Shown: in pieces, positions 1-58,559 of the stretch
Position numbering within the stretch: position 1 is the first letter of the stretch
Layout of the letters: the number at the start of each line of letters is the position of its first letter
Assembly (NCBI GenBank): GCA_015067075.1
Contig: SVND01000005.1
Coordinates: forward strand, 1-58,559
DNA length: 58,559 nucleotides
Direction of reading: 5' to 3'
From: Oscillospiraceae bacterium
Lineage (GTDB): Bacteria; Bacillota; Clostridia; Oscillospirales; SIG530
Position numbers and translations under genes: made by a program
The notes under the pieces: generated by a model
Told to the model about the DNA's origin: nothing
Database searches by the model: none
What the model saw: the letters and a program-made list of their open reading frames with translations, nothing else

Positions 1-1003
1 TAACAGGCAAAGTTGCAAGGCACATGCCGATATTTTCACACATTTGGAACATTATCATTGCGAAAATGCCGACACACATTATGGAGCCTGCATCACTTTG
101 CACATGAAGTGCAATATAAAGGATTCGTATAGCCATCGCCGCAAGCAACAAGACGACCGCCATCGCTCCGACAAAGCCAAGCTCCTCCCCTATTATGCCG
201 AAAATAAAGTCCGTATGCTTTGCAGGTAAAAGCGTATTGGATTGGCTTCTGACACCGTCCATGTAGCCAAGTCCGAAAAGTCCGCCGGATTGAATAGCGT
301 ATAAGCTTTGAAGCGGCTGAAAGCCGTATCCCTGCGGGTCGAGCTGAGGATTAAAGCCAACGAGTATCCTGCTTCGCTGGTATTCTTTAAGCAGATGTAT
401 CCACAGCACGGGCGTTATAGATATTACGACGAGTGCCATGAAAATGAAATACCTTATTTTCACGCCAGCCGCAAACATCATACAAACAGACATAAATATA
501 AAAACGAGTGCCGAGCCCATATCTCCCTGCAAAAGCACAAGACCTACAATAAGTCCCATATGTATCCATATTCCAAGCATCGTTTTCACTTTCGAAAGCC
601 TGTCCTTAACTGAGTACAAATGCGTTGCAAAGGTGATAGAAAACGTTATTTTTGCAATCTCTGACGTCTGAATATTGACAGGTCCTATGGCTATCCACGA
701 CTTATTTCCGCCCATACTGTAGCCGATGACAAGCGTTCCCACAAGAGCTACAGCTGTCGCCGCAATAATGACCTTCCACATTTTTGAATAAAACCTGAAA
801 TCAAACGCCGCAAGCACGAACATCGCCGCTATAGATATTACAAAAGCCACGCTTTGTACTATTATGAATTTATCCGTTGAAAATGAACGTGTTGCGCTGT
901 ATATCATGGCAAGACCGAGCGACGACAGCGCAATCGCAATAGAAATAGTCATATAGTCCATTTTCACGAAAAAATCAGCTAATGCCGAAAAAAATCTTTT
1001 CAA
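1..1003 (-). CDS. rodA: RodA/FtsW/SpoVE-family peptidoglycan glycosyltransferase, C-terminus cut by window edge
   Basis: SEDS-family polytopic membrane protein that polymerises lipid II into glycan strands. About 334 codons are present, and the frame is still open at position 1, so roughly the last 40-60 residues of a normal 370-400 aa protein are missing. Visible hallmarks: a run of hydrophobic helices, the QPDxG-like segment LLQGDMGSALV, the large loop with NPQLDPQGYG and QSGGLFGLG, and KHTDFIFGIIGEELG containing the conserved Asp of the SEDS catalytic site. The start is read as TTG at 1003-1001, because GAGGGAG lies 7-8 nt upstream, inside the end of manA. The gap to the manA stop is 4 nt, so the two are probably co-transcribed. 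The PExHTDFIF Glu is Ala here. RodA, FtsW and SpoVE cannot be separated safely without the C-terminus; the short N-terminus and lack of division genes nearby favour a RodA-like role. Confidence 0.88.
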   Translation of the reverse strand, partial: MKRFFSALADFFVKMDYMTISIAIALSSLGLAMIYSATRSFSTDKFIIVQSVAFVISIAAMFVLAAFDFRFYSKMWKVIIAATAVALVGTLVIGYSMGGNKSWIAIGPVNIQTSEIAKITFSITFATHLYSVKDRLSKVKTMLGIWIHMGLIVGLVLLQGDMGSALVFIFMSVCMMFAAGVKIRYFIFMALVVISITPVLWIHLLKEYQRSRILVGFNPQLDPQGYGFQPLQSLYAIQSGGLFGLGYMDGVRSQSNTLLPAKHTDFIFGIIGEELGFVGAMAVVLLLAAMAIRILYIALHVQSDAGSIMCVGIFAMIMFQMCENIGMCLATLPV

Positions 1004-1007
1004 CGTC

Positions 1008-2069
1008 TTACTCCCTCGGTGGCAAGCATTCCATAAGCTCAAGTCCGCTTTCAGAGCAGACCTTATATGCTCCTTTGCAGGAGGCAGGCAAAAGGAAATA
1101 GTTGCCTTTAGTTATTTTTCTGCTGTATCCGTCCGCGCAGATAACGCCTTCGCCGCTGCTTACGATATATACTGCAGGGCCATTGTCAAGAGTCTTTTCT
1201 CCGTCTTTGATAGTGTGGAGATAAAGAGAGAAACAACCGCCGTCCTCTTCATTTACAAGCTTTTCACTGCGTACCTTTCCGTCGTCGCTTACAACAACGG
1301 GAAGCATTCTTCCTCTTTCAACGACCTGCATACCGTAGCTGTCGTAATCAAAGCAGCCCATGGCAACCTCTTTAGTAAGATCCATGTACATCTGCTGTCT
1401 GTCAAGCTTATAGTCCTCGCACCAATATTCAGGCTGAACGATGAAATCCGACGGCTCCTGAACCTCAAGAATAAGGCATCCCGCTCCGATAGCGTGAGCT
1501 ACCTTACCCGGAATTAAAAATACGTCACCTGCTTTTACAGGCACTTCATTGAGATACGTTGCAAGGCAGTTTTTATCCGTAAGAGAGCGTTCGACAGCAT
1601 CGGAAAATTCCTCAATGCTTATCTTTCTGTTAAAGCCGTAGAAAATCTTTGCATCTGGACGTGTGGCAAGGATCACCCACATCTCAGTTTTACCGTAATT
1701 GCTGTTGAGATACTTGCGGGAAAACGCTTTATCGGGATGTGCCTGAACAGGCAATCTTACTGCGCTGTCGAGGTATTTTACAAGCAAGTCAAGACTCTTT
1801 CTCGTGCCGAGAATTTCCCTGGGGCAATTTTCAATAAGCTCATCAAGGTAAATATCTGTACCCTCTATTTTCGATACACCTTCGCGTGGGTCTGTGCTCC
1901 CTTTATTCATTGCACGAACGCTTGATGCCACCCATTCTTCAGGTAAAAATCCGTCCACAGGCTCGTCGCCGAGAAAATCAGCGAAAAGCTTGCCACCCGT
2001 ATAAACACGACCTACACGATTTCTTTCAAAGAAAATAGGTTTTGTTGCATACGTTTTATAATCAGCCAT
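1008..2069 (-). CDS. manA: Mannose-6-phosphate isomerase, class I
   Basis: Interconverts mannose-6-phosphate and fructose-6-phosphate in the cytoplasm, linking mannose use and GDP-mannose supply to glycolysis. At 353 aa it matches the short Firmicutes type I enzymes. Cupin metal-site signatures are visible: PVQAHPDK near residue 110 (Gln and His ligands), TEMWVI near 128 (Glu ligand) and GKVAHAIGAG near 190 (His ligand). ATG at 2069 follows GGGAGATATATAAA, a good ribosome site. A consensus promoter lies directly upstream (2102-2130). The downstream rodA-like gene follows after 4 nt. Inference: mannose-phosphate made here could feed glycosylation (see the GT39 enzyme at 43543), but nothing in the sequence proves that link. 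Confidence 0.93.
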   Translation of the reverse strand: MADYKTYATKPIFFERNRVGRVYTGGKLFADFLGDEPVDGFLPEEWVASSVRAMNKGSTDPREGVSKIEGTDIYLDELIENCPREILGTRKSLDLLVKYLDSAVRLPVQAHPDKAFSRKYLNSNYGKTEMWVILATRPDAKIFYGFNRKISIEEFSDAVERSLTDKNCLATYLNEVPVKAGDVFLIPGKVAHAIGAGCLILEVQEPSDFIVQPEYWCEDYKLDRQQMYMDLTKEVAMGCFDYDSYGMQVVERGRMLPVVVSDDGKVRSEKLVNEEDGGCFSLYLHTIKDGEKTLDNGPAVYIVSSGEGVICADGYSRKITKGNYFLLPASCKGAYKVCSESGLELMECLPPRE

Positions 2070-2101
2070 TTTATATATCTCCCAAACTTTGTTTTTTCTA
2101 A

Positions 2102-2130
2102 ATTATAACATAGTAAATCCCCCGTGTCAA
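2102..2130 (-). promoter_or_regulatory. Sigma-A-type promoter for manA-rodA
   Basis: Minus-strand TTGACA at 2130-2125 and TATAAT at 2107-2102 with a 17-nt spacer: both hexamers match consensus. It lies about 33 nt upstream of the manA start. Confidence 0.8.
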
Positions 2131-2176
2131 GTAAACATACGGCGCTTTCTGCTTACATTTTTTTGTCCGAATTTTT

Positions 2177-2833
2177 CTATTTGTCCGTATAAAAATCGGG
2201 TACGTCGCCTATTATTACAGTTTCCGCTATACATATTGACGTTTTCACAGTTTCGTACTCATCCTTTGCCGTCGGTAAAAAAATCTGCATATCAACGGTT
2301 ATATTGATAAATATCTGATGGCGCGTCTGATTTATCCCGGCATCCGTAAAAAGATTACCGTAGTCAATGCTGACTATACCTAAAGGCATCACCTTGACAG
2401 TAACCATCGGTCCTCTCCCTGAAAAGATCCCTATTCCCGTGAAAGAGCCAATGGGAATTTTAATTTTTTGCGCCCGGGTTTTGGCAAATTCAAGCTCTAT
2501 CTGCTTTGTAACAGCAGATTTGATCGCATTGAGCTTTGCCGCATCCGTTTCAATAGAAGCTATCTTTCCCTCGCCGTTAAACCGCATTTTAACGATGTCA
2601 TCATAAAGCGTATCGCTTATCGCCGCATCCACAGCGTCGTTCACAGCTTTTACCGCAAGGGAATTCACCTTGTATCTTGCCGTTTTCACAAGCATAGGCA
2701 TTACAGTATCCTGTGTATATAGGGCGATACACACCGCGATCCAAAGTAGCAAAATAAAAACTGCTATTTTGATAAACCTATGCAGCTTTTGTGAGTAAAG
2801 CTTGCCGAGTTTTTGCTTAATATACCTGTACAT
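2177..2833 (-). CDS. yunB: Sporulation protein YunB
   Basis: The 218-aa protein has one N-terminal membrane segment (about residues 22-42) and an extracytoplasmic domain. YunB family features are clear: IPIGSFTGI, a basic-proline stretch, AGINQTRHQIF, and the C-terminal block AETVIIGDVPDFY. In Bacillus yunB is a sigma-E regulon gene needed for normal spore formation; its biochemical activity is unknown. The ATG directly follows the stop of the upstream symporter gene (TGA at 2836-2834, ATG at 2833), so translation is probably coupled. It is one of two genes here that argue the organism sporulates. Confidence 0.88.
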   Translation of the reverse strand: MYRYIKQKLGKLYSQKLHRFIKIAVFILLLWIAVCIALYTQDTVMPMLVKTARYKVNSLAVKAVNDAVDAAISDTLYDDIVKMRFNGEGKIASIETDAAKLNAIKSAVTKQIELEFAKTRAQKIKIPIGSFTGIGIFSGRGPMVTVKVMPLGIVSIDYGNLFTDAGINQTRHQIFINITVDMQIFLPTAKDEYETVKTSICIAETVIIGDVPDFYTDK

Positions 2834-4138
2834 TCACCTGCTCCTTTCCACGGTTACCTGTCGTGATAAAAGCATTACCGCCACCATATTAGGCACTAAC
2901 ATAAACACGTTCAAAATATCAGCTATTAGCCATGAGGCGTCGGGAGAAACAAAGCAGCCTAAAAATATTGCCACGCAAAAAAACAGTCTAAAAATCATTC
3001 TGCCTTGCTCTCCAAATAAAAAGCTCGTGCACGTTTCACCGTAAAAGCTCCATCCCAACATCGTGGCTAGGGCAAGCAAAACTAAACTTATTGATATTAT
3101 TACTGCACCGACCTTACCATATGCAGATGCAAATGCGATGCTTGCCGCTTGTATGGGGGATAAATGCCACGTATCCGTAACGGTCAGAACAAGCCCTGTC
3201 AGCGTACACATTATAAGAGTGTCAAAAAATGTTCCCGTCATGGAAACAAGCCCCTGGTGACAGGGATTTTCGTTCGAAGATGCAGCCGCCGCCATAGGTG
3301 TACTGCCAAGTCCCGCTTCGTTTGTGAATATTCCTCTTGATACGCCGCTTTGCACAGCCTGCACCATCGTTGCGCCCGCAAATCCGCCGCAAGCCGCTCT
3401 GCCGCAAAAGGCGCTTTTTACTATAGCTGTAAAGGCTTCGGGAAGTTTTGACGCATTCAAAAACAAAATTCCCACACACGACATAGTATAAAGCAAAGCC
3501 GTTATCGGTACTATTACAGCTGCGGCACGGCTTATTTTCTTAACACCGCCGAAAAGCAGAAATCCCATTAAAACTGCTAAGCAAGGTGCAAGTATGTACT
3601 CCGATATTCCAAAAAGCTCCGAAAAGCCTTCTTTCACTGAAGCTACCTGCGGAAAGCTACCCATACCGATGGATGCCGTAAGCGCTACAGCCACAGCAAA
3701 AACATACGAAAAAGCTTTACCTTTACCTTTGAACGCACTTCGTATATATACCATCGGTCCACCGCTTCTATTGCCGTTTTCATCGGTAGTTGCATATTTT
3801 ACCGCTAAAAAGCTTTCCGCATACTGTACTGCCATCATGAGAAGTGATACTGCGCACATCCAAAATAGTGCGCCTGTACCTCCTGTATACATTGCCGTCG
3901 CGACACCGATAATGTTCCCCGTCCCTGCCGCCGCGCCCAAAGAGGTGCAAAGTGCCGAAAACGGTGATATTCCTTTCCCTTCGGATGATGAAGTAAAAAG
4001 CAGTCTTAACGCTTTTGGTAAAAGCCGTATCTGCGGTGCGCGAAGCTTTATTGTAAAGTACGCGCCGCAAGCAGTCAGCATAAGTATCATCGGCATTCCC
4101 CAAATAACAGACACCGTTTCAGTTAAAATTTCCATCAT
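2834..4138 (-). CDS. Alanine/glycine:cation symporter (AGCS family)
   Basis: Sodium- or proton-coupled amino-acid carrier in the cytoplasmic membrane. The 434-aa length fits the family. Signatures visible: GAAAGTGNIIGVATAMYTGG with TGALFWMC (AGCS signature, about residues 68-95) and NEAGLGSTPMAAAAS in the second half. About ten hydrophobic segments are seen. The gene is the first of a two-gene unit with yunB and is divergent from the response-regulator gene at 4256. Substrate (alanine, glycine or glutamine) cannot be fixed from sequence alone. Confidence 0.92.
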   Translation of the reverse strand: MMEILTETVSVIWGMPMILMLTACGAYFTIKLRAPQIRLLPKALRLLFTSSSEGKGISPFSALCTSLGAAAGTGNIIGVATAMYTGGTGALFWMCAVSLLMMAVQYAESFLAVKYATTDENGNRSGGPMVYIRSAFKGKGKAFSYVFAVAVALTASIGMGSFPQVASVKEGFSELFGISEYILAPCLAVLMGFLLFGGVKKISRAAAVIVPITALLYTMSCVGILFLNASKLPEAFTAIVKSAFCGRAACGGFAGATMVQAVQSGVSRGIFTNEAGLGSTPMAAAASSNENPCHQGLVSMTGTFFDTLIMCTLTGLVLTVTDTWHLSPIQAASIAFASAYGKVGAVIISISLVLLALATMLGWSFYGETCTSFLFGEQGRMIFRLFFCVAIFLGCFVSPDASWLIADILNVFMLVPNMVAVMLLSRQVTVERSR

Positions 4139-4205
4139 TTTTTCTCACCATCCTTGTTTTCTTTAAACAATCTATGCTGACAAAATCATATATAGCATTT
4201 TTTTC

Positions 4206-4234
4206 TTGCAAAAATGATGATATTATGCTAAAAT
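4206..4234 (+). promoter_or_regulatory. Candidate promoter for the two-component operon
   Basis: TTGCAA at 4206-4211 and TAAAAT at 4229-4234 with a 17-nt spacer. GGAGGTGG follows at 4244 and the ATG at 4256. TTGCAA is palindromic and could also serve as the -35 of a promoter facing the symporter gene. Confidence 0.5.
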
Positions 4235-4255
4235 AAATAAAATGGAGGTGGAAGT

Positions 4256-4927
4256 ATGATATATATCGTAGAAGACGATGCCGATATTCGCGAAATGGAA
4301 GCATATGCGCTGAAAAACAGCGGTTTTGAGGTCTGCGCTTTTTCCGACAGTGCTGAGCTTTTCAGCGCCATGGGCACAGGTGCTTTACCTGAGCTTCTTT
4401 TGCTCGACATAATGCTTGCAGGCGATGACGGTATGACGATCTTGCGCCGCATCAGACAAGACCCGCGCACAAAGCTCTTGCCGGTTATTATGGTTACTGC
4501 AAAAACTGCGGAAATCGAAAAAGTGCGCTGTCTCGACGCCGGTGCTGACGATTATATAACGAAGCCCTTCGGCATTATGGAGCTTGTTTCCCGCGTTCGT
4601 GCGCTTATCCGCCGTTCCCGCGCCGTAGAAGCACCCAATCTGCTTATCTGCGGATGTATCACCATTGATGATTCCGCCCATACCGTATGTGTCGATGGTA
4701 CGCCCTGCACATTGACATATAAGGAATACGAGCTTTTAAAGCTTTTGATGACAAATAGAAACATTGTTTTTTCCCGTGAAAAGCTAATGGACAGAATATG
4801 GGGCTTTGACTATGAGGGAGAAAGCCGCACCGTTGATATGCATATAAAAACACTCCGTCAAAAGCTTGGCGCAGGCGGTTCACTTATCGAAACTGTACGC
4901 GGTGTAGGTTACAAAATAGGAGGGTAA
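4256..4927 (+). CDS. OmpR/PhoB-family response regulator
   Basis: DNA-binding response regulator of 223 aa. The receiver domain covers residues 1-118, with the acidic pair D7/D8, phospho-acceptor D51 in LLLLDIML, T81 and K103 (ITKPF). The winged-helix output domain covers residues about 128-222 and ends TVRGVGYKIGG, typical of the OmpR class. GGAGGTGG precedes the ATG. The partner kinase starts 2 nt after this stop. PhoB/PhoP-type sequence is suggestive, but no phosphate genes lie nearby, so the regulon is unknown. Confidence 0.93.
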   Translation: MIYIVEDDADIREMEAYALKNSGFEVCAFSDSAELFSAMGTGALPELLLLDIMLAGDDGMTILRRIRQDPRTKLLPVIMVTAKTAEIEKVRCLDAGADDYITKPFGIMELVSRVRALIRRSRAVEAPNLLICGCITIDDSAHTVCVDGTPCTLTYKEYELLKLLMTNRNIVFSREKLMDRIWGFDYEGESRTVDMHIKTLRQKLGAGGSLIETVRGVGYKIGG

Positions 4928-4928
4928 T

Positions 4929-6287
4929 ATGACACGCAAGATATTCCTTTCTGTGTTCATTTCATCACTTTTCCTCTCTGTTGCAGCTACAATTTCAGCT
5001 TATTTTCTGTTTTTCCAAAACGTGCACACTGATTTTTCTTCAATCGCAGTTATTATTTTTTCTCTTATTTTAATCGGTCTCTCCGTTTTAGTCGGCATTC
5101 TCGTTTCATTTTTCATCACTTCACCTGTAAAGCACCTTGCCGACAAAGTACATAAAAGCGAGGTTTCCGATGATACTCCTTACTCGGATACATACGACGA
5201 GTTGATACCGCTTGTCGATGAGATCAGGTATCAGCGCATAGTTATAGGAAATCAGCTTCGCGAGCTTGCAGACGAACGTGAAAAGCTCGAATTTATTATG
5301 CGCGATATGCCTGTTGGCATTTTGGCTTTGGATATGGCAGGTCATATTCTTATGTCCAACGAAAGTGGAGATAAATTCCTCGGAATTACACGGCTTGAGG
5401 AAAGCGGTCTTTTCACCTCTTCAAATATTGATGCCGAAAAATGCATAAACGCCGCTATCATCGGTGAATATAACACGGTATATACACAATACGAGGGGCG
5501 CGACCTGCAGATAATGGCAAGTCCTGTGCTTTCCGACGGACGGCAATCAGGTGTGGTATGCTTTGCAATGGACGTTACGGAAAAGCTTCAGATAGACAGG
5601 ATAAAGCAGGAGTTTACCGCCAACGTAACACACGAGTTGAAAACTCCGCTTACGTCAATATCAGGCTATGCGGAAATGATAGAAACAGGTATTGCAAAAA
5701 ACGATGATATTTGCCGTTTTGCCACCATTATCCGAAAGGAAGCCGCGCGTCTTTTATCTCTTATCAGCGACATCATAAAGCTTTCCGAGCTTACCGAAAG
5801 CACTCCCGTCACATCGTATCAGCAGGTACAGCTTAAGGAATGTGTCGAGGAATGCGTTGATATTCTTTCTCTTTCCGCCGAAAAAGCACAGGTATCCATA
5901 AACGCCAGCTATGACGACAGCACCGTATACGCTGAACGCGCCCTTATATGTGAGCTTATATTCAACCTTATGGATAACGCGATAAGATACAATAAAAAAG
6001 GCGGTACAGTTACCGTAACCGCCAAAAACGATTCCGTTACCGTGTCTGACACAGGAATAGGTATTCCACCTGAACATCACGCTCGCATCTTCGAGCGTTT
6101 TTACCGCGTAGACAAAAGCCGCTCCAAGGCTACGGGCGGCACAGGATTAGGTCTTGCCATTGTAAAGCACGTTGCGGAGCTTTACGGCGCAAAGGTAACG
6201 CTTTCAAGCGCCGTCGGCGTCGGCACTACGATCCGCGTTGATTTTTCTTCCACTAAAAACACCAAAGGAGCAACCCAAAATGAGTGA
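4929..6287 (+). CDS. PhoR-like sensor histidine kinase
   Basis: Membrane sensor kinase of 452 aa. Two N-terminal membrane helices (about 7-28 and 41-63) are separated by only a dozen residues, so there is almost no extracellular sensor. A HAMP-like linker and a PAS-like domain (about 115-215) follow. The HisKA H-box ANVTHELKTPL holds H235. The ATPase domain shows the N box (NLMDN, N350), the G1 box DTGIGIP (374-380), the F box and the G2 box GGTGLGLA. It forms an operon with the upstream regulator and overlaps the next gene by 8 nt. The short loop suggests sensing in the membrane or cytoplasm (inference). Confidence 0.92.
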   Translation: MTRKIFLSVFISSLFLSVAATISAYFLFFQNVHTDFSSIAVIIFSLILIGLSVLVGILVSFFITSPVKHLADKVHKSEVSDDTPYSDTYDELIPLVDEIRYQRIVIGNQLRELADEREKLEFIMRDMPVGILALDMAGHILMSNESGDKFLGITRLEESGLFTSSNIDAEKCINAAIIGEYNTVYTQYEGRDLQIMASPVLSDGRQSGVVCFAMDVTEKLQIDRIKQEFTANVTHELKTPLTSISGYAEMIETGIAKNDDICRFATIIRKEAARLLSLISDIIKLSELTESTPVTSYQQVQLKECVEECVDILSLSAEKAQVSINASYDDSTVYAERALICELIFNLMDNAIRYNKKGGTVTVTAKNDSVTVSDTGIGIPPEHHARIFERFYRVDKSRSKATGGTGLGLAIVKHVAELYGAKVTLSSAVGVGTTIRVDFSSTKNTKGATQNE

Positions 6288-6813
6288 ACCCGGTTCCTTA
6301 TATGAAAAACAGGAGATCAAACTCTTTGTTCTCTATATTTTAAGCCGTTTAAGCCGTGCCGTACCGAAGCAAATACTGACGGATTCAGCTATGCACGGCG
6401 GTCTTATAAATTATTTTCAGCTTTCCGAATGCATCCCCGAGCTTATCGACTCTGGCAATATCATCGTTACTGACGAAAACGGCGAACAAACGTATGCCAT
6501 ATCTGCCGCAGGAGATAAGGTGCTTCGCGAGCTTGAGCGTACTCTTCCACGTCATGCACGCGATGCGGCAGAGCGCTCCGTTTTTTCCGTTTTGTCAACC
6601 CTGCGCCGTGACAAGCAAATACGCTGTGATTACAAAAAAACAGAAACGGGTTATACCGTAAACTGCTCTATCGACGATCTTGACGAGCCCTTAATGTCCA
6701 TATCTTTTTACGTTCCGACGTTAAATCAGGCACAGCATTTTGAAACGAAATTCCGACGCGATGCGGAAAAAATATATTCTGAAATAATCGGACTTTTTTC
6801 TTCCGAAATGTAA
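6280..6813 (+). CDS. DUF4364 family winged-helix protein
   Basis: 177-aa soluble protein. It starts at ATG 6280, inside the end of the kinase gene, chosen because AAAGGAG lies 9 nt upstream; a longer reading from 6238 lacks such a site. The pattern EIKLFVLYILSRL, then a helix-turn-helix-like middle and GEQTYAISAAGDKVL matches the DUF4364 family, which is widespread in Clostridia and resembles MarR/PadR-like winged helices. No function is known. Overlap with the kinase implies translational coupling. It could act as an auxiliary DNA-binding regulator (inference). Confidence 0.8.
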   Translation: MSEPGSLYEKQEIKLFVLYILSRLSRAVPKQILTDSAMHGGLINYFQLSECIPELIDSGNIIVTDENGEQTYAISAAGDKVLRELERTLPRHARDAAERSVFSVLSTLRRDKQIRCDYKKTETGYTVNCSIDDLDEPLMSISFYVPTLNQAQHFETKFRRDAEKIYSEIIGLFSSEM

Positions 6814-6834
6814 TACTGCTTTACGGGGTATTTT

Positions 6835-8865
6835 ATGGCAACCAACAGTTTATCTTCATTAAACGGCATAGGCGAACAGCGGGCGAAGGCATTTGAAAAG
6901 CTTTCCGTTTTCTCTGTTGATGATCTTTTGCGCCATTTTCCCCGTACATATATCGACTGGACAACTCCAAAGCCTATAGTCGATGCCGAAAACGGTGAGA
7001 TATGTGTATTTAAAGCTAAAATATGCGAGCCCTTTGCTGAAAAACGCGCATCAAGCGGTATTTTAGTTTCAAAAACAAGGATCTACGACGGCACAGCTTA
7101 CGCCGTTTTGACTTTTTTCAACCAGCCCTATCTTAAACAGCAGTTAAAACCAGGGACAACGTGGCTTTTCCGCGGAAAAGTGAATATCAGCTTTTTCGGC
7201 TGTGAGCTTACCTCTCCCCAGATAAACAAAGAAAACGATGCAGGTATCCTTCCCGTTTATCCCTTGACAAGCGGAATTACAAACACTATTATTCAAAGAG
7301 CCGTCCGCTCCGCGTTTTCAAAGCGAGGAGACGAGCAAAACGATCCCCTTCCCGCCGATATACGTCAACGGTTTTCTCTTGCCCACAGGCGCTGGGCTTT
7401 TGAGCAAATGCATTTTCCCAAAAGCTTTGACACCTTGGATATTGCAAGGCGCAGGTTTATCTTCGAGGAGCTTTTGCTTTTATCCCTCGGTATTTTTCAC
7501 TTAAAAGGACGGCGTACGTCACTTACCACGAACATAATTTGCCGCAGTGATCCGCGCGATTTTATCTCTTCTCTGCCTTTTTCCCTTACAGGCGCACAGC
7601 TTCGCGCGATAAACGATATTTCCGCTGACATGGGTAAAAATTCTCCTATGAACAGGCTCGTTCAAGGCGATGTTGGTTGCGGTAAAACGGTCGTTGCCGC
7701 CGCCGCTGTATATATTGCGGTAAAAAGCGGATTTCAAGCGGCTATGATGGCGCCTACGGAAATTCTCGCCACACAGCACTTTCAGTCCCTTTCCCCCATG
7801 CTTTCTTCCCTTGGCATACGCTGTGCATTGCTTACGGGAAGTATGAAAGCCGCCGAAAAAAGCTCCGTTTGCAAGTTTTTATCACAAGGCGAAATAGATT
7901 TTATCATCGGAACCCACGCAATCATACAGGAAAAGGTTACTTTTGCAAATCTCGGTCTTGTTGTCGCCGACGAACAGCATCGTTTCGGCGTGCGTCAGCG
8001 TGCAGGGCTCAGTGCAAAGGGAGAAAATCCCCATACACTTATCATGTCCGCAACACCTATCCCCCGCACTCTTGCTCTGATGGTGTACGGTGATCTTGAC
8101 GTTTCCGTGATAAACGAGCTTCCGCCGGGAAGACAAAAGGTAGATACTTTCCTTATCGACGACACAAAGCGTCAACGCGCATACGGGTTCATCGCCAAAA
8201 ACGTATTGGAAGGCAGACAAGCTTATATCGTTTGTCCTCTGATTGAAGTAAACGAAGAGGACGACGGACTTAAAGCCGTCGAAGCCTTCACAAACGAGCT
8301 TAAAACAAAAATATTCCCCGATTTTACCGTTGAGTTTTTGCACGGAAAGCAAAAGCCTGCCGTTAAAGATAAAATAATGCGTGATTTCGCCGATGGAAAA
8401 ACGCAAATACTCGTTTCAACGACGGTCATCGAGGTCGGAGTAAACGTAGTCAACGCCTCGGTAATGGTAATTGAAAATGCGGAGCGCTTTGGTCTTTCTC
8501 AGCTTCATCAGCTCAGAGGCCGAGTCGGCAGAGGCAGTGCAAAATCATACTGTCTGCTTATGTCCAACACAAAAAGCAAGGAATCTCTTGCAAGGCTTCG
8601 CGTCATGTGCTCCACAAACGACGGCTTTGCCATTGCGGAGCAGGATCTCTCCCTGCGCGGTCCCGGTGACTTTTTCGGTGACAGACAGCACGGTCTTCCC
8701 GCATTACGAGTTGCAAACTTCGCCTCCGATATGGCTGTGCTTACTCAGGCGCAAGCTGCCGCTTCCGATATTTTATCGCGCGACCCCGAGCTTTCCATGT
8801 ACGAGCATCGCGGACTTCGTGATATGATAGCCAATATGTTCGAATATAACGGTATTTTTAATTAA
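6835..8865 (+). CDS. recG: ATP-dependent DNA helicase RecG
   Basis: Branch-migration helicase that reverses stalled forks and processes Holliday junctions. 676 aa, normal length. An N-terminal wedge/OB region (about 50-150) is followed by helicase motifs: Walker A GDVGCGKT, the DEQH box in VVADEQHRFG, SATPIPRTLAL (motif III region) and QLRGRVGRG (motif VI). The C-terminal TRG-type hairpin region is present. ATG at 6835 lies 21 nt after the DUF4364 gene. A kinase-like gene follows after 11 nt. Confidence 0.97.
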   Translation: MATNSLSSLNGIGEQRAKAFEKLSVFSVDDLLRHFPRTYIDWTTPKPIVDAENGEICVFKAKICEPFAEKRASSGILVSKTRIYDGTAYAVLTFFNQPYLKQQLKPGTTWLFRGKVNISFFGCELTSPQINKENDAGILPVYPLTSGITNTIIQRAVRSAFSKRGDEQNDPLPADIRQRFSLAHRRWAFEQMHFPKSFDTLDIARRRFIFEELLLLSLGIFHLKGRRTSLTTNIICRSDPRDFISSLPFSLTGAQLRAINDISADMGKNSPMNRLVQGDVGCGKTVVAAAAVYIAVKSGFQAAMMAPTEILATQHFQSLSPMLSSLGIRCALLTGSMKAAEKSSVCKFLSQGEIDFIIGTHAIIQEKVTFANLGLVVADEQHRFGVRQRAGLSAKGENPHTLIMSATPIPRTLALMVYGDLDVSVINELPPGRQKVDTFLIDDTKRQRAYGFIAKNVLEGRQAYIVCPLIEVNEEDDGLKAVEAFTNELKTKIFPDFTVEFLHGKQKPAVKDKIMRDFADGKTQILVSTTVIEVGVNVVNASVMVIENAERFGLSQLHQLRGRVGRGSAKSYCLLMSNTKSKESLARLRVMCSTNDGFAIAEQDLSLRGPGDFFGDRQHGLPALRVANFASDMAVLTQAQAAASDILSRDPELSMYEHRGLRDMIANMFEYNGIFN

Positions 8866-8876
8866 GGAGATTTCAT

Positions 8877-9728
8877 ATGACTGAATTTTTTGAGCTTTCC
8901 TTTGAATGTTGCCCCCAGCATATAAAAACGCAATACGATTTTTGCGAATCTCTCGGCGAAAAATCACTTCTGCTCAGTCGTAAAAGCGACGGAGTAAAAT
9001 TCGTTTGCAAAAAAACTGTCAGACTTTCCGCAAAGCACACGGATATGTTACTTCCCATAAGCTGTAAAGGCGTAGCAAAAATAATTGAATATATTCCTGA
9101 TGAAGGCTGTAGCTATATCATCCGCGAATATTTCGAGGGTATTTCCCTTGACCGCCTTGTTAACGCCCGTATTTTCACTGAAGAAGAGTCTATATACTAT
9201 TCATCAAGTATATGCGATATTTTGTCCGAGCTTCACTCCGCAAGCCACGATATCATCCACGGTAACTTAAAGCCTGAAAACGTCATTATCCGCAATACCG
9301 ACGTTTTCCTTACGGATATAATTTGTGATTGTGAAGGCGAATTTAACGATATAAAGTACGATATTCGCGATCTCGGCATTCTTTTGCGCTTTATGATAAG
9401 CGGCTCAACGGAAATCAATGCGGAAAACAGCTCAGATATTACCACTCTTTCTGCCATTGTAAAAAAATGCGTAGTTATTGATACGGAGTACCGTTTTCGC
9501 TCCGTCGAGCTTGTAAAAACAGCTCTTTTGAACGCACGCCCCACCGTAAGAAACAAAAAAAATATCCTTTTCATAATCGTTGCAATTATTGTTGCCGCCA
9601 TCTGCGCTTCAGCAGTTATGATAGCGCAGTCATACCGCGAGGACCCCAATTACAACATCACGCCTACACCGACCGTTGCTCCTGCCGTCCAGCCGGGAAT
9701 CGGTACGGAAAGCGATATAATTAAATGA
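8877..9728 (+). CDS. Membrane-anchored protein kinase-like protein, probable pseudokinase
   Basis: 283 aa. Residues about 25-220 follow the Ser/Thr protein-kinase fold: a VAIK-like KFVCKK (K45/K46), a hinge-like YIIREYFEGISLDRL, and the catalytic-loop block HGNLKPENV (128-136). The usual HRD/HGD Asp is Asn130, while the metal-binding Asn135 remains. A D at 147 stands where DFG should be, but the motif reads TDII. The conserved helix-F block is YDIRDLGILL. No glycine-rich loop is seen. A membrane helix spans about 228-250, followed by a short outside tail containing TPTPT. Known: many bacterial kinases of this topology sense wall fragments through outside domains; here the tail is too short for a PASTA domain. 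Inference: a nucleotide-binding or scaffold pseudokinase co-transcribed with recG. Confidence 0.75.
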   Translation: MTEFFELSFECCPQHIKTQYDFCESLGEKSLLLSRKSDGVKFVCKKTVRLSAKHTDMLLPISCKGVAKIIEYIPDEGCSYIIREYFEGISLDRLVNARIFTEEESIYYSSSICDILSELHSASHDIIHGNLKPENVIIRNTDVFLTDIICDCEGEFNDIKYDIRDLGILLRFMISGSTEINAENSSDITTLSAIVKKCVVIDTEYRFRSVELVKTALLNARPTVRNKKNILFIIVAIIVAAICASAVMIAQSYREDPNYNITPTPTVAPAVQPGIGTESDIIK

Positions 9729-9730
9729 CG

Positions 9731-9768
9731 AAAAAAGAGTTAACGGAAAATTCCGTTAACTCTTTTTT
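9731..9768. terminator. Bidirectional rho-independent terminator
   Basis: Perfect 18-bp inverted repeat (9731-9748 with 9751-9768) with a 2-nt loop. It is flanked by A and T runs, so it can end transcription of the plus-strand pseudokinase operon and of the minus-strand esterase gene. Confidence 0.9.
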
Positions 9769-9775
9769 ACTTCTC

Positions 9776-11689
9776 TTATTTGCCAAAGGCTGCAGCAGCC
9801 TCTGCTACCCAATCGTGCTCCTTGGGAGCGCCGATAAGGTTTATAAGCTCTTTTACCATGTTTTCGCCGTATACTGCATGACCTGCGTATGTAGCATGGA
9901 GAGCCAAAGTGGGATTGGAGAAGAACGCTTCCTCGTGAGGTACAAGGTTGTAGCCGTCGATGACTGTTATGTCATCGTACTCGCCGTAAACCTCTTTGAT
10001 TATGTCGGATACCTCCAAAAGCGTGCACTTGGGGCCGTTTTCGTCATTTCTCCAAATAGGTGTAATACCGTAAATCTTTGTTTCAGGGAATATTGTATGG
10101 ATGCTGTCTATCATAGCCTTCATCGACGATGTAATAGGACCGCGCTTTGCTTCTGCAGTTTCATGACCGCTTGCAAAGTTATTCGTGCCGTTGGCAACGA
10201 GAACGTAGTCGGGCTTGATGTCGCCGTAATCGCCTTCTACGTTATAGCCTGCGAAGGACCAGCCTGCAACAGCCTGGTTGAGCATACGGAAATTGTACTT
10301 TTCAGCAACTACTGCCGCCCAAATGTCAGCAGGACGATAGCATTCAGCGCCTTCCGTTATGGAGTCGCCGAGAACGACGATCGTTCCGTCCTTCGGAACA
10401 GGTGCCGTTACAGCACCCTCGTCAATCTTGATCTTCTTTACAGCGATGGACATATTTGCGGCAAACTGAAGAGTAATGCGGTTATATTCAGCGGCATCGC
10501 TGGGAAGCTTGTATGCGATAGTGTAATCGTGACCGACTCTTGATGCCAAGGTCTGTATCTCTGTTTCACGAACGCCGTTAAGGAATACGTCAACTGTAAG
10601 CGGATAGTTTACGCCGTAGCTGCTTTCAATGTTCTTGAATGTGACAGCGATATATTTTGTATTGCTGAACATATCAATAGAAAGACCTGAGTTGAAGTTT
10701 GTTGTGCTGGAGTTGCCGTAGCTTATACGTGCGGCATTGCTGATACGCTCAAATTCAACGCCGTCGATGCTGTTATGGCTGTAAAGGTAATTTGTGAAAA
10801 GTCCTTCGTCAACAAAACGCTTTACGGATGCGTCAGCTTCATATACGGGAAGCTTTGCACTGAAATAAGAAATGTCATCGAAAAGTACAGTTACGCCGTC
10901 GCGTACAGCAAAAACAAAGTCGTTTGTAACCGTGCGGGCGTTACCGTAAGAAACGTGGCCTGCACCGTCATTTACTTCAATATAGCAACGGTCCTTTGTG
11001 AAGTAAAGAGTGATATCGTATGTACCGAGCATGCCGTAAACGCAGTCGTTTGCGCCCTTGAGTACAAAGTCTGTAACAGCGTTTGTATCAGTTGTCTTAC
11101 CTGCAAGGAAGCCTGTTTTTGCAGTCTTCTGGATCATTCTGAACTTTGCGGAATAAGGATTGCCTGCGTCAATACGTCCCGCTTCGCCTGCTCTAACGTG
11201 CAAAAGCTCGTTATTCGTAAGGAAATCGTTGTCTGCCTGAAGGCTTTCGGGAAGCTCAGTTATCTTTACCTTAAACTTAAGAGCCGCAACCTCGTCGTCA
11301 AGAGTTATCTGCGGATTTATTCTGATCTTTCCGCCGTTCATCTGAAGCGCCTTTGCGCCGTTCATAAGATCGCTGTCAACGACCTGACCGTCGCCGCTGA
11401 TCCATTCGGGAATATTGCCGTCCTCGAAATCAGCTGTGAAAACGTCGGAAGTAGCTGTTACTTCAAGCTTCTGAGGAACTATTTCTGTCGTATCGTCTGT
11501 GAGCAAAAGCATGGACGGAGTCGGCTTTTTCGTCGGTGTAGGAGCTTCTGTGGGAGTAGATGCTTCCGTCGGAACAGGTGTTTCAGTTGTGTTGTCGTTT
11601 CCTTCCGGTGCCTTATCGCATCCGCTTACAGCGGCGATAGTTAAAAAGCACATTGAGGCAACGAGCATGCGAAGTAAGAATTTTCTCAT
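9776..11689 (-). CDS. Secreted SGNH/GDSL hydrolase lipoprotein, CE2-like
   Basis: 637-aa predicted lipoprotein: hydrophobic signal, then lipobox AVSGC with Cys24. Next comes a Thr/Pro/Glu linker (about 34-58). A first beta-sandwich-like region (about 65-270, LamG/jelly-roll pattern) and a second jelly-roll (about 290-430) lead to a C-terminal SGNH domain. SGNH blocks visible: VVLGDSITEG (Ser nucleophile near residue 442), VLVANGTNNF (block III Asn near 501) and a final His in LHATYAGH. Family knowledge: two-domain proteins of this kind are carbohydrate acetyl esterases (CE2-like) that deacetylate plant or wall polysaccharides. The expected block V Asp is not obvious beside the His. The gene is monocistronic with its own promoter (11725-11753) and terminator (9731-9768). 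Confidence 0.82.
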   Translation of the reverse strand: MRKFLLRMLVASMCFLTIAAVSGCDKAPEGNDNTTETPVPTEASTPTEAPTPTKKPTPSMLLLTDDTTEIVPQKLEVTATSDVFTADFEDGNIPEWISGDGQVVDSDLMNGAKALQMNGGKIRINPQITLDDEVAALKFKVKITELPESLQADNDFLTNNELLHVRAGEAGRIDAGNPYSAKFRMIQKTAKTGFLAGKTTDTNAVTDFVLKGANDCVYGMLGTYDITLYFTKDRCYIEVNDGAGHVSYGNARTVTNDFVFAVRDGVTVLFDDISYFSAKLPVYEADASVKRFVDEGLFTNYLYSHNSIDGVEFERISNAARISYGNSSTTNFNSGLSIDMFSNTKYIAVTFKNIESSYGVNYPLTVDVFLNGVRETEIQTLASRVGHDYTIAYKLPSDAAEYNRITLQFAANMSIAVKKIKIDEGAVTAPVPKDGTIVVLGDSITEGAECYRPADIWAAVVAEKYNFRMLNQAVAGWSFAGYNVEGDYGDIKPDYVLVANGTNNFASGHETAEAKRGPITSSMKAMIDSIHTIFPETKIYGITPIWRNDENGPKCTLLEVSDIIKEVYGEYDDITVIDGYNLVPHEEAFFSNPTLALHATYAGHAVYGENMVKELINLIGAPKEHDWVAEAAAAFGK

Positions 11690-11724
11690 TGTTTTTTTGG
11701 TCCTCTCTTTTAAAATTTGCTATT

Positions 11725-11753
11725 ATTTTACCATAAAAATCAAAAAAGGTAAA
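11725..11753 (-). promoter_or_regulatory. Candidate promoter for the SGNH lipoprotein gene
   Basis: Minus-strand TTTACC (11753-11748) and TAAAAT (11730-11725), 17-nt spacer. GAGAGGACC follows as the ribosome site. Confidence 0.55.
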
Positions 11754-11792
11754 GTCCTTTTTATTAAATAAGCAAAAAAATATATATAGCAC

Positions 11793-12464
11793 TTAAAAAA
11801 GTACAAGTCCGCCCACATCGGTAAGCGTGCCGTCAAATAATGTAATAATATTAAATCCTTTGGAAATAATAAAGCGTGTTATTTCCTTTCCGTCTGCGTG
11901 AGTCTTCGGATCTCCGAAAAACAAAATGCTTTTTTCATCGATCATCCCTGCCGTGCCTCCGATAAATCCGTAATCATATCCGTCCAGCAGAATATGTCCG
12001 CTCCGTATTTTCAGAACGTCAAATCCCGCTTTTCTGCCCTTTTCTGCTATCACATCGTCAGCCGTTATAAACGCATTTTCGCCCACCGCCAGCATGGAGC
12101 ATTTTGTGTATCCTTGGTTTACATGAATAAGCTCAATTCCCTTTTCATTGCAAAAATCGATTATGCTTTCGTCGGCAGTTTTAGTGTTGCAAAAAAGCTT
12201 TCCTCCGATATATGCGCAATTATACGATACACTTTCAGGATATTTAGGCGCAATGTCACTTTTGCCGCAGACAAGCTTTTCCTTGCATATGTATCGGCTG
12301 TAATACTCATAATAAGACGGCGCAGTAAAATACATCTCGCCTATTTTACAAAGCTGTATATCGGGATGCTCCGACGGCGGATATTCCTTAAAAGGAGTTT
12401 TCACCGTGTAAATGGCATCAGCAATATTCACTTTGTCCTTTATACAGCGGTTGAGCAGTAGCAT
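11793..12464 (-). CDS. DUF6873-like protein (GME-fold type)
   Basis: 223-aa soluble protein with no signal peptide. The block pattern HVNQGYTKCSMLAVGENA, then GHILLDGYDYGFIGGTAG, then LFFGDPKTH and a final LTDVGGLVLF agrees with my memory of the Clostridia family called DUF6873, described as having a guanidino-modifying-enzyme-like fold. In true GME enzymes a Cys, a His and acidic residues are catalytic. A Cys (in YTKCS) and a His (in SGHILL) are present here, but activity is not established. About 170 nt separate it from radA upstream. No substrate can be named. Confidence 0.6.
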   Translation of the reverse strand: MLLLNRCIKDKVNIADAIYTVKTPFKEYPPSEHPDIQLCKIGEMYFTAPSYYEYYSRYICKEKLVCGKSDIAPKYPESVSYNCAYIGGKLFCNTKTADESIIDFCNEKGIELIHVNQGYTKCSMLAVGENAFITADDVIAEKGRKAGFDVLKIRSGHILLDGYDYGFIGGTAGMIDEKSILFFGDPKTHADGKEITRFIISKGFNIITLFDGTLTDVGGLVLF

Positions 12465-12632
12465 GGCTTTTCCTCATTTCATAATAAAAAGGATGATATA
12501 ATTTGAATCTGATAAATTGCAACAATAATTGCATACATCAAAAAGACGGCTTTTGCTTTTTGGAATTGCCGCAAAAAACCGTCATAAATTCCGCCGTCGT
12601 GCATCACGATTGCGTATATTTTACCGAAAAGC

Positions 12633-13988
12633 TCAAAGAAGAAGCGCCAAAGCCTCGCGAATATTTCTGACACGCAATATTTCCGCGCCCTCATGCTTTT
12701 GAGAAAGCTTGTTGTTTTGCGGAATAAGAATAGTTTTAAAGCCAAGTCTTATGGCTTCGCTTACGCGTACGTCTATATTCGACACAGCACGTACCTCGCC
12801 TGCAAGTCCAACCTCACCCATAGCAATAACCGTATCGGAGATGACCTTGTCCTTCGCGCTTGAAGCTATCGCAAGCAGTATGGGAAGGTCAGAGGCAGGG
12901 TCCTCCGAGCGCAAGCCTCCGATTATATTTACATATACGTCCTGCGTCAAAAGCTTTACGCCTGCCCTTTTTTCAAGGACAGCTATGAGCATGGACACCT
13001 TGTTATGGTCAATGCCGATTGCTGTTCTTTTCGGCATGGCATAATTCGACGTTGCCGCAAGCGCCTGTGCCTCCGTCATAATCGGGCGTGTACCCTCCAT
13101 AAGGCAAACGGTACAGATGCCCGGCGCATCGTCAGGTCTGCCATCCAAAAGCATTTGTGACGGATTTTCCACCTGACAAAGACCTGCGGACTGCATTTCA
13201 AAAACACCGATTTCATTTGTAGAGCCGAATCTGTTTTTTTCAGCCCGTAAGATCCTGTACGACGACTGTCTGTCGCCTTCAAAATAAAGCACTGCATCAA
13301 CAATATGCTCAAGCACCTTTGGGCCTGCAAGCGCACCTTCTTTGTTTACATGACCGATAAGAAGCACTGCCGTTTCCGTAGATTTCGCCGTTTTCATAAG
13401 CTCCATAGTGCATTCGCGTACTTGTGTCACGCTTCCAGGCGCAGAAGATACTTCTTCATGGGACATCGTCTGTATAGAGTCGATAATGACAATCTGCGGT
13501 TTATTTTTCGCAATAACGGACGTTATCGCCGATATATTGTTATGGGAAAGTAGATACAGCTTTTCGTTATTCACGCCCAATCTGTCGGCGCGAAGCTTTA
13601 TTTGTCTGAGCGATTCCTCACCAGATACATAAAGTATATCAAGATTTTTGTCAAGGGAGCTGCATATTTGCAAAAGAAGCGTAGATTTACCTATACCCGG
13701 CTCACCGCCCAAAAGTATAAGCGAGCCTTTCACGATACCGCCGCCTAAAACACGGTCAAGCTCGCTTATATTCGTAGCATAGCGATGCTCATCCTCTGTA
13801 CTGCAATCGCTGAGCAAGGTCAGCGTACCGTCTGCAACAGCTGCCGCGGCCTTTGATACAGCCGCAAGCTCAACCTCGCCAACCTCCTCAAAGGTATTCC
13901 AATTGCCGCAATCAGGACATCTGCCCTGCCACTTTGCCGATTCATTTCCGCATTCGCGGCATATAAAAACCTTTTTTGCCTTTGCCAT
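12633..13988 (-). CDS. radA: DNA repair protein RadA (Sms)
   Basis: RecA-like ATPase that drives branch migration during recombination and DNA uptake. 451 aa, normal length. N-terminal C4 zinc finger with C10, C13, C24 and C27. Walker A GGEPGIGKST holds K101. The RadA-specific KNRFG motif is at 251-255. The C-terminal Lon-protease-like domain runs from about 290 to the end. It lies 2 nt after cwlD in the same orientation, the last gene of a long minus-strand run that starts near 18411. Confidence 0.97.
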   Translation of the reverse strand: MAKAKKVFICRECGNESAKWQGRCPDCGNWNTFEEVGEVELAAVSKAAAAVADGTLTLLSDCSTEDEHRYATNISELDRVLGGGIVKGSLILLGGEPGIGKSTLLLQICSSLDKNLDILYVSGEESLRQIKLRADRLGVNNEKLYLLSHNNISAITSVIAKNKPQIVIIDSIQTMSHEEVSSAPGSVTQVRECTMELMKTAKSTETAVLLIGHVNKEGALAGPKVLEHIVDAVLYFEGDRQSSYRILRAEKNRFGSTNEIGVFEMQSAGLCQVENPSQMLLDGRPDDAPGICTVCLMEGTRPIMTEAQALAATSNYAMPKRTAIGIDHNKVSMLIAVLEKRAGVKLLTQDVYVNIIGGLRSEDPASDLPILLAIASSAKDKVISDTVIAMGEVGLAGEVRAVSNIDVRVSEAIRLGFKTILIPQNNKLSQKHEGAEILRVRNIREALALLL

Positions 13989-13990
13989 AT

Positions 13991-14704
13991 TTAAGCATCC
14001 TTTTCATTAAAATAGTTTATTATTCCGTAAAACACGGCAAACGCCGTTTTTTTCTGATATTTTTCATCACATAAAAGCTTAAGCTCTTCGGAATTTGACA
14101 TAAAACCGCACTCTACGATGACAGCAGGTGCATTCGTGTTTTTAAGTATGTAAGAGCTGCCTGCCGACGGCTTTATCGCCCGATTATTATCAGGGGCAAC
14201 GTTTATTTTCATCGAAGTCTGTATCTTCTCTGCCAAAATTGCCGACTCTCCGTTATTCTCCGAATAAAAAACCTGCGCACCCCAATACTTTTTATCTGGG
14301 AATTTATTCATATGGATACTGACGAAAACAGCGGAAGGCGTTTTTTGAATAACTGCAAGCCTGTTTCGTATGTCGCTGTTTTTACGCGCTCTTACGGTAT
14401 TCCCTTCGGTTTCGAGGGAAACATCCTCGCTTCTCGTCATTATAACGTTATATCCTGCCGCTTTCATCAGAGTTTCAAGCTTTTTTGCAACGGCAAGGTT
14501 AATATCCTTCTCCAAAACTCCGTCGCTTTCCGCACCGCCGTCCATACCGCCGTGACCTGCATCAATAATAACGGTATACGTCTGTTTTATCTGCTGCTCC
14601 GTCAGGGATGCGTCAACAGCATTTTCGCCGTGAAACGCCGCTACACAGGCGCACACAGCAAATACACCCATGAAAACAGCGGCAATTTTTACAATTTGCC
14701 TCAA
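13991..14704 (-). CDS. cwlD: N-acetylmuramoyl-L-alanine amidase, CwlD type
   Basis: Amidase_3 zinc enzyme that in spore-formers removes peptides from cortex muramic acid so that muramic-delta-lactam can form, a requirement for germination. Signal/anchor helix near the N-terminus. Zinc-site and catalytic blocks: IIDAGHGGMDGG (His), LEKDINL (Glu), VSIHMNK (His) and VIVECGFMSN (catalytic Glu). I place the start at TTG 14704-14702, because a GGGGGG Shine-Dalgarno (14717-14712) lies 7 nt upstream. This gives 237 aa, about the length of Bacillus CwlD. A hairpin overlaps that ribosome site (see findings). Confidence 0.87.
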   Translation of the reverse strand: MRQIVKIAAVFMGVFAVCACVAAFHGENAVDASLTEQQIKQTYTVIIDAGHGGMDGGAESDGVLEKDINLAVAKKLETLMKAAGYNVIMTRSEDVSLETEGNTVRARKNSDIRNRLAVIQKTPSAVFVSIHMNKFPDKKYWGAQVFYSENNGESAILAEKIQTSMKINVAPDNNRAIKPSAGSSYILKNTNAPAVIVECGFMSNSEELKLLCDEKYQKKTAFAVFYGIINYFNEKDA

Positions 14705-14758
14705 ATGAAATCCCCCCAAGCTTTTTCCGTGTTAAAATATATGCTCGGGGAGATGATA

Positions 14759-15301
14759 CTATTCAAAATCGCTTATTTTTGCATTCTTTTGTCTTTGCAA
14801 AATGATCTTCGTAAGGAAAGGTACGTTTCTTACGCCAAGGTAATACGCAACGGCGCAAACTATGGGAAGCGGAAGCAAAAGCAAGCCCGTATATATTACA
14901 GAGCCCGCAATATCCGGATTGGTAAACACGAGGTACTGGGCGCTGTAAAAACGCATAATAAGGCACATAATATGGTTATCCTGCATGAAAAGATACAGTA
15001 CGTACAAAACCGTAGGAATGATAGATGCACAAAGTCCTCCGTAAAGCCCCTTTAAAGGCATGGGTCTTACAAGGTTTATTTCAGCTCTCATTACATCCGA
15101 TCTGCCCTCCGAATAAGATTCGATAAAGGGCATAACAAGGTACATAAAGACAAGATATACGGTCATGATCACCTGAGCGTATATATTAGGGCCTGCCAAA
15201 GCCATCAAAACAGCGGCAACCACAAGGACAAGCACTGATATACCCAGCTCAAAAAGGAACATTTTAAGTAAAAATTTACGCAAAAATTGTTTCGTTTCCA
15301 T
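14759..15301 (-). CDS. Integral membrane protein of unknown function
   Basis: 180 aa from ATG 15301, preceded by AAAGGTG; the longer GTG reading has no room for a ribosome site. Four to five hydrophobic segments (about 15-35, 40-58, 85-105 and 135-160) and a basic C-terminus. I do not recognise the family. It sits between lysA (14-22 nt upstream) and cwlD, so it is in the lysA-cwlD transcription unit. A wall- or spore-related role would be guesswork from position only. Confidence 0.65.
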   Translation of the reverse strand: METKQFLRKFLLKMFLFELGISVLVLVVAAVLMALAGPNIYAQVIMTVYLVFMYLVMPFIESYSEGRSDVMRAEINLVRPMPLKGLYGGLCASIIPTVLYVLYLFMQDNHIMCLIMRFYSAQYLVFTNPDIAGSVIYTGLLLLPLPIVCAVAYYLGVRNVPFLTKIILQRQKNAKISDFE

Positions 15302-15323
15302 AACAAACACCTTTCATTCAGCT

Positions 15324-16628
15324 TTACAGCAGGTCGTTTTTCGTAATATCCTCAAGGCTTTCTCTCTTTATGAACAGGCGCGCCTGACCGTCCTTGATCA
15401 TTACCGTTGCGGCTCGTGCAAGTCTGTTATAATTCGACGCCATGGAGTAGTTATATGCACCTGTGGACAGCACGGCAATAATATCACCGTACTTGGGATA
15501 AGGAATCGTAACGTTTTCCTGAATAATATCGCCGCTTTCACAGCATCTCCCCGCAATAGTTCCCGTAAAATCAGCGTTATCATTCATTCTCGATGCGTTG
15601 AGCACAGTGTACGGCGCGCCGTAAAGCGCAAAACGCGGATTATCAGCCATGCCGCCGTCAACAGCCGCATAGCTTTTTACACCTTCGATATGCTTTACCG
15701 TGCCCGCCGTATAAAGCGTCGTGCAAGCCGCGCCGACGATAGATCTGCCTGGCTCTATCATAAGAAATGGCTGTCTTAATCCGTAGTCAACGCAAAGCTC
15801 CTTTATCGTCAAGGCTATCGCCTTAAGATGTACGGCATAGCTGAGCGGATCGTCGCTTTCAAGATAACGTATGCCAAAGCCGCCGCCGATATCAAGCTCC
15901 TCAAGCTCTCTTCCATACATCGTCTTGATGTCACGCAAAAGCTTCATCATAAGGCGCGCCGCTTCCAAAAACGGCTCAATATCAAAAATCTGCGAGCCGA
16001 TATGGCAATGAACGCCTGCAAATTTTACGTTTTCAAGTCTTATGACCTCACCTGCCGCTTTAAGTGCCGTGCCGTCCTCAAGGGTAAATCCAAACTTCGA
16101 ATCCGTGCATCCCGTTTTGATGAAATCATGGGTATGGGCGTCAACACCCGGTGTAATGCGCATAAGCACACGCGGTGTATAGCCGCATCCCTTTGCCATA
16201 TCGTTTATAATGGAAAGCTCCTCAACGCTGTCACAAACAAATCTTCCGACCTTGCTTTCAAGGGCGTATGCAATATCAGCCTTTGTTTTAAAATTGCCGT
16301 GCATAACGATGCGCGACGGATCAAATCCGCCCTTAAGCGCTGTGTAAAGCTCACCGCTTGATACAACATCGATGCCAAGCATCTCCTCGGAAACGATCTT
16401 GCACATACCGACGCTGGAAAACGCCTTCGATGCGTAGCAACACATACCCTTTCCGTCATAATAGCTGTCTATTGCGTTCTTCGCCTTGCGGCAATTGTCG
16501 CGTATCATATTTTCATCCATTACGTAAAGGGGTGTTCCGTATTCCTTTGCAAGCTCCGTAGTATCAACGCCTGCAAAGGTCAGATGTCCCTTTTCATTTA
16601 TACCCGTATTTTCGTAGAGCATTCCCAT
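15324..16628 (-). CDS. lysA: Diaminopimelate decarboxylase
   Basis: PLP enzyme for the last step of lysine synthesis, meso-DAP to L-lysine. From ATG 16628 the protein has 434 aa. That start is chosen because it lies 1 nt after the engB stop with AGGAAAGGAAA upstream; a longer reading into engB is less likely. Fold-III features: CCYASKAFS with PLP-binding K68, HCHIGSQI, the glycine-rich DIGGGFGI, EPGRSIVG, and CCESGD at the C-terminal active site. Presence of DAP decarboxylase agrees with DAP-type peptidoglycan. Confidence 0.96.
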   Translation of the reverse strand: MGMLYENTGINEKGHLTFAGVDTTELAKEYGTPLYVMDENMIRDNCRKAKNAIDSYYDGKGMCCYASKAFSSVGMCKIVSEEMLGIDVVSSGELYTALKGGFDPSRIVMHGNFKTKADIAYALESKVGRFVCDSVEELSIINDMAKGCGYTPRVLMRITPGVDAHTHDFIKTGCTDSKFGFTLEDGTALKAAGEVIRLENVKFAGVHCHIGSQIFDIEPFLEAARLMMKLLRDIKTMYGRELEELDIGGGFGIRYLESDDPLSYAVHLKAIALTIKELCVDYGLRQPFLMIEPGRSIVGAACTTLYTAGTVKHIEGVKSYAAVDGGMADNPRFALYGAPYTVLNASRMNDNADFTGTIAGRCCESGDIIQENVTIPYPKYGDIIAVLSTGAYNYSMASNYNRLARAATVMIKDGQARLFIKRESLEDITKNDLL

Positions 16629-16629
16629 T

Positions 16630-17244
16630 TTAATCAGTTTCCTTTCCTGTCGGCTCATCATCCTGCGCCGTAAACTCCTCTATCAAATTCCATATATTAT
16701 CCCGTCCCGTTCCGTCAAGCGATGAAAAGGGTATTACCTTTACATCGGGGACCTGCTTTGCAATATCCATAACAGCCTGCGCTATCTTCGGTTTGGACAG
16801 TTTATCACTTTTTACCGCGGCGACGATAACGGGAATATTGTTGTATGTGAGCCATTCGATCATCGCCCTGTCGCTTTCCGTTGCACCAATGCGTATATCA
16901 ACAAGCTGTATAACGAGAGCAAGCTGTTCTCTCGCTTCGTAATATTTTTCGATAACGCTTCCCCAATCGGAGCGCGTCGTTTTGTCGCGCTTTGCGTATC
17001 CGTAACCAGGAAGGTCAACGAGCATCAGTTTTTTATCAATGCAGTAAAAATTAGCCGTTGCCGTTTTTCCCGGCACAGAGCTCGTTCTGGCAAAGCCGTT
17101 TCTGTTGATAAGCTTATTTATCATTGAAGATTTTCCCGCGTTGGATCGTCCCGAAAAAGCTATTTCGGGAATATCTGTATTGGGAAAATCTGAGGTTTTC
17201 GCCGCCGATATCAAAAGCTTTACGTTGTTAAGATTAAGTTTCAT
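16630..17244 (-). CDS. engB: Ribosome biogenesis GTP-binding protein EngB (YsxC/YihA)
   Basis: Small essential GTPase for large-subunit assembly, 204 aa. G1 is GRSNAGKSS (K38), G3 is DLPGYGYAK and G5-like SSLDG is present. The G4 motif reads VKSDK, where TKxDK is usual. The start immediately follows the stop of the lipoprotein gene upstream, and lysA starts 1 nt after its stop, giving a tightly packed operon. Confidence 0.95.
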   Translation of the reverse strand: MKLNLNNVKLLISAAKTSDFPNTDIPEIAFSGRSNAGKSSMINKLINRNGFARTSSVPGKTATANFYCIDKKLMLVDLPGYGYAKRDKTTRSDWGSVIEKYYEAREQLALVIQLVDIRIGATESDRAMIEWLTYNNIPVIVAAVKSDKLSKPKIAQAVMDIAKQVPDVKVIPFSSLDGTGRDNIWNLIEEFTAQDDEPTGKETD

Positions 17245-18411
17245 TTAGCCCTCAATATATTCTGTAATTATTTTTATCGGTAATGTTTCACGGATGTCGT
17301 TTACATTATAGCTGTAATACTTATGCATAAGCAGTATTTTTTCGCTTTGCACTATTATTTTTTGCACTTCCGGCAAAAAATCGGTGCTGTAAACAAACTG
17401 CGCTCTTTTTTCGCCCGTATATGCATCAAGTGCATAAGTATGCTTTCCGTCGCTGCCGTCCTCGGTCAAAATAACATATCCGTTTGAAAAGAAGACGTTG
17501 TAAACATCAGCGGCAAATTCATCGTCAAGCTGTCTGCGCTTCGTGCCGTCCGCCGCGTCGGCAAGCCACGTATGCTCAATAACGTCAGCGCGGAAAAAAT
17601 CAATAAGGTCACGGTAAACTATGCTTCCCGTAAGCTCGTCCGCCGCAAGCACCCACGCTTTGTCCAAAAACTGCGACACAGCATCGTCCGACGTATTATA
17701 TTTCATTATCCTGCCGTATTTACCGTCGATGACGGCATTATAAAAAATACAATCGTCTGCCGCATATATGCCAAACTGATAAAGCTCAGCAAGCTCAGCC
17801 ACAATGCTCACCGTTTCAAGCTCATGAGAAGTTTTTGCGGAAATATCATAGGCTTTGACATGATAAGCGTACTGCTCCGTATGCACCGCGTAAACTACCT
17901 TGCCGTTTTTTACGGCAAATTCGGATATTCTGTTGTTTTCAGCCTCGCCGACAAATTCATTGAAGGATACTGCCGTACCGTTTTCTATATCGTATACAAC
18001 AGAGGGAGCAAGATTTCCAAACCATATGTATCCGTCGCTTACGGTGTATACGGTGTGATTGCTTTCCGTGTATCTGTTTTCAAACTCACGGATGGGCGCA
18101 CCGTTGACATATATCATAAAAGTCATATATCCCGTGTTATCGGTCGTTGCCGAAAGCTCCACCTTCGTATGCTCATCCTCATAGACAAGGTCTTTGTCAA
18201 GGGAGCTGTTTTCATATTCTGGCACAGGAGTAGGCGTTGGAGTTTGCGTTGCCGTTTCCACAGGTGTATCTGCGTGAGACGGCGTTATATCCTCTGCAAC
18301 AGTCGGCGTCGGTGTTTCGTCATAAGCGTTCGGCTCATTCGGTGCACAAGACGCGAAGCAAAGCACCGCAAACGCCAATACCGTAAGCAGTTTTATCATT
18401 TTGTTTTTCAT
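17245..18411 (-). CDS. Propeller-like lipoprotein with Thr-Pro linker
   Basis: 388 aa. Signal peptide and lipobox-like CFASC with Cys22. A Thr/Pro-rich linker spans about 31-64 (ETPTPTVAED, TQTPTPTPVP). The remaining residues form repeated short blocks such as YTVSDGYIWFGN, VVYAVHTEQYAY and SIVYRDLI, which resemble the blades of bacterial DUF5050-like beta-propellers. No catalytic motif is seen. Promoter at 18456-18484. It is oddly the first gene of an operon containing the housekeeping genes engB and lysA, so its promoter may drive them. Confidence 0.75.
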   Translation of the reverse strand: MKNKMIKLLTVLAFAVLCFASCAPNEPNAYDETPTPTVAEDITPSHADTPVETATQTPTPTPVPEYENSSLDKDLVYEDEHTKVELSATTDNTGYMTFMIYVNGAPIREFENRYTESNHTVYTVSDGYIWFGNLAPSVVYDIENGTAVSFNEFVGEAENNRISEFAVKNGKVVYAVHTEQYAYHVKAYDISAKTSHELETVSIVAELAELYQFGIYAADDCIFYNAVIDGKYGRIMKYNTSDDAVSQFLDKAWVLAADELTGSIVYRDLIDFFRADVIEHTWLADAADGTKRRQLDDEFAADVYNVFFSNGYVILTEDGSDGKHTYALDAYTGEKRAQFVYSTDFLPEVQKIIVQSEKILLMHKYYSYNVNDIRETLPIKIITEYIEG

Positions 18412-18455
18412 CTCGAATATTCTCCGTAAATAAACGTAAAATATATTTTCTTTTT

Positions 18456-18484
18456 ATTATACACTATAATTTGTCATTCGTCAA
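18456..18484 (-). promoter_or_regulatory. Sigma-A-type promoter for the lipoprotein-engB-lysA run
   Basis: Minus-strand TTGACG (18484-18479) and TATAAT (18461-18456), 17-nt spacer. The rest of 18412-18604 holds no gene I can support. Confidence 0.65.
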
Positions 18485-18604
18485 ATACTTTTTATAATGT
18501 ACTTCCTTTTTGATATATCATAAAGCCTTCCGCTCAAGGTGAAGTGTTTTCAGCTCCAAAATTCCCACCTCCTCCCCCCTTTTTCTCCTACATAACAACA
18601 AAAA

Positions 18605-18644
18605 GCTCCCAAAGAACGATCATTATCGACTATTCTTCGGGAGC
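18605..18644 (-). terminator. Rho-independent terminator after the HEAT-like gene
   Basis: Minus-strand stem GCTCCCGAAGAA with TTCTTTGGGAGC (12 bp, one G-U pair) and a 16-nt loop, followed by a short T run. It starts within about 5 nt of the stop codon. Confidence 0.75.
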
Positions 18645-18648
18645 ACGC

Positions 18649-19134
18649 CTATTCATCCGCTTCTAAAAAATGCGTCATGCCGTATATGGCATACGTCAAA
18701 AACTGCATTTTCTCGTTTAACTCATCCATTTCGTCCGTTATTTTTTCAACAAAAAAAGGAATTTGCTTTTTTATCGTTTCTTCATCAGTCCCGCGCAAAT
18801 ATTTTTTTATGAGCCTCAACGCCTCCATATTAACTTCAAATGATTTGCCGTTTAAAATAAAATCAAAAATGAAATCAATATGCTCTGTATAATCCAGCTC
18901 ACCAAGTGCGTAAAGAAGCGTTCCCCTGTTCCCTGCCGTTTTTTCCGATTTTAAAAGCTGAATTATTATCTCCGCAGTGCCGTCTGCTTTATGATCTGAC
19001 AATATCAACGCAAGACGATTTCTCTCTCCGTCGTCATCAGTCTCCAAAAGCATACTCTTACATTTTTCAAGCAACTCTGCCTTTTCCCGTTCCTTTGCAT
19101 TTTGCAAAAGTTCCTCAATCATCTTTGCATTCAT
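18649..19134 (-). CDS. Small all-helical, HEAT-repeat-like protein
   Basis: 161 aa, acidic, soluble. Successive helix pairs such as NRLALILSDHKADGTAEIII, GTLLYALGELDYTEHIDFI and EALRLIKKYLRGTD look like two to three HEAT/armadillo repeats. No catalytic motif. GGAAGGAAAATAACGT precedes ATG 19134. It lies 24 nt after the 19159 gene, and a damaged copy of its 5' end occurs at 20290-20433. HEAT-like small proteins are common among immunity proteins of polymorphic toxin loci, but no toxin is visible here, so that reading is speculative. Confidence 0.6.
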   Translation of the reverse strand: MNAKMIEELLQNAKEREKAELLEKCKSMLLETDDDGERNRLALILSDHKADGTAEIIIQLLKSEKTAGNRGTLLYALGELDYTEHIDFIFDFILNGKSFEVNMEALRLIKKYLRGTDEETIKKQIPFFVEKITDEMDELNEKMQFLTYAIYGMTHFLEADE

Positions 19135-19182
19135 ACGTTATTTTCCTTCCGCCTTTCATTACCACTCGATAACCGTTCCATA
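19009..19182. repeat. 174-bp direct duplication, copy 1 (intact genes)
   Basis: Matches 20308-20481 with six substitutions and no gap, counted by eye. It covers the first 42 codons of the HEAT-like gene, its ribosome site and the last codons of the 19159 gene. Confidence 0.95.
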
Positions 19183-19677
19183 TGCAACCATATGCGGTAT
19201 TCTCTCATCCTCATCACATATTTTAAAAAATCGCCATGTTTCACCTTTGTTGTCAGAATGATTTGTAAATGTTTCCAGCACCGTTTGATTGGAGAACCAA
19301 ATTTTAATATCATTTTGCTTTGATAAAAAAACTTTTTCTACATAAACCTCTTCTTTCCGAAGCTTTTCACATATTTCATCATACAGATTGTTCCCTTGAA
19401 TGTCCCAATCAAATTCCTCTGAATATTCCGTGTATTCACTGTCGGATCTCGGTACATACATATCATATGATGCAACAATTATTTCCGATGTTTTTTCATC
19501 CACTATACGCCACGGCGTTTGTAAATGCAATGCATACTCAGCTTTCATTACTTTCTGTCCTTTGTAATCGATTGTCTCATGCTTTTCACCAAAACCTATT
19601 GTTCCCATATCTATAGCGCGTCCAATCCACGTCAAAGGTTTTCCTATAATATCAATCAAATCATACGGTTTATTCAA
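19159..19677 (-). CDS. Orphan soluble protein, possible immunity-type
   Basis: 172 aa with no signal or membrane segment. The start is TTG 19677-19675, with GGAGG 7 nt upstream. N-terminal ...GRAIDMGTIGFG and central EYALHLQTPWRIVDEK recall a group of small bacterial proteins with a conserved YALHxQxxWRI core that I have seen annotated only as hypothetical. That recollection is uncertain. The rest (EEFDWDIQGNNLYDEI, IKIWFSNQTVLETF) suggests an alpha/beta or beta-sandwich protein. It forms a pair with the HEAT-like gene, and both junctions of the pair occur again at 20308-20481, so this pair was once present twice. Confidence 0.6.
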   Translation of the reverse strand: MNKPYDLIDIIGKPLTWIGRAIDMGTIGFGEKHETIDYKGQKVMKAEYALHLQTPWRIVDEKTSEIIVASYDMYVPRSDSEYTEYSEEFDWDIQGNNLYDEICEKLRKEEVYVEKVFLSKQNDIKIWFSNQTVLETFTNHSDNKGETWRFFKICDEDERIPHMVAYGTVIEW

Positions 19678-19741
19678 AATAATTCCTCCGTTATTCTAAT
19701 CTATTTGTACAAAAACTTACTTTCCAGACAACTACACCTTT

Positions 19742-20260
19742 TTAATTTTCCTTCAAATATATTTCTTCAATGTATGCCAGACCATATAATTCAAGTACAT
19801 GTACAGCCCATTCTCTGTGCAGTTTATAATTATAACACGCCCTGTATATTCTGCCTACACTTCCGTTACTATATTGCTCCTCGATAAATTTATCATAACT
19901 GTCCCACTGTTTTTCAGCATATTCCTCCCAATTATCCTTCATATCCGTTACATAAGAAGATGCATCGAGTAATCTATTGTAATACTCTTCACTGATACGA
20001 TCCCACTTCTCTGCATATTTAGCATGAAGCAACACATAATCGGTCGTGGAATAGTTTTCAGGTAGCCCGAGCTCTTCCTCATACGCCGCGTCCAATTCCC
20101 GAATTATTTTTTGTGTTTCAGTTTCATACAGTTCCACCTTTTGATCTATATCGTCCGTCAATGCATCATCAAACTTATTCATATCCTCATCTTGTTTGCC
20201 GCAAGATGCGAAGCATAAAACGATCACCAAAAGTATAACTATCATATTTCTTATTTTCAT
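19742..20260 (-). CDS. Small lipoprotein of unknown function
   Basis: 172 aa. Hydrophobic signal, then CFASC with a lipidated Cys at about residue 20, then a very acidic helical region (EDMNKFDDALTDD, YETETQKIIRELDAAYEEEL) that may form a coiled coil. Ribosome site AAAAGGAGATAGGAAT before ATG 20260. The 39-bp leader repeat (20274-20312) abuts this ribosome site. No family recognised. Confidence 0.65.
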   Translation of the reverse strand: MKIRNMIVILLVIVLCFASCGKQDEDMNKFDDALTDDIDQKVELYETETQKIIRELDAAYEEELGLPENYSTTDYVLLHAKYAEKWDRISEEYYNRLLDASSYVTDMKDNWEEYAEKQWDSYDKFIEEQYSNGSVGRIYRACYNYKLHREWAVHVLELYGLAYIEEIYLKEN

Positions 20261-20273
20261 ATTCCTATCTCCT

Positions 20274-20312
20274 TTTCAGTGCAAAAAATTCACTTCAACA
20301 AAAAAAGCGCAA
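20274..20312. repeat. 39-bp direct repeat, leader copy 1
   Basis: Identical to 22467-22505 except for one base, counted by eye. It carries the terminator 3' arm start and T tract of the unit at 22493-22544, plus the DNA leading to a lipoprotein start. Here the terminator 5' arm is missing. Confidence 0.9.
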
Positions 20313-20433
20313 GACGATTTCTCTCTCCGCCGTCATCAGTCTCCCAAAGCATACTCTTACATTTTTCAAGCAACTCTGCCTTTTCCCGTTCCTTTGCATT
20401 TTGCAAAAGTTCATCAATCGTCTTTGCATTCAT
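20290..20433 (-). pseudogene. Truncated copy of the HEAT-like gene
   Basis: ATG 20433 opens a 47-codon frame. Its first 42 residues match the start of the 18649 gene with a few substitutions (MNAKTIDELLQ against MNAKMIEELLQ). It then runs into the 39-bp leader repeat and stops. The junction lies in a shared CGCAA. The original ribosome site is kept, so a 47-aa peptide could still be made, but the repeats needed for the fold are lost. The W codon near the end of the other gene's fragment (20460-20481) is now TGA. Confidence 0.8.
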
Positions 20434-20481
20434 ACGTTATTTTCCTTCCGCCTTTCATCATCACTCGATAACCGTTCCATA
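20308..20481. repeat. 174-bp direct duplication, copy 2 (decayed)
   Basis: Second copy of 19009-19182, offset 1299 bp. One end fuses to the 39-bp leader repeat. The other end stops near TATGGAACGG, 30 bp before the end of the next gene. Confidence 0.95.
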
Positions 20482-20511
20482 CTTCAGTAGAAGGCTTTAG
20501 CGCGTTCGAAA

Positions 20512-21240
20512 TCATTTCTGTTGTGACGGCATATTTTTGTCACACTTCATTATCCGTATTACTCTTATCACTGCATACAGTAAAGAGCCTGTTAAGAATA
20601 TTACAAGACACCAAGACAGTATATTTATCACTGTTCCTGTATCTCTGACATCATATACTACATGTTCATTACCGTTTTCATCAGTCGCCACCAAATAATA
20701 ATCGTATCCCGTAAAAAAGCGAATAAAACTCATCTCTCCACTAGATTCGTATTTAAATCCATCCACATTCCTTACTGTGGAATAAGTGCTTTCCCAATAT
20801 TTTTCATTTTCATTTGACATTAAAATTTTTTGTACTTTCGCAACATCACCATTCTCGTTTAATGTTATAGCTAAGTCACTACGCACCAAATACACAACAA
20901 GTTTTCCGTCCTCAAAACCGACAGTATAACTTCCGGACGTTTCAAATTTATATCCATATTTAAAATCACCGTTTGAGTTATATATGCTTACAGTGCTTGT
21001 GCTACCAAATTCAGTTCCGATTGCAATGGTATCATTATTCAAAACATCAAAACAAATTATCGGGCGTTTTTTCGGTTCTTCCGTAATTAAAGCAAAGTTT
21101 AAATTTTCACGGGCATTTTTTTCTCTCTCACCTGATAATTCCACAGTATCAAAAGCAAAAGCAATATTATTTGCAGTTATTTGTATCGTAAAAAAAACGA
21201 GCAATAAAAAACACATGACAGCTTTTTTTATTGTGTTCAT
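20512..21240 (-). CDS. Exported protein with C-terminal membrane anchor
   Basis: 242 aa from ATG 21240, chosen because GGGAGGAAAAAG directly precedes it; the frame is open 90 nt further up but without a ribosome site. Signal peptide of about 28 residues ending ...AFA. The extracytoplasmic domain (about 30-195) has short beta-strand blocks (FDVLNNDTIAIGTE, VSIYNSNGDFKYGYKF, YYLVATDENGNEHVVYD) resembling propeller blades. A membrane helix lies at about 198-220, with a basic cytoplasmic tail. No family recognised. It stands alone between two small gene groups. Confidence 0.6.
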   Translation of the reverse strand: MNTIKKAVMCFLLLVFFTIQITANNIAFAFDTVELSGEREKNARENLNFALITEEPKKRPIICFDVLNNDTIAIGTEFGSTSTVSIYNSNGDFKYGYKFETSGSYTVGFEDGKLVVYLVRSDLAITLNENGDVAKVQKILMSNENEKYWESTYSTVRNVDGFKYESSGEMSFIRFFTGYDYYLVATDENGNEHVVYDVRDTGTVINILSWCLVIFLTGSLLYAVIRVIRIMKCDKNMPSQQK

Positions 21241-21424
21241 CTTTTTCCTCCCATGATTTCTAATACAGACTGTTATACCTTTATCATAATTTACAGCAAT
21301 ATAGTAACAGTTTTTTATATGGCAAGCCAACGCTCGTTACACAATCAGCAGTACCGTAATCTTCAATAAAATTTTGAGTTTACAAGCGCAACTTTAATAC
21401 AATAGTTTTCTTTCAAAACAATGT

Positions 21425-21817
21425 TTATTCCGTAGGTTTTTTAAGATAGTGTTCGATATCCTTATTTACTTCTCTTGTTTTGAGATGCATCAGCTGTAAA
21501 GCGCGATCAAACACTATTTTTTCTCTCCATAATGGCTCGAGTAGTTCTACTTGAAGACAATCTGTAACAAGCTTGTCTTCAGAATTTGCCATCATTTCAA
21601 AAAGATCAAAAATTTTTTCTACCTGTTTTTGATTGGATTTTTCTTTCAATGCTTTGAATAAGAATTCATTTAATGCTTCTGCAGGAAATTGGTAATAAAA
21701 AGTTGTTTCACTTTCATACAAGCGATCTCCAAACATATCCTCAAGCTTATCCATAGCTTGATCTATCAAATAAGGGAACATATTTTTTATATAATTAACC
21801 ACATCATACCTATCCAT
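21425..21817 (-). CDS. Small helical protein, possible DUF7674-like immunity protein
   Basis: 130 aa, soluble, helical. MFPYLIDQAMDKLEDMFGD, then KIFDLFEMMANSEDKLVTDC, then LQVELLEPLW resembles small proteins often found beside contact-dependent or LXG toxins (DUF7674-like; low certainty). The start overlaps the lipoprotein stop by 8 nt, so the two are translationally coupled. Confidence 0.6.
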   Translation of the reverse strand: MDRYDVVNYIKNMFPYLIDQAMDKLEDMFGDRLYESETTFYYQFPAEALNEFLFKALKEKSNQKQVEKIFDLFEMMANSEDKLVTDCLQVELLEPLWREKIVFDRALQLMHLKTREVNKDIEHYLKKPTE

Positions 21818-22454
21818 TTTCCCCCTGTCCTTTCATATGGTTATCATCGTATATTATTGTTGTAAAATAATCTTCTGTATCGTCATTGTATAGCTTAACA
21901 AACCACCCATTTTCTCCGTCAAGAGCTCTGGCATAAAGATACTCCGGCACATATCCATCTTTGTTCAGCTCGTTTTGTGCTATTTCAAGAGCAGTATCGC
22001 TGTCGAGATTCCATTTTGCAAGGTCTACAGCTTCTGTAAAAAGTCCCACTCCGCGATGTCCTGCATTGCGAAAACCAAATACAGTACCTTCGGTCAAATC
22101 GACAAACACCTCGTAAAAGCTTCTCTCGTCGCTGTTTTCTTTTTCAGGCGTGCAGTAGATAAATCGTATATCATACGTCTTTTCACCGTAATTTACATGC
22201 TCCCATTCTATTGCCGAGCAATACAATTTTTTCTCAGGCACATACTCCTCAACGTAGCCGTCAACTTCTGCTTGTATTTGCTTCAGTGTCTTTGCACTCC
22301 CATCGAGCTTAATTACGGGAGATTCCTTTGTAAAAAGAGCCTCGCTAACGAATTCAAGAAACGTATCTTCGCCAAAAAGACTGTCGTTTTCCGCCATACA
22401 TCCGCATAAAAAGCATAATATTGCACACATAAAAACAACTATAGTTTTTTTCAT
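21810..22454 (-). CDS. Lipoprotein of unknown function
   Basis: 214 aa. Signal, then lipobox LCGC with Cys19 (MKKTIVVFMCAILCFLCGC). The middle (FYEVFVDLTEGTVFGFRN, ALEIAQNELNKDGYV, NGWFVKLYNDD) has the strand-helix pattern of PepSY-like domains, without a clear match. First gene of a two-gene unit with 21425. It begins about 38 nt after the terminator of the small unit at 22493-22544, which could control it by attenuation. Its own ribosome site is weak (GAGTG). Confidence 0.62.
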   Translation of the reverse strand: MKKTIVVFMCAILCFLCGCMAENDSLFGEDTFLEFVSEALFTKESPVIKLDGSAKTLKQIQAEVDGYVEEYVPEKKLYCSAIEWEHVNYGEKTYDIRFIYCTPEKENSDERSFYEVFVDLTEGTVFGFRNAGHRGVGLFTEAVDLAKWNLDSDTALEIAQNELNKDGYVPEYLYARALDGENGWFVKLYNDDTEDYFTTIIYDDNHMKGQGENG

Positions 22455-22466
22455 AATATCACTCGC

Positions 22467-22505
22467 TTTCAGTACAAAAAATTCACTTCAACAAAAAAAG
22501 CGCAA
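22467..22505. repeat. 39-bp direct repeat, leader copy 2
   Basis: Counterpart of 20274-20312. Both copies sit just upstream of a lipoprotein start codon, in the same orientation. Confidence 0.9.
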
Positions 22506-22544
22506 AGATATCCCTCAGTATTTCCCTTTTGGATTCTTCGCGCT
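22493..22544 (-). terminator. Terminator or attenuator upstream of lipoprotein operon
   Basis: Minus-strand stem AGCGCGAAGA (22544-22535) pairs with TCTTTGCGCT (22508-22499). An inner AUCC/GGAU extension is possible, and seven T follow. It begins 1-2 nt after the stop of the 15-codon ORF. Confidence 0.8.
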
Positions 22545-22545
22545 G

Positions 22546-22593
22546 TTACATCGGTTTGATCTTCAGTTTTCCGCCATAAAGCTGTCTTCCCAC
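22546..22593 (-). CDS. Candidate 15-residue peptide (mini-ORF or leader peptide)
   Basis: GTG start at 22593-22591, with GGGAGG (22604-22599) 5 nt upstream. It encodes M-G-R-Q-L-Y-G-G-K-L-K-I-K-P-M and stops at TAA 22548-22546. The peptide is strongly basic with no acidic residue. A consensus promoter lies upstream and a terminator directly after, so the transcript is about 125 nt and almost entirely this ORF. It could be a leader peptide for attenuation of the lipoprotein gene at 22454, an independent small peptide, or a chance frame inside a structured RNA. I know of no named family for it. Confidence 0.45.
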   Translation of the reverse strand: MGRQLYGGKLKIKPM

Positions 22594-22624
22594 GGCTTCC
22601 TCCCGACAAGTTTTCTGTAACTAT

Positions 22625-22654
22625 ATTATACAGTATCTCGCACACCCTTGTCAA
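22625..22654 (-). promoter_or_regulatory. Consensus promoter for the small transcript
   Basis: Minus-strand TTGACA (22654-22649) and TATAAT (22630-22625), both perfect hexamers, 18-nt spacer. Confidence 0.82.
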
Positions 22655-22743
22655 CACAAATTTTGCCGTTTTTCTACTACAATTTTTACACTTAGGCGTA
22701 TTTACGCCTGCAAGCATATCCAAATAGACGGTTTTATCGGTAT

Positions 22744-23331
22744 TTATTTAAACAGTTCCTTGCATAAATTAGAATGAGAGTTATTAGAACTGATTTTTTT
22801 TGCAGGAACACCTCCATACGTCACTCCTTTTTCAGTAATCGACGTAACAACAACTGCGTTTGCTCCAATCGCTACATCATCAGCGATTGAAATGTCGCCA
22901 ATGATCTTAGCCCCACTTCCAATAAATACATTATCGCCAATTTTCGGTGCCGCTGCACTACCATTTGTAGCACCAATATTTACCCCTTCATGCAACCGAC
23001 AGTTTTTCCCTACTTGTGTCGCTTTATTTACAACTATAGTTCCATAATGAGGAATTGACAACCCCGGTCCAAAGACGTTAATAGGTATAGAAAATCCTAG
23101 TTTCACAGAAAGTCGATGAAATAAAAAGCGATGCCACAAATAATGAATTATAAAAATTTTTTTAGATCCTCGACAAATATTATGATAATACTCCGTTTTT
23201 CTTAAAGCTACTTGAAATTTCCAAATTTCATCGCCAAACAGCTTCGGTCTTAATCCATTCTTTTTTAAACGCCATGAGGCAATTGCATCCTGCTGTAAAT
23301 AATATTCTAGCTCACTTTTTTTAGTAATCAT
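22744..23331 (-). CDS. Serine acetyltransferase-like hexapeptide (LbH) transferase
   Basis: 195 aa. A helical N-terminus (1-85) precedes a left-handed beta-helix with hexapeptide turns: PHYGTIVVNKATQVGKNC, HEGVNIGATNG, KIGDNVFIGSGAKIIGDISI and DDVAIGANAVVVT, ending YGGVPAKKIS. The CysE-type catalytic His is plausibly in SIPHYGTIVV. Length is short for CysE (usually 220-270 aa); such forms often acetylate sugars in surface polysaccharide clusters. No cysteine or polysaccharide genes are adjacent. AT-rich, with its own promoter (23381-23409), so it may be a transferred single gene. Confidence 0.8.
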   Translation of the reverse strand: MITKKSELEYYLQQDAIASWRLKKNGLRPKLFGDEIWKFQVALRKTEYYHNICRGSKKIFIIHYLWHRFLFHRLSVKLGFSIPINVFGPGLSIPHYGTIVVNKATQVGKNCRLHEGVNIGATNGSAAAPKIGDNVFIGSGAKIIGDISIADDVAIGANAVVVTSITEKGVTYGGVPAKKISSNNSHSNLCKELFK

Positions 23332-23380
23332 AACTTCTCCTGACTGTTATCCACTTTGTTCATTATAACTTTTTATTTAC

Positions 23381-23409
23381 ATTATACCAGTATTTTTGAT
23401 AAATGTAAA
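23381..23409 (-). promoter_or_regulatory. Promoter for the acetyltransferase gene
   Basis: Minus-strand TTTACA (23409-23404) and TATAAT (23386-23381), 17-nt spacer, about 50 nt upstream of the start. Confidence 0.65.
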
Positions 23410-23500
23410 TAGCCAACCATATTTTATTTTTTTCAGAAAGTAAGTTTATCACTCAAATAAAAATAATTTTCAAATTTTATTTTTTACCCGATTTAAATTA

Positions 23501-23528
23501 TTGACACTTGACAAAAAAATGGTATAAT
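23501..23528 (+). promoter_or_regulatory. Promoter for the galK operon
   Basis: TTGACA (23501-23506) and TATAAT (23523-23528) with a 16-nt spacer. A second TTGACA at 23508 is too close to serve. Confidence 0.7.
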
Positions 23529-23566
23529 ATTTTAAGAACAAACTATAATAGAAAAGGACAATAAAT

Positions 23567-24778
23567 ATGAAATTACAGCAAGTATATTCAGATATCGCTT
23601 ACAACGAAGCGCGCATGGCACATATTGAAAAGGAGTTTACAGCTCTTTTCGGTACTGTTCCCCGCTTTTTCTCCGTACCGGGACGAACAGAGATAATCGG
23701 CAATCACACCGACCACAATAACGGCAAGGTGCTTTGCGGTGCCGTTTCCCTCGACGCGCTCGCCGCTGCACAGAAAAACGACCTCGGCAAAATACGCATC
23801 AAATCCGAAGGCTTCGACTATTTTGAAATTTCCATCGACGACCTTTCCGTCCGTGAAGACGAGATAAACACCACTGCATCACTCGTCCGCGGTATTGCGG
23901 CGCGTTTTGACGAGCTTGGCTATTCAGTCGGCGGCTTCGACGCCTACATCACCTCCGACGTGCTTCAAGGCTCGGGACTTTCCTCCTCTGCTGCCTTTGA
24001 GGTTCTTTGCGGACTTATTCTCAGCTGTCTTTACAATAACGGCGCCGCTGATGCAGTCACCTTGGCAAAGGTCGGGCAATACGCGGAAAACGTTTATTTC
24101 GGCAAGCCCTGCGGACTTATGGATCAAATGGCGTGCGCTCTCGGCGGCTTTGTCACCATCGACTTTGAAGATCCGACGCAGCCCGTTTACAAGACTTTAC
24201 CCATGGATATTTCCGACTTCGGTCATAAGCTTTGCATTATAAATACAGGCGGAAGCCACGCCGACCTTTCCGATGATTACGCTTCAGTCCGCCGTGAGAT
24301 GGAAGCTGTCGCACAGTTTTTCGGCAAGCCTTCCCTGCGCTTTTGCACCCTTGACGACGTCATCGCAAGCGTATCACAGCTTCGCGAAAAGGTAAGCGAT
24401 CGCGCCGTTTTGCGTGCCATTCACTTTTTCAATGAAAATATCCGCGTTCAAAAGGGTTTTACTGCTCTTGAACAAGGCGATTTTAATACGTTCCTTTCCT
24501 GCGTAACAGCTTCGGGACTTTCCTCCGAAACACTCAATCAAAACGTATACACGACGAAAGCTCCCGACGAGCAGGGAATCACCCTTTGTATCGCTTTGGC
24601 AAAGCATCTGCTTTGCGGAAACGGCGCAGTTCGTGTTCACGGCGGTGGCTTTGCAGGTACGGTACAATGCTTCGTTCCCGATAATATGGCTGACAGATTC
24701 AAATCCGAAATGGACAAAGCCTTCGATTGCCGTATTCTTGCTTTGCGCAAGGTCGGCGCAACTGAAATTGAGAGGTAG
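23567..24778 (+). CDS. galK: Galactokinase
   Basis: GHMP-family kinase phosphorylating galactose at C1 (Leloir pathway). 403 aa. Galactokinase signature PGRTEIIGNHTDHNNGKVL near residue 40, where most bacteria have GRVNLIGEHTDYN; the NHTDH variant is common in Clostridia. ATP loop LQGSGLSSSAAFEVL near 130. C-terminal GHMP block VRVHGGGFAGTVQCFV. No galT or galE is adjacent. Next genes follow at 2 and 13 nt, so galK leads an operon with a PHP phosphatase and a DUF3863 protein. Confidence 0.93.
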   Translation: MKLQQVYSDIAYNEARMAHIEKEFTALFGTVPRFFSVPGRTEIIGNHTDHNNGKVLCGAVSLDALAAAQKNDLGKIRIKSEGFDYFEISIDDLSVREDEINTTASLVRGIAARFDELGYSVGGFDAYITSDVLQGSGLSSSAAFEVLCGLILSCLYNNGAADAVTLAKVGQYAENVYFGKPCGLMDQMACALGGFVTIDFEDPTQPVYKTLPMDISDFGHKLCIINTGGSHADLSDDYASVRREMEAVAQFFGKPSLRFCTLDDVIASVSQLREKVSDRAVLRAIHFFNENIRVQKGFTALEQGDFNTFLSCVTASGLSSETLNQNVYTTKAPDEQGITLCIALAKHLLCGNGAVRVHGGGFAGTVQCFVPDNMADRFKSEMDKAFDCRILALRKVGATEIER

Positions 24779-24780
24779 CC

Positions 24781-25554
24781 ATGCGTTGCGATTCACATAC
24801 ACATACGCATTTTTCCGACGATAGCGACGCACGTTTGCACGAATACTGCGAGCACGCTTTGGAAATCGGTGTTAAGTGCATTACCTTTACAGACCACATT
24901 GACTTCAATCCTCACGATAACGGCTACGGTTATTATAACCACGAAAAGTTTTTTGCAGAGTTTGAAGCCGTAAAAAAGCGCTACAGCGACAGGCTTATTC
25001 TGCTTTCGGGGCTTGAATTCGGCGAACCGCACGAATATAAAAAGGAATTCGAGCAGTACAGCGCATATCCCTACGATTTCATGCTCGGCACTATCCATTT
25101 TTGGATGGATGACCTTTTCGCAAGCGAGGTCGTCGCTTCCGGAATACCGTGCGAAGACGCTTTTGACGTTTATTATATGCAGATGAAAAACGCCATTGAA
25201 TACGGCGGATTTGATTCAATGGCTCACTTCGATTTTCCCAAGCGCTATTATAACAGGCTCGTTTTTGACCGCGATACCGTTTTGGACATATTTGAGCTTA
25301 TGGTCAAAAAGAACATTTTGCTCGAAATAAATACGTCGGGGCTCAGGAAATCCATCGGAAAGTCCCTTCCCGACGACGAGCTTTTGGAGCTTTACGCCCT
25401 TGCAGGCGGTAAATATTATACCTTTGGCTCCGATGCCCACACGCCCCTTGATCTTTACAAGGGCTTCGATTATGCCGAGGAAAAAGCAAAAAAATTCGGA
25501 CTTTCACAGGTCGTTTTTATTGGCAGAAACGCCGTCAGAGTAAGCGAGCTGTAA
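24781..25554 (+). CDS. PHP-domain phosphatase, HisJ-like
   Basis: 257 aa. PHP metal-site blocks: DSHTHTHFSDDS at the N-terminus, TFTDHIDFNPH near residue 38, the GLEFGEPHE block near 77, the LGTIHFW segment near 101, SMAHFDFPKR, and a C-terminal GSDAHTPLDL. This matches the histidinol-phosphatase (HisJ/HisK) family. No other his gene is present, and the gene is wedged between galK and a carbohydrate-type protein, so a sugar-phosphate phosphatase role is possible (inference). ATG follows the galK stop by 2 nt. Confidence 0.85.
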   Translation: MRCDSHTHTHFSDDSDARLHEYCEHALEIGVKCITFTDHIDFNPHDNGYGYYNHEKFFAEFEAVKKRYSDRLILLSGLEFGEPHEYKKEFEQYSAYPYDFMLGTIHFWMDDLFASEVVASGIPCEDAFDVYYMQMKNAIEYGGFDSMAHFDFPKRYYNRLVFDRDTVLDIFELMVKKNILLEINTSGLRKSIGKSLPDDELLELYALAGGKYYTFGSDAHTPLDLYKGFDYAEEKAKKFGLSQVVFIGRNAVRVSEL

Positions 25555-25567
25555 CGAGGTAACGATA

Positions 25568-27121
25568 ATGGTTAAATATATAAATCTTGTGCATTTTGTT
25601 CGCGGAGTTGAGCCGCGCGTTGAAATGGATCTTTTCACTCCCGCTCAAAAGGTAGTCGAGCTCAACAACAGCTACGGCTGGTGCGGTACATACTTGCTTC
25701 AATACGACGCTTTCATCCGCGATGATTTTGCGACGCTTTTTACAACGCAATGCAAGGAAAGCGACGAGATCGGCATATGGCTTGAGATAGTACGCCCAAT
25801 GGTGGAAGCTGCAGGTATGAAGTGGCGCGGCCGCGAGGGCTACGATTGGGATTGGTACGTTGATCCCGGCTTTATCATGGCGTACACACCCTCGGAACGG
25901 CAGACGCTTATTGATGTTACCATGGAAAAATTCCGCTCCGTTTTCGGCTGTTACCCCAAGTCCGTCGGCTCATGGCTTTTAGACAGCTTTTCCGTTCAGT
26001 ATATGACGGAAAAGTACGGTGTAAGCGGATTTTTCATCTGCCGAGAGCAGGTCTCCATCGATGCCTATACCCTTTGGGGCGGCAACTTCAATAACGGCTG
26101 GTATCCGTCTAAAAATAACCTTATGTGCCCCGCTCAGACCATTGAGCAACAAATAAACGCGCCTGTTTTCCGATTTTACGGAAACGATCCCATATACGCC
26201 TATGACCGCGCACGCTTTGATACTACGCCCTTTGACGAGCCGGGTAAGGAAAAGTTTCTTTTCACCATCGAGCCTTTTTACGGAAATGCTTGCAATATGG
26301 ACTGGGTGCGCTGGTATCTCGAAACATATCTTAACAGCGAGTCCATGCAGTTTGCCATAACACAGCTCGGTCAGGAAAACAGCTTCGGCTGGGAGCCCGG
26401 CTTTGGAAGATCTCTTACCGAGCAGTATGCAGTCCTTGCTGATTTCATCAAGGATAAAGACAACGTAAAAATTGCAACGCTTTCCGAAGCTTCCTCCGCT
26501 TTTAAAGCCGCTCACGCCATGACACCCGTTACGGCGAACACAGCGCTGACCGATTGGGCAAACAGCGGTATTCGTTCCATTTGGTACAACTCGAAAAATT
26601 ACCGTGCTAATCTGTTTTTAAAGGACGGTCAGCTCATGCTCCGCGACGTTCATATGTTCAGCGAGCGTTACTGCGACCGTTACCTTAATACGCCCTGCCA
26701 CCATTGGGAGGCTACCTACGATACTCTTCCCGTTATGGATAGCTACAATTGGAGCAAAAGCTTCCGTGCAGGTCTTGTTTTCGAAGGCGATTTTACGGAG
26801 CTGTCCGTTTCATCCAATGGAAAAACCATGACAGTTTCCGCCGTTAAAAAAAGCGGATGTACCGTTACGGTCGTTTTCAACGAGGATAGTATAACAGTAA
26901 ACGGATGCAGCGCCATAAATCTTGCGCTGGAGAAAGGCGTTATTTCCCCCGATCTTCCGCCCTGCGCGCAGATTGCCGTAATCAGCATAAGCGACAGCCG
27001 CATTGAGCTTTGCCACAATGATTTTAATTATGCCGTTGAGCTTGCAAGCGGTAAATTTACAAACGGTGATACTCTTTCCGTGACAGCCGAAAACAATATT
27101 ATCAAAGCTAAGCTCTGCTAA
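25568..27121 (+). CDS. DUF3863/DUF3864 protein, glycan-deacetylase-like
   Basis: 517 aa, cytosolic (no signal). The N-terminal 350 residues match my knowledge of DUF3863: FVRGVEPRVEMDLFTPAQKV, GWCGTYLLQYDA, GYDWDWYVDPGF, SVGSWLLDSFSVQYM and a Trp-rich EPFYGNACNMDWVRWY. The C-terminal part (about 370-517) is beta-rich and fits DUF3864. The N-terminal domain resembles NodB/polysaccharide-deacetylase or GH57-like barrels, but no activity has been shown that I know of. It is co-directional with galK and the PHP gene, suggesting carbohydrate work. Confidence 0.8.
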   Translation: MVKYINLVHFVRGVEPRVEMDLFTPAQKVVELNNSYGWCGTYLLQYDAFIRDDFATLFTTQCKESDEIGIWLEIVRPMVEAAGMKWRGREGYDWDWYVDPGFIMAYTPSERQTLIDVTMEKFRSVFGCYPKSVGSWLLDSFSVQYMTEKYGVSGFFICREQVSIDAYTLWGGNFNNGWYPSKNNLMCPAQTIEQQINAPVFRFYGNDPIYAYDRARFDTTPFDEPGKEKFLFTIEPFYGNACNMDWVRWYLETYLNSESMQFAITQLGQENSFGWEPGFGRSLTEQYAVLADFIKDKDNVKIATLSEASSAFKAAHAMTPVTANTALTDWANSGIRSIWYNSKNYRANLFLKDGQLMLRDVHMFSERYCDRYLNTPCHHWEATYDTLPVMDSYNWSKSFRAGLVFEGDFTELSVSSNGKTMTVSAVKKSGCTVTVVFNEDSITVNGCSAINLALEKGVISPDLPPCAQIAVISISDSRIELCHNDFNYAVELASGKFTNGDTLSVTAENNIIKAKLC

Positions 27122-27143
27122 TTTACAGAAACGGAGACACATT

Positions 27144-28520
27144 ATGACACGCGATAATATCGCCGCCATCGTTTCCGCCGCATCCCACATACATTTTATC
27201 GGTGTTGGCGGAATAAGCATGGCTTCCCTTGCAAAGATCCTTGCCTCAAACGGAAAAACCATTTCAGGCTCAGACAGAAACGACGCAGAAAAGCTCACTC
27301 TTGAAGCCTGCGGTATCCGCTTTTTTACAGGTCACAGTGCCGAAAATATAAAAGGCGCCGACCTCGTTGTATATACTGCCGCTGTTTCTGCCGACAACTC
27401 CGAGCTTATGGCCGCAAAGGAGCAAAACATACCGACCATCAACCGAGCACAGCTTCTCGGTGAAATAATGCGGGATTACGCTGTTTCCGTAGCTGTTTCG
27501 GGTATGCATGGAAAAACTACTGCCTCCGCAATGACGGCGTTCGTACTGATGGAATGCGGTTTAGATCCTACGGCGCTTATCGGCGGAAATATCCCCGATA
27601 TCGGCGGAGCAATGCGCATCGGCGGTAAAAAGCATATGGTTTTGGAGGCGTGTGAATATACAGATTCATTTTTGAATTTTTATCCGCATTTTGCCGCAAT
27701 TTTAAACGTCGAGGAGGATCACCTTGACTATTTCCGAGACCTTGACCATATAAAGGACTCGTTTCACCGTTTTACTCAAAATATCGACAAGGACGGAACT
27801 ATCGTCGTTTGTGCCGACAATGAAAACGCCGTGGAAATTACTCAAAACTGCAACCGCCACGTTATAACGTACGGCATCGACGGTGACGCCGATATAACGG
27901 CAGAGATTTTAAGCGTAAACAGCCACGGCTGTCACACCTTTCAGATATATGAAAAAGGCGCGCTTTGCGCAAAAGCAAGCCTTAATATCCCCGGAAAATA
28001 CAACGTGTATAACGCACTTGCCGCATATTCCCTCGCCCGTCTTTGCGGAGCAGAGCCTGCGGATATTGCAAAAGCGCTCTCCTCATTCCACGGCGCAGGC
28101 AGACGCTTTCAGTACATGGGCAGTGTAAACGGAGCTGATATCTACGACGACTACGCTCACCATCCCACTGAAATTTCAGCTTTGCTTTCCGCCGTAAAAA
28201 GCATGGAGCATCGCCGAATAATCTGCATTTTCCAGCCCCACACCTATACGCGCACGCTCTCGCTTTTACCTAAATTTGCCGAGGCTCTCGCCGAGGCAGA
28301 CGTCGCTGTTATAGCCGATATATTTGCGGCACGGGAAGCTGATGTATACGGCATTTCAAGTGCCGACCTTGCCGCACTTATTCCCGGTGCCGTGAACATT
28401 CACGGCGACGACCGCATTGCCGAATATGTAAAAAATATTGCTGAAAAAGGTGATATCATCCTTACTGTCGGCGCAGGAAACGTAAATAAAATTTCCAAAT
28501 TATTAGTTGATAATAACTAA
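27144..28520 (+). CDS. murC: UDP-N-acetylmuramate--L-alanine ligase
   Basis: ATP-dependent cytoplasmic ligase adding the first peptide residue to UDP-MurNAc. 458 aa, standard length. N-terminal Rossmann loop HFIGVGGISMASLA, ATP loop SGMHGKTTASAM, LEACEYTDSFL, DDYAHHPTEI, and PHTYTRT near the C-terminal domain. It starts 22 nt after the DUF3863 gene. A terminator-like hairpin follows (28526-28588). Confidence 0.97.
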   Translation: MTRDNIAAIVSAASHIHFIGVGGISMASLAKILASNGKTISGSDRNDAEKLTLEACGIRFFTGHSAENIKGADLVVYTAAVSADNSELMAAKEQNIPTINRAQLLGEIMRDYAVSVAVSGMHGKTTASAMTAFVLMECGLDPTALIGGNIPDIGGAMRIGGKKHMVLEACEYTDSFLNFYPHFAAILNVEEDHLDYFRDLDHIKDSFHRFTQNIDKDGTIVVCADNENAVEITQNCNRHVITYGIDGDADITAEILSVNSHGCHTFQIYEKGALCAKASLNIPGKYNVYNALAAYSLARLCGAEPADIAKALSSFHGAGRRFQYMGSVNGADIYDDYAHHPTEISALLSAVKSMEHRRIICIFQPHTYTRTLSLLPKFAEALAEADVAVIADIFAAREADVYGISSADLAALIPGAVNIHGDDRIAEYVKNIAEKGDIILTVGAGNVNKISKLLVDNN

Positions 28521-28525
28521 ATTAT

Positions 28526-28588
28526 AATACCTTTGTTAATTATTTATTGTTGATTTTTCACAATATTTATTTTCCAAAGGTATTTTTA
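28526..28588 (+). terminator. Probable terminator after murC
   Basis: Outer stem AATACCTTTG/CAAAGGTATT (28526-28535 with 28575-28584) and inner TATTGT/ACAATA stem, followed by TTTT. AT-rich, so moderate confidence. Confidence 0.5.
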
Positions 28589-28589
28589 C

Positions 28590-28618
28590 TTGATTTTTTT
28601 CGTATATTGTTGTATTAT
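28590..28618 (+). promoter_or_regulatory. Candidate promoter for the M23 peptidase gene
   Basis: TTGATT (28590-28595) and TATTAT (28613-28618), 17-nt spacer. Confidence 0.5.
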
Positions 28619-28628
28619 ATTAAAGGTT

Positions 28629-28646
28629 TGTAACCGATTTGTTACA
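28629..28646. promoter_or_regulatory. Inverted repeat TGTAAC-N6-GTTACA in the M23 leader
   Basis: Perfect 6-bp arms with a 6-bp centre, just after the -10 box and before GGAGG at 28656. It is placed like a repressor operator, but the binding protein is unknown. Confidence 0.4.
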
Positions 28647-28668
28647 ATAATTTACGGAGGTTTATGTT

Positions 28669-30183
28669 TTGAATAATGCCGAAAAGAATACCTATTCAAT
28701 AACTGAAAAAAGCGGTATTAATCACTCGACAAAAGCTAAAAAACACAGCAGTTTTTCCGATAAAGAAATGTTCATGTTCAAGCTCGAAAGAGTATTGTCA
28801 TCAGTTTTTGCTTCGCACAAAAACCACACGCATCAGTCAGCGAAGTCACGTCAGAGCTCTTGGCTTTTGGCGGCGATCGCGCTTTCCGTGCTTTTCGTTT
28901 TCGCAATGGTGCCCATGCATTTTTCCTTGGCATACGAACTCGACATCGACGGATACAAGTGCTACGTTTCCGACCCCGCTGAATATCACAGCGTTGCCGA
29001 CGAAGTAAGCAAAACCGTTTCTGATATAATCAGCTCAGACTATTCTCTTTCCGTTATCCCCAAGTTTTCCCGCGTTGTTGTCAATCGCAACAATTTAGAA
29101 ACTTTTGAGGATAACTCCAGCGAGCTTTATGCCGTTTTGATAGAGCATGCTGATTCTCTTATCGTTCACGGCTATGCTTTGAACATTGACGGAGTTCCCG
29201 TTGCCGTTTCCGAGGATAAGACGACACTCAGCTTTGCTCTCAACTGCTATGAAAACTCCTTTGCCGATAATTTGACACAGGACGTTTCAATCACAAACGA
29301 TATTTCCATCGAATACGGCTTATATCCCCGTTCTCTCGTTGTAAACGATACGGAAGAGCTTGTAGCTTTGATGAATTCCGATATTTGCCAAAGCGGCAGT
29401 TATACCGTAAAAAGCGGCGACACGGCTGAAACTATTGCATCTGCTTTCGGTCTTACCGAGGAAGCGCTGACCGCCAATATCGGTCTTACGTCATCCATGC
29501 TTACAGCAGGTATGACCATCAATATGGAATCAGTCATGCCCCTTTTGGACGTTCAAGTCGTAAAGACCGAGGTCTATACGGAAACTATCCCTTATGAGAC
29601 AGTTATCACAGAAACTGCCGACAGATACACTACATACAGGAAAACAAAGGTCAAAGGTCAAAACGGAACAGCTGAAATAACCGCTAACGTAACTTATGTC
29701 AACGGCGAAGAGGTCTCCCGTGAGATCGTTTCCACCGCTGTTATCTCCGAGCCCATCACAGAGCGTATAACCATCGGAACGACCAAGCCTCCTCGCTGGC
29801 TTCCCACAGGCACGTTTATTATGCCCGTTACAGGACGAGTCACCTCTCCCTACGGCTATCGCGGCACGGAGTTCCACACAGGTATCGACTGGGGCGCAAA
29901 CAAAGGAACACCGATATACGCATCCGACGGCGGTACTGTTATTTTCGCCGGAACAAAGGGCAATTACGGCAAGCTCGTTATCATCGAGCATGAGGATGAT
30001 GTAACTACATATTACGCACATTGCAGTAAGCTTTACGTATCCAAAGGCGACAAGGTCGCTCAAGGCGATAAGATCGCCGCTGTTGGTAGCACAGGCCGAA
30101 GCACAGGTCCTCACCTGCACTTCGAAATACGCATCAACGGCAAAACTGTAAGCCCCCTCGACCAAATAAATAAAAAGAAGTAA
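28669..30183 (+). CDS. LysM-G5-M23 cell-wall metallopeptidase
   Basis: 504 aa. It starts at TTG 28669, because ACGGAGG lies 8 nt upstream and the nearby ATG at 28664 opens only two codons. A cytoplasmic N-terminus and a membrane helix at about 64-84 anchor it. A LysM-type module follows at about 243-290 (SYTVKSGDTAETIASAFGL), a G5 domain at about 300-378, and the peptidase M23 domain at about 380-504. Zinc ligands H403 and D407 (FHTGIDWG) and H484 (HLHFE, with H482 catalytic) are all present, so it should be an active endopeptidase cutting peptidoglycan cross-links. This domain order is typical of Clostridia. Own promoter and terminator. Confidence 0.92.
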   Translation: MNNAEKNTYSITEKSGINHSTKAKKHSSFSDKEMFMFKLERVLSSVFASHKNHTHQSAKSRQSSWLLAAIALSVLFVFAMVPMHFSLAYELDIDGYKCYVSDPAEYHSVADEVSKTVSDIISSDYSLSVIPKFSRVVVNRNNLETFEDNSSELYAVLIEHADSLIVHGYALNIDGVPVAVSEDKTTLSFALNCYENSFADNLTQDVSITNDISIEYGLYPRSLVVNDTEELVALMNSDICQSGSYTVKSGDTAETIASAFGLTEEALTANIGLTSSMLTAGMTINMESVMPLLDVQVVKTEVYTETIPYETVITETADRYTTYRKTKVKGQNGTAEITANVTYVNGEEVSREIVSTAVISEPITERITIGTTKPPRWLPTGTFIMPVTGRVTSPYGYRGTEFHTGIDWGANKGTPIYASDGGTVIFAGTKGNYGKLVIIEHEDDVTTYYAHCSKLYVSKGDKVAQGDKIAAVGSTGRSTGPHLHFEIRINGKTVSPLDQINKKK

Positions 30184-30185
30184 TG

Positions 30186-30230
30186 AAAAAGCTGTCTCAA
30201 AAGCAAAATAGCAAATGAGACAGCTTTTTT
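30186..30230. terminator. Bidirectional terminator between M23 gene and 30246 gene
   Basis: Stem AAAAAGCTGTCTCA (30186-30199) with TGAGACAGCTTTTT (30216-30229), ending in a T run on both strands. The two genes are convergent. Confidence 0.88.
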
Positions 30231-30245
30231 GTATTAAATAAGCTT

Positions 30246-30845
30246 TTACTGTTCAATAACAGCCTCGTAAAGTCTGTTTATTCCTTCACAAGCCGTAAAT
30301 CCTATTATAAAACTATCGGAAAGATTAGGTACGGGAATATCAAAGCTATTCCCGCAAATATCCACCGTGATGAACCCCTGCTTTGCACCTACGGCAACAG
30401 AAAGATCAATCTTCATCCCGTTTTCTATCGGAAATCTGAGTCTGAGAAGATTTTGATTGATATACGTTTTTTGCGAGCCGTCGGAAGATTTAGTTATAAA
30501 CCAAACATTGCATCCGCCCTCATATGCAACGATTTCATAATGATCTCCGTATATCAGGAAGCCCCTTTCGTCCTTTTCAACGGAATTTGACAATGTAATA
30601 AGCGGCGCACCGTATTTTTCAAAAGAACAAGTAAGCATTGCACGCGTGCCTGCAGTAAACCTTTGCTTATGAGCGATGCTTATATAGTTGTAACTTTGTT
30701 TTTCTTCGTTATAACTGTTTCTAATAGCCGACTCCTCTTGGATAAAGCTATCTCGGGTTTCCGATACGAGAGAATACACCTCCAAAAAATCATTGCGCCA
30801 ATTTTTATCTGATGCAAAACTGTAATTGCAGATCATTTTTTTCAC
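30246..30845 (-). CDS. Uncharacterised beta-sandwich-like protein
   Basis: 199 aa without signal peptide. Alternating strand pattern (RAMLTCSFEKYGAPLITLSN, HYEIVAYEGGCNVWFITK, KIDLSVAVGAKQGFITVDI, SFIIGFTACEGINRLYEAVI) resembles concanavalin-like jelly-roll proteins. No catalytic residues can be named. Monocistronic; promoter at 30875-30903, and it shares a terminator with the M23 gene. An intracellular carbohydrate-binding role would be inference only. Confidence 0.65.
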   Translation of the reverse strand: MKKMICNYSFASDKNWRNDFLEVYSLVSETRDSFIQEESAIRNSYNEEKQSYNYISIAHKQRFTAGTRAMLTCSFEKYGAPLITLSNSVEKDERGFLIYGDHYEIVAYEGGCNVWFITKSSDGSQKTYINQNLLRLRFPIENGMKIDLSVAVGAKQGFITVDICGNSFDIPVPNLSDSFIIGFTACEGINRLYEAVIEQ

Positions 30846-30874
30846 CGTCTTTGTGTTAAATATCTTACAAATAA

Positions 30875-30903
30875 ATTATATCACAAGACGCAAAAAATAT
30901 CAA
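30875..30903 (-). promoter_or_regulatory. Promoter for the 30246 gene
   Basis: Minus-strand TTGATA (30903-30898) and TATAAT (30880-30875), 17-nt spacer. A longer imperfect inverted repeat (30885-30946, AAGACGC arms) lies between this and the smc promoter; its role is unclear. Confidence 0.6.
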
Positions 30904-30960
30904 TCCTTGCGCATAAATATAATTATTATAATATTTGCGCGTCTTTTTTTATAATAACGC

Positions 30961-30989
30961 TTGCAAGTTGGCTCGAAATTTGGTATAAT
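30961..30989 (+). promoter_or_regulatory. Promoter for the smc-ftsY operon
   Basis: TTGCAA (30961-30966) and TATAAT (30984-30989), 17-nt spacer. Confidence 0.6.
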
Positions 30990-31019
30990 ATGTTGATTAA
31001 ATAAATTGAGGTGTTACTT

Positions 31020-34000
31020 TTGCGTTTAAAATCGCTTGAGATTCAAGGATTCAAATCCTTTCCCGACAAAACCTTAATAAATTTTGAAGACGGAATCACT
31101 GCTATAGTCGGCCCTAACGGAAGCGGTAAATCAAACATATCAGACGCTATCAGATGGGTACTCGGTGAGCAATCCGTTAAAACGCTCCGCGGCGAAAGCA
31201 AGATGGAGGACGTTATTTTCAACGGCGCGTCAGGCAGACGGCCTTTGGGCTTTGCCGAGGTCTCACTCACCATCGATAACAGCAGCGGCCTTTTAGCTAC
31301 GGAATACTCCGAGGTCACGGTTACTCGCCGTCTTTACCGTTCAGGTGAAAGCGAATACCGCATCAATCGCCAACAGGTACGCTTGCGTGACGTCGTTGAG
31401 CTTTTCATGGATACAGGTATAGGCCGCGACGGTTATTCCATCATCGGTCAGGGGCGAATTGCCGAAATAATTTCAACTAAAGACGAGGATAGACGTCAGA
31501 TTTTCGAAGAAGCCGCCGGTATTTCTAAATTCAGATACCGCAGAGCCGAAGCTCAGAGAAAGCTTAACTCCGTTGCTGACAACCTTGTAAGACTTAACGA
31601 TATAGCCTCCGAGCTTGAAGCTCGTGTGGAGCCTTTGCGTATTGAATCGGAAAAAGCTCAAAAGTATCTTGAGCTTCGCGACAAGCGCCGCAAGCTCGAG
31701 GTCAATTTGTGGCTTCGCAATCTTAAGCAGTGCAAGCTCTCCCTTGCCAAGGCTCAGGAGGACTATAGCGTCGCCAAGGCTCAGCTTGACAGCCTCAGCG
31801 ATGCCGTTTCCGAAGGCGAAAGCGAGCTCGACGCAATGTATCTTGAAATGCAGCAGCTTGCATCTCAGATAGAATCCATCCGCGAGCAAATGCGCCGCAC
31901 GTCTGAAAACGTTTCCGAAACGGAGCGCAATATCGCCGTGCTTACGACACAAAAGCAACGTAACGGCGAGGAGCTTGACAGAATAGCTGATGAGCTCACT
32001 CAGGCAGATGCAAAAAAACAACTTCTTTGTCAGCAGCTTGACGATTTGATGTCTTCCGACGAAGCAATAAAAAATGAGATCATCAGCTGTGAAAAGGACC
32101 TTTCCGATACGACAAAGCAGTTTATGGCAACTGAAAACGCCGCAGTTTTTGCTTCAAAAAAACTCGAAGGCATTAACGGCGACATTGCCAAAAACAACGA
32201 CACTATAACAAAGCTTCGCATTGAGCATGCATCCAAGCAATCCTATGCCGAAGCGCTTAAAGACAGAATAAACTCCGCTTCCCTCTCCGCAACGGCTTAC
32301 GAAGAAAAGCTTCGTGATACAGACGCACAGCTTTCCGCTTTGCAAAAGGAACGCGAAGAGAAAAAGCAGCTTGCTTCAACTCACGGCAATATTTTGCTCG
32401 GCTATGAGATGAAGATAAAGAAAAAAACTGAGCGTATTGAACAGCAAAAGCGCGATATCGAGTCAAAAAGCGCCGAGCTTTCGGGACTTATTCAGCGAAT
32501 TTCCACGCTTTCCGATATGCAAAAGCAAATGGAGGGCTTCTCCTTCAGCGTAAAAAACATTATGCGTGCTTCTCAACGCGGCCAGCTTGACGGCATTTTC
32601 GGAACAGTTTCACAGCTTATCAGCGTAACGGACGAATACGTTCAGGCCATTGAAACAGCTTTAGGTGCCGCAAGCGAGAATATCGTCGTCGAGGACGAGC
32701 GTGCCGCAAAAGCAGGCATACAGTTTTTGAAGGCGCAAAACGGAGGCAGAGCTACTTTCCTGCCCCTTACATCTATCAGCGAGCGCAGCTTCAACGAGCG
32801 CGGCATCGATAAATGCAAAGGCTATATCGGTATCGCCGCGGAGCTCGTCAGCTTCGACAGCAAGTTTTCGGGAATTTTCGGAAATCTTCTCGGTAAGACC
32901 GTCATCGCCGATAACATCGACAACGCCATTGCCATTGCAAAGCAGTTTAGCTACCGCTTCCGCATCGTCACTTTGGACGGTCAGGTAATAAATGCAGGCG
33001 GTGCAATGACAGGCGGCTCAGCAGTAAAGACATCCGGCTTCATCTCCCGTGACAATCAAATAAACGAACTTAAGCTCAAGCAAAACGAGCTTGAAAACAC
33101 TATTTCCGAGATGAAAACGGCTTTACAGACATCATCCGACGAGCTTGCGCTTATCAATTCCGATTACATCGCCGAAAAAGAGGCGTCGGAGAAAAAGGAA
33201 AAAGGTATTTTGGAGCTTGACTCCGAGATACGCCAGATAATGTTCATGCGCGAAACGCTTCAACGCTCTTACGATGAAGAAACGACATCGCGCAGTGCCC
33301 TTGAAAACGAGCTTGCAGGTCTTTCTGCGCTTCAGTCCGAGCGAGAAGCGAAAATTGCCGAAGCAGAAAACGCCCTTACTTCCCTCTCCGCTTCAGCACA
33401 GCAAGCCCAAAGTGAGCTTGACAAAGCGCGCGAGGTTGCAGACAGCACGAAAGATGCTATGCAGGCTGTCCGCTTAACGCTTGAGGGCTTGAAAGCAAGA
33501 GCCGTATCCGCCGCTGAAAGCATTGCATCACAAAAGCAACGTATCGACGAGTTTGATTTTGAGCTTGCCGACAAAGCCGCGCAGATAGACGAGCTTAAGC
33601 TTCGCAACACCGAGCTTGAAGCGGCAATAGCAGAGCTCGAAAGCAGTAAAGCTACGCTTTCCGCCTCTTCCGCAAGCGACAGCGACACGGTAAAACAGCT
33701 CTCCGATAAGCGCGACAGCATAGAAAAAGCGCGAAACGAGCGTTCCTTGGAGCTTCGAGGATTTTCCTCGCAAAAGGAAAACATGGTCCGCGAAACCACA
33801 CGTCTGGAAAACAAGATGGCATCTGCACAGCATGATTATGATTCCACCGCCTCAAAGCTTTGGGACGAATATCAGCTCACTTATTCCTCCGCCGAAGAAT
33901 ATTACGAGGAAATACCCAACATTTCAGCCGCTCAAAAGCAGGTATCTGAAATGAAATCTGCCATGAAAGCACTTGGCAACGTCAATGTAAACGCCGTTGA

Positions 34001-34592
34001 GGAGTATAAGCAGGTCAGCGAAAGGTATGAATTCATGTCCGCGCAGATCTCCGACCTTGAAAGCTCCCGTGACGAGCTTATGAAGATAATTTCCGAGCTT
34101 ACAAGCAGAATGTCGCTCATATTTGCAGAGCAGTTTGCAATAATAAATGAGGAATTCAAAAAGAGCTTCACAACTCTTTTCGGTGGCGGAAGCGCCGAGC
34201 TTGTACTCGCCTCCCCCGAAGATGTTTTGTCCTCAGGCATCGAAATAAAGGTACAGCCGCCGGGCAAGATCATTAAAAATCTGTCCGCACTTTCAGGCGG
34301 TGAGCAAGCCTTCGTCGCAATCGCCATATTGTTCGCCATGCTCAAGGTACGTCCGACACCGTTTTGCGTGCTTGACGAGGTTGAGTCTGCGCTCGACGAC
34401 GTAAACATCAATCGCTTTGCCGATTATGTGCGCAACCTTTGCACAAATACACAATTTATAACCATAACTCACAGACGCGGTACAATGCGCGCCGCCGATA
34501 TACTTTACGGCATTACGATGCAGGAAAAAGGTATATCCAAGGTGCTTACCATCAACGTTACAGAAGCTGCGAAGACAGCAGGCGTCAGCTGA
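31020..34592 (+). CDS. smc: Chromosome segregation protein SMC
   Basis: Condensin ATPase that compacts and segregates the chromosome. 1190 aa from TTG 31020, chosen because TTGAGGTG (31005-31012) lies 7 nt upstream and gives the usual MRLKSLEIQGFKSF start; GTG 31011 overlaps that site. N-terminal Walker A GPNGSGKSN (K37). Long coiled coils of about 170-500 and 670-1000 flank a hinge (about 505-660; DGIFGTVSQLI, NAGGAMTGGS). C-terminal signature ALSGGEQAF and Walker B FCVLDEVESALDD. ScpA and ScpB are not in the window. ftsY follows after 21 nt, the usual Firmicutes order. Confidence 0.97.
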   Translation: MRLKSLEIQGFKSFPDKTLINFEDGITAIVGPNGSGKSNISDAIRWVLGEQSVKTLRGESKMEDVIFNGASGRRPLGFAEVSLTIDNSSGLLATEYSEVTVTRRLYRSGESEYRINRQQVRLRDVVELFMDTGIGRDGYSIIGQGRIAEIISTKDEDRRQIFEEAAGISKFRYRRAEAQRKLNSVADNLVRLNDIASELEARVEPLRIESEKAQKYLELRDKRRKLEVNLWLRNLKQCKLSLAKAQEDYSVAKAQLDSLSDAVSEGESELDAMYLEMQQLASQIESIREQMRRTSENVSETERNIAVLTTQKQRNGEELDRIADELTQADAKKQLLCQQLDDLMSSDEAIKNEIISCEKDLSDTTKQFMATENAAVFASKKLEGINGDIAKNNDTITKLRIEHASKQSYAEALKDRINSASLSATAYEEKLRDTDAQLSALQKEREEKKQLASTHGNILLGYEMKIKKKTERIEQQKRDIESKSAELSGLIQRISTLSDMQKQMEGFSFSVKNIMRASQRGQLDGIFGTVSQLISVTDEYVQAIETALGAASENIVVEDERAAKAGIQFLKAQNGGRATFLPLTSISERSFNERGIDKCKGYIGIAAELVSFDSKFSGIFGNLLGKTVIADNIDNAIAIAKQFSYRFRIVTLDGQVINAGGAMTGGSAVKTSGFISRDNQINELKLKQNELENTISEMKTALQTSSDELALINSDYIAEKEASEKKEKGILELDSEIRQIMFMRETLQRSYDEETTSRSALENELAGLSALQSEREAKIAEAENALTSLSASAQQAQSELDKAREVADSTKDAMQAVRLTLEGLKARAVSAAESIASQKQRIDEFDFELADKAAQIDELKLRNTELEAAIAELESSKATLSASSASDSDTVKQLSDKRDSIEKARNERSLELRGFSSQKENMVRETTRLENKMASAQHDYDSTASKLWDEYQLTYSSAEEYYEEIPNISAAQKQVSEMKSAMKALGNVNVNAVEEYKQVSERYEFMSAQISDLESSRDELMKIISELTSRMSLIFAEQFAIINEEFKKSFTTLFGGGSAELVLASPEDVLSSGIEIKVQPPGKIIKNLSALSGGEQAFVAIAILFAMLKVRPTPFCVLDEVESALDDVNINRFADYVRNLCTNTQFITITHRRGTMRAADILYGITMQEKGISKVLTINVTEAAKTAGVS

Positions 34593-34613
34593 GTTTGAAA
34601 AGAGGTATCAATT

Positions 34614-35519
34614 ATGGGCTTTTTTGATAAGCTTAAACAAGGACTTACAAAGACAAAAGAAAACATCACAAAGCATCTTGAATCGGCTTTTTCAGGCTTT
34701 AAGAAGGTCGATGAGGACTTTCTGGAGGAGCTTTGCGACAGCCTTATCCTTGCCGACATCGGCGTCAACGCTGCAGAAAGCATCATCGACGAGCTTCGCG
34801 CACAGGCTAAAGCTCAGCATATTAACTCCGCAGACGAGGTCAAGGAGCTTTTGCGCAACATTATCGCCGATATCCTCGGCGAAAAAACAGAGCTTAACCT
34901 TTCCACAAAGCCGTCCGTCATACTTGTTATCGGTGTAAACGGCGTTGGCAAAACCACCTCCATCGCTAAAATGGCGAACATTCTCAAGCAGGACGGCAAG
35001 CGCGTGGTTTTGGCTGCAGCGGACACCTTCCGCGCAGGCGCTATCGAGCAGCTTGAAATATGGGCAGAGCGTGTAGGCGTAGACATCGTGCGCCATCAGG
35101 AGGGCTCTGACCCCGCCGCCGTTGTATACGATGCCATCACCGCCGTAAAAGCAAGAGGGGCTGATGTGCTTATTTGCGATACAGCAGGCAGATTGCATAA
35201 TAAATCCAATCTTATGGCAGAGCTTGCAAAAATAAACCGCATAATCGACCGTGAGCTTCCCGACAGTGCAAAAGAAGTCCTTCTCGTTTTAGATGGAACG
35301 ACAGGTCAAAACGCAGTTTCTCAAGCCCGTGAATTTAAAAATGTTGCCGATGTAAGCGGTATTATTCTTACAAAGCTCGACGGCACAGCCAAGGGCGGTA
35401 TAGTCGTCGCCGTAAAAAGCGAACTGGGTATTCCCGTCAAGCTCATCGGTGTTGGCGAAGGCATGGACGATATGCAACAGTTTGAGCCGCAGGACTTTGT
35501 AAAGGCACTCTTTGATTAA
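34614..35519 (+). CDS. ftsY: Signal recognition particle receptor FtsY
   Basis: SRP-GTPase that docks ribosome-SRP complexes at the membrane for co-translational insertion. 301 aa; the acidic A domain of proteobacteria is absent, as usual in Firmicutes. A four-helix N domain (1-95) precedes the G domain: GVNGVGKTTS (P loop, K near 112), DTFRAGAIEQL, DTAGRLHNK, TKLDGTAKGG and GVGEGMDDMQQF. Good GAGG site before ATG. Confidence 0.97.
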   Translation: MGFFDKLKQGLTKTKENITKHLESAFSGFKKVDEDFLEELCDSLILADIGVNAAESIIDELRAQAKAQHINSADEVKELLRNIIADILGEKTELNLSTKPSVILVIGVNGVGKTTSIAKMANILKQDGKRVVLAAADTFRAGAIEQLEIWAERVGVDIVRHQEGSDPAAVVYDAITAVKARGADVLICDTAGRLHNKSNLMAELAKINRIIDRELPDSAKEVLLVLDGTTGQNAVSQAREFKNVADVSGIILTKLDGTAKGGIVVAVKSELGIPVKLIGVGEGMDDMQQFEPQDFVKALFD

Positions 35520-35531
35520 GAGGTAATTTGT

Positions 35532-36143
35532 ATGAAATTTGTTATTGCTTCAAATAATAAAGGCAAGATCCGTGAATTTGCCGATATTTTACACGAGCTC
35601 GGCTTTGACGCTGTAGGTCAGGCTCAGCTCGGACATAACGTAGACCCCGAAGAAACGGGCACGACCTTTGAGGAAAACGCCCTTATAAAAGCCCGTGCGC
35701 TTTTTGCAGAGCTTGACGGCGATCTTGCCGCAATAGCCGACGATTCAGGCTTGGCTGTTGACGCTCTCGGCGGTCAGCCCGGCGTGTACTCTCGGCGCTT
35801 CGCAGGCGACGACGGCGACGATGCCGCTTGTATTAAAAAGCTACTTTTGTGCATGAAGGATGTTCCCGACGAAAAGCGTACTGCACGATTTGTTTCCGCC
35901 ATCGCCTGCGTTTTCCCCGACGGCAGCGAGACAGTAGTCCGTGGTACTTGTGAAGGTACTATTTTGCACGAGGTAAGAGGCACAAACGGCTTCGGCTACG
36001 ATCCCCTTTTCGTCCCCGTGGGTTATTCCCAAAGCTTTGGCGAATTAGACGCCGAAACGAAAAACGTTATCAGCCACCGCTACAACGCCGCAAAAAAATT
36101 CGGTCAGCGCGTTGCTGAAATTTTTAGTAACAGTCAAAATTAA
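35532..36143 (+). CDS. rdgB: XTP/dITP pyrophosphatase (RdgB/HAM1)
   Basis: House-cleaning enzyme hydrolysing XTP, dITP and ITP to monophosphates. 203 aa. Family blocks: IASNNKGKIREF (substrate loop), EETGTTFEENALIKA, AIADDSGLAVDALGG (catalytic Asp), GTNGFGYDPLFVP and SHRYNAAKKF. 12 nt after ftsY. Confidence 0.96.
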   Translation: MKFVIASNNKGKIREFADILHELGFDAVGQAQLGHNVDPEETGTTFEENALIKARALFAELDGDLAAIADDSGLAVDALGGQPGVYSRRFAGDDGDDAACIKKLLLCMKDVPDEKRTARFVSAIACVFPDGSETVVRGTCEGTILHEVRGTNGFGYDPLFVPVGYSQSFGELDAETKNVISHRYNAAKKFGQRVAEIFSNSQN

Positions 36144-36158
36144 AGGAGAAATAAATTT

Positions 36159-36446
36159 ATGTTATCCAGCAAACAGCGTGCCGCACTTCGCGCCATCGCA
36201 AACAGAGAAGATACGATTTTATACGTTGGTAAATCGGGAATTACTCCCAATATTGAAATACAGGCACGCGATGCACTTCGTGCCCGTGAGCTTATAAAAG
36301 GCAGAGTCCTTGAAAACTCCCTTTATACAGCGAAGGAAGCGGCTGAAATGCTTGCAGATATGCTTGATGCCGACGTTGTTCAGACTATCGGCTCTCGCTT
36401 TGTAATTTTCAAAAGAAACCCCGAAAACCCTCGCATAGAGATCTGA
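36159..36446 (+). CDS. yhbY: YhbY/CRM-family RNA-binding protein
   Basis: 95-aa single CRM domain. MLSSKQRAALRAIAN, then YVGKSGITPNIEIQARDAL and QTIGSRFVIFKRN are characteristic (GxxG-like loop in VGKSGIT). Known members associate with pre-50S ribosomes. The location between rdgB and nadD (2-nt gap) is a common Firmicutes arrangement. Confidence 0.92.
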   Translation: MLSSKQRAALRAIANREDTILYVGKSGITPNIEIQARDALRARELIKGRVLENSLYTAKEAAEMLADMLDADVVQTIGSRFVIFKRNPENPRIEI

Positions 36447-36447
36447 T

Positions 36448-37065
36448 ATGAACGCAGAAAAAAAGCATCGCATCGGCATTATGGGCGGCACATATAATCC
36501 TATTCATTTAGGACACATTCGCTCAGCTCTTAAGGCCCGTAAATATCTTTGTCTTGACAAGCTGTTCATTATTCCCGCTTCAACTCCGCCGCACAAGGAA
36601 TTTGCCCGTGATATTTCAGACAGCGACAGACTTGAAACTGTACGTTTGGCTTTCAAGGGCAAAAAAAATATTGAGGTTTCAGACATCGAGCTTTTGCGGA
36701 AAGGTAAAAGCTATTCCATCGATACAGTTTTACATTTTCGCTCCATATATCCCGACAGCGAGCTTTTCCTTATTATCGGAACGGACATGCTTCTTTCTTT
36801 TGAGCAGTGGTATCGCTTTACCGAGATTCTTGAAAAAGTTACCTTGACGGTGATTCCCCGTCACAGTGAGGATATACCAAAGCTGAAAGAGCACTCCGCC
36901 TATATGCAAAAGCTTTACGGCGCGAGCATTCGCATTTTAAATCTCAAGCCCTTCGATATCAGTTCAACACAGATCAGACAAAGCCTTAAAAATCGCGAAG
37001 ACGTTTCTGACCTTCTTGACTGCCGAGTTTATTCATACATTTTGGAAAGAGGTCTTTACCTTTGA
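36448..37065 (+). CDS. nadD: Nicotinate-nucleotide adenylyltransferase
   Basis: Makes deamido-NAD from NaMN and ATP. 205 aa. Nucleotidyltransferase motif GGTYNPIHLGH (T/HxGH type) at the start and ISSTQIR near residue 170. Also STPPHK and FIIGTDMLLSF (substrate pocket). The ATG follows the yhbY stop by 1 nt; its stop overlaps the start of yqeK. Confidence 0.96.
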   Translation: MNAEKKHRIGIMGGTYNPIHLGHIRSALKARKYLCLDKLFIIPASTPPHKEFARDISDSDRLETVRLAFKGKKNIEVSDIELLRKGKSYSIDTVLHFRSIYPDSELFLIIGTDMLLSFEQWYRFTEILEKVTLTVIPRHSEDIPKLKEHSAYMQKLYGASIRILNLKPFDISSTQIRQSLKNREDVSDLLDCRVYSYILERGLYL

Positions 37066-37649
37066 TATCTGCAGAAAAATACATCAGCTTTATCGAATAT
37101 CTTTCCTCGCACCTTTCAAAAAATCGCTTCTATCATAGCGTTTCCGTTGAAAAAGAATGCCGTCTTCTCGCCCATCGCTACGGTGCAGATGACTGTGCTT
37201 GCTGTATTGCAGGTCTGCTCCATGATGTAACACGCGGGCTTTCTTTGGACGAGCAGTTGACTTTGGTAAACAGATATGATATAATAACTGACGATTTTCA
37301 GCGCTCCTCGGCAAACCTGCTTCACGCAGTTACAGCCCCCGCCGTAGTGCAAGAGCTTTTCAGCATAAACGATGCTGATATTCTCGATGCTATCCGTTAT
37401 CACACCACGGGAAAGCCTGATATGTCGCTTATCTGTAAGATTATTTTCATTGCTGATTTTTGCGAGCCGACACGACAGTACAGCTTCTCACACGAAGTGC
37501 GAAAGCTGGCACATGAAAGCATCGACAAGGCCGTCACCACAGCTTTGGATCTGACGATCACCCATCTTCATGAAAAAAATGTTCCCATTCACGAGGACAC
37601 TCTTAACGCATTTGCCTTTTATAGCAAGGAGAAAAACTTAAAGATATGA
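37062..37649 (+). CDS. yqeK: YqeK-type HD-domain hydrolase (diadenosine tetraphosphatase family)
   Basis: 195 aa. HD metal motif: His in FYHSVSVEKEC, LLHDVTRGL (HD) and a later His/Asp in DADILDAIRYHTTG and IADFCEP. Start TTG 37062 overlaps the nadD stop by 3 nt (TTGA). Characterised YqeK proteins split Ap4A symmetrically to ADP. The neighbourhood nadD-yqeK-LCP-rsfS is conserved in Clostridia. Confidence 0.93.
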   Translation: MISAEKYISFIEYLSSHLSKNRFYHSVSVEKECRLLAHRYGADDCACCIAGLLHDVTRGLSLDEQLTLVNRYDIITDDFQRSSANLLHAVTAPAVVQELFSINDADILDAIRYHTTGKPDMSLICKIIFIADFCEPTRQYSFSHEVRKLAHESIDKAVTTALDLTITHLHEKNVPIHEDTLNAFAFYSKEKNLKI

Positions 37650-38845
37650 AAAAAACCGCAAAGAAAACAACTTCAAGTAAAAAACGTGCTAAGCGCCGTC
37701 TGCCTATTCCGGTTCAGCGAGCTCTCGCCGTTTTAAGCATCGTTGCCTTCGCTTTAGTAATATTCGTCACAGGCTTTTCCTTAGTCCGACTTACGAATAT
37801 TTTAAGCTCATCATCCTTTGGCGCTGACTCGGGTACACCAACACCGACGGTGGACGTTACACCGATGCCCGATGCAACAAGCTCGCCTATCCCGACGGCT
37901 ACACCTACTCCTTACGGCGTTATCGACGACGTTGTAAACGTGTTCCGTCCGACACAGGTAACTGACGGCACGAAGGAAAAGGTGCGAAATATTTACACCT
38001 TCCTCGTCTGCGGAACGGATATAGACAATACACGAACTGACGTTTTACTGCTTTGTCAGTACGATATAACCGCACAAAGCTTAAAGCTTTTACAGATCCC
38101 TCGTGACAGCTATATCGAATCCGACCATTACGACAAGAAAATAACTGCTATTCACGCATATGACGGTATGGATGCGCTACTCGATGCCATACACCGCACA
38201 TTTGCTGTAGAAGTCGATTTTTGGGTAAAAGTAAAGATCTCAGGCTTTCGCGAGCTCGTTGACCTTATCGGCGGAGTCGAGGTATACGTTGACTACAACA
38301 TGGATTATGAGGATCCCGATCAGGATCTTAAGATACATTTGAAAAAAGGACTTCAGACTCTTGACGGCAAGCAAGCCGAGGGCTACGTTCGCTACCGCCA
38401 CGGCTACGCCAACGGCGACATTGGCAGAATGAACGCCCAACGTAAATTTCTTAAAGCCTTTGTGACTCAGGCGTTTTCTCTCAAAAACGTCACGAAGATC
38501 CCCGATATGATAGCGACCTGCCTTGAGATCGTTTCAACTAACGCTTCCGTTTACGATCTGACGTATTTCGCCACAAGCGCTCTGTCGCTCAACATGGAAA
38601 ACATCTCCATCTTCACCGCACCCGGTGAACCGTCCTACAAAGCAGGTGACCCACATTCGTATTTCACCCTGTACGACGATGAAACCATAGAGCTTATTAA
38701 AACACATTTTAATCCCTATACAACGGAGCTTTCCGCCAGCGATTTTTCAATTATCGAGCTTTCTCACAAATACAGCGACTCTGCTACCGACAACGAGGGT
38801 ACAAGCTTCGGCGAGCTCGACGAAACAGCACCGAAAAAAAAGTAA
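37646..38845 (+). CDS. LytR-CpsA-Psr (LCP) family cell-envelope transferase
   Basis: 399 aa. Basic N-terminus, one membrane helix at about 29-50, then a Thr/Pro linker (GTPTPTVDVTPMP, SPIPTATPTP) at about 66-90. The LCP domain lies at about 110-345: LVCGTDIDNTRTDVLLL, IPRDSYIE (Asp/Arg of the pyrophosphate site), and RYRHGYANGDIGRMNAQRKF (Arg-rich block). Known: LCP enzymes attach undecaprenyl-linked polymers (teichoic acid, capsule) to peptidoglycan or proteins. ATG overlaps the yqeK stop by 4 nt. The long Thr/Pro spacer is shared with several lipoproteins in the window. Confidence 0.93.
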   Translation: MKKTAKKTTSSKKRAKRRLPIPVQRALAVLSIVAFALVIFVTGFSLVRLTNILSSSSFGADSGTPTPTVDVTPMPDATSSPIPTATPTPYGVIDDVVNVFRPTQVTDGTKEKVRNIYTFLVCGTDIDNTRTDVLLLCQYDITAQSLKLLQIPRDSYIESDHYDKKITAIHAYDGMDALLDAIHRTFAVEVDFWVKVKISGFRELVDLIGGVEVYVDYNMDYEDPDQDLKIHLKKGLQTLDGKQAEGYVRYRHGYANGDIGRMNAQRKFLKAFVTQAFSLKNVTKIPDMIATCLEIVSTNASVYDLTYFATSALSLNMENISIFTAPGEPSYKAGDPHSYFTLYDDETIELIKTHFNPYTTELSASDFSIIELSHKYSDSATDNEGTSFGELDETAPKKK

Positions 38846-38857
38846 GGAGACAGACAT

Positions 38858-39214
38858 ATGGATAAAAAAGAACTTCTCAAAAACATCGTAAAGGTACTTG
38901 ATTCAAAAAAGGCCGAGGATATCAGCGTTATCGAAATTGAGGACCTTACCATCATCGCTGACTATTTTGTCATTGCGACAGCTCTCAACAGCACTCATAT
39001 AAAGGCGCTTGTAGATGAGGTGGAATTCCAGATCGAAAAGCTCGGTGTTACGGCTACAAAGGTCGAGGGCGACCGTGCAAGCGGCTGGCTCGTTATGGAT
39101 TACGATTGGATCATGGTCCACGTTTTCGTCAAGGATTCCCGCGAGTTCTATAAGCTTGAACGCCTTTGGGCAGACGGCAAGCCCGTTGATATTTCCGACA
39201 TCATTGAACAGTAA
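38858..39214 (+). CDS. rsfS: Ribosomal silencing factor RsfS
   Basis: 118 aa. Binds ribosomal protein L14 and blocks subunit joining in starvation. Blocks DISVIEIEDLTIIADYFVIA, VEGDRASGWLVMDYDWIMVHVF (split by a few residues) and the C-terminal FYKLERLWADG are typical. GTAAGGAGA precedes ATG. Confidence 0.96.
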   Translation: MDKKELLKNIVKVLDSKKAEDISVIEIEDLTIIADYFVIATALNSTHIKALVDEVEFQIEKLGVTATKVEGDRASGWLVMDYDWIMVHVFVKDSREFYKLERLWADGKPVDISDIIEQ

Positions 39215-39297
39215 ACGCCGTGTAATATCGAAGCATACATTATATATTGTTGTTTATTTATTTACATTAAGAATATAGGAAGAGATTGGTGAATTTT

Positions 39298-41712
39298 ATG
39301 GAAATCGGAAGATACAATTTTTCTGAAATCGAAAAGAAATGGCAAGACATTTGGGATGAAACAAACGCCTTCGCCGCAGGAACAGATTATTCCAAGCCGA
39401 AATTTTATGCACTTGTTGAATTCCCTTACCCGTCAGGCGCAGGTCTTCACGTAGGACATCCCAGAAGCTATACAGCTTTGGATATCGTTGCAAGAAAAAA
39501 GCGTCTTGAGGGATTTAACGTTCTTTATCCCATGGGCTGGGACGCCTTCGGTCTGCCCACGGAAAACTTTGCTATCAAAAACAAGATACATCCCTCTATC
39601 GTTACAGCTAACAATGTAGCCCGTTTTAAAAGCCAGCTTAAATCACTCGGTCTTTCCTTTGATTGGAACCGCGAAATAAATACAACCGATCCCAATTATT
39701 TCAAGTGGACTCAGTGGATATTCCTTAAGCTTTTTGAAAAGGGACTTGCTTATAAAAAGGAAATGAACGTTAACTGGTGCACAAGCTGTAAGTGCGTTTT
39801 GGCTAACGAAGAAGTCGTAAACGGCGTTTGTGAGCGTTGCGGAAGCGAAGTTGTTCACAAGGTAAAGAGCCAGTGGATGCTTAAAATAACAGAATACGCC
39901 CAGCGCCTTATTGACGATCTCGACGGTCTCGATTACATTGAGCGCGTAAAAACTCAGCAGCGCAATTGGATCGGCAGATCCACAGGTGCTGAGGTTCGTT
40001 TTGAAACCACGGCAGGAGATACTCTTACCGTTTATACAACACGCCCCGACACTCTTTTCGGCGCAACTTACATGGTAATATCTCCCGAACACGCTCTTAT
40101 TGAAAAGTGGAAAGAGCTTCTTGGCAATTATGATGAAATCGCTGCTTACCGCGAGGCTGCCGCTAAAAAGTCCGATTTCGAGCGTACAGAGGTTCAAAAG
40201 GATAAAACAGGTGTCCGTCTTGACGGCGTTATGGGTATCAACCCTGTAAACGGCAAGGAAATTCCCATTTTCGTTTCCGATTACGTTCTCGTTACATACG
40301 GAACAGGTGCTATCATGGCTGTTCCCGGTCATGACGAGCGCGACTGGGAGTTTGCAAAGAAGTTCGATCTTCCCATCATCGAGGTCGTCGGCGGCGGAAA
40401 CGTAGAGCAAGCCGCATATACAGATATCGAAAACGGTATCATGGTAAACTCGGGCTTCCTCGACGGAAAATCTGTTAAAGATGCAAAGGCAGCCATCATT
40501 GAATGGCTTTCCGAAAAAGGCATCGGCACACCGAAGGTAAATTACAAGCTTCGCGACTGGGTATTTTCACGTCAGCGTTATTGGGGCGAGCCCATTCCTC
40601 TCGTTTACTGCGAGCATTGCGGCTGGGTACCCGTTGATGAGCACGACCTTCCCCTTACATTGCCCGAGGTAGACTCCTACGAGCCCTCCGATACCGGCGA
40701 ATCTCCCCTTGCAAAAATAGATTCTTGGGTAAACACTTCTTGCCCCAAGTGCGGCGCTCCCGCAAAGCGTGAAACAGACACCATGCCTCAGTGGGCAGGC
40801 TCTTCATGGTACTTCCTTCGCTATTGCGATCCCTGCAACGGCGACGCTTTGGCAAGCAAGGAAGCGCTCGATTATTGGCTTCCCATTGATTGGTATAACG
40901 GCGGCATGGAGCATACGACGCTTCACCTGCTCTACTCCCGTTTCTGGCATAAGTTCCTTTATGATATCGGCGTAGTTCCCACCTGTGAGCCTTATGCAAA
41001 GCGCACCTCACACGGCATGATTCTCGGTGAAAACGGCGAAAAGATGTCTAAATCTCGCGGAAACGTCGTAAATCCCGACGAGATAGTACACGATTACGGC
41101 GCAGACACAATGCGTCTTTATGAAATGTTCATCGGCGACTTTGAAAAGGCGGCACCTTGGTCGTCCCAGAGCATTAAGGGGTGCAAGCGCTTCCTTGACC
41201 GTGTATGGGGCATGCAGAGTCTCCTCAACGATGAAACAGGCTACAGCGCAAAGCTTGAGTCCGCTTTCCATAAAACGATCAAAAAGGTCACGGAGGACAT
41301 TGATACGCTTAAGTTCAACACAGCTATCGCCGCACTTATGAGCCTTACAAACGATATTTATGAACAAAAGGCTGTAACCCGCGACGAATTCAAGACGTTC
41401 CTTATCCTTCTTTCACCCTTTGCACCTCACATTTGCGAGGAGATCTGGCAGAATTGTGGCTTTGATGGCTACATCCACAAGGCTGAATGGTGCAAATACG
41501 ACGAGGCAAAGACTGCTGACTCTGTTCTTGAGCTTCCCGTTCAGATAAACGGCAAGCTCCGCGCAGTAATTTCCGTTCCCGTCGGCTCTGACAAGGATGC
41601 TATCCTTGCCGCCGCAAAAGCTGACGCCGCTGTAAGCGCCGCTATCGACGGAAAGAGCATCGTTAAAGAGATCTTTGTTCCCAACAAAATGGTCAACTTC
41701 GTTGTAAAATAA
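39298..41712 (+). CDS. leuS: Leucyl-tRNA synthetase
   Basis: Class I synthetase, 804 aa from ATG 39298. I prefer this start because [15 protein letters not shown] aligns with the family; upstream TTG 39286 and GTG 39289 are possible. HIGH motif reads HVGH (51-54) after [13 protein letters not shown] at 582-586 ([10 protein letters not shown]). A four-Cys zinc knob (CTSCKCV with CERCGS) and later CEHCGW and CPKCG pairs are present. The CP1 editing domain is at about 215-400 with [12 protein letters not shown]. There is no T-box leader in the 83 nt upstream. Confidence 0.97.
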
Positions 41713-41735
41713 TACTGATATAAAGAAGAGTAATT

Positions 41736-43541
41736 ATGAAAAAAACTAAATCAAATTTCCTTAAATTCATTTCGGTTCTTGCGGTTTTGCTCGCTGTTTT
41801 ATGCGCCTTTTCCGCTTGCAACAATAACGGCACAGACGTAGAATCAACGCCCACGCCTACTGTCGAAGCTACAGAAACTCCGACAACCGCTCCCGAAAGC
41901 ACACCCACACCTACATCTGCACCTACTCCTACACCCATCGATCCCCTTCTCATTCCCGAAGGCGCTTCTGCCAATATTACATACGATATTGACACATCCG
42001 TTTTAGGAAAAGAGATAACAAACAAGGTCAGCACGATGAACATGTGGATGTTCAATATGTTTTGGCTTGACGAAGCAAAGGATCAGCCTCATGATTTCTT
42101 TGCCAAGGAATACCCCTTCGTTGAAACGATGCAGTTCATGCAGGCTACAGGCGGTAACGCAGACCGTGATCTTTTCATCAATCCCAAGAACAAAAACGTT
42201 CTCGACGATTACTATTTCGACGAGCTCATCGAAGCCTGCCGCAATCTTGTCAATCAAGGCGTTACTCCCTGCATCAAAACAGGTAACGTACCGCAAAAAT
42301 ACTCCACCGTTGATACAACGGGCACCTTCGGTGTAAACCTTTTCCCGCCGGATGATTACGATGTATATTACAACTACATCAAGGCTATCGCTCAAGCTTT
42401 AGTCGACGAATTCGGTCTCGAAGAGGTTCAGACTTGGTCTTGGGGCTGTTACACAGAGTATGAAAACCGCGATTGGTTCACGATCAACGATAACGCCGAG
42501 GAAACGCTTATCGCTTTCTGCAAGATCTATGACTACACAGTTGCCGCTTTGCAGGATGTTTTAGGCGAAGAGATCGACATCGGCGCGCACAGTATGTCCT
42601 GCTCCGAAGGGCTTTGGGACGAGCGTAGCTTCATTGAACATTGCGCCAACGGCACAAACTATGCAACAGGCAAAACAGGCACTCGCCTCACCTATCTTGC
42701 AGGCTCCTTCTACGACAGCAATCCCAATTCCGTTACAGAGGACAATCTTATCCGCACAATAAATGTACTTCGCGATAAGGCTGTTTCAGTCGGACTTACA
42801 AATCTTCGCTACGGCATCGACGAGGGACGTCTTCTTTCAGGTACTGTCAAAGGCAGAAACGCATGGGATCTTATCTCCCGCGTTGTCGGTCAGACATATC
42901 AGGGCGCATACGATGCAAGAATTATCAAGCAGATGATAGACAACGATATTGACTATTTTGCCGCTTGGGCTTACAAATCCTCAAGCTCCGTTTGGGAAGG
43001 TCTTGACACCGTAAGCTTGCACGTTGCAAGAGAGTTTTACAAGATGGTCGGCTCGAAGGAAATCACCGCCGTTAAATCAGGCAGTGAGGTTTCGGGCGGC
43101 GAAGTCGGTGCTACCGCTTCATACGATCCCGAAACAGGTAAGATATACATCATGGCTTACAATTTCGGCGATAAGATCTATTACGACGGCAGAGAAAAGC
43201 TCATGTTCAACGTAAAGCTTCCCGAGGGCTGTACCTCCGTCAAGGTTACTCGCAGTCTCGTTGACGACGATGCAAACTTCTTTGACGAATTTGAAGCATT
43301 CCGCGAAGAATTTGACATTCCCGACAACCATTTCTCACAGTCTCCCGAAAGTGCACAGGTCAACGACAACCTTAACGACACTCTTTCCAGAGCATTTTTT
43401 GAGGCTAAATACGATATTTTTGCGGAAGCCTCCAAGCTCATTCCTACGGAAGGCACTGCTGAAGTAACAGACGGTACACTTTCCCTTTATCTCGATGCCG
43501 CACCTCAGGCAACCGTCTTCTATGTAATTGAAACAAAGTGA
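41736..43541 (+). CDS. Clan-A glycoside hydrolase-like lipoprotein (GH39-like)
   Basis: 601 aa. Signal and lipobox-like AFSAC with Cys28, then a long Thr/Pro linker (about 34-70). The main domain (about 75-480) reads as a (beta/alpha)8 barrel. WSWGCYTEYENRDWF holds Glu241/Glu243 as acid/base candidate, and LRYGIDEGRLL holds Glu363 as nucleophile candidate, the spacing expected for clan GH-A families such as GH39. A small beta domain ends the protein (about 440-601). Substrate unknown; beta-xylosidase or related activity is inference. 24 nt after leuS, and 1 nt before the GT39 gene. Confidence 0.75.
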   Translation: MKKTKSNFLKFISVLAVLLAVLCAFSACNNNGTDVESTPTPTVEATETPTTAPESTPTPTSAPTPTPIDPLLIPEGASANITYDIDTSVLGKEITNKVSTMNMWMFNMFWLDEAKDQPHDFFAKEYPFVETMQFMQATGGNADRDLFINPKNKNVLDDYYFDELIEACRNLVNQGVTPCIKTGNVPQKYSTVDTTGTFGVNLFPPDDYDVYYNYIKAIAQALVDEFGLEEVQTWSWGCYTEYENRDWFTINDNAEETLIAFCKIYDYTVAALQDVLGEEIDIGAHSMSCSEGLWDERSFIEHCANGTNYATGKTGTRLTYLAGSFYDSNPNSVTEDNLIRTINVLRDKAVSVGLTNLRYGIDEGRLLSGTVKGRNAWDLISRVVGQTYQGAYDARIIKQMIDNDIDYFAAWAYKSSSSVWEGLDTVSLHVAREFYKMVGSKEITAVKSGSEVSGGEVGATASYDPETGKIYIMAYNFGDKIYYDGREKLMFNVKLPEGCTSVKVTRSLVDDDANFFDEFEAFREEFDIPDNHFSQSPESAQVNDNLNDTLSRAFFEAKYDIFAEASKLIPTEGTAEVTDGTLSLYLDAAPQATVFYVIETK

Positions 43542-43542
43542 T

Positions 43543-45435
43543 ATGAAAATTATGAAAGCAATTTTTGAAAACCGTCAGCGTTTAAGCACATTTATACTAC
43601 TAATAATCTCTTTCGCAGTATATCTTGCGACGTTTACGTTATTGTTCAATGCCGCGCATATGCTGTCAGAGCTGTCCTGCGCGGCAGCTTTCATTGTGGC
43701 ATCAATTCCTTCTGCCATACTATTCCTTCGCCGTTTTAAGGAAAAAAGCATTATTTTACGCGGCACTTTTATATGGATAGCAAGCCTTATTTCCTGCGCC
43801 GTTGGATTTAAGATCCTTTGCTTTTTTACTCAAATCGACGTTTTTTCTTCCGTTTGCTTTGCTTTTTGTCTTGGGCTGTTATTCCCCTTCATTACAAAAC
43901 GCTTCGTTTTAAGCGGAAAGCTCCCCTGCTTTTCTGAATTTTGCTTTAATGCATTATGCCTGCTAATGGGACTTTTCTGCGCGTATACGTTCATTTATTA
44001 CAGCTTTTCCGACTTTTTTACGGATATTGCGGAAAAGCAATGGCTGCCTATGGCAATAATAGCCTTTGCAATCTTGCTTTTTGCGTTTTTCCGCTTTCTT
44101 TTGCGCATCGTATCAAGCAAAAAGCTTCCCTCTTATGCTCTCGTTTTAATTCTTGTCGCTATTGCAGTTTTACCCCGTCTCATTTGTATAATTGCACTTG
44201 ATACTGCTACGAAAAGCGATTTTAATACTTATTTTAAAATCGGTGCGGCAATGGCACAGGGCGGCATGGATTCAGGAAAATACGTTGCTGTTTTCCCACA
44301 CGTTATCGGGCTTCCGACATTTCTTGCTCCTTTATTTAAGCTATTCGGTGCACATCTCATCGTCGGTCAGATATTTAACCTTTTCCTTACCGCCTGTATC
44401 GTACTGCTTATTTACAATATCGGCAGCATTATCGCAGGTAAAAGCACAGGTATAACCGCTTGTCTGATTTGGGCATTTTTCCCATCTCAAATTTTTTATT
44501 CCGTCTTACTCTGCTCGGAATACCTCTATACAGCATTATTTTTATTATCCGTATTTTTGTTTTTGCGTACCTTTTGCAAAAAAGAGCATACTTTACCTGA
44601 TACAGAAAAAGCGAAAACCGCTTACACCTTTATCGGTGCCGTTTTAACGGGAATTTTCTTAGCGCTTACTGATTTTGTAAGACCTATTGCAATTATTTTA
44701 CTCATTGCTTTCGCTATTTTCTTCATAGTTTTCATTATAAAGAAAAAATGCAAAGAAAAGATCGTGATAAAAATCTCCGCATTCCTTCTCCTTGCCGCAG
44801 TATATTTCACCTGCGGTATCGGGCTTAATGCTTTTACTGAGAAAGCTATCGGTCAGCCGACTGTTGCAGGTAGCTACGGATGGTCTTTGATGGTCGGTAC
44901 TAACGCTAAATCCTTCGGACTTTGGAATGTGGACGACTCAGACCTATACACCTATCTCAATGCAGGCAAAAAGCTTGAGCCTCAACAAATGCAGGATATT
45001 TTCCTTGAAAATGCAATTTCACGCATCAAGGAAAACGGATTACAAGGTAATATCAAGCTTCTTTTTCAAAAGCATAAATGGATCTGGAACACGGACCACG
45101 ATTCTATACAGTACCTTAAATCAGCTTTAAACGGCGACGGAATCGGAAACCGCGCATTTTTAAAGCTTTACGACTTCATTTACTACTTCAATACAGCTTT
45201 CTATCTCGCTATCATTCTTCTCGTGCTTTTCTCCTTTGCTTACCGCATAAGGTACGGCACGCACAAAAAACTCGCTGTGCTTATGATAGCTTTTTGCGGC
45301 ATTTACTGCTTGCATATGCTGGTTGAAGTTGCGGGAAGATATCATTTTACAGCAGTTTTGCTGTTCTGCATCTTCGCCGCTATAGGTATTTCCAAAACAA
45401 AAGGCAACGAGCGCAAATTCATTTTCACAAAATAA
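43543..45435 (+). CDS. GT39-type membrane glycosyltransferase (PMT/ArnT-like)
   Basis: 630 aa with about a dozen membrane helices. Hydrophobic N-terminal helices (1-200) precede a typical GT39/GT-C loop: the segment ATKSDFNTYFKIGAAMAQGG has an Asp where the catalytic Asp of GT-C enzymes lies. Further hallmarks: FFPSQIFYSVLLCSEYLY (luminal helix block) and a C-terminal VEVAGRYHFTA. These enzymes move sugars from polyprenyl-phosphate to proteins or lipids on the outer face of the membrane. Start taken at ATG 43543, 1 nt after the preceding stop; ATG 43552 is also possible. It sits between two Thr/Pro-linker lipoproteins. Confidence 0.82.
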   Translation: MKIMKAIFENRQRLSTFILLIISFAVYLATFTLLFNAAHMLSELSCAAAFIVASIPSAILFLRRFKEKSIILRGTFIWIASLISCAVGFKILCFFTQIDVFSSVCFAFCLGLLFPFITKRFVLSGKLPCFSEFCFNALCLLMGLFCAYTFIYYSFSDFFTDIAEKQWLPMAIIAFAILLFAFFRFLLRIVSSKKLPSYALVLILVAIAVLPRLICIIALDTATKSDFNTYFKIGAAMAQGGMDSGKYVAVFPHVIGLPTFLAPLFKLFGAHLIVGQIFNLFLTACIVLLIYNIGSIIAGKSTGITACLIWAFFPSQIFYSVLLCSEYLYTALFLLSVFLFLRTFCKKEHTLPDTEKAKTAYTFIGAVLTGIFLALTDFVRPIAIILLIAFAIFFIVFIIKKKCKEKIVIKISAFLLLAAVYFTCGIGLNAFTEKAIGQPTVAGSYGWSLMVGTNAKSFGLWNVDDSDLYTYLNAGKKLEPQQMQDIFLENAISRIKENGLQGNIKLLFQKHKWIWNTDHDSIQYLKSALNGDGIGNRAFLKLYDFIYYFNTAFYLAIILLVLFSFAYRIRYGTHKKLAVLMIAFCGIYCLHMLVEVAGRYHFTAVLLFCIFAAIGISKTKGNERKFIFTK

Positions 45436-45445
45436 TAGCCGATTG

Positions 45446-45491
45446 CTGACCGAAAAGCCGAGCCACGGCTTGGCTTTTCGGTCAGTTTTTT
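45446..45491 (+). terminator. Rho-independent terminator after the GT39 gene
   Basis: 14-bp perfect stem CTGACCGAAAAGCC (45446-45459) with GGCTTTTCGGTCAG (45472-45485), an inner AGCC/GGCT helix and six T. Confidence 0.92.
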
Positions 45492-45531
45492 ATGCTTTTT
45501 GCACAAAAACTAGGAAATTGTAAAATATATA

Positions 45532-45560
45532 TTGATTTTTTATTGCAAAGAGTGTATAAT
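45532..45560 (+). promoter_or_regulatory. Promoter for the tandem-repeat lipoprotein
   Basis: TTGATT (45532-45537) and TATAAT (45555-45560), 17-nt spacer; GGAGG at 45581 follows. Confidence 0.65.
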
Positions 45561-45590
45561 ATATACACAATATTTTTTTGGAGGTTCACT

Positions 45591-47381
45591 ATGAAAAACA
45601 ATGTGTTACGACTCGTTATCATAGCTATTTTAGCTATGGCAATGTGCTTGTGCGCCGCTTGCGGTGAGCAACAGGCAGAAGACCCCACCCCGACTCCGAC
45701 AGTAGCTCCTGCGGACGATACCCCGACAGACGTTCCCGCTACTCCCACGGATGTCCCCGCAACACCGACTGACGTTCCTGCAACACCGACGGAAGTTCCC
45801 GCTACTCCCACTCCGACAGATGTTCCCACACCTGCAGGTCCTGTTTCTGCTTATCAGTACATACCCACAACAGAGAATACGAAGCTCATCGACAGCACCG
45901 AGGATCAGGGTCCTAACAACGCTCCCATCGGCTGGTACGGTGTTCAGCATCAGGTTGGCTGCACATGGCGCGGTGATATAGTTGTATTTGAAAACATTGA
46001 CTTCGGCGATATCGGTGCTATCGAAGTTGCTCTCAAGCTTTCTTGGGGCAACGTTGACGGTACAATGGAAATCATGCTTGACGGCGAAGACAGTGAAGTT
46101 ATCGCTACTATCCCCGTAACAAAGACTAAGGATTTCCATGTTCTTGCCGCTGAGATATTCAAGGCTACTCTTGAAGCTCCCATCACAGGTACTCACGACG
46201 TATACTGCAAGTTTGCTACAGGCGAGCCCGGCAGCTTCTTCGGTATTGAATTTACTGAGGGCGAGCCCGTTGTAGAGCCCGTTTCCGCATACCAGTACAT
46301 TCCCACAACCGAAAACACAAAGCTTATCGACAGCACGGAAGACCAAGGCGTAAATAATCTTCCCATCGGCTGGTACGGTGTTCAGCACCAGGTCGGTTGT
46401 ACCTGGCTTAACGATATCGTCGTTTTCGAAAACATTGATTTCGGTGCTACAGGCGCAAACAAAGTAACTCTCAAGCTTTCTTGGGGTAACGTTGGCGGCG
46501 ATATGCACATCATGCTCGACGGCGAAGACAGCGAAGTTATTGCTGTTGTTCCCGTAACAAAGACTAAAGATTACCACGTTCTTGCCGCTCAGCTTTTCAG
46601 CGCCGACCTTGAAACTCCTATCACAGGCGTTCACGATGTTTATTGCAAGTTTGCTTCCGGCGAACCCGGTAGCTTCTTCGGTATTGAATTTACTGAAGCT
46701 GCAGCTGACGATCAGCCCGCTACACCCGGCGAAGGTCCTGAAGGCGACGTAACTCCCGAGGTTACTCCCGGCGAAGATGCTCCCGCTACATCTGACCTTA
46801 TGCAGTACAACGACGAAACAATGCCCGGCATTATGCCCGTTGCTCCTTGGGATATTCAGGGACCCGGTTTCACAGCATGGGCTTGGGGCGTTCCCGATAC
46901 CAACGTAATTGACCAGGTTTTCGTTTACAACGACAATAAGGACTACATCCTCGATGGCGATTATTCCATTCTTATAGACCTTGAAAAGGCTGCTGCTCAG
47001 ACTGCTGATTCCAGCGGTGCAGGCGGATACTACCTTGACTACACGGCAAACAACCTCGAAGAAGGCAAGCAGTACGTTCTTTCCTTTAAGGTAAAGGCTA
47101 CAGACATCAAGGTTATGGGCGCTTTCAAATTCACTGTTGCTTCTGAAATCAACTCCATTGATAATACGATCGAAATCACAGATCCTTCCGATATCAATCT
47201 CAAGAACGGTCAGTGGGTCGATTACAGCATCAAGTTCACAGCTCATCCGAAAGTAGACGGCGTAGGCCCCAACAGCGGTTATGAATTCAAAGATCATTGC
47301 TGCATCCGTATCGCACTCTATCCCCAGATTGCACAGAAGGGCTTCATCGCAATGGACTGCTTCTCTATCACGGAAGCATAA
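45591..47381 (+). CDS. Multidomain lipoprotein with tandem CBM-like repeats
   Basis: 596 aa from ATG 45591, chosen for the GGAGG 7 nt upstream; the frame is open further up without a ribosome site. Signal and lipobox-like LCAAC, Cys24. Thr/Pro/Val linker at about 33-83 with five near-copies of TPTDVPA. Two near-identical domains of about 140 residues follow (about 85-225 and 231-370), each beginning SAYQYIPTTENTKLIDS and ending SFFGIEFTE; they look like carbohydrate-binding modules of the CBM6 jelly-roll type. A second linker leads to a third, unrelated beta-domain (about 405-596) of CBM4/22 appearance. No catalytic site. Likely a surface glycan-binding protein (inference). Own promoter and terminator. 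Confidence 0.75.
   Translation: MKNNVLRLVIIAILAMAMCLCAACGEQQAEDPTPTPTVAPADDTPTDVPATPTDVPATPTDVPATPTEVPATPTPTDVPTPAGPVSAYQYIPTTENTKLIDSTEDQGPNNAPIGWYGVQHQVGCTWRGDIVVFENIDFGDIGAIEVALKLSWGNVDGTMEIMLDGEDSEVIATIPVTKTKDFHVLAAEIFKATLEAPITGTHDVYCKFATGEPGSFFGIEFTEGEPVVEPVSAYQYIPTTENTKLIDSTEDQGVNNLPIGWYGVQHQVGCTWLNDIVVFENIDFGATGANKVTLKLSWGNVGGDMHIMLDGEDSEVIAVVPVTKTKDYHVLAAQLFSADLETPITGVHDVYCKFASGEPGSFFGIEFTEAAADDQPATPGEGPEGDVTPEVTPGEDAPATSDLMQYNDETMPGIMPVAPWDIQGPGFTAWAWGVPDTNVIDQVFVYNDNKDYILDGDYSILIDLEKAAAQTADSSGAGGYYLDYTANNLEEGKQYVLSFKVKATDIKVMGAFKFTVASEINSIDNTIEITDPSDINLKNGQWVDYSIKFTAHPKVDGVGPNSGYEFKDHCCIRIALYPQIAQKGFIAMDCFSITEA
45709..45835 (+). repeat. Minisatellite encoding TPTDVPA units
   Basis: Five degenerate copies of a 21-bp unit (ACACCGACTGACGTTCCTGCA type) encode the proline linker. 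Copy number is likely variable between strains. Confidence 0.75.
45843..46263 (+). repeat. Tandem domain repeat, unit 1
   Basis: 438-bp period; partner at 46281-46698. The protein repeats are far more alike than the DNA (many synonymous changes), so the duplication is not recent or is under selection. Confidence 0.9.
46281..46698 (+). repeat. Tandem domain repeat, unit 2
   Basis: Second copy of the 45843 unit. Most protein differences are conservative (for example DYHVLAAQLFSADLE for DFHVLAAEIFKATLE). Confidence 0.9.
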
Positions 47382-47393
47382 TACACGTCAAAC

Positions 47394-47427
47394 ACCCCGA
47401 CAGTTAATTCTGTCGGGGTTATTTTTT
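47394..47427 (+). terminator. Rho-independent terminator
   Basis: Stem CCCCGACAG (47395-47403) with CTGTCGGGG (47410-47418), 6-nt loop, then TTATTTTTT. Confidence 0.9.
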
Positions 47428-47436
47428 GCAAACCTC

Positions 47437-47466
47437 TTGAAAGTTGCGGTGTAAATGTGGTATAAT
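47437..47466 (+). promoter_or_regulatory. Promoter for the phosphoesterase gene
   Basis: TTGAAA (47437-47442) and TATAAT (47461-47466), 18-nt spacer. Confidence 0.6.
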
Positions 47467-47494
47467 TACCTAAATAAATTTTGTGAGGATCTAT

Positions 47495-48196
47495 ATGGCG
47501 TTATTTGTTATAGGCGATCTCCATCTCGCCACCTCCGTGCCAAAGCCCATGGATATTTTCGGCGGAAATTGGGATAACCACGCTGAAAAAATATGCTCCG
47601 CCTGGAAAAGCCTTGTCAGCGATGAGGATACCGTTGTCGTTTGCGGTGACAGCTCTTGGGGAATTAATCTCAATGAAGCTCTTTCTGATTTCAAGCTGAT
47701 CGATTCCCTGCCCGGCAAGAAGCTTTTGTTAAAAGGTAATCACGATTATTGGTGGACTACCGTTTCAAAAATGAATACTTTCCTTGCAGAAAACAACATT
47801 GCATCTATTGAGTTTTTGCACAATAACTGCTTTGCCCATGGTGACATCGCTATTTGCGGCAGCCGCGGTTGGTTCAACAGGCAAAGCGATAATGCAACGG
47901 ATGACGCAAAAATGCAGCTTCGCGAGGCGCAACGTATTATGCAATCTGCAAGCCTTGCAAAAAAGCAATACCCCGACAAACAGCTCATGCTTTTTCTGCA
48001 CTACCCTCCTTATTATAACGGTGAGGAATGCATTCCCGTTATGGACGCTGTAATAGCCTGTGGCGCAAGCGATTGCTGGTTTGGACATATTCATAGCACA
48101 GGAATTCCGCTGGCTAATACAGGCGAATATAAGGGCGTACAGCTGCATCTTGTTTCATGCGATGCTATCAACTTCACCCCCATGCTTGTAAAGTAA
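47495..48196 (+). CDS. Calcineurin-like metallophosphoesterase
   Basis: 233 aa from ATG 47495, with GAGG 7-8 nt upstream. Dinuclear-metal motifs are complete: GDLHLA (D,H), GDSSWG (D), KGNHDYWW (N,H,D), FLHYPPYY (H) and FGHIHS (H,H). Soluble. The family hydrolyses phosphodiesters or phosphomonoesters; the substrate here is unknown. Monocistronic, with its own promoter and terminator. Confidence 0.9.
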   Translation: MALFVIGDLHLATSVPKPMDIFGGNWDNHAEKICSAWKSLVSDEDTVVVCGDSSWGINLNEALSDFKLIDSLPGKKLLLKGNHDYWWTTVSKMNTFLAENNIASIEFLHNNCFAHGDIAICGSRGWFNRQSDNATDDAKMQLREAQRIMQSASLAKKQYPDKQLMLFLHYPPYYNGEECIPVMDAVIACGASDCWFGHIHSTGIPLANTGEYKGVQLHLVSCDAINFTPMLVK

Positions 48197-48264
48197 TTTT
48201 TAGAGATCTATCGCGATATGCAAGTTTAAGTCGTCGGTACCGTCGATGTTGTTACATCAGACCA

Positions 48265-48303
48265 AAAACGGAGGTTCATAACGAATCTCCGTTTCTCTTT
48301 TTT
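48265..48303. terminator. Bidirectional terminator between phosphoesterase and deformylase genes
   Basis: Stem AAACGGAG (48266-48273) with CTCCGTTT (48287-48294), then a T-rich tract on plus and a T5 on minus. The flanking genes converge. The rest of 48197-48264 holds nothing recognisable. Confidence 0.7.
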
Positions 48304-48320
48304 CTTTTATTTTACTTCGT

Positions 48321-48746
48321 TCATATCAGCACCCCGTTACAATGATCCACTTCATGCTGAATTATCTGTGCCGTCCAGCCCGTGTAGACTTTTGTATGGG
48401 TTTTCATGTCAGCTGTTTGGTACTGCACCTTGATAGTTTTATATCGTTTACATTTGCGCAAGCCGCCGAGAAGTGACAGACAGCTTTCCTCCGTGTCGTA
48501 CGCGCCGCTACTTCCCATTATCTCGGGATTGAACATCACCGTATAAGTCGGCATTTTTCCGCTCTCATCAAGAAATGCAATGATGCGTTTGCGCACACCA
48601 ATCATATTCGCCGCCATACCGACACAGCTTTCTCTGTGTGCTATCAGCGTATCAAGCAAGTCTTCAGCGACCTGTAAATCTTCTTTTGTTGCAATCTCTG
48701 ACTTCCCTGCCAAGAATATCGGATCGTGCATAAGCTGTTTAATCAT
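48321..48746 (-). CDS. Peptide deformylase-like protein, atypical
   Basis: 141 aa, short for Def (usually 150-190). Zinc motif QHEVDHCNGVLI is intact (HEVDH, 131-135) close to the C-terminus. The Cys block reads EESCLSL (C89) rather than EGCLS. Motif I reads CVGMAANMIGV, with Met48 where GxGLAAPQ has the catalytic Gln. Clostridia often carry such a second deformylase, with a GMAANMIG motif, of uncertain activity. It is probably not the main deformylase (inference); no fmt or priA lies nearby. Confidence 0.78.
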   Translation of the reverse strand: MIKQLMHDPIFLAGKSEIATKEDLQVAEDLLDTLIAHRESCVGMAANMIGVRKRIIAFLDESGKMPTYTVMFNPEIMGSSGAYDTEESCLSLLGGLRKCKRYKTIKVQYQTADMKTHTKVYTGWTAQIIQHEVDHCNGVLI

Positions 48747-48759
48747 TTTTACCCCCTAA

Positions 48760-49425
48760 TTACCAAACAAACGGCAAAAGTCTGTATTTTACACGTTTTT
48801 TGTATTCCGCATAGCCTTCAAGCTCCGCTTCGAGCACCTTTTCCTCATTATGTATACGAATAGCTATCACCGCAATATACGGCACAAAACAAAGCAGTGA
48901 CCACCACGAGCCGAGCACCAGCGGGATAGAGAGAAAAAGCCAGATCGTTACCGCATACATCGGGTGGCGGATGATTCCATAAAGCCCCGTATCGATTACC
49001 TTTTGATTTTCCTGCACCTCGACCGTTCTGGAAAGAAATGCGTTTTCGCGCATTACCTCAGCGTAAAGCGCATAGGAAACAAGCATCACCGCAGATGCTA
49101 TAACAACTACCCACAGCGGCATTTTCGACCAGCCAAAACGGAAATCAAGCCCTGCGGCCACGAAGCCTGCGACAAACAGTATTCCCGATATGGCAACTAC
49201 ACTTTTTTGCGTATTTTCCTTTTCCTTTGCGTCGATCCGCTTTTCAAGCAGGTTTGGTGCTTTTATCAAAAGAACGACGCCTAAAATCATCATCGGCAAA
49301 AATAAAAGTCCGATAAACAGCCATCCGTTTGCATATCCAAAGCTTCCCGCAGGTAAAAAAATAAGCGCTCCGACAAGAAAAAGCCCTACTGTGAATTTTA
49401 TCAACGCACTTAAAGCAAGCTTCAT
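48760..49425 (-). CDS. Isoprenylcysteine carboxyl methyltransferase (ICMT)-like membrane methyltransferase
   Basis: 221 aa from ATG 49425, chosen for AGGAGGAGAAAC directly before it. Five membrane helices. The SAM-binding block of ICMT/PEMT proteins is visible: TGLYGIIRHPMYAVTIW and, near the end, RIHNEEKVLEAELEGYAEYKK (split by a few residues). Bacterial members methylate lipids or small hydrophobic substrates; the target is unknown. It lies 13 nt before the deformylase gene. Confidence 0.85.
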   Translation of the reverse strand: MKLALSALIKFTVGLFLVGALIFLPAGSFGYANGWLFIGLLFLPMMILGVVLLIKAPNLLEKRIDAKEKENTQKSVVAISGILFVAGFVAAGLDFRFGWSKMPLWVVVIASAVMLVSYALYAEVMRENAFLSRTVEVQENQKVIDTGLYGIIRHPMYAVTIWLFLSIPLVLGSWWSLLCFVPYIAVIAIRIHNEEKVLEAELEGYAEYKKRVKYRLLPFVW

Positions 49426-49491
49426 GTTTCTCCTCCTGATTTTACTGATTTTCATTATATCAAAAAAGCGCAAAAGTTTCAATATCATTTA

Positions 49492-50247
49492 TCATTTTTT
49501 AGCGATTACTATTGGCTGGTAAAAGCCTGTTTCGTCGGGGAATTTCCATTGTACTTCACTGCAACCGTTTTCAGTCAGCAAGCTCGTCAATTCCGCTCTT
49601 CGCGTTGCTCTGTATTCGCAGTCGAATTTGCTTATTTGTAAAGCATCTCCGTCCTCAATGATATACTGCGTCAGCTTATATCGTTCCCCTTCCCAAGCCC
49701 ACGTTTGAAAGGACACTCTTTGACCGTTTTCAGTTTTATGAATATACGGCGGCGAATACGGCGGTTTATCTGCAAGCAAAGTGTCATAATCTCTGATGCT
49801 TGCAACAAAAATCCCGCCGGTTTTGATTCGATTCATTATGCTTTTTACCGCCTTATCAAGGGCGTTTTTTGAAAGCATATGAGGCAATGCATTATCCATA
49901 CATATCACAATGTCAAACTGCTGTGAAAACGTCTCCTCCAAGGTGCAAAAGTCAGCTTGCTTAAAATCAATATTGACGTTATTCTTTTCCGCTCGCACCT
50001 TCGCTTGCATAAGCTCCTCTTCGCTGATATCTGAGGCAGTCACACAATATCCGAGCTTAGCAAGACCTATTACCTGCGTTCCGATCCCACAGGCGCAGTC
50101 AAGAAGCTTCGCCGACTTATCAAAGCCATTATCCTTAAAAATCTTATTTAAAATCACCGCCTGCTCCTGCGTTGCAGCTTGCCAATCTGCAAAAAGCTTA
50201 TCATATTGAGAAGCCAAGCTATTATAAAATGTTTGCGTAATATTCAT
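49492..50247 (-). CDS. Class I SAM-dependent methyltransferase
   Basis: 251 aa from ATG 50247, with GGAGA upstream. Motif I LLDCACGIGTQVIGLA, motif II-like VTASDISEEEL, and QFDIVICMDNALPHM give a standard Rossmann methyltransferase. Soluble. The substrate cannot be read from sequence. It is next to other membrane and methyl enzymes on the minus strand. Confidence 0.88.
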   Translation of the reverse strand: MNITQTFYNSLASQYDKLFADWQAATQEQAVILNKIFKDNGFDKSAKLLDCACGIGTQVIGLAKLGYCVTASDISEEELMQAKVRAEKNNVNIDFKQADFCTLEETFSQQFDIVICMDNALPHMLSKNALDKAVKSIMNRIKTGGIFVASIRDYDTLLADKPPYSPPYIHKTENGQRVSFQTWAWEGERYKLTQYIIEDGDALQISKFDCEYRATRRAELTSLLTENGCSEVQWKFPDETGFYQPIVIAKK

Positions 50248-50272
50248 GTAATATCTCCGTTTCAATCTTGTT

Positions 50273-50914
50273 TTAAGACTTGTTTTCATTACAAAAACCA
50301 CTATACGCCGATACAAGTGCCGCGCTTATCAGCGTACCTCCTATTATATCACTTATCCAATGTACACCAGACAGAAGCCTTCCGACCAACATAAATGTAG
50401 TGAATGCAATTATTGCACCGATAACACACCGTCTGAATATGTCGTTTTTAATTCTTACACCAATCTGCATTGCCGCAGTAGTCATTACACTCATAACAAG
50501 CATTGTGGTCGACGACGGATACGACGCTTCAAGGTATCCATCAATCAATACGGGTCTGAAATTAACCACAATCTTTTCAAAGAAAACATACACTGCGATC
50601 ACCGCAATATAAAATACTCCAAGCGCCAAAATACTACGATCTACCTTTAATATATTTTTTCGCTTTATCCACTGCGCAAGACCAAAAACGGCAAATCCAA
50701 AAGCTATAGCTATAGGAATAAGCCCAAGCCAATCGGTTATGGCATAAAGCGTCATATTTACGCCCACAAGGTCGCGTATAAAACCGTTCAGCGTTGCAAG
50801 TCCGACATACGAGCTTTGCGGTCCAATCGGCTGTACATCTGCAAAGCTGACGAGCAGTGTCCATGCCACAAAAGACGCAAGCAAGCATATAGTGATATTT
50901 TTTTGATTTTTCAT
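50273..50914 (-). CDS. PAP2-family membrane phosphatase-like protein
   Basis: 213 aa, about six membrane helices. PAP2 motif 1 KIVVNFRP, motif 2 YPSSTTML (the usual PSGH His is Thr) and motif 3 GRLLSGVHWISD (nucleophile His kept). Known PAP2 enzymes dephosphorylate undecaprenyl-PP or phosphatidate. Loss of the motif-2 His would weaken acid catalysis, though this PSSTT variant is familiar from Clostridia annotations. Good GAAGG ribosome site. Confidence 0.8.
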   Translation of the reverse strand: MKNQKNITICLLASFVAWTLLVSFADVQPIGPQSSYVGLATLNGFIRDLVGVNMTLYAITDWLGLIPIAIAFGFAVFGLAQWIKRKNILKVDRSILALGVFYIAVIAVYVFFEKIVVNFRPVLIDGYLEASYPSSTTMLVMSVMTTAAMQIGVRIKNDIFRRCVIGAIIAFTTFMLVGRLLSGVHWISDIIGGTLISAALVSAYSGFCNENKS

Positions 50915-51004
50915 TTTTAATACCTTCCTTTTTTGTATTCAAATTTACAGTAAGGTATTAAAAAAAACAAGAAGCTTTGTGTCACTTTAGTGATACGATT
51001 CGTG

Positions 51005-51610
51005 TCATCTGCGTTTTATAAGCATTATCGCCTTTATTATAAGCAAGGAAAGGGCAAATACAGCGGCGTAGGGCTGTTGGCTTATCACAAAAAGAAGCAC
51101 GGCTATCACGCCCAGCATCAGCGACGCTTTCGTTTTAAATTTTGTCCACAAAAGTGCCGTGCAGTTTTGTAAAGCAAGCGTCAAAACACCTGTTATAACA
51201 GATAAGCTCACAACTATAAAATAAGCTATTCTTAAATAAAACGCTACGCCGTCAAGTGTTAAAAGCGAAGTCGCTCTGATAAAGTAATCATCTTTTTCGG
51301 CGAAAAGCGGCAGAAAAAACAGCAGTACCGTACAAACATCCAAAAGCCCGAAAACTAAATCGCGAAAATGTCCTTTTTCTTGCTTTTGGTTTTCCGCTGC
51401 GATAGTCAGCACCTGATTTGATGAAATCAGCTCATCTATCTGTACAGCGAAAAAGCTCGCAATTGCTTTTAAAGAGTCAAGATTAGGATAGCCTCTGCCT
51501 GACTCCCACTTTGATATAGCTGTTCGCGATACGAAAAGCTTTTCTGCAAGCTCCTGCTGTGTCATTCCCTTTTGTTTTCTCAATTGTTGAAGTTTTTCGT
51601 TAAATTCCAT
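51005..51610 (-). CDS. XRE-family regulator fused to membrane helices
   Basis: 201 aa. N-terminal helix-turn-helix (residues 1-64): LRKQKGMTQQELAEKLFVS and RTAISKWESGRGYPNLDSL. C-terminal region with about four membrane helices (86-198). Last gene of the padR-DUF1700-DUF4097 operon; its start overlaps the DUF4097 stop by 11 nt. Inference: a membrane-tethered repressor that senses envelope state. Confidence 0.85.
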   Translation of the reverse strand: MEFNEKLQQLRKQKGMTQQELAEKLFVSRTAISKWESGRGYPNLDSLKAIASFFAVQIDELISSNQVLTIAAENQKQEKGHFRDLVFGLLDVCTVLLFFLPLFAEKDDYFIRATSLLTLDGVAFYLRIAYFIVVSLSVITGVLTLALQNCTALLWTKFKTKASLMLGVIAVLLFVISQQPYAAVFALSLLIIKAIMLIKRR

Positions 51611-52571
51611 TTTGCACCTTAACCGTTATATCTCCTGTGTTTGTTGTGATTTCACATCTGCCGCCTGCCGTAGTATTCGGAACGTCAATTTTTCCCGTGT
51701 CAGTCTTTGCGATAAACACCTTATCTGAAAGAAGACTTCCCCTTACATCGCCCGTATCCGTTTCTATAAAAACATCCGCACCATCCGTACCGTCAAGCTT
51801 TACTTTACCTGTGCTTCTTTTAACAAATATTTTTTCCTCAGCGATAACGCTTGTCAAAGAAATATCGCCCGTGCTTCCCTTTGAAACAAGATTTTTACAC
51901 GTAACGTTTGTCAGATATGTTTTACCCGTTGATACGTTAACGGTAACTTCTCCCTCGCATTTTACATCTAAAGCGGTCACCATTCCCGTTGAAACCACAA
52001 GCTCAAGAGCACTTGCTGATATATTTTCAACGTAAATATTGCCTGTAGTTGTTTTGATTTTTATACCCTCCGAAGCGCAGGCACGATTAATCACGCTTCC
52101 TGTGCTTTCCTTTATATCAATGCTTTTAAATGTAAAATCCTTTGGAATTTCTACGTTTCCCGTATCAGACTTTATGGAAAGCGTATCATATTCGCCCTGC
52201 GGCAGATACACCGTCACCTTCGGCGAAGTAAAATTAAAGCCAATATGTTCATACCATTTTCTCGTATCATTGACCTTGATTACGAGCGTGCCGTCCTCCA
52301 CCTTAACATTGTGCTTCACTTTTTCCTGTTCGCAGCACACGACGGAGGCTGTTGATTTTTCGGAATGCACGAGCTTTATATCTGCAGTATCGGTATCGAC
52401 AGAAACAGCACCGAACACTTCGCTTATTTCATATTCGTTTGTTTCATATTTTCCCGTTGAAAGCTTTGCAAAATCCCAATTCAGCACCGTCATCGCTCCT
52501 ACAAAAATAATGCATCCTATCAGTATAAGAAAAACAGCTATAATAAGCCATATTTTTGTACTCTTACTCAT
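51600..52571 (-). CDS. DUF4097 family beta-helix protein, membrane-anchored
   Basis: 323 aa from ATG 52571, with AAGGAGAG upstream. One N-terminal membrane helix (about 8-30), then a long repeat-rich domain with a regular STG/DTG every 20-25 residues (KSDTGNVEIP, KESTGSVIN, TTTGNIYVEN, VSTGKTYLTN, GSTGDISLTS, RSTGKVKLDG, DTGDVRG, DTGKIDVP), characteristic of DUF4097 right-handed beta-helices. In Firmicutes this family sits with DUF1700 and PadR, and is tied to envelope-stress output. Start and DUF1700 stop overlap by 1 nt (TGATG). Confidence 0.9.
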   Translation of the reverse strand: MSKSTKIWLIIAVFLILIGCIIFVGAMTVLNWDFAKLSTGKYETNEYEISEVFGAVSVDTDTADIKLVHSEKSTASVVCCEQEKVKHNVKVEDGTLVIKVNDTRKWYEHIGFNFTSPKVTVYLPQGEYDTLSIKSDTGNVEIPKDFTFKSIDIKESTGSVINRACASEGIKIKTTTGNIYVENISASALELVVSTGMVTALDVKCEGEVTVNVSTGKTYLTNVTCKNLVSKGSTGDISLTSVIAEEKIFVKRSTGKVKLDGTDGADVFIETDTGDVRGSLLSDKVFIAKTDTGKIDVPNTTAGGRCEITTNTGDITVKVQNGI

Positions 52572-53171
52572 CACACACTCTCCTTTTTTACAAAGCACTT
52601 TTTAATACCTAAAGCAATCATTTTTGTAAGCAATATAACGCCTTTCGTCGCCGCTTTGCAGGCAATGAACATAATTATGGCAAAGCCCATACAAGCGACA
52701 CCTGCGCCGACCATAGCAACGCCCTGAAGACTGTTTCCTATAATCGCTAATATGATACCTGCTACAGTTGCAAAAAGAGCACACGCAACAAGTGAAGCGA
52801 AAACAGACCACAGCGCAACGACGACAGACCACAATACTATATAAATTGAAAGCACCAACGGCAAACACCGCAACAACCAATGAAAGCCATATTGGCGAGC
52901 CAATTGCCAATAGCACGATCTCCCAAGTCTCCCACCGTCTTTTCGGCTTTACTCGTTCCTTTGCAATTTTAGTAAGAGGAATCTCGCTTATTATCTGCGC
53001 AGATATCTCCTCGACAGTACCAACATCGGCAACAGCCTGCGGTTCCTCCATCCCTTCCTCCATCCTGTCCTCTATCATTTCGCCGTAAAAGCTGATGCGT
53101 TCTTCAACCTCTTGCTTCGGCAATCCCTGAAGCTTCTTTTGAAGCTGTGCAATAAATTCCCTTTTCGTCAC
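52571..53171 (-). pseudogene. DUF1700 membrane protein interrupted by a +1 frameshift
   Basis: The reading frame from ATG 53171 gives a normal DUF1700 N-terminus (MTKREFIAQLQKKL, GSPIWLSLVVAVFAV) up to about 52856, then degenerates into a Cys/Arg-rich run. The -1/+2 frame restores a normal DUF1700 C-terminus (LSIYIVLWSVVVALWSVF, then GNSLQGVAMVGAGVACMGF and ATKGVILLTKMIALGIKKC) ending at 52571. Removing one G of the GG at 52855-52856 joins both halves with family-like spacing. Either a sequencing error, a real inactivating insertion or, less likely, a programmed shift. The full product would be about 200 aa: a helical cytoplasmic N-domain plus four membrane helices. Overlaps padR by 4 nt (ATGA). 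Confidence 0.85.
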
Positions 53172-53485
53172 TTTACATCATCCTCCTTGGTTACAAACCG
53201 ATATATCGACATGACCTCGCGCCACTCGTCCTTAAAATCTTCAATGCGCCCAAGCCCCGCTTTTGTTATATGATAATATTTTCGCAATCTTCCTCCATGC
53301 TCCGAGGTGCGCACCGTCAGCATTCCCGAAAGCTCCAAACGCTTCAGTATAGTATACAGCGTCGATTCCGACATTTCAATATACGGCTTCATATCCTTGA
53401 TTATCTTATAGCCATATGAATCTTCATCCTTGATGGCGGCAAGCACGCATACGTCTAAAAGTCCGCGTTTTAATTGAATATCCAT
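53168..53485 (-). CDS. PadR-family transcriptional regulator
   Basis: 105 aa from ATG 53485, with AAGGAGGAG 6-7 nt upstream. Winged helix: RGLLDVCVLAAIKDEDSYGY, ESTLYTILKRLELSGML and GRLRKYYHITKAG, the classical short PadR (PF03551) pattern. First gene of the operon and probably autoregulated through the inverted repeat over its promoter (53504-53528). PadR proteins usually repress and are released by small hydrophobic or wall-active compounds. Confidence 0.92.
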   Translation of the reverse strand: MDIQLKRGLLDVCVLAAIKDEDSYGYKIIKDMKPYIEMSESTLYTILKRLELSGMLTVRTSEHGGRLRKYYHITKAGLGRIEDFKDEWREVMSIYRFVTKEDDVK

Positions 53486-53503
53486 ATAATACTCCTCCTT
53501 GCG

Positions 53504-53538
53504 CAATACATCATATCACGAAGTATTGAATTTGTCAA
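53504..53538 (-). promoter_or_regulatory. padR operon promoter with overlapping inverted repeat
   Basis: Minus-strand TTGACA (53538-53533) and TATGAT (53515-53510), 17-nt spacer. Arms CAATAC and GTATTG (53504-53509 and 53523-53528, 13-bp centre) bracket the -10 box, a likely PadR operator. Confidence 0.6.
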
Positions 53539-53582
53539 TAGTTTTTTCTGTGCAATTATATAAAAACCCATTGCAGGAAAGT

Positions 53583-53624
53583 AAAAAAAGCGCAAAGCTT
53601 CTCACGTTGCTTTGCGCTTTTTTT
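53583..53624. terminator. Strong bidirectional terminator
   Basis: 16-bp perfect stem AAAAAAAGCGCAAAGC (53583-53598) with its complement at 53609-53624. Ends the ABC transporter operon on the minus strand. Confidence 0.92.
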
Positions 53625-53687
53625 ATTCAGTTTGGATAAATTACACGAAAAACCTTTCCTTTTGACAACAAGATATACTGCTGTTTT

Positions 53688-54563
53688 TTATTGAGCATCA
53701 TCGCCGAAGCAGCTCAAATACACATCCTCAAGCGTCGGATTTACCGTGCGCGACGTGTACTGCGGCAAAACCTCATCAGCCAGCACTCGCAAATACACCT
53801 TCCCGTTGTACCTTGAAATATTGCTCACTTTATATTCCTTCATTACCTGTGAAATCAGCTTTTCATCGTCCGTGATTATTTCATGGATCTTGCCGTCAAG
53901 CTGACCTGTCAGCTCGTCAGGTGTGCCAAAAGCTATCATATTGCCTTTTTTCAGCAGTATGACCTTTTTTGAGATAAACTCTATGTCCGTTACGACGTGC
54001 GTTGCAATAATAACTATCTTATCGATGCTGATTTCGGAGATCGTATTACGTATTCTTATTCGTTCCTTCGGGTCCAAACCTGCCGTCGGCTCGTCCAATA
54101 TCAGCAGCTTCGGATCACCTAATATCGCTTGTGCTATCAAAAGCCTTTGTTTCATACCGCCCGACAGGCTTCCTATCTTTTTATACGCAACATCGCTGAG
54201 ATTGACCTTCGCCAAAGCCGCAGGTATCTGCGTTTGTGCATCATTTTTTTGCATTCCCTTGAGCGCTGCCATATACCACATAAATCTCGTAACAGTCATG
54301 TTTTTATACATTCCCTGCTGCTGCGGTGTATAGCCGATAAGCTCTCTGTATCCGCTTCCAAGCTGACTCATAGATACTCCGTCCACTAAAATATCTCCGC
54401 TGTCCGCCTTGAGATTTTGTGTCATTATATTCATGAGCGTGCTTTTTCCCGCTCCGTTAGGGCCTAAAAGTCCGTATATACCGGGTGTAAGCGTAACTGT
54501 AAATTCATTGAGCGCCTTCAGTGTACCATATGACCTTGAAAGCTTATTTATTGTTATTTCCAT
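53688..54563 (-). CDS. ABC transporter ATP-binding protein
   Basis: 291 aa. Walker A GLLGPNGAGKST (K40), Q-loop GYTPQQQGMY, signature SLSGGMKQR, Walker B LLILDEPTAGLDP and switch-His IIATHVV. Extended C-terminus (about 215-291) typical of CcmA/NatA-type exporters paired with ABC-2 permeases. AAAGGAGATACAT precedes ATG. The permease gene ends 15 nt upstream. Confidence 0.95.
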   Translation of the reverse strand: MEITINKLSRSYGTLKALNEFTVTLTPGIYGLLGPNGAGKSTLMNIMTQNLKADSGDILVDGVSMSQLGSGYRELIGYTPQQQGMYKNMTVTRFMWYMAALKGMQKNDAQTQIPAALAKVNLSDVAYKKIGSLSGGMKQRLLIAQAILGDPKLLILDEPTAGLDPKERIRIRNTISEISIDKIVIIATHVVTDIEFISKKVILLKKGNMIAFGTPDELTGQLDGKIHEIITDDEKLISQVMKEYKVSNISRYNGKVYLRVLADEVLPQYTSRTVNPTLEDVYLSCFGDDAQ

Positions 54564-54578
54564 ATGTATCTCCTTTCA

Positions 54579-56864
54579 TCACGCGAAAATAGGTGTTCCG
54601 AGTAAAAGCGGATTTAATATAAACCATTCTGAATAAGGCACGTCGATAATGAAAAACATCAGCGGTAAGCACACCACAGCCATCATTATGACAAGAGCCT
54701 TTACTGTGCTTTTGAATTTTATCGCAAAAAATCTCGTGGCAAATATCACGGCGATAAAGCCTGAAAGACGTATCAGATAAAGTATAAGTACAACGCCCCA
54801 TATCGGAATAAACTTCGGTATATCAGCAAACATCAGCATACTTTTTGCCGCCGTGTCCATCATTGGCATTCCGTATACAGACGCGACAGATACAAAATTC
54901 GCAACGTATATACCGAAAAACATCAGCATAAATCCGATTATACATACTGCAAGCTTCGTTGTATTTGCACGGCGCCGATGCTTGGTGGAATTCAGCAGCG
55001 TTTGCATTCCGCTTTCATATTCGCAGGCAAACGCAGGACACATCAACGCGATCACACAAGCTGCTATTGCTAACGCCATAATTCCGTCGTCCGTCTTAAC
55101 GTCGAACAGCTTTGCGTATCCGCTGTCAAATACAAATTCCAGCTCGCTGTCCGTGCGTATATGCTCCGCAGTTGCCAGCACGTGAGAAAAGGCAAATTCT
55201 CGTTCAATATCAATAACATTTTCCGCCATTAGCCTTTTTAGTCGTTCCACTTCCTGTGTATTTTGCTCCATCATCGCCTGCATATACTTTTCGGACAGTT
55301 CGAAAACTATTTCATTTTCCTTTGCGATATACTGCTCCTTTTCCTCTGTCATCACCCCTTCAAGCACGCTCATATAACCTTGCTTATACATGTCTACTTT
55401 ATCGAAGCTCGGTGCAAACGCGGAGTAAACAAAGGGGACGGCGATTATTACCAGCACGAAAACAAGTACAGTTTTATAAACTATCGTCAGCTTAAAAAGC
55501 TCATGGCTGAACACATTACAACCCGGCGTGGGACTTTTTCGTGAAATATTCTCGCCTATCTTCGATACAATGGCAGTTATGCGGTGAGTGCGATGTTTCA
55601 TCGGCGCACAATGGCTTTTTATATAAAGCGTTGCAAAAAGTATCAACAGTACAGCCATTACCACGGCAAAGCACGTTACCAGCGCCACCGGATACATGAA
55701 TACGTTTACGTTGATGTACTGCGAAAACATATGGTATCCGTTAAGAAAGCACATTATGTTTATATACTTAAAAATATGCAAAAACGATGATGCGGGAATG
55801 GTGTAAAACATTACCGTTTCAACAGCCACAGCCAAGGCTATCACCGCAAAAACTATACCACCGTTACCTATTTTGTTGCAAAGCAGCATTATCAGCACAG
55901 TCACAGCGAATGCTACTGCTATTTTGCTTATAAAAAACAGAATAAAGTATTCCAAAACGCTGATTTGTGCCGTCGATGCCAAAAATCCCGAAACAGATTG
56001 TATCGGGCGTGAAAGATCACCCATGCTAAAATACGCAGATGCGTATATAAAATTCGTTCCGTATAGCAAAAGAATACACGGCACAATTATCAGAAAAACT
56101 GCTCCAAGCTTTGAAAATGCCGTATGCAAATAGCCCTTTTTCGTCGCTTTCACCAGATTGGTCATTCCCGTTTCCTTTTCCTGCATTACGCAGGTGACCG
56201 CAACGTAAAAACATATAATAAGGATTATTATGTCGGTATACGGCGAATTTGTAGCAAATTCAACGCCCTTTGATGCACCGAATTCCGTTCCGATATTCCC
56301 TTTAAGCGCCTGATAATCCGCTATGGTCTTCTCTATGTTGCGCCTTGAAAAGCCATCCTTAGGTGCAAATATGGAAATACCCGTCATTTGCTGTGCCTTT
56401 GAAATTATCTCGTCGGCGTAAGCATCGTAATCATTTGTAAGCTGTATTTCTTCGTAAATACCCGTTAAAAACTGTTTATCGGAAAAGACATTGATATAAA
56501 ACTGCGTATCATCGTTTTCTGCAATATCGCCGTATTTATCCACCTGCTCCTGCGTCAATCCGTATTGCTCGGGCGTTATGTTCACAGCACTATCGTTGCC
56601 CATGCCTAAAAACATTTCTTTTGTCCTTTTATAATCGTATACATTAAGAATAACCAGCTTTTCATCGAGAAAATCAAGCGCCTGCTGTGACGTCATATTC
56701 TCCATATCGCTGTATATCTTGCTGTACGCTTCTATAGGAAAATCAAGGGCAAAGGCAGAGCTTATAAACATTACAAAGACATTTATCGCCAATGCCGCCG
56801 CAAAGAAAACGTAGATTATTTTTGTTGATAAAATCTTATGTAGCTCATGTCTTAACAGCTTCAT
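54579..56864 (-). CDS. Double-length ABC-2-type permease
   Basis: 761 aa, about twice a normal ABC-2 subunit. Two halves share a layout: short cytosolic start (LLRHELHKI in half 1, FSHELFKLT in half 2), one membrane helix, a large outside domain (about 170 and 160 residues), then five or six helices. The first inside loops align (QEKETGMTNLVKATKKG against CEYESGMQTLLNSTKHR). Such a fusion could supply both halves of the pore in one chain. Together with the ATPase it forms an exporter; the substrate is unknown, but the downstream lipoproteins suggest a role at the cell surface (inference). Confidence 0.85.
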   Translation of the reverse strand: MKLLRHELHKILSTKIIYVFFAAALAINVFVMFISSAFALDFPIEAYSKIYSDMENMTSQQALDFLDEKLVILNVYDYKRTKEMFLGMGNDSAVNITPEQYGLTQEQVDKYGDIAENDDTQFYINVFSDKQFLTGIYEEIQLTNDYDAYADEIISKAQQMTGISIFAPKDGFSRRNIEKTIADYQALKGNIGTEFGASKGVEFATNSPYTDIIILIICFYVAVTCVMQEKETGMTNLVKATKKGYLHTAFSKLGAVFLIIVPCILLLYGTNFIYASAYFSMGDLSRPIQSVSGFLASTAQISVLEYFILFFISKIAVAFAVTVLIMLLCNKIGNGGIVFAVIALAVAVETVMFYTIPASSFLHIFKYINIMCFLNGYHMFSQYINVNVFMYPVALVTCFAVVMAVLLILFATLYIKSHCAPMKHRTHRITAIVSKIGENISRKSPTPGCNVFSHELFKLTIVYKTVLVFVLVIIAVPFVYSAFAPSFDKVDMYKQGYMSVLEGVMTEEKEQYIAKENEIVFELSEKYMQAMMEQNTQEVERLKRLMAENVIDIEREFAFSHVLATAEHIRTDSELEFVFDSGYAKLFDVKTDDGIMALAIAACVIALMCPAFACEYESGMQTLLNSTKHRRRANTTKLAVCIIGFMLMFFGIYVANFVSVASVYGMPMMDTAAKSMLMFADIPKFIPIWGVVLILYLIRLSGFIAVIFATRFFAIKFKSTVKALVIMMAVVCLPLMFFIIDVPYSEWFILNPLLLGTPIFA

Positions 56865-56903
56865 TCAATCACATCCTTCCGTCAAATTACGTAATCAGAT
56901 TAC

Positions 56904-58049
56904 TTATGTTCCTTTGAACTCTTTCCAAACTAAATTGCCACTATAAAAATCGTCTTTTAAGACTATTGAAAAACCATCGTTAAATATATTTTTAAACACA
57001 AAATACTTTGTTGAAGCACCACTAATAATTTCGCTCCCACCTGTAAACTGTTTTTCAATATGTGCCGTTTTAATATCTATTATCGAATACATATTTTCAC
57101 TTGCATTTTTAACTATCAGTTTATCATCCAATACAAAATACATTTCTCTGTCATTAGATTCATAGATAATTTTTCCGTTATTCGTCAGCACCTTTTTGCC
57201 TTCAATATATTCTTCTGTAATAATGCCGTGAATATTTGAAAATCCCACTACCCCTTTGTTTTCACCATCAGCATTCTCTCTCTTCTCCGTTCCTGCCTGT
57301 AAATCGTAAGAATAAAGGTTGAATATCCACTCTTTCACCTGATATGATGATGTCGCATCATCATATTCAGTTGTACTATCATTAACAAGATAATACAGCT
57401 TATCTCCGTCTGTATACAAATTCTCAAATCTGTAGATGCCTTTACCGGCCTCTTTTCGGATCAACAAATCCACCTTACCTGTAGAAAGCTCAATTTTATA
57501 CAAAGTTTCCACTAATCTATTAAAATCCAGCTTTCCTTCGTCCATACCTGCGGAATAATCGTATCCAATGTAATACATATATCCATTAGCGCATATTATC
57601 GGAGTTACACCGTTATACAAAAAACCGCCCTTTATAGTTGCAACGGTCTTTTTACCGCTTCCGTCAAAATTATTTTTCCTTATGTAAAGTTCATAGGCAT
57701 TTGTCCCTTGCTCTACGGTATAAAGCGTATCGCCGTATACTATAACTCCGAAATACTCTTCGCCTTGTACCGTTACTGCATCACATGTAGGAAGAGGATT
57801 TGTTTTTACGTTATACTCTGCATGCATACACTCAGGCTTATTACAAAGTATAATGTCGTATCCTGTTTCAAAATCTGCAAAACAAAGTTTTTCCGCCGAT
57901 TCCGAACCGATATGATATATTCCATTTTCAGTAATACAATAATTCCCTATTGATCTCACAATATCTTTTTCGTCTTTCTTTTCACCATCGCACGATACAA
58001 CCGCAAAGCAAAGTAATACCGCGAGCAGAATTGTAATAAACTTTTTCAT
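56904..58049 (-). CDS. Propeller-like lipoprotein
   Basis: 381 aa. Signal, then lipobox VVSC with Cys20, then a short charged stretch without a Thr/Pro linker. Repeated blade-like blocks (NYCITENGIYHIGSE, DTLYTVEQGTNAYELYIR, ANGYMYYIGYDY, DGDKLYYLVND, NGKIIYESNDREMYFVLD) indicate a DUF5050-like beta-propeller. 39 nt upstream of the permease gene and in the same direction, so probably the solute- or signal-binding partner of the transporter (inference). Confidence 0.75.
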   Translation of the reverse strand: MKKFITILLAVLLCFAVVSCDGEKKDEKDIVRSIGNYCITENGIYHIGSESAEKLCFADFETGYDIILCNKPECMHAEYNVKTNPLPTCDAVTVQGEEYFGVIVYGDTLYTVEQGTNAYELYIRKNNFDGSGKKTVATIKGGFLYNGVTPIICANGYMYYIGYDYSAGMDEGKLDFNRLVETLYKIELSTGKVDLLIRKEAGKGIYRFENLYTDGDKLYYLVNDSTTEYDDATSSYQVKEWIFNLYSYDLQAGTEKRENADGENKGVVGFSNIHGIITEEYIEGKKVLTNNGKIIYESNDREMYFVLDDKLIVKNASENMYSIIDIKTAHIEKQFTGGSEIISGASTKYFVFKNIFNDGFSIVLKDDFYSGNLVWKEFKGT

Positions 58050-58074
58050 ATGTATCCTCCTGATTTTAAAATAT

Positions 58075-58118
58075 GGCGGTAATTTTTATGCAATTTTGGG
58101 CCACCAAAAACTACCGCC
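58075..58118. repeat. Inverted repeat upstream of the lipoprotein gene
   Basis: Arms GGCGGTAATTTTT (58075-58087) and AAAAACTACCGCC (58106-58118), one mismatch, 18-nt centre. There is no clean T run after it, so it is either a weak terminator or a protein site. The remaining gap to 58250 shows no gene. Confidence 0.7.
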
Positions 58119-58250
58119 CTATTTTGTATATTACGTTAAAAATTCAATTCTGTCTCACTTTTTTTAAAAAATCTTTAAATTTATTTCGCCATTTTCCACG
58201 CTTTATACTGTGTGTTTATATCGTTCCATCGCGCTCGCTCATCAGTTCCA

Positions 58251-58559
58251 TTACTGCTCATCGAAAATATGCGGCTGTGTCAAGCCATTCTCAAATTCAT
58301 CAAAGGTCATCCACGATACAACTATATCACCGCTACTCATATTAGCGTTGCAAAAAAGAATCCCGTTGCTTTCGGACCTTATTCTTATTGCCGACATATC
58401 AATTTCATTTTCCAATTCTCGCGACTTTCCGTTTTTCACATCGTATACGTAGTTGACGCTCGCTTCATTTGAAGCATTCAATCCGTAATATATCTTATTA
58501 CCGAAAAGCCACATTACGCTGACATCTCCAAATCTGCACGGTTTATCCTCGCCCGTTTC
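58251..58559 (-). CDS. Propeller-like protein, N-terminus outside window
   Basis: The last about 102 residues of a minus-strand gene; the frame is open to the window edge (…FGDVSVMWLFGNKIYYG). Blade-type blocks KIYYGLNASNEASVNYVYDV and GILFCNANMSSGDIVVSWM suggest the same DUF5050-like class as the 56904 gene, so two such genes probably sit side by side. Confidence 0.65.
   Translation of the reverse strand, partial: ETGEDKPCRFGDVSVMWLFGNKIYYGLNASNEASVNYVYDVKNGKSRELENEIDMSAIRIRSESNGILFCNANMSSGDIVVSWMTFDEFENGLTQPHIFDEQ

Follow-up and report, generated by a model that had tools for sequence, protein, structure and literature searches.

The gene at positions 8877-9728 of the window, the whole 58,559-nucleotide stretch of an Oscillospiraceae contig that was analyzed, lies on the forward strand, as do the ribosome-binding site and the four upstream genes described below, and encodes a 283-residue pseudokinase with a kinase-like region (residues 1-222), a transmembrane (TM) helix and a short outside tail. 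By sequence comparison, it groups with clostridial receptors that consist of a kinase, a TM helix and an ectodomain, the last mostly of leucine-rich repeats (LRRs). On balance, we lean toward the view that this derived member of the receptor-kinase family now serves as a docking or allosteric module that is tethered to the membrane and transfers no phosphate. Relative to the family, it has shed its partner gene, its outside sensor, its catalytic Asp and its activation loop and has retained its TM anchor, the β3 Lys, the metal-binding Asn, the DFG Asp and a large part of the core of the C-lobe. The ancestry of this pseudokinase is readable, which allows its losses to be cataloged by comparison with 12 intact relatives.

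The kinase motifs, for which we use the standard names HRD, VAIK, APE and helix F, were compared in an alignment with these 12 relatives (L191, L200, L002, L092, L202, L217, L218, L220, L221, L222, L242 and L244). Three further loci (L219, L225 and L230) were left out of the 12, though the LRR profile scores best for all of them; each of the three retains the HRD Asp. All 12 relatives compared have the HRD Asp, the DFG Asp and an activation loop. Fifty-two columns show the same residue in 11 or all 12 of them, and the window protein retains 28 of these, including K45, K132, P133, N135, D147, E153, D162, G167 and R206, and loses 24. Half of the lost columns (12/24) are accounted for by the Arg and Asp of HRD and by 10 of the 11 conserved columns between the DFG Asp and the point where the activation segment ends. 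The stretch HGNLKPEN (residues 128-135) has HGN (9258-9266) in place of HRD, with Gly129 and Asn130 where 12/12 relatives have Arg and Asp, so the substitution of Asn for the catalytic Asp described in the original prediction holds. That prediction also had the metal-binding Asn and the helix-F Asp persisting, and both N135 (9279-9281) and D162 (9360-9362) are indeed kept, each being present in 12/12 relatives. The β3 (VAIK) Lys is likewise kept as K45 (9009-9011; Lys in 11 of the 12 relatives). The DFG motif had been called degenerate, which is correct in that it reads DII, but the Asp itself is retained as D147 (9315-9317; 12/12 relatives). At the glycine loop, which had been described as absent, the turn has 4 residues fewer than in most relatives, in line with that description, and the likely position of the αC Glu is occupied by His54. 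The largest defect, which had been missed altogether, is an activation loop cut by about 21 residues: the alignments leave a remnant of residues 148-153 (9318-9335), with 6 residues from the DFG Asp to the APE Glu compared to 27 in L217. Of the APE motif only the Glu has an aligned counterpart, namely E153. Judged by the features of an active Hanks-type Ser/Thr kinase, the window protein thus has the β3 Lys (K45), the metal Asn (N135) and the DFG Asp (D147) and lacks the HRD Asp, an activation segment with APE, a glycine-rich loop and the αC Glu.

Pfam recognized the protein through Pkinase (PF00069; E 1.3e-9, 38.3 bits against a cut-off of 31.7), with the match covering residues 56-147 only. 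The original prediction had proposed a structural model as a check; a single-sequence model was unusable (pLDDT 36), and an AlphaFold2 model built with seven relatives reached a pLDDT of 77 and a pTM of 0.68. These relatives (L242-L247 and L253, from viral_contigs, with two pairs near-identical) are all intact kinases, which pulls the model toward a kinase fold. The model contains β1-β5, a short αC, αD, αE, αF, two later helices and a TM helix at residues 225-255, and VIA-align superimposed it on Staphylococcus aureus PknB (4eqm) with a Z of 21.8 and an rmsd of 3.0 over 210 residues. We therefore predict a bilobal protein kinase-like fold for the window protein.

One strong hydrophobic segment was found, scoring 3.09 at residues 231-249 compared to 0.86 for the next best elsewhere in the protein, and its hydropathy is the highest among the TM segments of 16 proteins compared. 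We place the TM helix at about residues 230-252 (9564-9632) from hydropathy, with the model helix spanning 225-255. Four Lys/Arg residues flank the helix on its N-terminal side and one on its C-terminal side, and from this bias the kinase domain is predicted to lie inside the cell. Beyond segment 231-249 follow 34 residues, compared to 176-443 in the relatives, where these figures are minima given that some are cut by contig or locus ends. By translation, the outside tail is about 31 residues long (9633-9725), with TPTPT at residues 262-266 and a pLDDT below 50 for residues 262-283, and it is too short to house a repeat domain. The picture of a membrane-anchored pseudokinase without a sensor domain, with a cytoplasmic kinase-like domain and about 33 residues facing out, is thus upheld by the single TM helix, the short tail and the HGN in place of HRD. 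The proposal of an "inverted topology" was not borne out. The PASTA kinase encoded in the same genome (L031) has three Lys/Arg residues before its TM helix and none after, and 12/12 kinase-TM relatives carry more Lys/Arg before the helix than after it. This shared lean suggests that the topology of the window protein is the usual one and that only the ectodomain is missing. A profile search of the window's genome with LRR_4, which matched 1 of 14 control genomes, gave no match there, and neither did a search, run without a positive control, with the ectodomain of L217.

Two trees and a set of subfamily profiles bear on the ancestry. The first tree, of 58 kinases with L179 left out, placed the window protein weakly (88/31) beside proteins that were later identified as kinase-TM-LRR receptors, and a position in the PASTA clade gave p 0.026. 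The second tree set 12 family members beside a selection of the kinases available, namely 11 PASTA, 12 DYD-like and 6 others. Here the window protein was recovered with the 12 family members at 99/94 and within them at 88/77, and the PASTA clade was rejected (p 0.005); placement with the DYD-like kinases (p 0.10) and outside the whole receptor clade (p 0.136) was not rejected. The window protein forms the longest branch in both trees (2.6 in the second). A profile of the LRR group, made from five kinase-TM-LRR proteins, scored 133 bits over residues 11-253, TM helix included, compared to 93, 78, 53 and 45.5 bits for four other kinase-group profiles. Because the LRR group was defined with the first tree already known, the support for it is only partly independent, although the profile scores come from another method. 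Small DYD-like kinases had been candidates for the nearest relatives and were displaced by the subfamily profiles and the second tree, both of which favor the LRR kinases. An origin from PASTA kinases was also rejected, given the tree result and the lack of a PASTA domain by Pfam.

Members of the parent family have a cytoplasmic N-terminal kinase, one TM helix and an outside domain that is mostly of leucine-rich repeats. LRR_4 was found by Pfam in L191, L200, L002, L092, L202 and L242, the repeats of L217, L218 and L220-L222 were judged by eye, and LRR was not found in L244. At a threshold of 1e-44, 51 of 320 order genomes had a match to the receptor alignment. Among the 30 loci taken, 17 score best with other groups and 13, the window included, with the LRR profile; the 12 other LRR-profile loci have Asp at the HRD position, ten by motif and two, L221 and L222 (CRD), by sequence. 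A six-frame profile search placed a helix-turn-helix (HTH)-like gene, with a product of about 136-186 residues, directly upstream of the kinase in 12/12 family loci (L242, L244 and L254-L263). Nine of these loci are rows of the search profile itself, and the independent ones are L242 (E 1.6e-56), L257 (E 3.2e-40) and L260 (E 5.5e-44). HTH_31 matches one of four HTH-like proteins scanned, below its cut-off. Large SLH-domain proteins adjoin the HTH-like/kinase unit in L254, L255 and L258. A narrow full-text literature search, judged on the titles and abstracts of the matches listed, returned no publication on a bacterial LRR receptor kinase with an upstream HTH-like gene, and this clostridial unit of an HTH-like gene and a membrane kinase with outside repeats may represent an undescribed receptor type. 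In the window, the HTH-like gene had no match at E 1e-4. Elsewhere in the same genome, a weak match (E 1.9e-5) was considered as a possible partner and rejected, as it maps to the C-terminal region of a Macro-domain protein; this part of the protein (L267:1492-2499, contig C27) resembles the HTH-like family. With no match to LRR_4 or the L217 ectodomain in this genome, and with the HTH-like gene matched only weakly inside the Macro-domain protein, the sensor, the partner and catalysis are all missing, which goes beyond the catalytic Asp alone.

No orthologue of the window gene was found in genome_contigs or viral_contigs by protein scans that reach close relatives only, and the taxonomic family of the window is represented by one genome in the data searched. 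An HxN kinase pattern occurs in 3 of 197 order genomes, namely the window's, G116 and G187, the last with a stop codon inside the match. The G116 locus (L179:1-2076) encodes a PASTA-domain pseudokinase with HGNLKPSN, from the same order, and a further kinase match in that genome is a 764-residue frame at G116:C3. HxN kinases are therefore rare in the order, with the window protein and one PASTA pseudokinase among 197 genomes. Across the class, the HGN pattern was found in 2 of 391 genomes, one of which is the window's. G447 had been a candidate for a second HGN kinase and was discarded, as its motif lies inside a long ORF whose translation does not contain it, and so is in another frame and not part of a kinase. 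The data show an apparently single, derived copy, whose nearest family is intact in 12/12 members compared.

Several known systems resemble the window protein in part. The clostridial kinase-TM-ectodomain proteins share its sequence clade, its N-terminal kinase inside the cell and a TM helix at the same place, but, unlike the window gene, they possess both the HRD Asp and the activation loop, carry at least 176-443 residues on the outside and are preceded by the HTH-like gene. The PASTA kinases (PrkC/PknB/Stk1) have a similar predicted fold and membrane orientation; the window protein has no PASTA domain, and shared ancestry was rejected. In the parts of the literature consulted, the DYD pseudokinases are described as membrane-linked proteins of Firmicutes that lack the αC Glu and carry a β3 Arg and a DYD motif (PMC12599244). 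The membrane link and the missing αC Glu are shared, and DYD-like kinases form a neighboring branch in our tree, whereas the window protein has a β3 Lys (K45), DII and HGN instead of the β3 Arg and DYD motif reported there. The same source, as far as consulted, describes the actinobacterial ActPs2 pseudokinases as having a β3 Arg, a mostly deleted DFG and an expanded activation loop (PMC12599244). ActPs2 proteins also have Asn in place of the HRD Asp and a C-terminal TM region (PMC12599244); unlike them, going by that description, the window protein has lost rather than expanded the activation loop and has kept the β3 Lys and DFG Asp. EssB/YukC of type VIIb secretion is characterized, in the portions of the sources consulted, by a degraded glycine loop, a shortened activation loop and a structural role (PMC12599244, PMC9600267). 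The likeness to the window protein thus extends to a cytoplasmic pseudokinase, a poor glycine loop, a short activation loop and one TM helix, and the differences are the absence of a Pfam YukC match, a different ancestry and the lack of an extracellular domain. The hits returned by PADLOC correspond to kinase models, chiefly PD-T4-6, and are no mark of a defense system.

A non-catalytic pseudokinase tethered to the membrane fits the pattern seen, in which the parts needed for phosphotransfer are lost and the anchor, the residues of the ATP site and an open frame are kept. We infer that the window protein does not transfer phosphate and that it could work in the manner of EssB/YukC or of the MviN pseudokinase domain, by analogy with these modules. 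The main rival to this explanation is that this lineage lost the receptor system and that the window gene is the last piece of it, decaying and without function, which we regard as possible but on the doubtful side. Consistent with decay, the partner, the sensor, the catalytic Asp and the activation loop are all gone, the gene is a single copy without an orthologue found, and its branch is the longest in the trees. Two relatives also look broken, indicating that decay does occur in this kinase family. One (L219:1492-2337, genome G138) is a 281-residue member without a TM helix, its sequence stopping inside the C-lobe. The other (L225:1498-2325, genome G668) carries pieces of both the HTH-like gene and the kinase in one frame and looks like a joining deletion; we rejected it as a natural fusion since the first kinase strands, the last part of the C-lobe and the TM helix are missing from it. 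Reading L225 as a deletion makes the relic more likely and both the docking module and the working stump considered below less so. The state of the gene itself argues the other way. Its frame is fully open at great divergence, with none of 5,000 base shuffles remaining open, and its codon usage is ordinary (log-odds per codon of +0.19, compared to -0.14 to -0.78 for the other five frames, with the training set being 12 neighboring genes of the window that score 0.12-0.29). These signs of maintenance stand despite the longest branch in both trees. A likely ribosome-binding site, AAGGAG (8864-8869, read in the sequence), is present and overlaps the recG stop codon. K45, N135, D147, D162 and R206 are also all kept, and the TM segment, as noted, is the most hydrophobic of those compared.

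A docking module could come in several forms. The window's genome gave two kinase matches, the window protein and the PASTA-domain protein, which keeps the question of a partner simple. Because the PASTA kinase is the only other kinase found in the genome, our guess for the likeliest single partner would be that kinase, bound by the window protein as the inactive half of a dimer. The idea of a working stump, in which catalysis, sensor and partner gene were shed and the membrane-bound shell was kept as a regulator, for example as such an inactive dimer partner, seems to us rather doubtful; we found nothing like such a conversion of a receptor kinase in the literature searched, and bacterial pseudokinases are described in the part of the source consulted as largely unexplored experimentally (PMC12599244). 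Binding of nucleotide by the pseudokinase would be a further guess, and a variant of the docking module in which ATP/Mg at K45, N135 and D147 switches its hold on a partner is one that we consider doubtful. It would account for the retention of all three ATP/metal residues alongside the loss of the phosphotransfer parts, but the glycine loop and the αC Glu are absent, and YukC, with similar losses, is reported in the portion of the source consulted not to bind ATP in vitro (PMC9600267). The same Lys, metal Asn and DFG Asp might instead support an active, unorthodox enzyme that transfers phosphate or another group, as in AMPylation, in the way that the kinase-fold proteins SelO and SidJ have gained other chemistry according to the part of the source consulted (PMC12599244). 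This is very unlikely given that the catalytic Asp, the glycine loop, the αC Glu and the activation segment are jointly absent. Least probable, to the point of being hardly credible, is that the window protein is itself the EssB/YukC protein of a type VII secretion system. The layout is alike, in that the portion of the source consulted gives a pseudokinase at residues 3-206 and a TM helix at 220-243 for YukC (PMC9600267), compared to 1-222 and 230-252 here. However, Pfam returned only kinase families for the window protein at E values up to 1, a search in which weak matches may be filtered, and the ancestry lies with the LRR kinases. EssB was absent among the best 50 fold-search matches listed, which has no bearing either way.

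The pseudokinase gene lies 11 bases downstream of a gene in the ORF list that we take to be recG (6835-8865), following the name given in the original prediction. Closely packed with recG are genes for a PhoB-like regulator, a PnpS/PhoR-like histidine kinase (both assignments from matches below NCBIfam cut-offs) and a DUF4364 protein (4256-6813). Three bases past the pseudokinase stop is a terminator-like hairpin with a T run (9731-9768, forward strand; 17 pairs, 5 of them G-C), in a region where 9 such hairpins were found against 8.1 expected. A promoter-like site with 11 of 12 matches lies within recG at 7264-7292, 1.6 kb upstream of the pseudokinase gene. The pairing with recG emphasized in the original prediction is real in the window but is not general: RecG matches occur in 193 of 197 order genomes (1e-60), and a kinase profile found no kinase in the 60 recG neighborhoods searched, from 60 of those 193 genomes and some of them cut by contig ends. 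The arrangement of recG and the pseudokinase gene thus looks local. Around DUF4364, 39 neighborhoods contained no kinase by the same type of search (L162 left out) and, within about 4.5 kb, nothing that matched the histidine kinase or recG of the window. DUF4364 itself (window positions 6280-6813) is present in 182 of 197 order genomes and in 0 of 14 control genomes, and its neighbors vary between genomes.

Follow-up and report, generated by a model that had tools for sequence, protein, structure and literature searches.

A candidate ribosome-mediated transcription attenuator, sharing a leader-peptide ending, precedes three exported-protein genes in an Oscillospiraceae genome

The window analysed here, a 58,559-nucleotide stretch from an Oscillospiraceae genome, carries on its minus strand (22654-22493) a compact transcription unit that we interpret, with a probability of roughly 70%, as a ribosome-mediated transcription attenuator. 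Its anatomy, its recurrence and the geometry of its stop codon and terminator were observed, and its operation would call for translation of the leader, stalling at the stop codon, read-through of the terminator and a signal. An initial annotation had offered three options, namely a leader-peptide attenuator, a minimal gene for a basic peptide or a structured RNA with an accidental ORF; of these we favour the first, since reading frame, C-terminus and stop-to-terminator distance are kept in three unlinked units of the genome. The elements of the unit and its surroundings, all on the minus strand, are the following.

22682..22694 (-): upstream element TAAGTGTAAAAAT, 27 nt ahead of the -35 box
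22625..22654 (-): promoter of the sigma-70 type, TTGACA-18-TATAAT, with 12/12 consensus matches
22654-22649 (-): -35 box, TTGACA
22630-22625 (-): -10 box, TATAAT, separated from the -35 box by an 18-nt spacer
22599..22604 (-): Shine-Dalgarno sequence GGGAGG, 5 nt ahead of the GTG
22546..22593 (-): leader ORF MGRQLYGGKLKIKPM-TAA, 15 codons, GTG start at 22593-22591 and TAA at 22548-22546
22546..22569 (-): conserved C-terminal codons K-L-K-I-K-P-M-TAA; the family motif is [KR]LK[IV]KPM-TAA
22493..22544 (-): intrinsic terminator, -21.1 kcal/mol folded alone, with a stem starting 1 nt past the stop
21810..22454 (-): lipoprotein gene, 214 aa, presumed regulated gene, without a Pfam family
21425..21817 (-): DUF7674 protein gene, second in the operon, overlapping the lipoprotein gene by 8 nt
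20269..20312 (-): decapitated relic, a terminator 3' arm and tail, upstream of the lipoprotein gene at 20260

A read-out of the sequence found in place, on the minus strand, every element that the initial annotation had described: the consensus promoter, GGGAGG, the GTG-initiated frame, the TAA and the nearly adjacent terminator, whose stem begins at 22544 and whose seven-T run ends at 22493. The transcript would start near 22618. The lipoprotein gene was likewise where it had been placed, with its ATG at 22454, 38 nt beyond the terminator, and a weak ribosome site. Homologues of this lipoprotein were sought among 146 related genomes and none was found. Folding of the 126-nt leader RNA gave a z score of -2.7 relative to shuffled sequences, nearly all of it supplied by the terminator, which is the sole confident structure in the transcript. 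The initial annotation had recognised no standard riboswitch or sRNA core, and Rfam gave no match at the gathering score and chance-level matches alone at loose settings (two eukaryotic snoRNAs and a truncated rliF).

Taken alone, the promoter is unremarkable, because the 2.26-Mb genome contains 153 perfect sigma-70 sites (TTGACA-16..18-TATAAT) compared to one in a reversed control. As an aside, 153 perfect-consensus promoters looks high for a genome of this size. What sets the window unit apart among some 30 sampled perfect-promoter loci is that it alone has a Shine-Dalgarno-led short ORF running directly into a terminator, and the arrangement is therefore not the organism's general leader design.

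The best evidence that the ORF matters is that it belongs to a family of three. A nucleotide search returned weak matches on two other contigs of the host genome (C70 and C27), and on read-out both proved to be complete units of the same design. The C70 unit encodes MKKTLFIQRLKVKPM-TAA, followed 1 nt later by a terminator and then by a second lipoprotein gene, whose product is not like that downstream of the window unit; the C27 unit encodes MKNKRLKIKPM-TAA, followed 1-2 nt later by a terminator and then by a gene with S-layer-homology (SLH) domains. All three have promoters with 12/12 consensus matches, and each ORF has its own Shine-Dalgarno sequence upstream of the next gene, with GGAGG 4-5 nt ahead of a GTG or ATG start. 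A pattern search with the motif codons matched the 2.26-Mb genome at exactly these three sites and its reversed control at none. The chance expectation for an in-frame combination of Shine-Dalgarno sequence, start codon and motif, calculated from base composition, is about 3e-5 per genome. Since the C-terminal motif and terminator recur at two other loci, the window unit is above chance. Together with its Shine-Dalgarno sequence, the recurring C-terminus suggests that the leader ORF is translated. Wider searches of the host genome added nothing to the family: any KPX-stop behind a Shine-Dalgarno sequence gave no real additional case, and the motif with up to three mismatches gave no further unit, with no one-mismatch matches and the remainder near control level.

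The three units agree in promoter quality, Shine-Dalgarno sequence, reading frame, the ending [KR]-L-K-[IV]-K-P-M-UAA and the gap of 1-2 nt between stop and stem, and they differ in N-terminal residues, ORF length, spacer, terminator loop and downstream gene. ORF lengths are 15, 15 and 11 codons, a 12-nt difference that stays in frame. The initial annotation had counted synonymous-only substitution in the 15 codons as support for a peptide. The first three motif codons vary mostly synonymously (Leu CTG/TTA, Lys AAG/AAA, Arg AGA/CGT) and so speak for selection on the peptide; the last 14 nt, TCAAACCGATGTAA, are invariant at the nucleotide level in all three units, and the rest of the ORF changes. 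Because the identity of TCAAACCGATGTAA at synonymous positions exceeds what codon usage predicts (P ~7e-4, with codon usage taken from the genome's sampled contigs), common descent or some nucleotide-level constraint also contributes: either the units were copied recently relative to the constraint, or the nucleotides or codons themselves count in addition. The window and C70 units have upstream sequence in common, TAAGTGTAAAAAT included, and are therefore probably duplicates and not fully independent examples. No common fold beyond the terminator was apparent by eye, in a set of three sequences that is too small for covariation.

A separate observation concerns this upstream sequence. The element TAA[GA]TGTAAAAAT (22682-22694 in the window; L163, L162 and L172 around position 1500) is present ahead of the window and C70 leaders, and two leaderless lipoprotein genes (contigs C46 and C44) have it ahead of their promoters as well; in two cases it is continued by GTAGTAG. 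It may be an activator site for a regulon of lipoprotein genes.

The suggestion that no other such unit exists except as a relic stood for the window and failed for the genome, where C70 and C27 are complete. The relic is real: 20269-20312 is a 44-nt copy, 93% identical, of the 3' arm and tail of the window terminator, joined at a shared TTGCGCTT to the 5' portion of a HEAT-like gene that has been duplicated, and the leader at this locus was apparently cut off by recombination. Seen from the other side of the junction, 20269-20481 contains a 184-nt copy (95%) of the start of the HEAT-like gene at 18999-19182, fused to the 44-nt terminator-tail copy, which leaves a truncated 47-aa ORF ahead of the lipoprotein gene at 20260. 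The region 18649-22454 as a whole is a cluster of small orphan genes (lipoproteins, DUF7674, HEAT-like and DUF6176-like) with internal duplications, and resembles an immunity-gene cluster or a rapidly rearranging island.

Beyond the host genome, conservation in relatives, which the initial annotation had put forward as a check, was not found. Strict and relaxed motif patterns gave no counterpart in 394 genomes of the order, with matches at control level; apart from the host genome's own three, the few relaxed in-frame matches were rejected because they fall within long coding frames or straddle a gene start. At the nucleotide level, 147 related genomes yielded only short promoter or terminator matches. 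A scan of ~85,000 species gave 20 matches, most of which run straight into a longer gene or sit in other frames and none of which is a short ORF closed by a terminator; searches of viral contigs and plasmids yielded no unit. On present data the leader family appears lineage-restricted, and no stronger term is claimable because the host genome is the sole member of its family in the collection and the scans may omit very near relatives.

The geometry of stop and terminator indicates where a held ribosome could act. Ribosome footprints extend to a leading edge 12 nt away from the A-site codon's first base. With this assumed footprint, a ribosome with UAA in the A site covers ~9 nt past the stop, and the predicted energies of the window, C70 and C27 terminators fall from -21.1, -20.4 and -13.1 kcal/mol when free to -5.2, -5.5 and -6.2 kcal/mol for the uncovered parts. 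Placing Met in the A site likewise removes most of the terminator stem. Moving the ribosome further back, so that its A site holds the last Lys, the Ile/Val or the preceding Lys, leaves the terminator unchanged; transcription can therefore be switched only from the stop and the one or two codons before it. These switch-capable codons coincide with the conserved residues that would occupy the peptidyl-transferase centre and upper tunnel. For C70 and C27, the possibility of an antiterminator built from a GCGC close to the start codon was rejected, given that the predicted folds do not form it; it is absent in the window unit.

In the attenuator as we picture it, polymerase would start at the strong promoter, make the ~126-nt leader RNA and by default halt at the intrinsic terminator. 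A ribosome translating the 15-codon leader would reach UAA with Met in the P site and cover ~9 nt beyond the stop, removing most of the 5' arm of the terminator. Should the [KR]LK[IV]KPM C-terminus slow peptide release, the ribosome would linger and polymerase would read through into the lipoprotein operon; with fast release, or with the leader untranslated, transcription would end. Because the same device serves three unrelated exported-protein genes, it probably relays one common signal, and the signal must act inside the ribosome since a chain of 11-15 residues cannot leave the exit tunnel. Candidate inputs are a small molecule, a drug, release-factor supply and the general translation rate. 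With exported proteins encoded downstream, what the device adjusts is probably the composition of the envelope. Several points count against the attenuator: the examples number three and come from one genome, the window and C70 units are not independent, TCAAACCGATGTAA is identical at the nucleotide level, the C27 terminator is weaker than the others (-13.1 kcal/mol), and the unit is absent from relatives.

A more far-reaching possibility, to which we give clearly less than even odds, is that [KR]LK[IV]KPM-UAA defines a new class of termination-arrest peptide that would sense an intraribosomal ligand, and that the three units would form a small envelope regulon of one lineage, wired by leader peptides with no need for a common transcription factor. 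Most leader peptides described so far are single elements, each linked with one pathway or one resistance gene. In this genome a single peptide ending recurs ahead of unrelated exported proteins while everything dispensable has changed; this singles out the functional residues and opens ribosome arrest to a sharp test. If the attenuator reading is right, several envelope genes would share the ribosome itself as their sensor.

The main rival is a variant of the attenuator reading that dispenses with an arrest peptide, the stop beside the terminator being sufficient. A ribosome trailing polymerase to the stop would partly prevent termination, and output would track translation initiation or ribosome supply, as at the pil1 locus of Streptococcus gallolyticus, whose ON variants require only that the leader stop lie 4 bp before the hairpin or within it (PMC3894217). 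In each of the three units the stop sits 1-2 nt ahead of the stem, which suits this account. It leaves unexplained, however, why the last seven residues are conserved while the rest of the peptide is free to vary, and this kept C-terminus argues against position being the whole story; we regard a pure gauge of translation as possible but doubtful.

A second variant, which we consider unlikely, would have a macrolide-type drug bound in the tunnel stall the ribosome and thereby induce an envelope gene. Macrolides arrest ribosomes at +X+ and XP motifs, the principal ones for erythromycin being +X+ and XP/XPX (PMC13410324). The leader C-termini contain, as far as the presence of motifs goes, both the +X+ kind (KLK, KIK, RLK, KVK) and a Pro motif (KPM), and the macrolide-dependent msrD leader likewise ends in Met-UAA (PMC10314930). 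Arrest at either +X+ would nevertheless leave the terminator intact, so that only arrest at KPM or at the stop would work, and the downstream genes encode lipoproteins and an SLH protein, none resembling a resistance gene.

The option of a structured or protein-bound RNA, in which the 14-nt TCAAACCGATGTAA and the terminator would be the target and the ORF accidental, is decidedly unlikely. The invariance of the 14 nt, beyond codon usage at synonymous positions as given above, is what such a target would explain. Against it, the element is in frame with a Shine-Dalgarno-preceded start and free of internal stops in all three units, the ORFs differ in length by 12 nt, the upstream motif codons vary synonymously, Rfam gives no match and the terminator is the sole structure that by eye the three units share. 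The annotated alternative of a minimal gene for a functional basic peptide, with its own terminator and no effect on the next gene, would fit a self-contained unit. It is very unlikely in view of the unconserved N-terminal part and of the position of all three units directly before a same-strand exported-protein gene. A trp/his-type attenuator that responds to Lys or Pro/Met charging, for which the several Lys/Arg codons per peptide might be cited, is extremely unlikely, as there is no run of one codon, stalling on Lys codons spares the terminator, an antiterminator is not predicted and the target genes are not biosynthetic.

The mechanism proposed is of a known kind. Neither the peptide nor its placement ahead of several envelope genes seems to have been described in the papers searched, which also gave no mention of the motif IKPM. 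BmrB of Bacillus subtilis bmrCD is likewise an instance of ribosome-mediated transcription attenuation in a Gram-positive organism, but its ORF runs to 53 codons and encloses the terminator, and it has alternative antiterminator structures (PMC4191407), none of which are predicted here. TnaC of E. coli tnaCAB shares a Pro near the C-terminus and blocks release with Pro24 in the P site (PMC8429421). It differs in ending in Pro itself, in acting through Rho and not at an intrinsic terminator, and in its Trp12 and Asp16 for tryptophan sensing, which have no equivalent here; the present leader peptides are unrelated in sequence to it and to the msrD leader MYLIFM.

The pil1 and pil3 leaders of S. 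gallolyticus are translated as far as a stop that adjoins a premature terminator, as predicted for the present units, and likewise serve surface proteins and occur at more than one locus per genome. Stop position alone can suffice at pil1, where the pilus genes are switched on by a leader stop that falls within the hairpin or 4 bp ahead of it (PMC3894217). The present units have neither GCAGA repeats nor phase variation, and their ORFs are far shorter with a conserved C-terminus. The msrD leader shares a very short peptide, a Met-UAA end and a stop adjoining an intrinsic terminator that a held ribosome can block: on MYLIFM-UAA the ribosome comes to rest with Met in its P site and the stop codon UAA in its A site, blocking the terminator (PMC10314930). 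The two peptides are unrelated, ending in KPM here and IFM there; the msrD leader serves an ABC-F resistance factor as opposed to exported proteins, and its stalling at the stop is drug-dependent, both stalling and drug dependence being putative in the present units. The conserved KPM-UAA is only suggestive of stop-codon arrest by the nascent chain. Replacing UAA with UAG or UGA weakens induction by the msrD leader (PMC10314930), and all three stops in the present family are UAA.
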